This document shows positions 1 through 32,844 of a DNA stretch of 32,844 bases, one piece after another. The position numbers and the translations under genes were made by a program. A model generated the notes under the pieces. The model had not been told where the DNA came from. It saw only the letters and a list, made by a program, of their open reading frames with translations, and searched no databases. Position 1 is the stretch's first letter. Each line of letters starts with the position of its first letter. The stretch spans positions 1 through 32,844 of the IMG/VR virus record IMGVR_UViG_3300027704_000088. One strand, written 5' to 3'. Origin of the DNA: a virus.

Positions 1-1
1 T

Positions 2-2731
2 GACGCTGCTCTTATTAAATACCGTGAAGAAAACAACAAAATTCTGCAAAATGCTCGGATAGAAGCATTAGCGCGTATTTCTGACAGCCCTTACAAATAT
101 GTGCATAGAAACGCTTTAATTTCTAAAACGCGTGATTTAATTGATTTACTTATTGCTGATGGTGGTTTTGTAAGAGGATCCGATAAAACAGGTTTAACGG
201 TTGGTTCATCTGTTTTTTCTCGTCGTGATACTTGGAACGGCGAAGTAGACACAATGATTGCGGCAGAAGATAAAATTTACAACAAATACCTTGGCCTTGA
301 AGAAAACGAAGTTGGCGGCATTAATGTAAACAAGTCATTCAAATCTGGTGATTTAAGCATTGGCGAATTTCGTAATGAAGTTTCTCGGACTTTAATAACT
401 GGACAGAAACACGCCGTTCCTGAGATTAATGAAATGGCGGTAGAAGTTGGACGTTTCTATGAAAAGTTTAGAATACCAGCAGAAACGTACGGAGTTATGT
501 CCGCAAAAGGCGGGTTAACTGCTCGTAAATTGGAAAGCTTAGACAAGCTTGAAAGCTTTGTTAAACGCGACATTGATACTATTCTTAAAAAGCCTGACAG
601 TGATGAATACGCTGCACGTTTAGGTGAGCTAAACGATGACTTAATTCGCATTCAAGAACTGAAAGACGAAGCACTTTCAAGAATGACAGGCCCAAAAGAA
701 AACTATTTTACGCGGGTTTATTTGGCAAAAGCTATTGAGGAAAACCGCGAAGCATTTAAGCGGCAAATTGTTATGCCGCATATGAAGCAGCAGCCTTATA
801 TAGATACTTGGGTGCTTGGAAAAGCTGAAACTAAAGAATTGCTTGATGAAGCAACAGACGCTTTAAACCGCCATGTAGCAAAGAAATTAAAAACTGATGC
901 GTGGCGTAAACAAAAAGTAAGGCTTCAAACGCAAGTAACAAAAACTCAAAAAAAATTAGATGATGCGCCAGAATACGCGCAATGGACTACAGTTAAGGCC
1001 AGCACTAATCCTAAAGCTATTGAGGCTAGAGCAGACAAGTTTATTGATGATTTGCTGCAAGAAGGTGATCCTAGTCAACTTGCTCAATTCCGTGAAGCGC
1101 ACAGACCTACGTTTGGACGTTCTCGCGTGTTTGATATTCAAAACTCGTTTCTTCTTAAAGACGGGCCTAATGGTAACGGCATCGCAGACTTTATGGAAAC
1201 GGACTATAACATCGTTGGCAAAATGTATGTTGATCGTATGGCCCCAGCTATAGAAATGGGGCGCACGTTTGCTAGACCCGCAGACGGTGTTAATTGGGAG
1301 CAAGGTTTAAAAGAAGCTATTGAACAAATGAAAGCTGATGAAACAGCGGCGTTTATTAAAAATGGTGGCTCTTTAAAAGAAGCTAGTGATCATGCCGCGG
1401 AATTAGAAATAAAAATACTACATTCTGTAGATCGGGTTATAAACCGCGTTTATAAAAATCCTGATCGCATCGACAACAGAGCAGCAATGGTTCTTAAAGA
1501 TTGGAGCCATTTAGCATTTATGGGAATGTCTGCATTATCAGCAACAACTGAACTTGCGGCGTTGGTTATGCGTCACGGTGCAAAGCAAGTATGGCAAGCA
1601 GCGTTTCACGATCTTGATAGTGCAATGGGTCAAGCGGCTAAAGCTGGCGTTTTTGAAGGCAAAAAAGCTGGTGCAATTATGGACGTGCATTATGGGGCTG
1701 CATTAGCTGGTTTTTCAGAAACTGGTGTTGAAGCTGCAATGACTTCTAAGCCTGAGTATTATTTAAAAGTAGCAGCAAACAAATATTTTCTTTTAAACGG
1801 GCTGGCGTCTGTTACGTCTGCGCTAAAGAAAATGGATTTAAGCATTCGTGTTCCAGACACGCTTGAGAAAATCATGCTAGTTGCTGATGATTTAGCAACA
1901 GAAGCAGACCTTACTTACCTTGCAAGATTTGGCATTTCTAAAGCTGCGGCTAAGAAAATGGCTGATGAACCAATGGAAGAAGTTGACGGTATGTGGATGG
2001 CTAACACAGATAAGTGGGCCGACGAAAATTTAGTCCGAACTTTCCGAGCCGCTATTAAACAAGGAAACGAGAACACTATTCTTGCTGCAACAGCGGCAGA
2101 CAAACCTATTATAGCTGACGGTGTAGTTTATTTAAAAAGCAGCAAAACTGTTGATGAAGCTGCTGACAAAATGGGTTGGGAGAAAAAAGGCGAGTATTGG
2201 AAAGTCCAATCTGGTTTAATGGCATTGCCGTTTACGTTTTGGAATTACGCAATAGCTGCAACAAACAAGATAATGCTTGCTGGTCTTGACGAGCCTTCTT
2301 CTCAGAAAATGACAGGAATTGCAGGGCTTCTTGGTCTTTCTTATATGGTTGCTCAAATTAAAACAGATTCAAACAGATGGAATGCTATGTCGATGGACGA
2401 AAAGCTTCGTAAATCTATAGAGCAATCTGGCATGATGGGTGTTGTGCAAAACTATCACGATCTTGCTCAAGGCACATCTATTGGAATGTTTGGCGTAAAT
2501 CCTATGCCGTGGGGACCAAAAAACGGGTTTAATTCAAGCGCAACAGATGCAGCTTTTGATTTAATGGGTGCTGGGCCTTCTGCGGCTGGCAATCTTATTG
2601 GTGGCATCGCTACTGGCGATTTGAACACAGCGTCTTGGGGAATGCCTGGGCGCAATCATTTTGCTTTTAAAAACATGATAGACGCTACTATTGAAGGAAT
2701 AGAAAGAAACTCAGCAGGGGTAGCAAATTAA
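2..2731 (+). CDS. Large internal virion protein (T7 gp16-like), start not in window
   Basis: The frame is open from base 2, so the start lies outside the linear window; the first usable internal start is GTG 101. If the window closes into a circle, the start is TTG 32837 with AGGAGG 8 nt upstream, giving about 912 residues. The protein is helix-rich and basic/acidic at the N-terminus. It has hydrophobic stretches at about bases 1500-1570 and 2220-2360 and a Gly/Pro-rich C-terminus with a PGRNHF motif. In T7, gp16 is ejected into the cell and forms part of the DNA-translocating tunnel. Its place directly before the tail fibre and after a gp15-like gene supports the call. No lytic transglycosylase motif is visible, unlike T7 gp16. 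Assignment rests mostly on size, composition and gene order. Confidence 0.75.
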   Translation, partial: DAALIKYREENNKILQNARIEALARISDSPYKYVHRNALISKTRDLIDLLIADGGFVRGSDKTGLTVGSSVFSRRDTWNGEVDTMIAAEDKIYNKYLGLEENEVGGINVNKSFKSGDLSIGEFRNEVSRTLITGQKHAVPEINEMAVEVGRFYEKFRIPAETYGVMSAKGGLTARKLESLDKLESFVKRDIDTILKKPDSDEYAARLGELNDDLIRIQELKDEALSRMTGPKENYFTRVYLAKAIEENREAFKRQIVMPHMKQQPYIDTWVLGKAETKELLDEATDALNRHVAKKLKTDAWRKQKVRLQTQVTKTQKKLDDAPEYAQWTTVKASTNPKAIEARADKFIDDLLQEGDPSQLAQFREAHRPTFGRSRVFDIQNSFLLKDGPNGNGIADFMETDYNIVGKMYVDRMAPAIEMGRTFARPADGVNWEQGLKEAIEQMKADETAAFIKNGGSLKEASDHAAELEIKILHSVDRVINRVYKNPDRIDNRAAMVLKDWSHLAFMGMSALSATTELAALVMRHGAKQVWQAAFHDLDSAMGQAAKAGVFEGKKAGAIMDVHYGAALAGFSETGVEAAMTSKPEYYLKVAANKYFLLNGLASVTSALKKMDLSIRVPDTLEKIMLVADDLATEADLTYLARFGISKAAAKKMADEPMEEVDGMWMANTDKWADENLVRTFRAAIKQGNENTILAATAADKPIIADGVVYLKSSKTVDEAADKMGWEKKGEYWKVQSGLMALPFTFWNYAIAATNKIMLAGLDEPSSQKMTGIAGLLGLSYMVAQIKTDSNRWNAMSMDEKLRKSIEQSGMMGVVQNYHDLAQGTSIGMFGVNPMPWGPKNGFNSSATDAAFDLMGAGPSAAGNLIGGIATGDLNTASWGMPGRNHFAFKNMIDATIEGIERNSAGVAN

Positions 2732-2740
2732 ATCTTAAAA

Positions 2741-2747
2741 GCGTAGC
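2741..2747 (+). repeat. GCGTAGC mini-hairpin word between internal protein and fibre
   Basis: One of nine intergenic copies of GCGNAGC, a sequence whose DNA form is known to make an extra-stable hairpin with a GNA triloop. It lies 10 nt after the stop of the internal protein in the 67-nt gap before the fibre gene. No intrinsic terminator was seen in this gap. Confidence 0.5.
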
Positions 2748-2798
2748 TTGCGCGTAACTACCTGCCTGCCAGTGGGTTCCAAATAAGAGAATATTGGC

Positions 2799-4985
2799 AT
2801 GGGTACACTTACATCTACTGAAACAGATCGTCTAGCAGCTTATACAGTTGGAGCATCGTCCTCAACAGGGCCATTTCCAATTACATTTCCATTTGCGGAT
2901 AACGACGATATTGCAGTCTACATTAACGGGACTAAAATTAGTACCTATGCTGTTACTCAAGGCAGTGCTTATGGCACAGCTGGCAACTTTGTTACTTTAG
3001 AAACAGGCGTTACAAACTCAACAGTAAGTGTTGTATCTGAAGCATCTGCGGTTCGATCTACAACAGACAGCTTAACGCTTACTGCGTTAAACGGCGAAAT
3101 AGATAATATTTACGCTAATTTGCAAGAAAATCAGTTTGACAAAACGCGGTCAATGAACGCTCCACTTACGGACGCAACAACAGTCGACATGACTTTGCCA
3201 TCTTCTACGGCAAGGGCAGGAAAAGTGCTTGCGTTTAATTCTACAACAGGCAATCCAGAAGCAGGACCAGATATAGCTGGTGTTTCTACTGTAACGCAGA
3301 TTTCAGCTGATATTGGAACGGTTGCAGGAATTTCTGCTAATGTTACTGCGGTTGCTGGAATATCTAGTGATGTTACAAATGCAGCAAACATTACTGCGGA
3401 TATTTCTTCTGTTGCTGGCATTACATCTAATGTAACTACCGTGGCAGGAATGTCTTCTAATATTACTACCGTTGCTGCCATAGCTTCTGATATATCCACA
3501 GTAGCCGCAGACGCTTACGATATAGGCCGAGTGTCTTTGTATTCCACTGAAGTTAATGCTGTTGGAGATAATATTGCTGCTGTTGATACTGTTGCAGACA
3601 ACATAGGCAGCGTGAATTATTTCTTTAACCGGTATAAAACTGGCACGACTGATCCATCATATAATGCAATTGCTGGAACGCCAGCTGAAGGTGATTTATT
3701 TTATAATACAGCTCAAAATAAACTAAAAGTTTATACAGGTTTTTCAGGTAATGGCGGTCAGGGTTGGCTTAATGGCTCGGCGGCTGGTGATGGTCTTTTG
3801 TCTACAAGTGGCGGCACGATGACAGGGTTTTTAGGCGGTTTGCAAGAAAGTTTGCATTTGCCTCAATCTGTAACGGGAACAACCCCTGCTTTAAACGTAG
3901 GCAATAACAATTTTTTTGATAACGGTACTTTAACTGCAACAACATCGCCTACATTTACTAACGTTCCTACAAAAGCAAGATGGCAATATAGCTTTAACTC
4001 TGGTTCAGGTGGAGTGGGTTATCATATTCCAGATACAACAGAAGTAGGGCAAGATCGTGCTTTTCAGCCAATTGCTAATGTAGCTAGGCCAACTTCTTTG
4101 GGAAATGGATTTATTTATCAAATAAGATTTAGCGCAGATGGAGATAAAATATTCTTTTTAAACGGTACTACTGATAGAATCCATCAATATGCACTTACTG
4201 CAAATTGGGACATTACAACTATAGCTGCAACAGAAACTACTAATTATTATTATGGCAGTTATGAATCTAACGCATTTGATTTTTCTTTTAGTCCCGATGG
4301 GATGCACATGTATGTTACTGGGACAACCGCTGATTCGCTTCGTCATTGGACTTTGACCGGTGCATTTGATTTAACAACTTTAGTTTATAATGATTCTAAA
4401 TCTCTTGTATCTAATCCTTATTCTCATCATATTACTGCTGATGGAATGCATCTATTTGTAATGAGTAGTTCCGAGTATGTTTATAAATTCAATTTTACTA
4501 CTGCATGGGATGCAAGTTCAATAGGTGGTTATGTACTTGCTGATAGCGGCCCAACGGTAACCGGTAGTACTTTTGCGGACAGTGCAGCTGCGCTAGGCGG
4601 CTTCACAATAACGCCAGATGGATTAACTTTGATTGCGTGCGGAAATCAATATGAAAAAATTACTCACACTTCACTTATTACCCCACATGTTATGAGTGAT
4701 GCTGCTAACTTAACACGACACGAAATTTCAACTGCTGCTTTAAATGATGACATCTCTAATTATGCCTTTGGTTTTTCACCTAATGGAAAATACATGTGGT
4801 TAAGTGGTCATAATTTAAAAACAATTACGCTTTTTGACACCTCTTCTCCTTGTCAAGTTACCTTACCTTCGTCTGTTGCTGAGGGTAGCCCAACTTTAAT
4901 TAAACCTAATGCCAGAACTACAATGGAATTTGTTACGAGTAACGGTGGCACAAATGTTAATTTAATTAAGGTAGATGTAGTTTAA
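2799..4985 (+). CDS. Tail fibre with T7-type anchor, repeat stalk and beta-propeller-like tip
   Basis: 728 residues. Residues 1-120 resemble the T7 gp17 N-terminal domain that attaches the fibre to the tail tube. Residues 161-270 are eleven consecutive 10-residue units of the form D/N-I/V-x-x-V-A-G-I-x-S, probably the trimer stalk. Around residues 300-325 there is a short Tyr/Trp-rich adaptor. Residues 440-690 hold five WD/YVTN-like strands built on F-S-x-D/N-G-x-x-hydrophobic (about 443, 497, 546, 604 and 659), which suggests a beta-propeller receptor-binding tip. The last 30 residues are beta-rich. It follows the gp16-like gene as in T7. The ATG has only a weak ribosome site (AGAG). The anchor call is firm; the propeller is inferred from repeat spacing. 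Confidence 0.85.
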   Translation: MGTLTSTETDRLAAYTVGASSSTGPFPITFPFADNDDIAVYINGTKISTYAVTQGSAYGTAGNFVTLETGVTNSTVSVVSEASAVRSTTDSLTLTALNGEIDNIYANLQENQFDKTRSMNAPLTDATTVDMTLPSSTARAGKVLAFNSTTGNPEAGPDIAGVSTVTQISADIGTVAGISANVTAVAGISSDVTNAANITADISSVAGITSNVTTVAGMSSNITTVAAIASDISTVAADAYDIGRVSLYSTEVNAVGDNIAAVDTVADNIGSVNYFFNRYKTGTTDPSYNAIAGTPAEGDLFYNTAQNKLKVYTGFSGNGGQGWLNGSAAGDGLLSTSGGTMTGFLGGLQESLHLPQSVTGTTPALNVGNNNFFDNGTLTATTSPTFTNVPTKARWQYSFNSGSGGVGYHIPDTTEVGQDRAFQPIANVARPTSLGNGFIYQIRFSADGDKIFFLNGTTDRIHQYALTANWDITTIAATETTNYYYGSYESNAFDFSFSPDGMHMYVTGTTADSLRHWTLTGAFDLTTLVYNDSKSLVSNPYSHHITADGMHLFVMSSSEYVYKFNFTTAWDASSIGGYVLADSGPTVTGSTFADSAAALGGFTITPDGLTLIACGNQYEKITHTSLITPHVMSDAANLTRHEISTAALNDDISNYAFGFSPNGKYMWLSGHNLKTITLFDTSSPCQVTLPSSVAEGSPTLIKPNARTTMEFVTSNGGTNVNLIKVDVV
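3279..3608 (+). repeat. Eleven tandem 30-bp coding repeats in the fibre stalk
   Basis: Degenerate 30-bp units encode decapeptides such as DIGTVAGISA, NVTAVAGISS and NVTTVAGMSS. Hydrophobic residues fall at unit positions 2, 5 and 8. The central units are most alike and the outer units are more diverged. Unit number can change by slipped recombination, which would alter fibre length. Confidence 0.8.
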
Positions 4986-5006
4986 TGTTTATTTGGGTTT
5001 TTAATA

Positions 5007-5198
5007 ATGGATAACAACATGGATAAAGCTTTTTCTAAAATTGAATTTTTAGACAGGCGAGTAACTGTAATTGAGGCTGAATCTCGTCTTCAATTCAAAG
5101 AACTGTTTATTCGTTTAAAACGTATCGAAGGAATTTTAGTGGGCGCTGCCTCGGCCATTATTGTTTTACTTTCCTCAATTCTTTGGGGTTTAAACTAA
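5007..5198 (+). CDS. Small coiled-coil protein with C-terminal membrane segment (lysis cassette)
   Basis: 63 residues. Residues 5-40 form an amphipathic charged helix (heptad-like, RLKRIEG), and residues 42-61 form one membrane helix. This layout matches XhlA-like holin accessory proteins and T7 gp17.5-type small lysis proteins, where the helix lies in the cytosol and the C-terminus in the inner membrane. It follows the fibre gene by 21 nt and opens the lysis cassette. A GGG lies about 9 nt before the ATG. A second ATG four codons downstream is possible. Exact role (holin or holin helper) is inference. Confidence 0.6.
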   Translation: MDNNMDKAFSKIEFLDRRVTVIEAESRLQFKELFIRLKRIEGILVGAASAIIVLLSSILWGLN

Positions 5199-5210
5199 GG
5201 CAGAAGGCCA

Positions 5211-5663
5211 ATGGTGGCAGAAATACTTGCTGGTGCTGCGCTTATAAAAGCATCAATTACAGGAATTAAAAGTGCTATTGGTGCAGCCAAAGACATTGGC
5301 GCAATTACTAGAGATATTGATAATCTGTTTGATGCAACCAAGCAGCTTAAACGTGACGAAAGACAAGCTAAAGCTACAGGAGCATCTGCAACACAAATTG
5401 TTATAGATCAAGAATTAGCAAAAGAAGCCATTAAAGAATGCCAGGCGTTAGTAATTGGACGCTTTGGATTTAACGTATGGCAGGACATTATTAAGCTTCA
5501 AAAAGAACAAGCATTAGAAGCTAAAAATAAGGCGGTTGCTGAACGCAGAGCCAGAGAAGAACAACAGGAAATGGTAGGCGAAATGGCTGTTGTTGGCAGC
5601 AGCGTTCTTATTGGCATTTTAATCATAGCGGTTGTTGGAGCCGTGCTTTTAGCAATGGGGTAA
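5211..5663 (+). CDS. Membrane-anchored helical protein of the lysis region
   Basis: 150 residues. The N-terminal 30 residues are Ala/Ile/Gly-rich and mildly hydrophobic. The middle (about 40-120) is a long charged helix rich in Lys, Glu and Ala, and residues 125-149 are a strong membrane helix. The layout, a helical shaft tethered at the C-terminal membrane end, lies between a coiled-coil membrane protein and a holin candidate. I do not recognise a named family. It could be a spanin-like or holin-like factor or a minor structural protein. The start has AAGG only 3 nt upstream, so translation may be coupled to the preceding gene. Confidence 0.6.
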   Translation: MVAEILAGAALIKASITGIKSAIGAAKDIGAITRDIDNLFDATKQLKRDERQAKATGASATQIVIDQELAKEAIKECQALVIGRFGFNVWQDIIKLQKEQALEAKNKAVAERRAREEQQEMVGEMAVVGSSVLIGILIIAVVGAVLLAMG

Positions 5664-5665
5664 AT

Positions 5666-5869
5666 ATGACTTTAGCAATGGAAAGAATATTAGCTTGGAG
5701 AATTATGCCACGCATAATGATGCTGGCTATAACTATTATGACGTTTAGATGCACTGCGTGGATGATTGGATTGGAAGACCCAACTTTAAACCAATCTGGT
5801 TTTTGCAGCGTTGTATTTGGCTGTTTTTCAGCAACTTTTGCTGTCTGGTTAGGGAGTGAAAAAACATGA
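5666..5869 (+). CDS. Two-helix small membrane protein, candidate holin
   Basis: 67 residues with two hydrophobic helices (about 12-33 and 44-63) joined by a short polar loop and a charged GSEKT tail. Size and topology fit a class II holin, which makes the lethal membrane lesion. It starts 2 nt after the upstream stop with a GGGG site 5 nt before the ATG. It ends in an ATGA overlap with the next gene, so the set is co-translated. Met5 is an alternative start and would mimic the dual-start holin/antiholin arrangement, but this is speculation. Confidence 0.6.
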   Translation: MTLAMERILAWRIMPRIMMLAITIMTFRCTAWMIGLEDPTLNQSGFCSVVFGCFSATFAVWLGSEKT

Positions 5870-6210
5870 TCGGCGCGATTGTGTCCGCATTAGGCGGTTT
5901 AGCTGGTTCCTACATCGACGGAAAAACGGCGATACAGAAATCTAAAGCTGAGATTGCTTTAAAGAAAGCCACCAGTGAAACCGATTGGGAACAATCTGCA
6001 ATAGAGGCTTCTAAGGATTCTTGGAAAGACGAAGCATGGACATGTGTTTTTATTTTAATTTTGGCAGGTAATTTTTTTCCTCCATTGCAAGAACATATGA
6101 GAGTTGGCTTTGCCAATTTGGAGACATGTCCAGAGTGGGTAAAATGGGGAATGTACGCATCAATAGCTGCGTCATTTGGATTTAGAACAATGCGAGGATT
6201 TGGCAAATGA
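5866..6210 (+). CDS. Holin-like membrane protein (3TM phage holin type)
   Basis: 114 residues. An N-terminal Gly/Ala-rich amphipathic segment (1-17) is followed by a charged helix (20-55) containing SWKDEAW. Two hydrophobic segments follow (about 58-76 and 92-108). The charged helix, S-W-K-D-E motif and following membrane segments resemble the 3TM holin family found in phages and gene transfer agents of Alphaproteobacteria. The gene overlaps both neighbours by ATGA, has GGAG 9 nt upstream, and directly precedes the endolysin. With two neighbouring membrane proteins also present, which one is the pore former is undecided. Confidence 0.65.
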   Translation: MIGAIVSALGGLAGSYIDGKTAIQKSKAEIALKKATSETDWEQSAIEASKDSWKDEAWTCVFILILAGNFFPPLQEHMRVGFANLETCPEWVKWGMYASIAASFGFRTMRGFGK

Positions 6211-6641
6211 GAAAAATAAACGAGATTATAATTCACTGCACAGCTACTAGACCAAACTGGTATGAAGATAGAGCAATCGACGATGTTGTGTCAGAATTAA
6301 CGCGCTGGCATGTTGAAGATAATAAATGGTCAGATTGTGGTTATCATGTGGTCTTGGATCGCAAGGGCAACGTAGGATTTGCTAGACCTATGGAGCGTTC
6401 TGGGGCGCATTGTCGTGGCAAAAATTCTAACAGCATTGGCGTTACAATTCTTGGCGGCAGAGGGGGCGCTTCTGACGATCAATTTTTAGATAATTACACG
6501 CCAGAGCAAGACAAAGCACTGCGTAAAGTTATTAAAGATTTAAAGTGTAAGCACCGCGGAATTAAAAAGGTTTCTGCTCATAACAGTTATGCAGCAAAAG
6601 CTTGTCCGTGTTTTGATGTTAAAAAGTGGTTGTCAGGATGA
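6207..6641 (+). CDS. Endolysin, T7-lysozyme-type N-acetylmuramoyl-L-alanine amidase
   Basis: 144 residues, close to T7 lysozyme in size. It cleaves the bond between N-acetylmuramic acid and L-Ala in peptidoglycan. Zinc ligands appear at His10 (HCTAT), His125 (SAHN) and Cys133 (KACP). Tyr46 and Lys131 match the T7 catalytic pair, and the Lys-x-Cys spacing is the same. There is no signal peptide, so release needs the upstream holin-like proteins. AGGA lies 9 nt before the ATG and the start overlaps the holin-like gene by ATGA. T7 lysozyme also inhibits T7 RNA polymerase, but no phage RNA polymerase is encoded here, so that second role is unlikely. Confidence 0.93.
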   Translation: MRKINEIIIHCTATRPNWYEDRAIDDVVSELTRWHVEDNKWSDCGYHVVLDRKGNVGFARPMERSGAHCRGKNSNSIGVTILGGRGGASDDQFLDNYTPEQDKALRKVIKDLKCKHRGIKKVSAHNSYAAKACPCFDVKKWLSG

Positions 6642-6844
6642 CACCTTGGGTATTGTATTTTTGGGCTCTTTTTTCTAATGGCGAAAACATGCTGCTTGAA
6701 AACGATCAAAGATTTAAAACAAAAACTGCATGTTATTTAGCTGGTGGTGAAAAAGAACCGTGGATGCAAATGACTTTATGGAAAGAAAGTGGCATTTACG
6801 TTCAAGTACGATTTAGGTGCGTAAAAGAAGATACCCCAGCTTAA
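6638..6844 (+). CDS. Small Cys-containing protein after the endolysin
   Basis: 68 residues from ATG 6638, which overlaps the endolysin stop as ATGA; a GTG at 6626 is a longer alternative without a better ribosome site. The first 15 residues (MTPWVLYFWALF) are hydrophobic, like a short signal or anchor. The rest is polar with two Cys. Position at the end of the lysis cassette suggests an outer-membrane lysis factor, but no lipobox is visible and I do not recognise the family. Its stop codon overlaps the stop of the convergent gene on the other strand. Confidence 0.6.
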   Translation: MTPWVLYFWALFSNGENMLLENDQRFKTKTACYLAGGEKEPWMQMTLWKESGIYVQVRFRCVKEDTPA

Positions 6845-7080
6845 ATAAAGTCTATCCAATCATCACTAAGTTCTACCTTTGATTTTTTAAAAGATTGTTT
6901 GCGTTTGCGAACAATTGTTTTGTTTATTTGTTTTTGCAAATCTTCTATTTTTTCAAGAAATTCTTCTAATCCAGATCTTTCGCCTGCATATTCGGCACCA
7001 ACAACGTCATTATTAACGTGCGTGTTAGCTATACCTAAAGCTTCTCTTAATGTATGAAGTTCATCAAGGTTTAGTTTCAT
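6841..7080 (-). CDS. Small charged helical protein, end of leftward operon
   Basis: 79 residues from ATG 7080, which sits 1 nt after the upstream stop (TAATATG); an in-frame TTG at 7095 would add five residues. The sequence is helical with a Leu/Glu-rich middle (GLEEFLEKIEDL) and a basic C-terminal third (VRKRKQSFKKSK), then an acidic end. No family is recognised. It is the last gene of the leftward replication operon and meets the lysis cassette tail to tail. Confidence 0.6.
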   Translation of the reverse strand: MKLNLDELHTLREALGIANTHVNNDVVGAEYAGERSGLEEFLEKIEDLQKQINKTIVRKRKQSFKKSKVELSDDWIDFI

Positions 7081-7081
7081 A

Positions 7082-7297
7082 TTAAAACGATCCAATTCCG
7101 TTAAATGTTCCTTTTTCTGCGGCAGTATAATAATCAGGAACTGGTTTTTTTCTTTGCACTAATTCAACAGCGTATTGTTTAGCAGCAATTTCGTTCATTG
7201 CTCCTTTAGTATGACCAATAGAACCGCAATCAGTAGCAGCAGCATTTTCATAATGCTCAAGTAATTCTGTATCTGTTAAAATTGTTATGTTATTCAT
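7082..7297 (-). CDS. Small hypothetical protein
   Basis: 71 residues with a strong AGGAGG 5 nt before the ATG, the best ribosome site in this part of the operon. The protein is mixed helical with one Cys and no membrane segment. The next gene starts 1 nt after its stop, so the two are probably translated together. Function not recognised. Confidence 0.65.
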   Translation of the reverse strand: MNNITILTDTELLEHYENAAATDCGSIGHTKGAMNEIAAKQYAVELVQRKKPVPDYYTAAEKGTFNGIGSF

Positions 7298-7306
7298 AAT
7301 TGCCTC

Positions 7307-7510
7307 CTAGCAATTTGGATCAAAGTCGTGCCATTCTTGGGCTTCATCAGGTTGTCCGTCATCATCAAGATCAGCTTGATTGCAATGTGTGCATGGCTCT
7401 TTATAAATTATCCAATGAAAGTGTTCGCTGGGGCCACTGCCACAGCTTTCAGGGCGTTCATCTTTAATCCAGCCCTCGTCGCAATGTTCGCATTCAGACA
7501 TAATAAACAT
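7307..7510 (-). CDS. Small zinc-ribbon-like protein
   Basis: 67 residues with two Cys pairs, C-x2-C near the N-terminus (CEHC) and C-x2-C in the middle (CTHC), followed by an Asp/Glu-rich tail. This pattern fits a zinc ribbon that binds nucleic acid or protein. AGGA lies close before ATG 7510; a second ATG at 7501 is also possible. The start overlaps the end of the upstream winged-helix gene by 17 nt, so coupling is likely. No family name can be given. Confidence 0.6.
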   Translation of the reverse strand: MFIMSECEHCDEGWIKDERPESCGSGPSEHFHWIIYKEPCTHCNQADLDDDGQPDEAQEWHDFDPNC

Positions 7511-7835
7511 ATTTCCTTTCTGATCTGTTTTTTTGCCAAAATTGTATGAGAGTTTTTCGGACTAATCCCGCTTCAAGCAGCCGCATTAAATTCCAGTTTA
7601 TTTTTGAATTTGACATATCTAACAAGGCAGCAAGTTGAGTAATTGTATGAGGCTCAGTTGCGTTTAAAAGATAATCAAAAATTATATTGTAAGATTTGTT
7701 AGAGCCTTTTTTGCGCTCATTTCTTATTTTAATTGATGTATTGTCTGGAAGGCGTGGGCGTTGTTTTAAAACAATTTGAACTTTTTCAAAATCATGCATA
7801 TTTCTTGCATAATTAATTTCATATATTGAGGTCAT
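7494..7835 (-). CDS. Winged-helix DNA-binding protein
   Basis: 113 residues from ATG 7835 with AAGGA 7 nt upstream; upstream in-frame codons have no ribosome site. Residues about 48-100 form a winged-helix fold: a helix (IIFDYLLNA), ITQLAALLDMSNSKINWNLMR as the helix-turn-helix, then a strand-rich wing ending YVYYV. The layout is that of ArsR/MarR-like regulators. It is the only clear transcription-factor-like protein in the leftward operon, so it is a candidate for lysis/lysogeny or late control. A hairpin with a T-rich tract sits directly upstream of its ribosome site, so expression may be controlled by attenuation. Confidence 0.65.
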   Translation of the reverse strand: MTSIYEINYARNMHDFEKVQIVLKQRPRLPDNTSIKIRNERKKGSNKSYNIIFDYLLNATEPHTITQLAALLDMSNSKINWNLMRLLEAGLVRKTLIQFWQKNRSERKYVYYV

Positions 7836-7847
7836 TTGATTTCCTTG

Positions 7848-7890
7848 AAAACAAAGAGAGGGAAAACCTCGGAGTAAAGTTTTCCCTCTC
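7848..7890 (-). terminator. Intrinsic terminator or attenuator upstream of the winged-helix gene
   Basis: A perfect 12-bp inverted repeat (GAGAGGGAAAAC at 7856-7867 with GTTTTCCCTCTC at 7879-7890) has an 11-nt loop. Read leftward it is followed at once by TTTGTTTTC, as in an intrinsic terminator. It lies between the 59-residue gene and the winged-helix gene of the same operon and ends just before the latter's AAGGA site. Confidence 0.75.
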
Positions 7891-7904
7891 AATTAATAAG
7901 ACAG

Positions 7905-8084
7905 TCAGCAGAAAGGTATAAAGACTGACTTCTCATTTGAGGGTGTTAAAAGACCGCCCTCTGCTTCACCAATAACTGTTAAGCCTTCAGTTGTTGGTTT
8001 TTTCCTAGTGGTGTCATAAATTTGCTGATCTTTTTTTTGAAAGTAATGAAGCAGCGAAATTTTGTTTATTTTTGATTTTTTCAT
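7905..8084 (-). CDS. Small basic hypothetical protein
   Basis: 59 residues from ATG 8084, preceded by GAGG 5 nt upstream. A longer frame to 8204 exists but overlaps a better-supported membrane gene. The N-terminus is Lys-rich (MKKSKINKISLLHYFQKK) and the C-terminus is polar. The GAGG site overlaps the stop codon of the upstream gene (GAGGTAA), which couples the two. No family recognised. Confidence 0.55.
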   Translation of the reverse strand: MKKSKINKISLLHYFQKKDQQIYDTTRKKPTTEGLTVIGEAEGGLLTPSNEKSVFIPFC

Positions 8085-8086
8085 GC

Positions 8087-8248
8087 TTACCTCGAATACT
8101 TGTAAGCAAGAGAAACAAGGCAGATTATCATAAGAAAAACTGCAATTGCTGGTGAAGCCATAAAAGCTGCGCCTAGAATAAATCCAGTTGCAAATGAAGG
8201 CCAATCATCAAGTATCTTTGCGTAAATTCTTGAAGTAGTTTGTCTCAT
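8087..8248 (-). CDS. 53-residue single membrane protein
   Basis: A short gene with GGAG 5 nt before ATG 8248. The product starts MRQTTSRIYAKILDDW, then has hydrophobic segments at about 18-32 and 33-49 and ends KYSR. It is a small inner-membrane protein by prediction. Its stop overlaps the next gene's ribosome site. The strong ribosome site, membrane segment and tight spacing make it real; the function is unknown. Confidence 0.6.
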   Translation of the reverse strand: MRQTTSRIYAKILDDWPSFATGFILGAAFMASPAIAVFLMIICLVSLAYKYSR

Positions 8249-8384
8249 GTTTGCTCCGTGGAAACTTTACAATGTTTGAGGGTTTGGGTATTGCCGCCGC
8301 ACGTAATGCGCGACGACAACTTTGGTTAAAACTACAGCGTTTTGGACTGTCACAAGACTGACAAAGCTTAGAAAGGAACTTCAT
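8208..8384 (-). CDS. Candidate small four-Cys zinc-finger protein
   Basis: A 58-residue frame from ATG 8384 to TGA 8208. Residues 8-23 hold C-x2-C-x5-C-x5-C (LCQSC ... RCSFNQSC), then a basic stretch, a plausible small zinc finger. It overlaps the end of the SSB-like gene by 17 nt and the start of the membrane gene by 41 nt, and fills an otherwise empty 119-nt gap. The ribosome site is weak, so it would depend on coupling to the SSB-like gene. The Cys pattern is the main support. Confidence 0.4.
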   Translation of the reverse strand: MKFLSKLCQSCDSPKRCSFNQSCRRALRAAAIPKPSNIVKFPRSKHETNYFKNLRKDT

Positions 8385-8769
8385 CTAAATCTTGTACAGC
8401 AGGTGCAGGGGCTTGTGATTGAGAAGCTGAAGTTTCGACGTTTTGATTTTGCTTTTCAGATACTCTTAAGGACAAATACGAACGACCTTCTTTTTCCCCT
8501 TTCCACGCAGCAATACGGTGATTGGGATGGGCATCAATTGGGCCAGAATAATCAGGCGCACCGTCATTGCCGTTTTTGTTGTTGTTAAACAAAACGCCAG
8601 CACGTTTATACATAACAATAGTAGGCTCACCGTCGCGGGTAAGCTTTTCTTTAACAAAGATTACTCTGTCTTCTGTGCCTTCAACGTTAAGCTTGCCTTG
8701 ACCAATCATGCGCTGGTCAGCGTGTGGCGTAAACATAACGCCAGAGTTTGTGTTGTCGTAATCAGACAT
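8368..8769 (-). CDS. SSB-like OB-fold protein with acidic DEVPF tail
   Basis: 133 residues. The core (about 1-105) alternates strands with GVLFNN, PDYSG and IAAWKG motifs and a YLSLRV strand, like OB-fold/DUF736-type small phage proteins. Residues 106-126 are a Gln/Ser/Ala/Pro linker, and the end is DLDEVPF, which matches the acidic -D-[DE]-x-P-F tip of bacterial SSBs that recruits replication and repair partners. It starts in a TAATG overlap with the ERF gene and has GGAG 7 nt upstream. The combination with ERF and YqaJ supports a single-strand DNA-binding role in recombination. The fold is inferred, the tail is seen directly. Confidence 0.7.
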   Translation of the reverse strand: MSDYDNTNSGVMFTPHADQRMIGQGKLNVEGTEDRVIFVKEKLTRDGEPTIVMYKRAGVLFNNNKNGNDGAPDYSGPIDAHPNHRIAAWKGEKEGRSYLSLRVSEKQNQNVETSASQSQAPAPAVQDLDEVPF

Positions 8770-9248
8770 TAAAAGTCTCCATTAGCATTTTGAATTGTTG
8801 CTGTTTTAGTGGGTTTTTTTAATGACATAGAAATATTAGGCTTTGATGCCTCATTTCCGTCATCATCTTCTGGCGCAAGGCCAACTAAACCTAGCAAGCC
8901 ATATCGTCTTGCATAAGTAATTGCAGAGCCTAAACCCTGCATATTTTGACGATCTAAAACCAGATAAACAACAGATTGAAACTTTTCCCCCGATACATGG
9001 ATTAGGGAAGTCATTACATATTGCCCGAACTGGTCGTGACCGTTTGTTTGCAGCACAGCAAAATGATAATTGTGCAGTGCTTTTTTACATGCGTCGATAC
9101 ACGCGCCTAAATCAGCATAACGATTTTTGAAATGCGGATTGATTGCATTTTTTATGACGGGATCACACGCAGCTTGCGCTGAGATTAGATCGTACAAAGC
9201 CATTTCGCGGTCAATGACGCGAGGCTTTTCAGTTTTTTTATCAGTCAT
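8769..9248 (-). CDS. erf: ERF-family single-strand annealing protein
   Basis: 159 residues. The ERF core is visible as NPHFKNRYADLGACIDACKKAL (about 40-60) and the family hallmark GSAITYARRYGL followed by acidic EDDDGN (about 121-140). ERF proteins anneal complementary single strands during phage recombination and genome circularisation and act with a 5'-3' exonuclease. The YqaJ exonuclease lies two genes upstream and the SSB-like gene directly downstream, a complete annealing module. Starts and ends in TAATG overlaps with its neighbours. The C-terminus is short, without the long tail of P22 Erf. Confidence 0.88.
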   Translation of the reverse strand: MTDKKTEKPRVIDREMALYDLISAQAACDPVIKNAINPHFKNRYADLGACIDACKKALHNYHFAVLQTNGHDQFGQYVMTSLIHVSGEKFQSVVYLVLDRQNMQGLGSAITYARRYGLLGLVGLAPEDDDGNEASKPNISMSLKKPTKTATIQNANGDF

Positions 9249-9532
9249 TAGGCAGCAACCTTATGACCAATAAACCAAATGCGGTATTGAGTTGGATGTT
9301 CGTCTGTTTTCCAATTACGAACAGCAAGTTTAACGCCTAATTTACGAGCAGCAGCAACAGTTGCGTACATAGAACGTTTGTCAGGTACTAAAAAACTTTG
9401 TTTTGGCTGCAAATTGTAAAGAAATGAATACTTACTGCCGTTTTTGCGACCAGTTGGTTTTGGTTTAGGTGGCAAATCAATGCCACTGTCTACAACAACA
9501 GTATAGACAATTTTTGAATTTGATTTAGACAT
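9248..9532 (-). CDS. Conserved small phage protein between exonuclease and ERF
   Basis: 94 residues. The N-terminal half has a Pro/Lys-rich linker (DLPPKPKPTGRKN). The C-terminal half shows QSFLVPDKRS, then a helix rich in Ala/Lys, then VRNW...YRIWFIG. The SFxVP ... R ... R-I-W pattern is common in small phage proteins encoded near recombination genes; their function is not known. The start overlaps the exonuclease end by 8 nt and the stop overlaps the ERF start as TAATG. Confidence 0.7.
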   Translation of the reverse strand: MSKSNSKIVYTVVVDSGIDLPPKPKPTGRKNGSKYSFLYNLQPKQSFLVPDKRSMYATVAAARKLGVKLAVRNWKTDEHPTQYRIWFIGHKVAA

Positions 9533-10379
9533 TAGGACGTACTTCCTTTTTGGTGATTTTGAAGAGGATGGAACCCGCTTTATTGCGTTTCATTTGCAGT
9601 GCATCGCAATAAAGTTCGGTTTCTTCGGCAGCCATCATAGCTTTGAGTTGCCGTTTTGCGTTGTCGTGAACAACAACAGCGGTTTTAGTTTCAATGTACT
9701 GACCAATCAAAACAGTGGCATGGTTGTCTGTTTGAATTGATCTGCGCGTTTTTCCGTTAAACGGTATTTGATCTGATATTTTTGTTTCTGCTGGTGTTTC
9801 CTCCTGTGGAATAAACGGTGCTGGTGCAATATCGCTTTCCATATGCTCCCAAAATTGTTGACATTTAGCATAATAGTCATCGATGTAAGGTTGGCTGCGC
9901 CCGATCCAGATACGCTCTGGTTCGTCATTGCCACGAATGACTGAAAACAGAATATTATCTGAGCCAAAGCACATCATATGATGCTGAAGTTGTGGCATAT
10001 AAAAACGTGCGGCTTCGGTAGCATCGCGGAAACGAAAGCCGCCAGAGTGTTTTACTTCCAATGGGGTTGTATCCCCTGCCCCTTCCTCAAGGATAGCGTC
10101 AGGGTGGCTTCCACACATGTCATACGTGGCCCAGTGTTGCTTGCCTTTGTAATCTTTAGACATTGTATAAATGCCGCCAGCTTCAATTTGCAGACGGTTA
10201 AAAGTCCAGTCTAAGTGAAAGTTTTCAGTAAAAATGCCTAACTGAACTTTAAAATTATCAGACAAATCTTCGCGCGTTGTTCGGCCCGTTTTTTCAGACC
10301 AGACTTTAAGCCAATTGCCATTTTTTATATCAATAGCATCAGATGATCCGATGTATGATTTTCTATCAAGCTTATCCAA
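9525..10379 (-). CDS. YqaJ-type phage exonuclease
   Basis: 284 residues. The N-terminal IGSSDA (10-15), a GxFTE helix (Glu52), the metal site HPDA (Asp94) with LEVK (Glu108-x-Lys110), and QLQHH (130-134) give the YqaJ/lambda-exonuclease core of the PD-(D/E)XK superfamily. It degrades 5' strands at double-strand ends and hands 3' tails to the ERF protein. The start is TTG 10379, chosen because AAGGA lies 8 nt upstream and the next ATG would remove the conserved IGSSDA. It overlaps the previous gene by 8 nt. Confidence 0.88.
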   Translation of the reverse strand: MDKLDRKSYIGSSDAIDIKNGNWLKVWSEKTGRTTREDLSDNFKVQLGIFTENFHLDWTFNRLQIEAGGIYTMSKDYKGKQHWATYDMCGSHPDAILEEGAGDTTPLEVKHSGGFRFRDATEAARFYMPQLQHHMMCFGSDNILFSVIRGNDEPERIWIGRSQPYIDDYYAKCQQFWEHMESDIAPAPFIPQEETPAETKISDQIPFNGKTRRSIQTDNHATVLIGQYIETKTAVVVHDNAKRQLKAMMAAEETELYCDALQMKRNKAGSILFKITKKEVRPNV

Positions 10380-10851
10380 GTTTTAATTCCTTTCGTTGGA
10401 CGTGTTTAAGAGAGTGATGAAGTCGGAGAGTGTCGTTTGAATACGGGCCAAGAGCAGCTTGTATTTCAGCCCAGCTAGGCCACCACGTTTTTGTCTCAGA
10501 CATTTCTGAAAGCACAACACGCACGGCTGCTGGTTCGTATTCAGATAATTTTTGGTTATACAGATTGAGCATTTTTTCACGCTCACTGTCGCTTAGACGC
10601 TCATGGCCTGTAACAAGCCACAACTCTATAAGAGACTGCCTCACACCCATGTTATCGGTGTAAATGGGCGTAACAGCGTCGATTGCAGATTGTAGTCTTA
10701 CTGGATCAAGACGTTTAGGAATATGCCAATTTACATTGCCAAATTTACCTAAATGCCAGGTGTTTGTTTTGTGCTGAATGTCTAACGTTTCAGCGTAAGA
10801 AAATACATCAGTTTTTACAGCCTCAAGAGAGGAAAGAATTGATGAAATCAC
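10372..10851 (-). CDS. Candidate helicase loader / replication partner
   Basis: About 159 residues from GTG 10851; the frame is open to 11019 but that would overlap the upstream gene by about 200 nt, so the shorter form is preferred. The start is uncertain because no good ribosome site is seen. The C-terminal half has a helical region (IELWLVTGHERLSDSE) followed by WWPSWAEIQAAL, a W-P-x-W-A-E motif seen in small phage replication proteins next to HTH initiators. By position it resembles the P/G39P-type loader that brings in the host replicative helicase. This is inference from motif and context. Confidence 0.55.
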   Translation of the reverse strand: MISSILSSLEAVKTDVFSYAETLDIQHKTNTWHLGKFGNVNWHIPKRLDPVRLQSAIDAVTPIYTDNMGVRQSLIELWLVTGHERLSDSEREKMLNLYNQKLSEYEPAAVRVVLSEMSETKTWWPSWAEIQAALGPYSNDTLRLHHSLKHVQRKELKLG

Positions 10852-11353
10852 TTTCTGATTTTTTGCTCGGAGGTTTAATTTGAACTCGGCCCTCTTTTCG
10901 ATGGTCGAGGATTTGACTGATGTTTTTGACGAATGCGCTATCAATTCGTTCGGGCGCAAGTCCGATTGATTGTTCATGGCAGAATGAGATAAAGTCACTA
11001 ACGGCTTCCTCCATATCAAAGTTGTGGTGCGGGTAAGATTCTAAAAGAGCATCGACACTTTCATTCTCAGGCCACCAATTATTAGGGACGATGTTTAGTC
11101 CAGAATGAGATGTATCAATGTTAATTTCATAACCAATTGCTGCGCGACTGATCACGTTTTGTTCTAGTAAATCTTTTAGGATTTTTCGAACTTGGTGGGC
11201 AGATAATTGAGTGTAGTAAGCTATCCTTTCGGGGCTAGGGTTGCATTGACTTGTATTAGTATTTTTAAAACTACATAGCTGGAACAAAACTAGCTTTTGA
11301 AACGGCATCAAAGTTGTTTGCTCCGCTATTGCTTTGAATGTTTTGAAACTCAT
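10823..11353 (-). CDS. Helix-turn-helix replication initiator candidate
   Basis: 176 residues. Residues 10-75 form a winged-helix domain of the HTH_36 type: LMPFQKLVLFQL, then PSPERIAYYTQLSAHQVRKILKDLLEQNVI. The rest is a polar linker and a mixed region ending in a Lys/Ser-rich tail, the layout of lambda O or DnaD-like origin-binding proteins. It lies between a resolvase-like nuclease and a loader candidate. ATG 11353 overlaps the upstream gene by 83 nt; a second ATG at 11308 with GGAG is possible. Initiator function is inferred. Confidence 0.65.
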   Translation of the reverse strand: MSFKTFKAIAEQTTLMPFQKLVLFQLCSFKNTNTSQCNPSPERIAYYTQLSAHQVRKILKDLLEQNVISRAAIGYEINIDTSHSGLNIVPNNWWPENESVDALLESYPHHNFDMEEAVSDFISFCHEQSIGLAPERIDSAFVKNISQILDHRKEGRVQIKPPSKKSESDFINSFLS

Positions 11354-11681
11354 TAAGAACGTCTTTCGTTATTGGAATGATCTTTATTGTCATTTTATTT
11401 TTGTTGGTTTTAAGTTTGCGCCAGCCGTGAACTTCAATCTCAAAGCCACTAGCCAGCGCAAGTTTAGACAATGGCTCTGCTTGTATTTTACGAATGCGAG
11501 AAGACCACCCGCTGCTGGTGACTTGCACTAGGAGAGGGGAGAAACCCTCTTTGATGCAAAGCAAATCAGCAAATCCAAACAAATCTTGTCTTATTTTTGT
11601 GTGATGGTTCCATCGCTCGACAATCGCGCAATGGTATCCAAGCGCCCGAAGGTACTTTAATGATCGCTGAGTAGGAGACAT
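11271..11681 (-). CDS. PD-(D/E)XK-like nuclease, candidate Holliday junction resolvase
   Basis: 136 residues. LRALGYHCAIVERWNHH is followed by RQDLFGFADLLCI and then LLVQVTSSGWSSRIRKI, the strand-turn-strand order of small PD-(D/E)XK enzymes. The Asp in the DLFG turn and the Q-x-T strand are in the right places, but the usual (D/E)xK is Q-x-T here. Related phage proteins are often left unnamed. It could resolve branched DNA before packaging. It starts in a TAATG overlap and its end overlaps the HTH gene by 83 nt, so both starts deserve caution. Confidence 0.55.
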   Translation of the reverse strand: MSPTQRSLKYLRALGYHCAIVERWNHHTKIRQDLFGFADLLCIKEGFSPLLVQVTSSGWSSRIRKIQAEPLSKLALASGFEIEVHGWRKLKTNKNKMTIKIIPITKDVLNEFQNIQSNSGANNFDAVSKASFVPAM

Positions 11682-11965
11682 TATTTATGTCCACATTTTA
11701 AGTAAAACAATTCGTTGGCTTGATCAGCCAGTTTGTCCATTGCTTTAATTTTTTCAGATTCCAAAGTCGCAATGCGAAATTGCAAATCTGTTATTTTTTT
11801 GTTTTTCTTTTCTAAAAGTTCATAAGTTGGAACTTCCATAAAATCTGTATCTGGAAGGGTGATTTTTCCTTTCGATGGTTTAACTGCACACGCAACTTTA
11901 GCTTTAGTTGAGCGATCTAAATAACTTATTCTTGGATCAAAATTATAACGTTCAACTAAAGGCAT
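11681..11965 (-). CDS. Small coiled-coil protein, first gene of the replication operon
   Basis: 94 residues. The N-terminal half is beta/polar (YNFDPRISYLDRSTKAKV) and residues 48-88 form a coiled coil (LLEKKNKKITDLQFRIATLE). No family recognised. It is the first gene after the strong leftward promoter at 12026-12055. The ribosome site is weak (GGAC far upstream of ATG). Its stop is shared with the next start as TAATG. Confidence 0.65.
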   Translation of the reverse strand: MPLVERYNFDPRISYLDRSTKAKVACAVKPSKGKITLPDTDFMEVPTYELLEKKNKKITDLQFRIATLESEKIKAMDKLADQANELFYLKCGHK

Positions 11966-12025
11966 TTGTCTTGTCCACAGTTTACATTGGTGATGTAGGT
12001 TATTGATTTATATTGGCTTAAAACA

Positions 12026-12055
12026 AGTATAGTTTACTAATTTATTCTTTGTAAA
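12026..12055 (-). promoter_or_regulatory. Sigma70-type promoter of the leftward replication operon
   Basis: Read leftward: TTTACA (12055-12050, 5 of 6 match to TTGACA), 18-nt spacer, TATACT (12031-12026, 5 of 6 match to TATAAT). Transcription would start near 12019, 54 nt before the first gene. An inverted AGTTTAC pair (12031-12037 and 12050-12056) covers both boxes, so a protein bound there would block the promoter. Confidence 0.65.
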
Positions 12056-12183
12056 CAATTAACTTGTACGCTTTTTGGTAGCGTGTACCGTAGGTTCGAA
12101 TCCTACCACCCCAGCCATTGATTTCATTGACTATTTTAGGCTTTTAGAAATCAAACTTTTTTGTAGTTTACACTACAGTTTAC
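12031..12183. promoter_or_regulatory. AGTTTAC repeats flanking the attP core
   Basis: The 7-mer AGTTTAC occurs at 12031-12037, inverted at 12050-12056, and directly repeated with 12-bp spacing at 12165-12171 and 12177-12183; a fifth copy is at 11979-11985. The copies lie on both sides of the tRNA-like core, as arm-type integrase sites do. Two of them also cover the promoter boxes, so they may instead be operator sites. Further copies are at 13513-13519 and 18343-18349. Confidence 0.5.
12068..12117 (+). other. attP core: 3' half of tRNA-Gln(TTG)
   Basis: The segment folds as the 3' part of a tRNA: anticodon stem ACGCT/AGCGT with loop TTTTGGT (anticodon TTG at 12075-12077), a 5-nt variable loop, T arm GTAGG-TTCGAAT-CCTAC, acceptor strand CACCCCA, discriminator G and CCA. 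No D arm or 5' acceptor strand precedes it. It lies 135 nt past the integrase stop. Phages that integrate at tRNA genes carry such a 3' fragment, which restores the gene after insertion. The acceptor sequence fits alphaproteobacterial tRNA-Gln. Confidence 0.85.
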
Positions 12184-12208
12184 AATGATGAAGGCTTAAA
12201 GATGTGTC

Positions 12209-12233
12209 AAGTAGTCTAGCGTAGCGGCTACTT
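12209..12233. repeat. Hairpin with GCGTAGC loop after the integrase gene
   Basis: AAGTAGTC (12209-12216) pairs with GGCTACTT (12226-12233), one G-U included, around a loop holding GCGTAGC (12219-12225). It lies 20 nt past the integrase stop. It may end integrase transcription or protect the mRNA; the T-tract after it (leftward GACACATCTTT) is weak. Confidence 0.5.
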
Positions 12234-12252
12234 TATACAGCTTGAAGTCGAA

Positions 12253-13320
12253 TCATGTATTTGGGTGTTGTTGTAATTTGATTAAAATATTGTCGTTGCC
12301 TTGTGGATGCAGTGAACAATAAATTTCTACCATTTTAGCTGCGTGCTGTACTGACCAGCCCATAAATAGCGCAAGATCAGACAATGACACGCCAGCAGCA
12401 AACAATTTTGTAGCTGCTGTGCCTCTTGCGTCATACAAATGCAGTTCTGGTCTTATATTGGTGTGGTTTTTTTTCCATTCACCAAGTTTTTGACCAAATT
12501 GATTTGCTTTTTTTAATGGCAAGCCTCTAGCACCAACTAAAATCTGAAATTGATCGGACGGAGTTTCGTCCAATGTTAATCTTAATTTATTTGTTATTGG
12601 AATTGATACCATTCGCCCATTTTTTTGAGCGCGTAGAATAATTCTAGTATCTTTTATGTGGCTACGGTTAAGCTGGTGTAAATCGCCTGGGCGCAATCCA
12701 GTTTCCGTTGCTACAATAAGAACTCTTTTTAACCATTGGGGCGCTATCGCGCAAAATTCATTAATTTCTGTTTCTGTCCAGATAATTTCTGATCTGTCAG
12801 ACGAATATAATTTTTTAACTTTTTGCAAATGATGTTGAACAAGCCAACCGCGATCTAATGCCCAAGTGACAATTTGAGCAAGATGACCAATACGAGTATC
12901 TGCTTGCACAAAGCCATCACCTTTAGATGCTTTAGCTATGCTGTCACGCCACGCATAAACTTGTTTGCGTATACGAGGATCATTAAATGCTTGTATAGGA
13001 GCGTCACCAAATTTAATATCAATCCCGTTTTTATGGAATACAGATTCTTTAATGTCTTTTTGAGTACGTTCAGCAAGTTTTTTAAACTCAGGTGTGTTGA
13101 GAAATGAAATTACTATTTCTCTGAATTTGCCTTTAGCTGGAGAAATGTTCTGTAAAGCTTCTTGATAAAGTTCAAAATAAATTGGCCCACCAAGTTGCAC
13201 TTTGTCAGATGAAGACCAGAAACGAGTGCCGCCTCTGTAAAGATAATGATATTCAGCAGTTTTTCCATTCGCTAATTTTTTGCGAACTTTGTGAATATGT
13301 TTAATTGTTATCTTTGCCAT
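12253..13320 (-). CDS. int: Tyrosine-recombinase integrase
   Basis: 355 residues from ATG 13320; a TTG at 13329 would add three residues. It catalyses recombination between attP and the host tRNA-Gln attB. Catalytic residues seen: Arg210 (TGLRPGDL), Arg299 (YDARGTAA), Trp322 (MGWS) at the second His position, and the nucleophile Tyr334 (VEIYCS). The first His of the H-x-x-R box is Tyr296, a variant common in alphaproteobacterial phage integrases. Residues 1-60 hold basic and strand-rich sequence for arm binding, and 65-165 fit the core-binding domain. It overlaps the upstream small gene by 20 nt and lies next to its attP. Confidence 0.93.
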   Translation of the reverse strand: MAKITIKHIHKVRKKLANGKTAEYHYLYRGGTRFWSSSDKVQLGGPIYFELYQEALQNISPAKGKFREIVISFLNTPEFKKLAERTQKDIKESVFHKNGIDIKFGDAPIQAFNDPRIRKQVYAWRDSIAKASKGDGFVQADTRIGHLAQIVTWALDRGWLVQHHLQKVKKLYSSDRSEIIWTETEINEFCAIAPQWLKRVLIVATETGLRPGDLHQLNRSHIKDTRIILRAQKNGRMVSIPITNKLRLTLDETPSDQFQILVGARGLPLKKANQFGQKLGEWKKNHTNIRPELHLYDARGTAATKLFAAGVSLSDLALFMGWSVQHAAKMVEIYCSLHPQGNDNILIKLQQHPNT

Positions 13321-13486
13321 TGTCTTCAAACCATTGATCTACTTCATCATCGTTGACACGTTGATTTCGTTTTTCAAAAGTTATTGTGATTTTTTCACCT
13401 TCTGAAGTTTTACTAAAGACAATGTTTGCTTGCGTTGTCAAATTATGATCTGACAATGCGTCAATAAGTGTTCTTAACGATCTCAC
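13301..13486 (-). CDS. Small protein upstream of integrase
   Basis: 61 residues: a helical start (SLRTLIDALSDHNL), a beta hairpin (ANIVFSKTSEGEKITITFEK), then an acidic tail (DDEVDQWFEDNGKD). It overlaps the integrase start, so the two are co-translated. The position is that of an excisionase, but no helix-turn-helix or winged fold is clear. The EGEKITITF strand resembles DGDKITITL of the 92-residue protein at 14496-14774, which may reflect shared ancestry or chance. Confidence 0.6.
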   Translation of the reverse strand: MRSLRTLIDALSDHNLTTQANIVFSKTSEGEKITITFEKRNQRVNDDEVDQWFEDNGKDNN

Positions 13487-13512
13487 TCATTATTTCCCCC
13501 AGCCTCATAGGT

Positions 13513-13519
13513 AGTTTAC
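13513..13519. promoter_or_regulatory. AGTTTAC site in the integrase leader
   Basis: One copy of the AGTTTAC motif lies between the candidate integrase promoter and the first gene of the integrase operon. A protein bound here could repress int expression or act as a distant arm site. Confidence 0.35.
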
Positions 13520-13555
13520 ATTTTTATGTATTAAAAACATAAAGAACATTTACCT

Positions 13556-13584
13556 ATTATACCTGTCAAGTATAATTGTGATAT
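13556..13584 (-). promoter_or_regulatory. Candidate promoter with palindromic operator for the integrase operon
   Basis: ATTATAC (13556-13562) and GTATAAT (13570-13576) form a perfect 7-bp inverted repeat around CTGTCAA. Read leftward it gives a consensus TATAAT -10 box (13561-13556); the -35 at 17 nt spacing is poor (ATATCA). Because the palindrome contains TATAAT on each strand, the same site could serve as both core promoter and operator. Confidence 0.4.
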
Positions 13585-13590
13585 AACTTA

Positions 13591-14499
13591 TCAAGCGGCT
13601 TGCACCATATGTGGACAGTTTTGAAACCATTCTATAGCTTTGTTAGCTTCAGCAGCCGCTGAAAAAACCGTTGAAGGTTTATTTTCAAGGTTTTTGATCC
13701 AGCTTTGGACGTAGGCAACGTTGTCCTCTCTAGGGGTGTGTTGTATTCCAAATATTGAGCCGAGAAATACGGACCCAATTTCTGCGATGAGTTCTTCTTC
13801 TGCTCTTGCTGCTTTTGAGTTGTGATACTCTTTGAAACATCCGCGATCCATGCGATTTGATGGACCTGTGTAGTGGATGGTTTCATGCAAAAGCGTCGAG
13901 TAATAATTTTCCGAAGCTGTTGCGTCATCCGTATCAAGAAACGTGGTGGGGTCAGGCATACCAATTTTATCGGTTGCGCGAGTGTAAAAAGCCGATTGAG
14001 ATTTAACAATGTTTACTCCTGCACGATCTAGAAAGCTGTCAATGTTTCTACTGCGAATATGAATTGATGGATGATGCTCGTTAAGCGGAACAAGCTGACT
14101 TTCATCAATTGAAGTGAATTGAGCTACGTTAAAGCCGTTGTAGACTTTATATCGTGGGTATTTTTTAGTCGGATCGTTTTTATCTTCAACAACTGTAAAG
14201 AAACAAATAGGCGTCGATTTTGAGCCCTTTATTACATTACCAGCACCGATCTTTCTGGATGCTGGAATTGTTAAAAATCTTGGATCATCCCAGCCGTTTT
14301 CCATCATAGCAATTGCTGTTGTAAGAACGTTTGAGCCTGTATAAACATGACCAGTTATGGCGTTTTGACAGGGACGTGGCTGCGCCCAACGTGCTGTCCA
14401 TTTAATGCCGTTTTCCTTCATCATAATGATAAATTTGTCGGCAATTTCTTTTTGAACCCTGTTAATACGGGGTTCTTTAATGTCTGTGTCGATTTTCAT
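13591..14499 (-). CDS. ArdC-like antirestriction protein with zincin domain
   Basis: 302 residues. The N-terminal domain (1-130) carries the ArdC/DUF1738 signature of a Trp-rich start (GIKWTARWAQ), N-A-I-T-G-x-x-Y-x-G-x-N, and a KVYNGFNVAQF strand; this domain binds single-stranded DNA. The C-terminal domain has the zincin motif HETIH (205-209) and a third ligand in EELIAEIG (Glu236). ArdC proteins protect incoming DNA from type I and other restriction. It starts in an ATGA overlap with the upstream gene and has AAGGA 9 nt before the ATG. Family assignment is firm; protection in this host is inferred. Confidence 0.87.
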   Translation of the reverse strand: MKIDTDIKEPRINRVQKEIADKFIIMMKENGIKWTARWAQPRPCQNAITGHVYTGSNVLTTAIAMMENGWDDPRFLTIPASRKIGAGNVIKGSKSTPICFFTVVEDKNDPTKKYPRYKVYNGFNVAQFTSIDESQLVPLNEHHPSIHIRSRNIDSFLDRAGVNIVKSQSAFYTRATDKIGMPDPTTFLDTDDATASENYYSTLLHETIHYTGPSNRMDRGCFKEYHNSKAARAEEELIAEIGSVFLGSIFGIQHTPREDNVAYVQSWIKNLENKPSTVFSAAAEANKAIEWFQNCPHMVQAA

Positions 14500-14774
14500 T
14501 CAACATTTCCTTCTAGTTTGATTTTTGATGCAAGAATGTTTTTTGCTTCTGGAACAAACTGCACACCTTCTGCTGTATTGTTAAAAAGTGTGATTGTGAT
14601 TTTATCACCGTCTTCATCGGTAATAACTAAATCAGTTACAGAGCAACGTTTGCCAAAACGTCTTGTTTGAGCAAAATGTACTGTTTCAACACCATGCAAA
14701 GAAAATTTCTCAGGTGAATTTTTATCGGATCTTATTGTTAGTTCAGCGGTTGGTGTATTGATGTAAAAGTTCAT
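14496..14774 (-). CDS. Small beta-rich hypothetical protein
   Basis: 92 residues made mostly of alternating strands (AELTIRS, VTDLVITDEDGDKITITLF). AAAGGA lies 5 nt before ATG 14774. The ArdC gene starts inside its stop (ATGA), so the two are made together. No family recognised; a partner role with ArdC is possible only by context. Confidence 0.65.
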   Translation of the reverse strand: MNFYINTPTAELTIRSDKNSPEKFSLHGVETVHFAQTRRFGKRCSVTDLVITDEDGDKITITLFNNTAEGVQFVPEAKNILASKIKLEGNVE

Positions 14775-14786
14775 GTTGTTCCTTTC

Positions 14787-15116
14787 TTAGAACAATGTGA
14801 GTTGACGGGAATTTTTGACGTGTTTTTGCCAAGATTTTTTGGTTGAAGCATCGTCAAGCCATGCTTTAATAAACCCAACAGCATCGCCGTAAGGTTCTAT
14901 TATTGTCCAAGGTACAAAATGAGATAAACACCCTGTGTCTGTGATTGGTAATTTTTGTTTATTTTTAGTTCTAATTTCGATGTGTTCCATAATTGGATAA
15001 CCACACCCGCTTTCGTTGAACAAAATTTTAATTTTAATGTCGTGCCACGTAATTTCTTTAGTCCAGACAGCGTGACTTAATTTAATGCCATAATCTTTTG
15101 GATATGGGTTTTGCAT
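14787..15116 (-). CDS. Small hypothetical protein
   Basis: 109 residues from ATG 15116 with AGGA 6 nt upstream; the frame extends upstream into a structured non-coding gap without a ribosome site. Beta-rich first half (WHDIKIKILF, IMEHIEIRTK), then a helical C-terminus ending in a basic tail. No family recognised. It is preceded by a 138-nt gap with strong hairpins. Confidence 0.6.
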   Translation of the reverse strand: MQNPYPKDYGIKLSHAVWTKEITWHDIKIKILFNESGCGYPIMEHIEIRTKNKQKLPITDTGCLSHFVPWTIIEPYGDAVGFIKAWLDDASTKKSWQKHVKNSRQLTLF

Positions 15117-15254
15117 GTGTTTCCTTTGCTGTTGGGGCGCTTTTGCGCTCAGAGCGAGGGAGGGAAGGAGGCGCAAGGGCGTAGCGAAGCGAAGCCCTTG
15201 TGCCGACTGACCGACCGAGCGAACTCTGTCAGTAGATTTAGATCACCATCCTTT
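15117..15254. other. Structured gap with double GCGAAGC hairpin
   Basis: A 10-nt stem (15171-15180 with 15194-15203, one G-U) encloses two overlapping GCGAAGC words (15184-15190 and 15189-15195). Toward the downstream gene there is a second short hairpin, GCGC with a TTTT (leftward AAAA) loop (about 15138-15149). No reading frame with a ribosome site is seen in the gap. Confidence 0.5.
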
Positions 15255-15455
15255 CTATTCTTTCTCCAGTTCGCCCAATCCTAGACACAGGTCACAATGT
15301 CCGAATTTGACGTCTGGTTCTGCGTCTGAGAGGCACGTTCCACGCACCACATCTGAATAGCAAAACCCGCTGCCCTCGCATTGAGGACAACGGGTATAAT
15401 CGTCAGGGTTTTTAGGCGGCTCTAGTAGAGATGCCATCTGCTGCGATTGCTGCAA
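15255..15455 (-). CDS. DnaJ-type zinc-finger small protein
   Basis: About 66 residues. Two C-x2-C-x-G-x-G-like motifs (CPQCEGSG and CDLCLGLG) separated by about 30 residues match the DnaJ central zinc-finger repeat and suggest one zinc site. The start is TTG 15455, 9 nt after AAAGGAG; ATG 15437 is an alternative without a ribosome site. It overlaps the end of the 346-residue gene. Likely a protein- or nucleic-acid-binding adaptor; the partner is unknown. Confidence 0.6.
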   Translation of the reverse strand: MQQSQQMASLLEPPKNPDDYTRCPQCEGSGFCYSDVVRGTCLSDAEPDVKFGHCDLCLGLGELEKE

Positions 15456-16452
15456 GTACACTGTCTCCTTTCTGTTCTGTAAGGTGTGTGTGACCATCTT
15501 CCATGTCGGCTACATCCTGCATGGAGGTCTGGATGCCGTTGGTATTAAGTTCCGCAGAGGGTGCGTTGCTTTTGATACCGTTAAGATAATCAGCAATTTT
15601 ATCATCGTCCGTATCCAGCTTTGCAAACTCAGGTGCTTCCTCCATACGAGGGTCGCTAGTTACTGGTGGTGTGCTTTCTGGTAGATCGATGCCAGCATTT
15701 TTAATCCGTGCCATAAGGTCAGATTTAGTAGCTTCTTTTTGATTAACTTGTGGCTGATCGTCTTGATATTTTGCACGACGAGCGGTGATGTTAGCCTTGG
15801 CAGACGTTACATCGAATTTACGCTCAAGTGCTTTTTCGTGAGCGTCCATAGCTGCTTCTAGCAACTCGTCACAAGCTAGACGCTGATTGTATGCGCGTTC
15901 TGCTTGGCCTGTCAGGTTTTCTAATGTCTGACCGCCGTGTGAAGTGCCTTCTTCTGTAACGCGAACAACAATCTTTTGAGCAAGCTTTTGATGATATTCG
16001 TTGGCACCAACAGCAACGTCAGAAAGTGCATAACAGAACTTGTTAAGTACCTGGCCTTGACTGAATGCCAATGTGTTGATGTTGCCCATGCGTGGCGGGA
16101 CAAGATCACGATCCCATCCCCAGCCACGTTGGTTCATATAATCTGCAATAGAATCAAACGCAGAGTTTATGTCCATCGACGTTGTTGCGTCATTTGCAGC
16201 AGTGACTTTTGCTTTTTGAACTCCGATTTCAGTTTCTAAAGCTGCAATTACTGATTTTTGTTTGTGGAAAAAGATTTCTGCATTTTCCAAACGAATAGCT
16301 TGATTTCTGTTGTCAGCAACAAGCACACCGTTCTTATCTTGAAGTGTAGTGATTGATGACATTCTTGACGCAATAGTAAGTTGCGAATTGTTTAACTTAG
16401 ACTCAAGTTCGACGATTGTTTGCTCTAAAGATGCTATAGTTTTACGTGCCAT
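15412..16452 (-). CDS. Coiled-coil early protein of unknown function
   Basis: 346 residues, the largest unassigned early gene. Residues 1-85 form a long coiled coil (ASLEQTIVELESKLNN), residues 95-235 a helical domain containing MNQRGWGWDRDLVPPRMG, and the rest is acidic and disordered. AAGGAAG lies 7 nt before ATG 16452. The long helical N-terminus suggests oligomers. It lies downstream of a long inverted repeat. No known family is recognised; a host-takeover, structural or DNA-associated role cannot be separated from sequence. Confidence 0.7.
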   Translation of the reverse strand: MARKTIASLEQTIVELESKLNNSQLTIASRMSSITTLQDKNGVLVADNRNQAIRLENAEIFFHKQKSVIAALETEIGVQKAKVTAANDATTSMDINSAFDSIADYMNQRGWGWDRDLVPPRMGNINTLAFSQGQVLNKFCYALSDVAVGANEYHQKLAQKIVVRVTEEGTSHGGQTLENLTGQAERAYNQRLACDELLEAAMDAHEKALERKFDVTSAKANITARRAKYQDDQPQVNQKEATKSDLMARIKNAGIDLPESTPPVTSDPRMEEAPEFAKLDTDDDKIADYLNGIKSNAPSAELNTNGIQTSMQDVADMEDGHTHLTEQKGDSVLAAIAADGISTRAA

Positions 16453-16500
16453 GGTTGGCTTCCTTTTTGATTAAGATTTAAGTTGATTTAGTAACAAACA

Positions 16501-16580
16501 GGCTGAGTGATCGAGCAAACCAGTAGTCAAGGGGTCAGCGTAGCGCCCCCCTTGATCTGCTGTTTGCCGATCAACTAGCC
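16501..16580. repeat. 80-nt long imperfect inverted repeat with GCGTAGC tip
   Basis: Nested arms pair outward from a GCGTAGC tip (16538-16544): TCAAGGGG/CCCCTTGA (16527-16534 and 16548-16555), GCAAAC/GTTTGC (16515-16520 and 16562-16567), GATC/GATC (16509-16512 and 16569-16572), and GGCT/AGCC (16501-16504 and 16577-16580). The stem is broken only by small internal loops. It sits between a small gene and the coiled-coil gene, so it could act as a leader structure, terminator or DNA cruciform. Confidence 0.65.
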
Positions 16581-16583
16581 AAT

Positions 16584-16697
16584 TTATTTTATTGATATTT
16601 TTACATATGAGGTTGTGTCTAACCCCATACGAACTGGAAGGATCAGCAGAAACTTAAACGGCATTTTTGCTATCCAGCTTGATGATTTGACGATCAT
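16584..16697 (-). CDS. Candidate 37-residue peptide gene
   Basis: ATG 16697 has AAAGGA 6 nt upstream, one of the better ribosome sites here. The frame encodes 37 residues with a hydrophobic centre (MPFKFLLILPV) between Lys-rich ends. It lies 12 nt after the upstream stop and just before the long inverted repeat. A membrane-active peptide or a leader peptide are both possible. Support comes from the ribosome site and tight spacing. Confidence 0.4.
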   Translation of the reverse strand: MIVKSSSWIAKMPFKFLLILPVRMGLDTTSYVKISIK

Positions 16698-16708
16698 TTA
16701 GTGTCCTT

Positions 16709-16927
16709 TCATTCGTTCCAAAGATTAAATTGTTCAGCAAACCAATCAGCAGGCTCTTTGTCGAAGTCTGGATCATCAGCCCAAGTGTTGGGTTTGGGCC
16801 GAGATTTAAATGTAATGGTGGGTTCGATAACGGGGCGAAACATATCGCCCACGTCACCGTCATTGCGTCGAAGAAGATCAATGAGTTCTTCATCAGTCGC
16901 GTATGCTTTTGCGTGAGTGTCATCCAT
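16709..16927 (-). CDS. Small acidic hypothetical protein
   Basis: 72 residues from ATG 16927, which overlaps the upstream stop by 8 nt; ATG 16939 is an alternative. Asp/Glu-rich (YATDEELIDLLRRNDGDVGD) with a Trp-rich end (ADWFAEQFNLW). The acidic content could suit a DNA-mimic or anti-defence protein, but no family match is seen. Confidence 0.6.
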   Translation of the reverse strand: MDDTHAKAYATDEELIDLLRRNDGDVGDMFRPVIEPTITFKSRPKPNTWADDPDFDKEPADWFAEQFNLWNE

Positions 16928-17207
16928 TGAAAAACTCATGCCATGTATTAGGAAATTCGTGCGATTTGTGAGTCCAACTCGCTACGGTTGCAAATGATTC
17001 ACCTGTGCGATCATCAATTGCAATATTGTCGATGTAAGTCGGAAGACCGTGATCGGTATCTTGAACCTTATCAACAAGCTTTCCAGCTATTTCAGTATTC
17101 AGCTGGAAGAAACGTTCAGCTTCGTGATTACAGTCAAAAGACTTAGTGTGATATTTAAAACCATGACGGTTAAAATAACGTACTTCATAAACAATATTGT
17201 AAGTCAT
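16920..17207 (-). CDS. Small early hypothetical protein
   Basis: 95 residues: strands (NIVYEVRYF, KYHTKSFD), a helix (EAERFFQLNTEIAGKLV), then strands and aromatic-rich C-terminus. It starts in a TAATG overlap with the membrane protein gene and ends by overlapping the acidic gene. No family recognised. Confidence 0.65.
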   Translation of the reverse strand: MTYNIVYEVRYFNRHGFKYHTKSFDCNHEAERFFQLNTEIAGKLVDKVQDTDHGLPTYIDNIAIDDRTGESFATVASWTHKSHEFPNTWHEFFNG

Positions 17208-17431
17208 TATGAACGACCCCGCTTGAAAGAGGGACGATACTGCAACGCTGATTTAACGTGAGGCAAAGCGGCATTGAATGATATATCAATACCAAGTGCC
17301 AGTAGGCGCAGCGGTGCTAATGCAAGACCAGCAACGATAAGAAACAGAACAACGACAATAGCTAACGCTGTAAGTTCAATTTTGACAAACGTTGAAAGCA
17401 ACGGGTATTTCTTAAACGTGAACAAATTCAT
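17207..17431 (-). CDS. Small membrane protein, first gene of the leftward early operon
   Basis: 74 residues from ATG 17431 with AAAGG 7-8 nt upstream; a GTG at 17458 has no good site. Residues about 12-45 are hydrophobic (IELTALAIVVVLFLIVAGLAL) with a possible second amphipathic segment and a basic Arg-rich tail. Being first in the early leftward operon, it may act on the host envelope, for example in superinfection exclusion; this is inference. Confidence 0.65.
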   Translation of the reverse strand: MNLFTFKKYPLLSTFVKIELTALAIVVVLFLIVAGLALAPLRLLALGIDISFNAALPHVKSALQYRPSFKRGRS

Positions 17432-17517
17432 AACATAACCTTTCAAAACAACACCCACATTATTGTGAATGTTGCATCCGCAATCACTCAGGATTTCTGG
17501 AAAGGGGGATCGCCAAT

Positions 17518-17547
17518 CATTTCACCCAGCTTTTTGCTGGCGAAATG
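17518..17547. repeat. Hairpin upstream of the first leftward early gene
   Basis: CATTTC (17518-17523) pairs with GAAATG (17542-17547), and CCAGC (17526-17530) with GCTGG (17536-17540), around a TTTTT loop. It lies about 90 nt before the membrane-protein gene, probably in its leader or just upstream of the promoter. Confidence 0.5.
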
Positions 17548-17671
17548 TGCGGCATCACACGCAAATCAAAGCCGTTCTTCACGGCTCAGCAAGCTATTTT
17601 TAATCTAAACAAGTAAAAATGTTCTTAAAAAATCGCGGCACTTTGATTTTTACAGAAATACGGGCCATACC

Positions 17672-17734
17672 GGAGGTAATAATCCAATGATGTGTGTGTG
17701 TGGGTGGATTGAACTGGCTTTTTTTTATGGCTAG
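17672..17734 (+). CDS. Candidate 15-residue leader peptide
   Basis: GGAGGT (17672-17677) is followed 9 nt later by ATG 17687 and a 15-codon frame ending at TAG 17732-17734. The product is MMCVCGWIELAFFYG. The end of the frame runs into a hairpin (TGGCTTTTTT at 17715-17724 with AAAAAAGCCA at 17736-17745). A ribosome on the frame would open this hairpin, as in attenuation leaders. It precedes the structured region on the same strand. No downstream gene of the same transcript is obvious before small terminase. Confidence 0.35.
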   Translation, partial: GGNNPMMCVCGWIELAFFYG

Positions 17735-17744
17735 TAAAAAAGCC

Positions 17745-18290
17745 ATCTGCGCCTCAACTCCGAAAGAGTTGTAAGCAGATATTCAATTCACTCATTATAA
17801 GGCGCTCTGCGCCGCACCGCCTGTGTTCGCCACCCGCAGCGAAGCGAGGATGGTAGCAAGAACACTAATAGGCGGGGGTCGCGTCTGCGCAATCAGCCCA
17901 ATGTATCAACGCATATGCTTCATAGTGATACTTGGGCCTCCGTGACGGTGCCTCACGCGGTAGATGAGAGGCCCAAGGGAACGGTGAGTCTGACCAAGCT
18001 GAGACGAGGTTGTTAACTGTGCCCTACTGGACACAGGGAACAATCTTCAAACAGGTCGATTTTGAGTAGCAAAATCTTCACTGGCCTAGCTTGGAGTTTT
18101 TTACATAAAGCGTGTCTACGCGTAAAAAAGGACGCGGTTTGAAGACCGTCAGGCCGAGCCAGCTTGTCAGAGGGAATGCTATTGCAGCAACAAGCCCGCA
18201 ATAGTGGCAGTCACCCGCAGGGATAAGACGGACATAGTTCGGCTTAGTCTTTGATGACAGAGCGGCCATTGCCCATAAGCAATTGCTGAG
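17745..18290 (+). ncRNA. Candidate large structured phage RNA
   Basis: Eleven or more complementary stems lie in about 545 nt without a coding frame: ATCTGC/GCAGAT with CAACTC/GAGTTG; GGCGC-TCT-GCGCC; CCGCCT/AGGCGG with GTGTTC/GAACAC; a 12-bp stem 17896-17908/17926-17937; a 10-bp stem 17931-17940/17968-17977; GGTTGTT/AACAATC with CTGTG/CACAG; GATTTT/AAAATC; CCAAGCT/AGCTTGG closing a multiloop; TTTTTTAC/GTAAAAAA with GCGT/ACGC; TCTTCAAAC/GTTTGAAGA forming a pseudoknot across that multiloop; CTATTGC/GCAATAG; ATTGC/GCAAT. One G-U pair favours the + strand. Size and complexity recall ornate phage RNAs such as GOLLD and ROOL, but homology cannot be judged by eye. Confidence 0.45.
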
Positions 18291-18344
18291 AATAAATACG
18301 ACGAACTTATGTCCTATGTGAATCAATCAACGGTTTCCATTCAG

Positions 18345-18374
18345 TTTACCTACATGTGGTAAAATTGCCATATT
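18345..18374 (+). promoter_or_regulatory. Candidate rightward (late) promoter overlapping an AGTTTAC site
   Basis: TTTACC (18345-18350), an 18-nt spacer and CATATT (18369-18374) give a moderate sigma70 promoter with the same -35/spacer layout as the leftward promoter at 12026-12055. The -35 box lies in AGTTTAC (18343-18349). A second -35 (TTGACA 18373-18378) with a weak -10 follows. Either would give a leader of about 130 nt before small terminase. Confidence 0.4.
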
Positions 18375-18532
18375 GACACGCAACATGATGTGGCCGATAC
18401 CCTTCTCTACCGGGGGTTTGGGGGCCGGAGGCCACACCATTGAGGATCGAACGCTAAGCAAAGCGAACAAGTGACAATAACGAGCACCGACGCGGCATAT
18501 AAAGCTCACTTACTTGGACTTAACATCGACGC

Positions 18533-19012
18533 ATGAACGATCTTATTACATTAGATGAAATCACGCCATTAACACTGCCAGATGGCGAGCAGTTAGACGC
18601 AAGACAGTCTTTAGCTATTACATTACGCGCAACATCCACTTTGAACATAGACGAGATAGCCAAAGAGTGCGGTTATGCTGGAAGATCAACATGTTCGCAC
18701 TTCTTGAGATCAGATAGAGGTAAGGCTGGGGTTCAAGTAGCAATCAGGCAACACCTACTGGATGGAGCCAGAGTAGGCTTACAGACCATGGTTAGCTTGG
18801 CTACCAGTGCCAGATCAGAGAACGTCAGGCAGTTAGCAGCAGCGGACTTGCTGGATAGAGCAGGCTACACTGGCGAGGCTACAGCGGTGGAAGCAAGCAC
18901 AGGTAATAGGGATGTGAACATATCCATTAATTTAAACAGTGCGGACACAGGCATAGTGATTGATGGACAGAAGTTAGTTGAGGAAGAAACAGATATACAG
19001 GGAGAGAGCTAA
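18533..19012 (+). CDS. Terminase small subunit
   Basis: 159 residues. The N-terminal helix-turn-helix region (LNIDEIAKECGYAGRSTCSHFLRS, about 37-60) is the DNA-recognition part. A helical segment with VRQLAAADLLDRAGYTG (about 98-114) is typical of small terminases of phages from Proteobacteria. The C-terminus is acidic, as in the portion that contacts the large subunit. It recognises packaging-initiation DNA, which probably lies in the G-rich region just upstream. First gene of the rightward operon; ribosome site weak (GGA far upstream). Confidence 0.85.
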   Translation: MNDLITLDEITPLTLPDGEQLDARQSLAITLRATSTLNIDEIAKECGYAGRSTCSHFLRSDRGKAGVQVAIRQHLLDGARVGLQTMVSLATSARSENVRQLAAADLLDRAGYTGEATAVEASTGNRDVNISINLNSADTGIVIDGQKLVEEETDIQGES

Positions 19013-19032
19013 AGGGGGTACGGGGGGAAAAA

Positions 19033-19039
19033 GCGAAGC
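19033..19039 (+). repeat. GCGAAGC mini-hairpin word after small terminase
   Basis: The word lies in the 59-nt gap between small terminase and the next gene and is enclosed by GGGTA (about 19016-19020) and TACCC. A G-run (GGGGGG) precedes it. No terminator T-tract follows. Confidence 0.5.
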
Positions 19040-19071
19040 AATTACCCTGTGACCCGACAAGCCCGTATAAA

Positions 19072-19296
19072 ATGCAGCCCAAGAGTTATTTATGTTTATT
19101 CTGTGGAAAGCCAGCACCATTTGGAATTGGTTACGGTGGGCGTTCTGAGGACATACCGTTAAAGAGGCAAGGTTATATGTGGGTTTGTGCTGAACATCAG
19201 GAGAACGCTAAGGAGCGTCGAGATTTGGCCCGATCTGAGGACAATCCATTTTACGAAAAGAAGTTGAGGTTTTTGGATGAACAAGATGCCGAATAA
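19072..19296 (+). CDS. Small zinc-finger-like protein
   Basis: 74 residues. CLFC near the N-terminus and CAEH in the middle give a C-x2-C...C-x2-H zinc site. The C-terminal half is a charged helix (NAKERRDLARSEDNPFYEKK). No ribosome site is clear. Its end overlaps the next gene by 20 nt. It could bind DNA or the terminase; no family name can be given. Confidence 0.6.
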   Translation: MQPKSYLCLFCGKPAPFGIGYGGRSEDIPLKRQGYMWVCAEHQENAKERRDLARSEDNPFYEKKLRFLDEQDAE

Positions 19297-19549
19297 GGGT
19301 GAGCAGGCTTTAATGGAGGCTGCGGCATTAATTACTGGGCCGCGGCAAACAACTTACGGATCACCTGACGAGAGCTTTGGTAAGATAGCTAAATTGTGGA
19401 CTATGTATAAGGGGACGGAATTTACGCCGTATGACGTAACTTATATGTTGTTTTTGTTAAAGGTTAGTCGGCTGATGAATGGGTATCACGAAGACAGTAA
19501 TCGTGACGGCATGGGCTATTTGGCTTTAGGTGCGGAAATGGCTGAATGA
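19277..19549 (+). CDS. DUF6378-type small helical protein
   Basis: 90 residues. EAAALITGPRQTTYGSPDESFGKIAKLW and DVTYMLFLLKVSRL...DGMGYLALGAE match the DUF6378 pattern: E-A-x-x-I-x-x-x-R-x-x-x-Y-G, I-A-x-x-W, D-x-x-x-M-x-x-L-K-x-x-R, and D-x-x-G-Y. The all-helical layout and acidic residues suggest an NTP-pyrophosphohydrolase-like fold, though activity is unproven. GAGG lies 8 nt before the ATG; the stop overlaps the next start as ATGA. Confidence 0.75.
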   Translation: MNKMPNKGEQALMEAAALITGPRQTTYGSPDESFGKIAKLWTMYKGTEFTPYDVTYMLFLLKVSRLMNGYHEDSNRDGMGYLALGAEMAE

Positions 19550-19911
19550 CATTCTTTTCTAACAAGACCGTATCTATTCCCCAGCAAAAGCGCGGAGTAT
19601 CTTTGCCTCCTGCTATGTCTGTGCGCGGAGATCGTCAGTTAGTTAAGCGTGTGAAATACGAAGAAAGCATTGAGACTAGAAAGGAAGGCATAAAGACTTC
19701 CGCAAAAACAGATCGTTTGCCTAACGGGTGTTTGTTTAAAGTGGGGGGTGGGTTTTTTGATCTGGATGGTTTTTGGTGCGTTAGAGCATCAGGGCATGAG
19801 GTTAAAGTTACTCGCGGTGCGCCTAGAAAATTAATGGCCATGTTGACTGACGCGCAGAAAAAGGAATTGCAGCGCAACAGGCTTAGAGCAACAAGATCAG
19901 GTTTGAGATGA
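19546..19911 (+). CDS. Basic hypothetical protein
   Basis: 121 residues. A Gly/Phe/Cys-rich middle (NGCLFKVGGGFFDLDGFWCVRASG) is followed by a strongly basic helix at the C-terminus (DAQKKELQRNRLRATRSG). The Lys/Arg content suggests nucleic-acid binding. It is coupled by ATGA overlaps to both neighbours. Family not recognised. Confidence 0.6.
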   Translation: MTFFSNKTVSIPQQKRGVSLPPAMSVRGDRQLVKRVKYEESIETRKEGIKTSAKTDRLPNGCLFKVGGGFFDLDGFWCVRASGHEVKVTRGAPRKLMAMLTDAQKKELQRNRLRATRSGLR

Positions 19912-20105
19912 AAAAGTTTACATCGCCTTTTCCGACTGAAAAAAGAAACGTGGTTTACGTTTTGTGCGGTCAGAGGTCTGGATCAAAGGCAAATCAATTA
20001 ATACAATCTATGTTTGCATCTGCTTCGCTTACCACACCCTCTGTAACAGCATCAGGCGCAACGACTGTCTGGGCGAATGGGCCAATAGCCCCACCAGTAA
20101 TTTGA
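19908..20105 (+). CDS. Small hypothetical protein
   Basis: 65 residues: a basic start, a short strand (VVYVLCGQRSGSK), then a Thr/Ser/Ala/Pro-rich tail. AGG lies 7 nt before the ATG, which overlaps the previous stop (ATGA). Low complexity gives little else. Its stop codon sits inside the stem of the next hairpin. Confidence 0.5.
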   Translation: MKKFTSPFPTEKRNVVYVLCGQRSGSKANQLIQSMFASASLTTPSVTASGATTVWANGPIAPPVI

Positions 20106-20128
20106 AACATACTAATTATTTGTTTCAA
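20102..20128 (+). repeat. 8-bp hairpin enclosing a stop codon
   Basis: TTGAAACA (20102-20109) pairs perfectly with TGTTTCAA (20121-20128) around an AT-rich 11-nt loop. The TGA stop of the upstream gene is inside the left arm, and the ribosome site of the next gene follows 7 nt later. A terminating ribosome would open the stem, a layout that fits translational coupling. Confidence 0.55.
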
Positions 20129-20148
20129 CTTACAGGATGATCACTGCC

Positions 20149-20436
20149 ATGATTGACGTAACTGACAAAGCCTTAACTCTTTCTGAGAGAATTGAGGTAG
20201 CCAGCCATTTTAAAGCTGGTTTTGAACTAGATGCCGAAGATGTGCGCTTTATTCACCGATCTTTAAGTGAATTAAGAAAAAACGCCGTAATTTGTGTCAG
20301 CGCAGAAGAAGTTTACTACAAAAAAAAGCTGCAAAGTCTGCAAAAAAAGCACAAGTCTAGGCTGGATGTACTTCAATGCGTTTTAGCTATGAACGCTGTA
20401 GTAGCAATAATGGGATTAATGGCTTGGTCGACGTAA
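20149..20436 (+). CDS. Small protein with C-terminal membrane segment
   Basis: 95 residues from ATG 20149, 11 nt after AGGA; ATG 20137 overlaps the ribosome site itself and is less likely. Residues 1-60 are helical (LSERIEVASHFKAGFEL), followed by a Lys-rich stretch (KKKLQSLQKKHKSR), then a membrane helix at the C-terminus (LAMNAVVAIMGLMAW). It overlaps the start of large terminase. No family recognised. Confidence 0.6.
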   Translation: MIDVTDKALTLSERIEVASHFKAGFELDAEDVRFIHRSLSELRKNAVICVSAEEVYYKKKLQSLQKKHKSRLDVLQCVLAMNAVVAIMGLMAWST

Positions 20437-21971
20437 ATTACACACCAGACGGGCAGACTATTGTAAAATTTATGTCTGATCCGTCATTTGTTCGCGGATT
20501 GCAGGGGCCAATTGGCTCTGGAAAGTCTGTGTGCTGTGTAATTGAGTGTTTAAGATTAATGCTGGGGCAAGAACGCAGCATTAATCTAAAAACAGGCCAG
20601 AAAACTGGGCCACGCAAGTTTAGATTGGGCGTAATTCGTAATACTACGCCGCAATTAGAAACAACAACTATGAAAACGTGGTTGGATTGGCTTCCTGAGA
20701 ATGATTTTGGCAAAGTAAGGTGGAGAGCGCCGTTTCGCCAAGATATTCGCATTCCAGAAATTGATCTTGAAGCCGAGGTTTGGTTCTTGGCTTTAGATCG
20801 CGATGAAGACGTTAGAAAATTGCTGTCGTTTGAGTTTACTGCTATATGGATAAACGAGGCGCGTGAACTTAGCCGTGAAATCGTAACTGCCGCAATTTCT
20901 AGAGTAAAGCGATACCCCCGCATGATTGAAGGGGGTCCGACACGTTCCTGTGTGATTATGGACACAAACGCGCCTCACGAAGAACACTGGTGGGCTATTA
21001 TGTCTGGTCAGGCAGAGGCGCCAGATTGGATGACAGAAGATGACAGGCTTACGCTTATAAAGCCCGAAAACTGGACATTTATGACTCAGCCGCCAGCGGT
21101 GGTAGATAAGTTTGGGCCAAGCGGTGAATTGGTTGGATATGAATTAAATCCAGACAGGGAAAACGCTAAATTTACAGATGTAACGTATTACACTGATCTA
21201 CTTCACGGACAGACCCGCGATTGGATTAGAAATATGCTGCAAAACAATATTGGACGCATATTTGCTGGGCGTCCTGTATATCGCGGCTTTTCTGAAAAAA
21301 TGCACGTTGCCGACGAGCAATTTGGTGCAACAGAAGGCTTGCCTATTCATATAGGTGTGGACTTTGGATTAACTCCAGCGGCGTCATTTGGTCAGGATGT
21401 AAGGGGCCAAGTACGGGTTTTTGACGAACTGGTAACAAGAGATACAAATGCCAAACAGTTTGCTGATCTTCTTAGCAATCACATCAAAGAGCATTATTAC
21501 GGATACCCTATTGTAATGACAGGCGATCCGCGTGGCGAAGACCGCGCTACAACCGATAGCGTTACGCCATACCAAGTATTTAAAGCAGCAGGACTAGATG
21601 TTCAGCCAGCTTGGTCTAATGATCCTATTATTCGTGTCGGGGCTGTAGAAACTCAGCTAAATACACTTATAGACGGAAGACCAGCGTATTTTATATCTCC
21701 AAATTGCACGTATTTGCTAAACGCCAAAAAAGGCGGGTATTCTTATCTTAAAGATCGGGAAGAAATCGACAAAAAATCAATTTACAGCCACATTAGCGAT
21801 GCAGAGCAATACATGTTTTTGCGTATGGGCTACGGCAAGAAAATCATTGGGCGTAATCCCCACGCCAAACCATCTATTCAAGCAGACAGAAAGCAAAACC
21901 TGTTTAATCGCGGCAGTTCTATGACCGCTAGACAGCAAAACAGGCAGTCTATTCTTTCCAGAGGTAGATAG
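20424..21971 (+). CDS. terL: Terminase large subunit
   Basis: 515 residues from TTG 20424, chosen because the conserved N-terminus (VNYTPDGQTIVKF) follows at once and GGGA lies about 8 nt upstream; ATG 20376 would add 16 residues that look like a shadow of the previous gene. ATPase: Walker A GPIGSGKS (28-35), Walker B near FTAIWINEA. Nuclease: HIGVDFGL with a metal-binding Asp, VMTGDPRGEDRATTD, and the late SHISDAEQY. It cuts and pumps concatemeric DNA into the procapsid. The protein resembles terminases of T7-like marine podoviruses. It sits upstream of portal, unlike in T7 itself, where it comes last. Confidence 0.93.
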   Translation: MVDVNYTPDGQTIVKFMSDPSFVRGLQGPIGSGKSVCCVIECLRLMLGQERSINLKTGQKTGPRKFRLGVIRNTTPQLETTTMKTWLDWLPENDFGKVRWRAPFRQDIRIPEIDLEAEVWFLALDRDEDVRKLLSFEFTAIWINEARELSREIVTAAISRVKRYPRMIEGGPTRSCVIMDTNAPHEEHWWAIMSGQAEAPDWMTEDDRLTLIKPENWTFMTQPPAVVDKFGPSGELVGYELNPDRENAKFTDVTYYTDLLHGQTRDWIRNMLQNNIGRIFAGRPVYRGFSEKMHVADEQFGATEGLPIHIGVDFGLTPAASFGQDVRGQVRVFDELVTRDTNAKQFADLLSNHIKEHYYGYPIVMTGDPRGEDRATTDSVTPYQVFKAAGLDVQPAWSNDPIIRVGAVETQLNTLIDGRPAYFISPNCTYLLNAKKGGYSYLKDREEIDKKSIYSHISDAEQYMFLRMGYGKKIIGRNPHAKPSIQADRKQNLFNRGSSMTARQQNRQSILSRGR

Positions 21972-21993
21972 GCTTGACTTAAAGCCCTGATAA

Positions 21994-22000
21994 GCGAAGC
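21994..22000 (+). repeat. GCGAAGC mini-hairpin word after large terminase
   Basis: It lies in the 64-nt gap before the next gene. In the same gap GCCCT (21984-21988) can pair with AGGGC (22025-22029), which is the ribosome site of the next gene, so the fold around the mini-hairpin could modulate translation. Confidence 0.45.
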
Positions 22001-22035
22001 GTCCCGATAACTGTGTTAACTTTGAGGGCAATGTT

Positions 22036-22329
22036 ATGGGCATGGAACCTATTACACTGATGGCAATAGCTACCGCTATGACTGGCGCAGCTACAATTCA
22101 TTCAGTAAAGCAATCTAAAAAAACAGCTAATCGCCAGCAAGCGGCAGCAGAAAAAGCGTCAGCAGAAACTAAAAAAGTTGCAGCGGGTGAATCAGCTAAA
22201 TCTAGTTCAGCAGCCGTATCAGCCAGAAACGAAGAATATGCGTCTCGGCGCGGCGCTATGAATACAAGCAGTAAATTTAAAGGCGGTGGTGGCTTGTTTG
22301 CTGGCAGATCATTTTTTTCTACAGGATAA
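22036..22329 (+). CDS. Small Ala/Ser/Lys-rich protein before portal
   Basis: 97 residues. The first 22 residues are hydrophobic (ITLMAIATAMTGAATI), then a long Ala/Lys/Ser-rich helix, and a Gly/Phe-rich tail (FKGGGGLFAGRSFF). GAGGG lies 7 nt before the ATG. Small genes of this kind occur just before the portal gene in T7-like marine phages and may be minor virion or assembly proteins. No named family. Confidence 0.6.
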   Translation: MGMEPITLMAIATAMTGAATIHSVKQSKKTANRQQAAAEKASAETKKVAAGESAKSSSAAVSARNEEYASRRGAMNTSSKFKGGGGLFAGRSFFSTG

Positions 22330-22337
22330 ATTAAATA

Positions 22338-23888
22338 ATGGACGCTAAAACAATCGTAGAACGCCGCAATCATGCAAAACATGAACGGCAAAGACTAGAA
22401 GGTCTATACGACGATGCTTTGCGTCTAACTATGCCAGCGCGCAAACGTTTTTATAATCTTAATCCAGTAGACAAAGCAGAAGACATATTTGACGAAACTG
22501 GCGCTAATGCAGTGTCAGAATTTGTGTCCAGAATGCAAGCTGGCCTAATGCCGCCGTTTACTGAGTTTGTTAAACTTGATGCGTCTTCAATGATTGATCC
22601 CAGAGATAAAAAAGCTGTAGATCGTGATTTAGACGAAATTAACAAGTTTGTATTTGAAGAAATTTGGAACTCTAACTTTGCTCAAGAAACTGCGGAAAGC
22701 CTACACGATATGGCTATTTCTACAGGCGTTCTTTTGTTTGAAGAAGGTACAGGAGATTCTGCGTTTCATCACAGAGCCATACCAATAACAGACGTTTATC
22801 TTGAGCGTGGCGCTGACGATATGATTGGCGGTGTGTATCGGTGCAATAAAGTTAAAGCCCAACATTTGCCCATGCGCTATCCTGATATGAAGCGCGAAGA
22901 TATGATGAAAACGTATTCTGATATATCTGACAGTGCAGATAAAGAACTGGATATTATTGAATACACATATCGCGATTACACCAATACAGACAAAGAATGT
23001 TATTACAGTGTTGTTGTGTGCGAAAATCATAGTGAAATTCTGCAATCTCGCAAAATGGAAGGCGCAGGAGCAAATCCGTTTATTGCATTTCGTTGGTCTA
23101 CAGCCGCTGGAGAAACTTGGGGGCGTGGTCCACTGCTTAATGCAATGGGGGCCATTAGAACTACAAACCTAATGGTCGAAATGATTTTGGAAAATGCAGC
23201 AATGTCGATTGTTGGCATGTACCAAACAGACAACGAAGGCACAGTAAATGCTGACAATATTTCATTGTTGCCAGGGACTATAATTACCAAGGAAATTGGA
23301 TCGCGTGGACTTGAGCCAATTACTGGAAGTACAGGTAATTTCAACATGCAGGACGTAGTGTTAGGCGATCAACGCCTAAACATTAAACGCGCCATGTATA
23401 ATGATATGCTGTCTGATCCAAACAAAACACCAGCTACAGCTTACGAAGTATCTGAGCGTATGGCTGATTTAGCTCACCGCACTTCCTCTGGATTTGCGCG
23501 GGTGTTTTATGAGTTTATTCAGCCTTACATGCGTAGAGCGTTGTACATTTTAGAAAAACGCGGCGATATTCAGTTACCAGTAGTAAATGGTCGCGCTATT
23601 CAAATCAGAGCAATATCTCCATTAGCACAAGCCCAACACGGTCAAGATGTGCAAAAGCTAATGCAAGATTTTCAAATACGCGCACAGGTGTTTGGGCCTC
23701 AAACAGCAACGCAAATGTATAACATGCCAGAACTTCATACTTGGATGCAGGAACGTATGGGCTTGGAAACCAAGCTTTATAAATCTGGTGATGAAATAAT
23801 GCAAGCTATGCAAGCGCAAGCCGAAATGATGCAGCAAGCGCAAATAGAACAACAAGAAGCAGCAAACCCACAAGGATTAATGCAATGA
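22338..23888 (+). CDS. Portal (head-to-tail connector) protein
   Basis: 516 residues, the usual length of T7 gp8. The N-terminus (HAKHERQRLEGLYDDALRLTMP) and SEFVSRMQAGLMPPFTEFVKL are the characteristic start of the T7-type connector family. MLSDPNKTPATAYEVSERM is the conserved tail-side helix. The C-terminus is Gln/Met/Ala-rich (QAMQAQAEMMQQ), as in many of these portals. It forms the dodecameric ring through which DNA is packaged and ejected. It ends in an ATGA overlap with an 18-residue frame. Confidence 0.93.
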   Translation: MDAKTIVERRNHAKHERQRLEGLYDDALRLTMPARKRFYNLNPVDKAEDIFDETGANAVSEFVSRMQAGLMPPFTEFVKLDASSMIDPRDKKAVDRDLDEINKFVFEEIWNSNFAQETAESLHDMAISTGVLLFEEGTGDSAFHHRAIPITDVYLERGADDMIGGVYRCNKVKAQHLPMRYPDMKREDMMKTYSDISDSADKELDIIEYTYRDYTNTDKECYYSVVVCENHSEILQSRKMEGAGANPFIAFRWSTAAGETWGRGPLLNAMGAIRTTNLMVEMILENAAMSIVGMYQTDNEGTVNADNISLLPGTIITKEIGSRGLEPITGSTGNFNMQDVVLGDQRLNIKRAMYNDMLSDPNKTPATAYEVSERMADLAHRTSSGFARVFYEFIQPYMRRALYILEKRGDIQLPVVNGRAIQIRAISPLAQAQHGQDVQKLMQDFQIRAQVFGPQTATQMYNMPELHTWMQERMGLETKLYKSGDEIMQAMQAQAEMMQQAQIEQQEAANPQGLMQ

Positions 23889-23941
23889 AGAAAAAACCAG
23901 TTAAAAAAGGCGGCAAAAGCGGTGGCGGTAAAGGCTATTGA
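23885..23941 (+). CDS. 18-residue Lys/Gly-rich peptide gene
   Basis: The frame MKKKPVKKGGKSGGGKGY starts in an ATGA overlap with the portal stop and ends in a TTGA overlap with the next gene's TTG start. It exactly bridges two real genes, and leaving it out would leave the TTG start without a translating ribosome. Similar tiny Lys/Gly-rich peptides occur after portal genes in marine podoviruses, by memory. It may be only a coupling relay or a DNA-binding peptide. Confidence 0.55.
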   Translation: MKKKPVKKGGKSGGGKGY

Positions 23942-24228
23942 GCCAACACGCCGTTAAGCGAAAAATTGAGGAAGTTCGATCACTGGCTGAAAATTCTGTC
24001 GATGGTTATGTTCGCTCCCCTAAAGCCGAAGAACAAATAAACGTTGTCTGCCGAAACGTTCTAAATACCGATGATGGTGACGCTGTTATGGATTACATTA
24101 AATCCATATCCATTAATGCCATAATGCACCCGTCCTGCACAGATGCAGAATTACGAATGCAAGAAGGCATGAGGCGTTTAGCTGGCATTCTTGATCACAG
24201 ACGTAAAACCAAACCCAAGGGAAAATAA
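23938..24228 (+). CDS. Bbp19-like phage protein
   Basis: 96 residues from TTG 23938. The sequence has a compact helical pattern with DDGDAVMDYIKSISI in the middle and MQEGMRRLAGILDHRR near the end, as in Bbp19-like proteins encoded between portal and scaffold in podoviruses. Role unknown, perhaps head assembly. Start depends on the overlapping 18-codon frame because its own AAAGG site is only 3 nt away. Confidence 0.65.
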   Translation: MSQHAVKRKIEEVRSLAENSVDGYVRSPKAEEQINVVCRNVLNTDDGDAVMDYIKSISINAIMHPSCTDAELRMQEGMRRLAGILDHRRKTKPKGK

Positions 24229-24972
24229 ATGACTGAAGAAGCTGCCACTACCTCAGAAGAAACATCACAAGATACTGGGTCGATGTTCCAGCCCGATGCG
24301 GAAGCACCCGCATCGGAAGAAGGTTCTCGTCCAGATTGGCTATTGGAGAAATTTAATTCGCCCGAAGATCAAGCCAAAGCGTATAACGAATTATACGGGG
24401 CGTATTCAAAGAAAACAGATGATTTGCGTGAAGAAGTCAAAGCGGAAGCTGCGTCAGATTACGCAAAGTCTCTTGGCGTACCAGAAGACCTTGATGGCTA
24501 TGCGTACCCCGAAGGTTTTGAATCTCCACCAGAAGAAGTAGACAAAACTTTACGAGAATGGGCTAAAACCAACAATGTTGGAGAAGATGCTTTTAAAAGC
24601 CTTATTTCTGACGTTTATCAAAAAACTCAAGTTAGCTATGACGCTGAAATTGAAAAGCTAGGCGAAAACGCCAACAACAGAATTGATAAAGTCAATAAAT
24701 GGGTATCTGCTAACGTTGACGAAAAGCATTTTCAAAAAGTGTCTAATATTATGACGGACGCAAGTGGCGTCGAGTTTTTTGAATACATGATGAATAAAAA
24801 CGCGGATCGCGGATATGCGCCCGATGATATTCAAACACAGCCGCAAAACAAAGCTTTGACCCGCGAAAGCATAAGAGAAATGCAAGCTGATCCTAGATTT
24901 GGAGACAACTCTGAATACACGGCTATGGTGCGCCGTAATTGGGAACTCTTTTCAAAGCAACAAGGACTTTGA
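24229..24972 (+). CDS. Capsid assembly scaffold protein (T7 gp9-like)
   Basis: 247 residues. The first 40 are strongly acidic and Ser/Thr/Glu-rich, the middle is helical (DQAKAYNELYGAYSKK; a second block near VPEDLDGYAYPEG), and the C-terminal third is a helix with basic patches (RESIREMQADPRFG). This acidic-helical layout and place before the capsid gene match T7 gp9, which guides procapsid formation and then leaves. AGGGA lies about 6 nt before the ATG. Confidence 0.85.
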   Translation: MTEEAATTSEETSQDTGSMFQPDAEAPASEEGSRPDWLLEKFNSPEDQAKAYNELYGAYSKKTDDLREEVKAEAASDYAKSLGVPEDLDGYAYPEGFESPPEEVDKTLREWAKTNNVGEDAFKSLISDVYQKTQVSYDAEIEKLGENANNRIDKVNKWVSANVDEKHFQKVSNIMTDASGVEFFEYMMNKNADRGYAPDDIQTQPQNKALTRESIREMQADPRFGDNSEYTAMVRRNWELFSKQQGL

Positions 24973-25418
24973 TTGTAAGAGAAATGCGTCCAGAAGATGT
25001 AGGCGCTTGTACTGTTCTTGGAATGCAATTGCATCAAGAAGGGTATTTTCGTGATTTAGATTTTGACGAAAACAAAATGATGGCTGTTTGGCAACAAATT
25101 CAGCAAGATAATTTTTGTGGCTTTGTTGCAATAGACAAACATAATGATGTTGTTGGACTTTTTGTTGGTTTAATTTGTGAGCATTGGTTTGGCAAAGATT
25201 TACTGGCGTCTGATTTAACATTGTATGTTACGCCTTTTTACAGAGGAAGTAGCGCAGCAATGAGACTAATAAAAGCTTTTGAGGAATGGTCAAAAGCAAA
25301 AGGTGCTAAAGTTATAAGCCTTGGCATATCTACTGGCATTACTGCGGAAAGAACGGGAAAGTTTTACGAGCGCATGGGTTTTAATGACGTAGGTAAGTTT
25401 TACAGGCGCAGGAGTTGA
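24969..25418 (+). CDS. GNAT-fold protein between scaffold and capsid
   Basis: 149 residues from TTG 24969, which overlaps the scaffold stop as TTGA and gives the expected GNAT start (M-I-V-R-E-M-R-P-E-D). Acetyl-CoA-binding features: strand LTLYVTPFYRGSSAAMRLIKAF (a loose R/Q-x-x-G-x-A/G match) and the C-terminal ERTGKFYERMGF. T7 gp13 and relatives share this DUF2833/GNAT-like fold and help virion assembly, although there the gene lies after the tail tubes. Whether it is an active acetyltransferase is unknown; the pyrophosphate loop is not canonical. Confidence 0.75.
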   Translation: MIVREMRPEDVGACTVLGMQLHQEGYFRDLDFDENKMMAVWQQIQQDNFCGFVAIDKHNDVVGLFVGLICEHWFGKDLLASDLTLYVTPFYRGSSAAMRLIKAFEEWSKAKGAKVISLGISTGITAERTGKFYERMGFNDVGKFYRRRS

Positions 25419-25549
25419 CTTTAAAAATGTAAAAGCGCAGCCGTACGTCTGTCGGCCCCAAAGATCGCAAACGGCTCCGTATGGAATACCCGCGATGTTG
25501 ATTTGAGGAACACCCGCTTTGTTCCTGTAATTCAACTGAGGCAAATCAA
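25419..25549. other. Structured leader before the capsid gene
   Basis: The 131-nt gap holds GCGCAGC (25435-25441), AGCCGT/ACGGCT arms, and a 7-bp hairpin AGGAACA/TGTTCCT (25506-25512 and 25520-25526). GAGG lies 8 nt before the capsid ATG, a strong ribosome site. A structured 5' leader before the most highly made protein could stabilise the mRNA. No clear promoter was found here. Confidence 0.5.
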
Positions 25550-26392
25550 ATGGCATCTACAATCTCTAACGCATTTATTGAAGAATATAATGCAGACGTA
25601 CACATGCTGTATCGTCAAATGGGTTCTCGTCTAGCCAACACTACTCGCAAAGGTACTGTGCAAGGTTCAACTGTGCATTTCCAAAAGTTTGGTACTTTGG
25701 CAGCGCAATCTAAAACTAGAAACGCTGAACACACGTTTCTTGATCCAGCGCACAGCAAAGTATCTGCAACTATGGCAGACTATTATGTGCCAACACTTAT
25801 TGATGATCTCGACATGCTTAAAGAGAACATTGATGAAAAAGGCGCACATGCTGCTGCTCACGCGGCTGCACTTGGTAAAAAAACAGACGAAGTTTTGATT
25901 GCTGCAATGACTACTGGCGCAAACTCTGCTGATGCTGGTGATGCTACAGGCGTGTTTGATTTTAACACAGCAATGTCTGTTATAACCAAATTTTCAGTTA
26001 ACGAAGTGCCTGACGATGGCAATCGTTTTTGTGCGCTGCACCCCTACGCATGGGCGCAATTCCTGCAAGTAAACGAGTTTGCAAACGCTGATTATGTCAG
26101 CGCAGAAAACTTGCCTTTTAAGGGATCGCTTACTGCAAAATTCTGGATGGGTACTCTTTGGATGCCTCTCCCAAATATTGCACACGGCGTATCTGCAACT
26201 AACGTTGCAACTAACCTTGCATGGCACCGTACTGCAATTGGTCACGGCATTAATAAAGAAATTAGCACAATTTGGGATTACGAGAATACTCGTTCTGCTT
26301 GGTCGTGCGTTTCTTCAATGTCGCTTGGCGCAAAAGTTATCGAAGACACAGCTATGCTCAAAGTATCTACTTTGTCTCCTGCGCCTTCCTAA
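25550..26392 (+). CDS. Major capsid protein
   Basis: 280 residues. Start ASTISNAFIEEYNADVHMLYRQMGSRL with KGTVQGSTVHFQKFG, and HSKVSATMADYYVPTLIDDLDMLKENIDEK are typical of capsid proteins of podoviruses from marine Alphaproteobacteria, HK97-fold. Alanine-rich spine helix around AHAAAHAAALGKKTDEVLIAAM. Strong ribosome site and a terminator immediately after the gene fit high expression. Shorter than T7 gp10 (345), but the same order in the gene cluster. Confidence 0.93.
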   Translation: MASTISNAFIEEYNADVHMLYRQMGSRLANTTRKGTVQGSTVHFQKFGTLAAQSKTRNAEHTFLDPAHSKVSATMADYYVPTLIDDLDMLKENIDEKGAHAAAHAAALGKKTDEVLIAAMTTGANSADAGDATGVFDFNTAMSVITKFSVNEVPDDGNRFCALHPYAWAQFLQVNEFANADYVSAENLPFKGSLTAKFWMGTLWMPLPNIAHGVSATNVATNLAWHRTAIGHGINKEISTIWDYENTRSAWSCVSSMSLGAKVIEDTAMLKVSTLSPAPS

Positions 26393-26436
26393 ATAGTTCA
26401 GTCAGTGCTGGTGGCAGACTGGGCTGGCTAAACAAT

Positions 26437-26468
26437 AGAGAGGCGGGTTTCCTCCCCCCCGCCTCTCT
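26437..26468 (+). terminator. Strong hairpin after the capsid gene
   Basis: AGAGAGGCGGG (26437-26447) pairs perfectly, 11 bp, with CCCGCCTCTCT (26458-26468) around a 10-nt pyrimidine loop. The T-tract after it is short (TTGCTTAT), so termination may be partial. It stands where T7 places its T-phi terminator and would lower expression of tail genes relative to capsid. Confidence 0.75.
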
Positions 26469-26489
26469 TGCTTATACAAAGGATTTGAA

Positions 26490-27104
26490 ATGACCGTCAC
26501 GCCATTATCAGTTTCAAATTCGTCTTTAAAAGTAGCTAACGCTGCATTAGCGCAATTAGGCGTTCCGTCTATTGGATCGTTTACAGAACAAACACTTCCT
26601 GCAAAAACAATTAACAGATTGTATTCTGACATACTGGAAGATGAATTGTCAGCCTATCCTTGGCGATTTGCCAGAGACAGAGACATACTTTCAAGATTAG
26701 TAGAAACACCACCTGTACCGTGGACGGGATTATATCAATTGCCTACCAGCGCAATTGCAATTCAAACAGTTTATGTGGGCGATTACATTGCTGAATTTGA
26801 TAGGTTTGGGCCTAAAATTGCGGTTAATGTTGACGCTAATTCTACTGATAATGTTACTATTGAATATACAAACACAGTCGGCGCAGAAAGTTGGCCCGGA
26901 TATTTCCGCAGAGCCTACATTCTTTCATTAGCAGCCGCTATTTGCATGCCAATTACGCAAGATAAAGAAACAGCAGCGTTCTTAGCCCAGCAGGGCGAAA
27001 CCATGATGATTAAAGCAAGATCGCGTGACGCTCAGGGCAGAACATCGACGCGCCTAGATACTAAAATGTTTATTAAAAGCCGCCGCAGTCACAGGAATAT
27101 CTAA
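26490..27104 (+). CDS. Tail tube protein A (T7 gp11-like gatekeeper)
   Basis: 204 residues, near T7 gp11 (196). The start LKVANAALAQLGVPSIGSF and ELSAYPWRFARDR, then PVPWTGLYQLPTSAI, are family hallmarks, with a helical C-terminus ending in a basic tail (KSRRSHRN). It sits below the portal and closes the channel. AGGA lies 6 nt before the ATG and the stop overlaps tail tube B by TAATG. Confidence 0.92.
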   Translation: MTVTPLSVSNSSLKVANAALAQLGVPSIGSFTEQTLPAKTINRLYSDILEDELSAYPWRFARDRDILSRLVETPPVPWTGLYQLPTSAIAIQTVYVGDYIAEFDRFGPKIAVNVDANSTDNVTIEYTNTVGAESWPGYFRRAYILSLAAAICMPITQDKETAAFLAQQGETMMIKARSRDAQGRTSTRLDTKMFIKSRRSHRNI

Positions 27105-29479
27105 TGCCTACATTAACAGATTTTCGGGCAGATTTCCGCAAGGGCAGAACAGGGTCAGGTCTTAGAATAAGACAAGACGCTCAAGCCTATACGTCTTCTG
27201 TGCGCGAAGCTAATAACATGATGGTTTTAGGCGATGGTCGCATTGGTCGGCGCTGGGGAACTAAATATTTAAAAGGTTTTAGTTCAGGAATTAGAATTGA
27301 GCCTTGGTATTACTCGAACACCGAGCAATATTTAATTGTGTTTAAACCATTAGAAGAAGAAATTGAAATACACACTTACACACCAAGCACTGACGCGCTT
27401 ACAATAGTTATACGATATAGTGGGCAATCTTGGTTAACAACATCAAACGTAGATTACATATCTATAGCGTCAGAAGGCGACAGCTTAATATTAGCTGACG
27501 CAACATTTAACACTAAAATTATTAGGCGCAGGGCTGATGGAACATTCGCGCTTAATAATTTTGAGTTTGGTATAAATTTGCAAACTGGCGGGATGCAAGC
27601 GCCGTTTTATCAGTTTGCTAGTGACACGTTAGAAATTACTGCAAACATCTGGACGGCAGCGGGAGCGTCTACAGGTTATCAAAGTTATTTGTCTTCTGTG
27701 CAGCAAATTACATCTAGCGTTCAAGCCGCAGATTTAGCGGCGGGTACAGGCACAATAGTATCTAACGAAGATTTGTTTACGGCAGATCACGTTAATAGTC
27801 GTATGAAGCTATTAGATGGTGAGTATGAAATAACGTCTGTTATTGGCCCTAGAGAAGCGCGGGTTACTGTAAAAGCAGATGTTGTAAAAAGGATGGATAC
27901 AGACCCTTTTTATATGAAGAAAAATTCTAAACTGGTTGAGGTTTCATTTTTTAATCACGGTTTAAGTGTTGGCGATAAGGTTTTTTTTGCAGGGCTATCT
28001 GCGTCTGATAATGCAAGATTAACATTAAACCAATCACCGTTAGCAGCGGGAACAAGTTCTAGTTCTACTGCTGGATCAGGTGGAACAGCGTTTTATACAA
28101 TTACTCGCATTTTGAATTTAGATACTTTTGAAATTCAAACCAATGGATCAAACGCAACTAACGATGTTTTAGCTGGTGGAACTGGCATTATGTGTTTTGT
28201 TTTATCAGGAACTAAAGGCGTTAAAGAGCCAGCGTTTTCTGATGCAAGAGGTTGGCCTACAACATGCGCTGTTCATGAGCGCAGATTGTGGATGGCTGGA
28301 ACTAATTCTCTAGCAAATGCAGCTTGGGGATCGCAATTTGGTCAGTTTAGAAATTTTGATTTAGGTACAGGCCAAGCAGCAGAGGCAATAGCACTTTATG
28401 GCATAGGCCAGCAGTCAAGAATTAGACATGTTATTGCTGCATATGATTTAATGTTTTTTACAGACAGCGACGAAATTTATGTCCCAGGCAGTACAACCGA
28501 AGCTATATCTCAAGGCTCTGTGCGTATTGTGTCAGCAACAGAACACGGAGCGTCATATACACAGCCACACAAATTTGATGGCGGTGTTTTTTACGTTGAT
28601 TTTAACGGGTTGGTTATTCGTGAATTTACAAGTGACTCACGGATTACAGAATATTCGTCATTGCCAGCCTCTATTATTGTTCCTGATTGGGTAAAGGAGC
28701 CAAAAGATGCAGCAGTATTTGACGGAGGTTCCGCGCTTATCACAACCCCGTACATGCTTTTTGCAAACCAAACAGACGGTGCGATGTTGGTTTTACACTC
28801 TAGTCGTGCTGATGATAGCTTTGGGTGGATGCGTTGGACTTTGGATAACGGCAGCTTTACTTCTGTCGCTACGCTAGGAACGCGCTTGTTTGCAGTAGGC
28901 AAAAGGCAAATTAATTTAGATGCAAACGGAACATCGTCGGGTGTTGATGAATATGTAATTCTTAGGTTTGACAGCGAAAGCGAGAATTACATTACAACAG
29001 ATTTTTCTGAAGTTTTAACAAACGGTTCTGCAACAACATCTTGGACTGCAAGCAACATTAATGGCAGAGTGCAACAAGCGTATTATGGTTATTATACATA
29101 CGCAAATGTGTCTGTAGCAGCGTCTACAAAAGCATTTACTAATGACACCAGCGTAACTAGCGTGACTATTGGCGATCCTATGAGTTGGAATGTAGAGTTC
29201 CACGCGCCTGTTGCTTCAATGCAAACAGGAACGCGCATTGGTCAACAGCAACGATTAGTCTCAGCAACTATTAGTTGGGAAAAAGCTGCAACAGGAAAAA
29301 TCCAAGGCGTCGATGTTCTGACAGGATTAGACATAGCTGAAGATTTAGCAGTTATTCCAGTAGATGATTGGCGCGAATATTACATTGGGCTTTGGGGCCG
29401 CGATCCTACTTTAAAAATAACAGGTAACACCGCAGGACGATTAGTTATGCGCGGTGCTGTTCTAAATGTTTATGTGTGA
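27104..29479 (+). CDS. Tail tube protein B (T7 gp12-like nozzle)
   Basis: 791 residues, as in T7 gp12 (794). The N-terminus FRADFRKGRTGSGLRIRQD, VREANNMMVLGDGRIGRRWGTKYL, a middle with WPTTCAVHERRLWMAGT and a beta-rich C-terminus are typical. It forms the nozzle that contacts fibres and envelope. Translation is coupled to tail tube A. The C-terminal part (TATS-rich, about 640-700) may be the fibre-contact region; this is inferred from T7. Confidence 0.93.
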   Translation: MPTLTDFRADFRKGRTGSGLRIRQDAQAYTSSVREANNMMVLGDGRIGRRWGTKYLKGFSSGIRIEPWYYSNTEQYLIVFKPLEEEIEIHTYTPSTDALTIVIRYSGQSWLTTSNVDYISIASEGDSLILADATFNTKIIRRRADGTFALNNFEFGINLQTGGMQAPFYQFASDTLEITANIWTAAGASTGYQSYLSSVQQITSSVQAADLAAGTGTIVSNEDLFTADHVNSRMKLLDGEYEITSVIGPREARVTVKADVVKRMDTDPFYMKKNSKLVEVSFFNHGLSVGDKVFFAGLSASDNARLTLNQSPLAAGTSSSSTAGSGGTAFYTITRILNLDTFEIQTNGSNATNDVLAGGTGIMCFVLSGTKGVKEPAFSDARGWPTTCAVHERRLWMAGTNSLANAAWGSQFGQFRNFDLGTGQAAEAIALYGIGQQSRIRHVIAAYDLMFFTDSDEIYVPGSTTEAISQGSVRIVSATEHGASYTQPHKFDGGVFYVDFNGLVIREFTSDSRITEYSSLPASIIVPDWVKEPKDAAVFDGGSALITTPYMLFANQTDGAMLVLHSSRADDSFGWMRWTLDNGSFTSVATLGTRLFAVGKRQINLDANGTSSGVDEYVILRFDSESENYITTDFSEVLTNGSATTSWTASNINGRVQQAYYGYYTYANVSVAASTKAFTNDTSVTSVTIGDPMSWNVEFHAPVASMQTGTRIGQQQRLVSATISWEKAATGKIQGVDVLTGLDIAEDLAVIPVDDWREYYIGLWGRDPTLKITGNTAGRLVMRGAVLNVYV

Positions 29480-29488
29480 GGGCAGATA

Positions 29489-30055
29489 ATGTGTCAGAGT
29501 GATAGCCACGCAAAAGGCAGCATGATGATGGCAAACGCTGCTATTGGTGCATACGGTCAATATGCAGCGGGTAAAGTAAACGCTCAAAATGCTATGACTA
29601 AAGCTACTTTTGAAGCAAGTATGCTTGAATCTATGGGCGTTATAGCTGACGCAAGAAAATTCCAAGGCGAAGCTGACATACGAATGTCTATGTCTACTCA
29701 AATACAAAACAATATAGCCCAAGCTATGCTGTCTGGATTAGATATGAGTTCTTTTAATTCAATTGACAAAGGCATGCGTAAAGACACGACAGAAGCATTA
29801 AGCAAACTTGACGCTAATACGCGAATGGAAAAACTAAACCTTAGAAACAAATCTGCTATGGCAATGCTGGGCGGTCAAATGGATGCAGCAGCATTTAGAA
29901 TGCGCGGCAATTTAGGAGCGTTAAAAACGTTAAACGAAGGTTATCAAACTTACGAAGATACAAAACACGGCGATACAATGCCTCGCGGAGAATGGCGTAA
30001 GCAAAAATACCAACAAGCTAAAAGCTTCTTAACGTCCAAGATGAGGATAGGTTAA
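29489..30055 (+). CDS. Internal virion protein (T7 gp14-like)
   Basis: 188 residues, helical and rich in Ala, Met and Gly. The first 40 (MANAAIGAYGQYAAG) are weakly hydrophobic, as in gp14, which is ejected first and makes a pore in the outer membrane. The rest is coiled-coil-like (ALSKLDANTRMEKLNL) with a basic end. It directly follows tail tube B, as in the T7 order. GAGGG about 6 nt upstream. The next gene starts in its stop (TAATG). Confidence 0.75.
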   Translation: MCQSDSHAKGSMMMANAAIGAYGQYAAGKVNAQNAMTKATFEASMLESMGVIADARKFQGEADIRMSMSTQIQNNIAQAMLSGLDMSSFNSIDKGMRKDTTEALSKLDANTRMEKLNLRNKSAMAMLGGQMDAAAFRMRGNLGALKTLNEGYQTYEDTKHGDTMPRGEWRKQKYQQAKSFLTSKMRIG

Positions 30056-32844
30056 TGCCTGTAATTCGCCAGCCAATACAAGTAAATGACACGCGATCTA
30101 TTCAGCCTGTGCAAATGCCTGATAATCCTATGGGACGGGTTGTTGAAAAAACAGCGCAATACGCAATTGATACGTCTGTGCAAATGGGTCGAATGTTGGC
30201 TCAAGAAGCTGAAAGTTACGCAAAAGACCTTGTACGGCAAGCAACTGTAATAACAGACAAAAATACAGGCGCACCTATTGTACCGCCTAATGTTACTAAA
30301 GAAATGGGACGCATTGCCAGAAGCACATATGACGATGGCATGGCAGATCGCATGGTTCACGAATTAGGTTTTCGTATGAAAGGTCAAATTGAATCTGCGG
30401 CAATAAACAATCCTTATGACCAAGCAGGATTTAATACAGAAGCTGTTGGTTCTATGCTTAAAATGCTTGAGGGCGTTCCTATAGAAATGCACGGTGCGTT
30501 TCATTCTATTATGACAGAGCAAATTACAAACGTTGGTTTTGATGTTGGAAAAGCGCAAGGTTTGTTTCAAAGAGAACAGCAAATAGCATATGTGCCTGTT
30601 CAAATGCAAACAAGTTTAGAACGCATTCGTCAATTTGTTGCTGGTGGGTCTTTGCCAGAAGGTAAAATGGCAACGGACGCCGCGCTAAGTTTTATTCTGG
30701 GAAAAGAAGATTTAATTTTAAACTCGTCTCAAAAAATGACGTACATTAACGAGTTAATTGGGGTTTCTGGTTCTGAGCGTTTTAAGCACGATTTTAAAAT
30801 TATGGACAAAAGTTCGACCGAATTAAAACAAATTGCGTTTGCTTTAAGAAATGCAGACGGAACAAACTCTGCAAAGTTTGCAGAATACTTGCCAGTTATG
30901 AGCGTGTTTTTAAAAAACAAAGGCATTGATGATGGCATTGTTAGCCAGTGGTCAGTTGATTTCCCAAGCCAAGATGGGCTTATGCCAAGCGATAAAGCTT
31001 TTGCATCTGGCAAAACATACAATTCTGTTTTGGGAGAGCAATTAGCTAACGAACTTGACGCTATGGCAGCAGATAAAAGTCAGGCTGAAACTGACTCAAA
31101 TAAAATGGCAGCATTTAATGCTGATATGGTTAAGTACACAAACGGCGAACTTGGCAAAAGTGCAGACGCTGAAAAGCTTTTAAACGTTCAATTTGGCACT
31201 TGGTTAAATCTTGGAACTAACGAAAATGGATCAACACAACCGTTAACTAGAGATCACATTTTAACACCGCCAGGTCAAACTTTAGAAAATGGCATTACAG
31301 GATTAAGCCACAAACAAAGAAGCACGTTAGTTGCAAGAGTAAAACAAGGCGGTTTTCCTCCGCAAGTTCTTAAAGAAGTCTTTAGAGGTTTTGAAACTGT
31401 TAATAGTAAAGATGGTACAAAACAGTTATTTTTTCTATTTCGCGATTTGAAACAAGCCCCAAATATGGCTGGCAAACAAATTAATATGAAAGATATGATG
31501 GGAATACGATCTTTAGCAATTATGGATGCTATGGATATTTTATATGGCGAAAATTCAGATTTTGGACACACGTTAACACAATCTGCAAAAGCTGTTGCTA
31601 GATTAGAAGATGAATTTGCGGACGTAAATTATGTCAATTGGTTAAACGGCGCAGTTACTTCTGAAAGAGAAGGACAAACACTTAGTTTTCTAAGTGATCT
31701 TTTTAACTCTGGAAATCGTTTAGACAAAATTAGTGCAAACGATTCTGACAAAGTTGATGTAATGATAGGTGATTTCTTAATTGAAAAGCACGGTATTGGT
31801 GGCGGTGATCCAACGGATATTTTACCAGAAGAAAAACGCCAAGCAGCTAAGTATTTTAGAATGATGGTTATGCTGCAAGACAGAAATGCAGCCGATCCTG
31901 ATGCGGTTTTATCTGAGGCAATTAACCTAACTAAAACACGGTACGGGGATGCTTGGGGTCGCAATAAATATATGTCTACCCGAACTAGTCACGATCCAGC
32001 TAAAGCTTTTTCTGATGCTGCGCCAGAAGGTGTAATGGCAGCAATTATTGATTTTGATGCCAAGAATGTATTTGGGCCAATGGTTGAAGGCGTTGAAGGT
32101 TTATTTAGTTTTAACACGGAAGCTGGTGAAGCAGGAGAAATAGATTTAGGCGCAGATGGTTTAATGGCTACGTCTTTAGATTTGGCTTTAGATAAAGAAA
32201 TTCGCAGGGCTGTAGCCAATTCAACTATGAATGTTCGTTTTAATGAACCCGACGAAAGCAGACTTTATCAAGCTGGCGTTCATTATGAATTAGAAAAAGT
32301 TAGAGGCAGCGGAGACAATCATCGTTACAACATTTTAATGATTAATGACGATACAGGAATGAACGAAATTCTTGTTGAAAATTACAATCCCAGAGAAGAC
32401 GTTTTAGCATTTCAAGGATTGTCGGAAGTTGATGCTTGGGAATCTTTGGATCGCTATAGCACAGAAACAGAAATGAAAGCCAAGTATGGCCCGTTTATGT
32501 TTGCAGTAATGAACACTGTCTCAAGAGGTGCAGTTAAAAAGTCTAAACAACGCATTTCTGATCTAAGAAGTTTTGAGCCTGTTCACCAAGAATATGCTGT
32601 TGATTGGATCAAAACGATGGAAAAGGATTTTAACAAACAAAAAGATTGGGAAGGAAGCAGCAGAGCGATGTTGCTTACTACTTTTACAGACACGCTTAAA
32701 GCAAACTTTTCTAAGCTAAGTGATGAAAAAGCTGAAATACTATTTAATTCTGTTGCTAGGCCACAGCTTGAAACAGTTCAAGGCACAACGGAATCTGAGT
32801 TAAAAACTGCTGTAGATACAGCAGGAGGCATTGCTCTTGAAGTT
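30055..32844 (+). CDS. Internal virion protein (T7 gp15-like), runs off the right edge
   Basis: 930 codons open to the last base, exactly ending a codon at 32844. If the window is circular, TGA at bases 1-3 closes it. Helix-rich with mixed charge; no enzyme motif. Size and order fit T7 gp15 (747), which spans the periplasm in the ejection tunnel; it is longer here. Near the 3' end AGGAGG (32823-32828) would serve as the ribosome site for the next gene. AGGATAGG lies before the start. Confidence 0.75.
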   Translation, partial: MPVIRQPIQVNDTRSIQPVQMPDNPMGRVVEKTAQYAIDTSVQMGRMLAQEAESYAKDLVRQATVITDKNTGAPIVPPNVTKEMGRIARSTYDDGMADRMVHELGFRMKGQIESAAINNPYDQAGFNTEAVGSMLKMLEGVPIEMHGAFHSIMTEQITNVGFDVGKAQGLFQREQQIAYVPVQMQTSLERIRQFVAGGSLPEGKMATDAALSFILGKEDLILNSSQKMTYINELIGVSGSERFKHDFKIMDKSSTELKQIAFALRNADGTNSAKFAEYLPVMSVFLKNKGIDDGIVSQWSVDFPSQDGLMPSDKAFASGKTYNSVLGEQLANELDAMAADKSQAETDSNKMAAFNADMVKYTNGELGKSADAEKLLNVQFGTWLNLGTNENGSTQPLTRDHILTPPGQTLENGITGLSHKQRSTLVARVKQGGFPPQVLKEVFRGFETVNSKDGTKQLFFLFRDLKQAPNMAGKQINMKDMMGIRSLAIMDAMDILYGENSDFGHTLTQSAKAVARLEDEFADVNYVNWLNGAVTSEREGQTLSFLSDLFNSGNRLDKISANDSDKVDVMIGDFLIEKHGIGGGDPTDILPEEKRQAAKYFRMMVMLQDRNAADPDAVLSEAINLTKTRYGDAWGRNKYMSTRTSHDPAKAFSDAAPEGVMAAIIDFDAKNVFGPMVEGVEGLFSFNTEAGEAGEIDLGADGLMATSLDLALDKEIRRAVANSTMNVRFNEPDESRLYQAGVHYELEKVRGSGDNHRYNILMINDDTGMNEILVENYNPREDVLAFQGLSEVDAWESLDRYSTETEMKAKYGPFMFAVMNTVSRGAVKKSKQRISDLRSFEPVHQEYAVDWIKTMEKDFNKQKDWEGSSRAMLLTTFTDTLKANFSKLSDEKAEILFNSVARPQLETVQGTTESELKTAVDTAGGIALEV
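32823..32839 (+). promoter_or_regulatory. Ribosome-binding site and candidate TTG start at the right edge
   Basis: AGGAGG (32823-32828) is followed 8 nt later by TTG 32837. Joined to base 1, this TTG is in frame with the open frame at bases 2-2731. The upstream gene would then stop at TGA in bases 1-3, overlapping the new start by 11 nt. This arrangement is typical of the coupled starts in this phage and argues for a circular map. Confidence 0.55.

Follow-up and report, generated by a model that had tools for sequence, protein, structure and literature searches.

The 32,844-nt record of a marine bacterial virus analyzed here (IMG/VR IMGVR_UViG_3300027704_000088; its full length is hereafter the window) contains a divergent junction at positions 17459 to 18532, where leftward early genes, an integrase gene among them, meet rightward late genes that begin with the terminase small subunit gene (terS) (Table 1). 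The early gene that bounds the region on the left has no PHROG match. An earlier note on this DNA had proposed a large, pseudoknotted phage RNA in a gene-free interval between the early and late operons, at 17745 to 18290. The interval does lie inside the junction, and no plus-strand open reading frame (ORF) of at least 50 aa was found between 17438 and 18533. Neither of the two minus-strand ORFs in the region (62 and 82 aa) matched Pfam, and the longer one is lost in the nearest relative; a conserved protein in the junction is thus rejected, and no conserved coding frame runs through the region. A search of the whole window for tRNA and tmRNA genes found none.

Table 1. Genes, predicted RNA domains, and conserved blocks around the early/late junction (positions in the window)
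Feature	Position	Strand or direction	Basis or remark
ERF protein	8769-9248	leftward, early	
YqaJ-like protein	9525-10379	leftward, early	
Integrase	12253-13329	leftward, early	
Anti-restriction protein	13591-14499	leftward, early	
Leftward early gene nearest the junction (83 aa), bounding the RNA region on the left	17207-17458	-	ORF
Conserved 5' element	17492-17661	+	covariance model of 17506-17650
(TG)n element	17691-17702	+	alignment; same position in lineages A, B, and C, L219, and L221
Domain with 16-bp closing helix (17697-17713 with 17782-17799) and hairpins 17716-17744 and 17745-17780	17697-17799	+	fold, L085
Two hairpins, 17801-17813 and 17817-17875 (the latter long and imperfect)	17801-17875	+	fold; pairs the same in L085
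Domain with hairpin GCCCAATGTAT...ATACTTGGGC	17880-17950	+	consensus of lineage A and L085
CAAGCTG/CAGCTTG stem (17995-18001 with 18160-18166) around expandable domain 18006-18158	17995-18166	+	
Possible nested stem TCTTCAAAC/GTTTGAAGA	18044-18052 with 18137-18145	+	constrained folds
3' domain, hairpin 18242-18263 within a GACATAGTTCG/CGAACTTATGTC helix	18231-18313	+	fold and L085
Conserved 3' block: TTGACA (promoter-like), GGGGGTTTGGGGGCCGG, CACCGACGCGGC	18350-18511	+	conserved across lineages
Terminase small subunit (terS), first late gene	18533-19012	+	phrog_2538, E 2.9e-12
Terminase large subunit	from 20376	rightward, late	
Head-tail adaptor	from 22338	rightward, late	
Major head protein	from 25550	rightward, late	

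Positions 17700 to 18330 have a predicted folding energy of -232 kcal/mol, with z scores of -7.4 on the plus strand and -4.0 on the minus strand, and no shuffled sequence folded as well. The helix list places more than eleven stems within 17745 to 18290, in agreement with the proposal of at least eleven stems of 5 to 12 bp; the proposed interval of about 545 nt is nevertheless too short, since covariation-supported structure begins near 17490 and folding continues to about 18330. A relative with 87% identity, L085, keeps the closing stem of the domain at 17697 to 17799 and lacks one whole inner hairpin, and part of the 17880 to 17950 domain is paired otherwise in the window's own minimum-energy fold.

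The proposed pseudoknot was not supported. It had TCTTCAAAC crossing to pair with GTTTGAAGA outside a multiloop closed by CCAAGCT (at 17994) and AGCTTGG (at 18088), but the minimum-energy fold instead pairs CAAGCTG with CAGCTTG and leaves everything nested, and L085 can form this closing stem too. In constrained folds the TCTTCAAAC/GTTTGAAGA stem then nests inside the CAAGCTG/CAGCTTG stem (-229.4 versus -232.3 kcal/mol), making a crossing unnecessary. Comparison with L085 also indicates that the domain at 18006 to 18158, which comprises most of the proposed pseudoknot domain, is not conserved, because about 40 nt stands in its place there.

Relatives were gathered by terminase-guided and pattern-guided scans and comprise lineage A (the window, L085, L118, and the partial contigs L195 and L197), lineage B (L095 to L098), lineage C (L086 and L087), lineage D (L027, L088, L090, L091, and L093), lineage E (L028), and the more distant L023 and L217 to L222. 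Many further contigs have terminase large subunits of about 43% identity, among them the isolate Pelagibacter phage Hodr (L188). A scan for lineage A body variants with a 20-base pattern recovered only contigs that were already known, and blastn against isolated phages found no relative of the region. A gene-poor stretch separates the leftward gene from terS in lineages A to E and in L217, L218, L219, and L221, and L023 has a 251-aa ORF at that place. In lineages A, B, and C, the DNA sequence is conserved at each end of the gap, and the middle cannot be aligned between lineages. A leftward gene for a small Lys/Arg-rich protein lies between the folded region and terS in L219 (about -417 to -171, counted from terS) and in L221 (about -400 to -250 on that count).

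The best-conserved part found in the structure is its 5' element. In this element, a GAT-C-GCC/GGC-ATC helix (17508-17514 with 17551-17556) encloses a variable stem at 17518 to 17547, and a AAATCAAAG/CTTTGATTT helix closes a multiloop containing a hairpin at 17572 to 17584. A covariance model of 17506 to 17650, built from lineage A alone, matched lineage B (E values of 1e-15 and 2e-11) and lineage C (1e-7 to 2e-7) at the same place upstream of terS. When relatives were aligned to this model, 98.4% of cells were paired and 6 pairs had both sides changed; the covariation score exceeds those of all 500 shuffles and of all slid controls (29 to 46% paired), although it is somewhat favored because the alignment was fitted to the structure and is incorrect for lineage C in the outer helix. 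The loops of the element are conserved and the stems variable. The model found no match in L218, L219, L221, lineages D and E, or pelagiphages, and the other DNA-pattern matches among the viral_contigs (L191 to L194, L196, and L198) look like chance. An inner segment at 17590 to 17634 (AAGCTATTTTTAATCTAAACAAG...) is near-identical in the window and lineage B (L096) and is replaced by another hairpin in the closer L085, which suggests module exchange between phages.

Covariation in the body was assessed in pairs of relatives, independently of any consensus. When the L096 fold was imposed on L095, 5 pairs were broken on the plus strand versus 17.2 expected (none of 2,000 randomizations was as low) and 4 double changes were found versus 0.8 expected, with a weaker result on the minus strand; the L088 fold in L027 has 4 double changes versus 0.17 expected, equally on both strands. 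For the lineage A body, L085 as the reference gave 9 broken pairs versus 14.4 expected (P = 0.02, from one relative), and the window as the reference gave no covariation signal; the lineage C body likewise gave no covariation support. The covariation that the earlier note had asked for is thus present in the 5' element, upstream of the proposed interval, and weak within 17745 to 18290, because the body diverges beyond alignment and one alignable relative was found.

The call of strand rests on the relatives, since the two strands of the window fold about equally over 17500 to 18330 (z scores of -5.8 on the plus strand and -6.1 on the minus strand). Isolated helix mismatches across 21 regions, some of them related, comprise 40 G·U and 14 A·C in the plus sense. 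This count is strand-neutral, as folds were restricted to Watson-Crick pairs, and the excess of G over C alone would give an estimated G·U:A·C ratio of only about 1.1; the comparison therefore favors an RNA of the plus strand over cruciform DNA and a leftward leader.

With moderate confidence, we interpret the region as a large, modular, structured noncoding RNA of about 800 to 830 nt on the plus strand, probably transcribed independently at the early/late control region. The central proposal of a large structured phage RNA remains the best reading in this form, through the lack of a gene, the covariation in the 5' element, the structure-preserving substitutions in two pairs of relatives, and the plus-strand wobble bias; the pseudoknot is dropped. 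The RNA would be made during infection from the divergent control region, and its architecture (a conserved 5' element, a variable body, and a separate block for the late promoter and packaging) would be kept while the body changes rapidly, through substitutions that preserve stems and through the insertion, loss, and exchange of hairpins and domains. Such an RNA is presumably important to the phage. That the whole RNA has a common origin is inferred from its position and from short motifs, because the body cannot be aligned between lineages.

The block before terS probably combines a late promoter with a cos/packaging site. GGGGGTTTGGGGGCCGG and CACCGACGCGGC (18403-18443 and 18485-18497) are conserved ahead of terS, and as a spaced pair they are restricted to this phage group in a search of the viral_contigs. 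The order TTGACA, GGGGGTTTGGGGG, CACCGACGCGGC at the 3' end of the gap is kept more widely than in lineages A to C, and near relatives have TTGACA, G-run, and CACCGACGCGGC elements after a folded block. In L030 and Hodr, a near-canonical -10 sequence (TACTAT or TATACT) follows TTGACA by 16 to 17 nt, and from these elements a promoter for the late operon itself seems to lie downstream of the RNA. A scan of 17200 to 18700 found no sigma-70 promoter-like site, which counts against an independent transcript, as does the lack of a terminator-like site at the 3' end.

This arrangement bears on the leading alternative, in which the late operon begins with a long structured 5' leader: rightward transcripts from about 17480 would carry a fold that controls entry into terS and the structural genes by put-like antitermination, RNase III processing, or attenuation. 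The plus strand is co-oriented with the late genes, the region lies upstream of terS in the lineages seen, and no terminator-like site was found at the 3' end of the RNA, all of which a leader would explain. It may hold, but an independent RNA is the likelier reading, because most lineages have the TTGACA block after the RNA and before terS, with a near-canonical -10 in L030 and Hodr, and because the leftward gene intervenes in L219 and L221. Known put RNAs are, moreover, far shorter than this region of about 800 nt.

It is improbable that the region acts as DNA, whether as a replication origin, a repressor or activator array, or part of the packaging site, with its inverted repeats serving as cruciforms or protein sites. 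The region adjoins the probable cos site, and the junctions of L176, Hodr, and L130 fold strongly on both strands, those of L176 and Hodr with long near-perfect palindromes; against this, G·U mismatches exceed A·C by about 3:1 in strand-neutral helices, and the 5' element combines conserved loops with variable stems. That the functional RNA is the minus strand, as a structured 5' untranslated region of the leftward early operon, is very unlikely given the plus-strand preference in the L096/L095 pair and in the mismatch count, even though the minus strand folds strongly in the window too and a long hairpin in Hodr holds the leftward gene's Shine-Dalgarno sequence on one arm. This hairpin (L188:4585-4760) carries Shine-Dalgarno-like AAAGGAGG in its arms in both directions and covers the start of the leftward gene. 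The junction of L176 (L176:3038-3894) contains 850 nt of nested near-perfect palindromes, with z scores of -13.9 and -14.8 on the two strands. The RNA was also compared, as a possible antisense, with other genes of the phage, and this reading was rejected, the matches of 11 to 15 nt being at chance level.

The earlier note had offered a new family or a diverged member of a known one such as GOLLD or ROOL. A search with the Rfam 15 models (4,227 families, including GOLLD, ROOL, and pRNA) gave no relevant match in the window at the gathering score or in 17400 to 18600 at E values of ≤1, and seven relatives likewise had no GOLLD or ROOL match and nothing else relevant; no description of this RNA turned up in the literature searched. 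A new RNA is the better reading, with no detectable Rfam 15 family. By general character, the region is gene-free, strongly folded, and covarying, in the 5' element and weakly in the body. The phi29 pRNA is also a phage RNA, and the region here adjoins terminase genes and a probable packaging site, but pRNA is far shorter, and this phage has ordinary genes for both terminase subunits. ROOL is likewise large, multistemmed, and phage borne, but it has multiple pseudoknots, whereas the one crossing proposed here is better nested, and no tRNA gene lies nearby. The GOLLD transcript accumulates during lysis. GOLLD resembles this RNA in being large (about 800 nt), ornate, and phage borne with a variable 5' region, but it often lies near tRNA genes, of which the window has none. 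Its 3' region is the conserved one (PMC12286853), whereas the best-conserved element found here lies at the 5' end. GOLLD and ROOL are known to form cages, and their function is not known (PMC12286853). The most abundant transcript of phage ICP1 is an RNA of about 800 nt from an ORF-less space of about 1 kb beside the lysis cluster, observed by RNA-seq (PMC7567579). Compared by description rather than sequence, the two share an ORF-less phage gap of about 1 kb, a similar length, and the lack of a nearby tRNA, but the RNA here is predicted from sequence and precedes terS. By analogy with GOLLD, ROOL, and the ICP1 RNA, it may be abundant and act in trans, as a scaffold or as a sequestering RNA.

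More tentatively, the clade of marine podo-like phages as a whole, including relatives that infect Pelagibacter and Rhodobacteraceae, might carry large modular RNAs of a class not described before at the early/late junction. These would be rebuilt so fast that position and short motifs alone survive, and would act in trans as RNA machines or cages in the manner of GOLLD and ROOL. If so, large structured RNAs distinct from both would recur in a marine phage group, their fast divergence would explain why family-based searches miss them, and the cultivated host of Hodr would make the function of a giant phage RNA testable. Many terminase-related phages have a folded gene-free block at the same site, divergent in sequence. 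The wider clade (terminase identity of <60%) gave 26 distinct divergent gaps of 200 nt or longer, 12 of which have plus-strand z scores below -3, most with TTGACA, although gene calls there are crude and some gaps are perhaps not the early/late junction. A bulged-G hairpin motif is confined, among the loci examined, to the RNA regions of lineages B and C, L219/L220, and L221, and a tandem-hairpin motif upstream of terS, with double changes, is common to L028, L030, L039, L115, L116, and L217.
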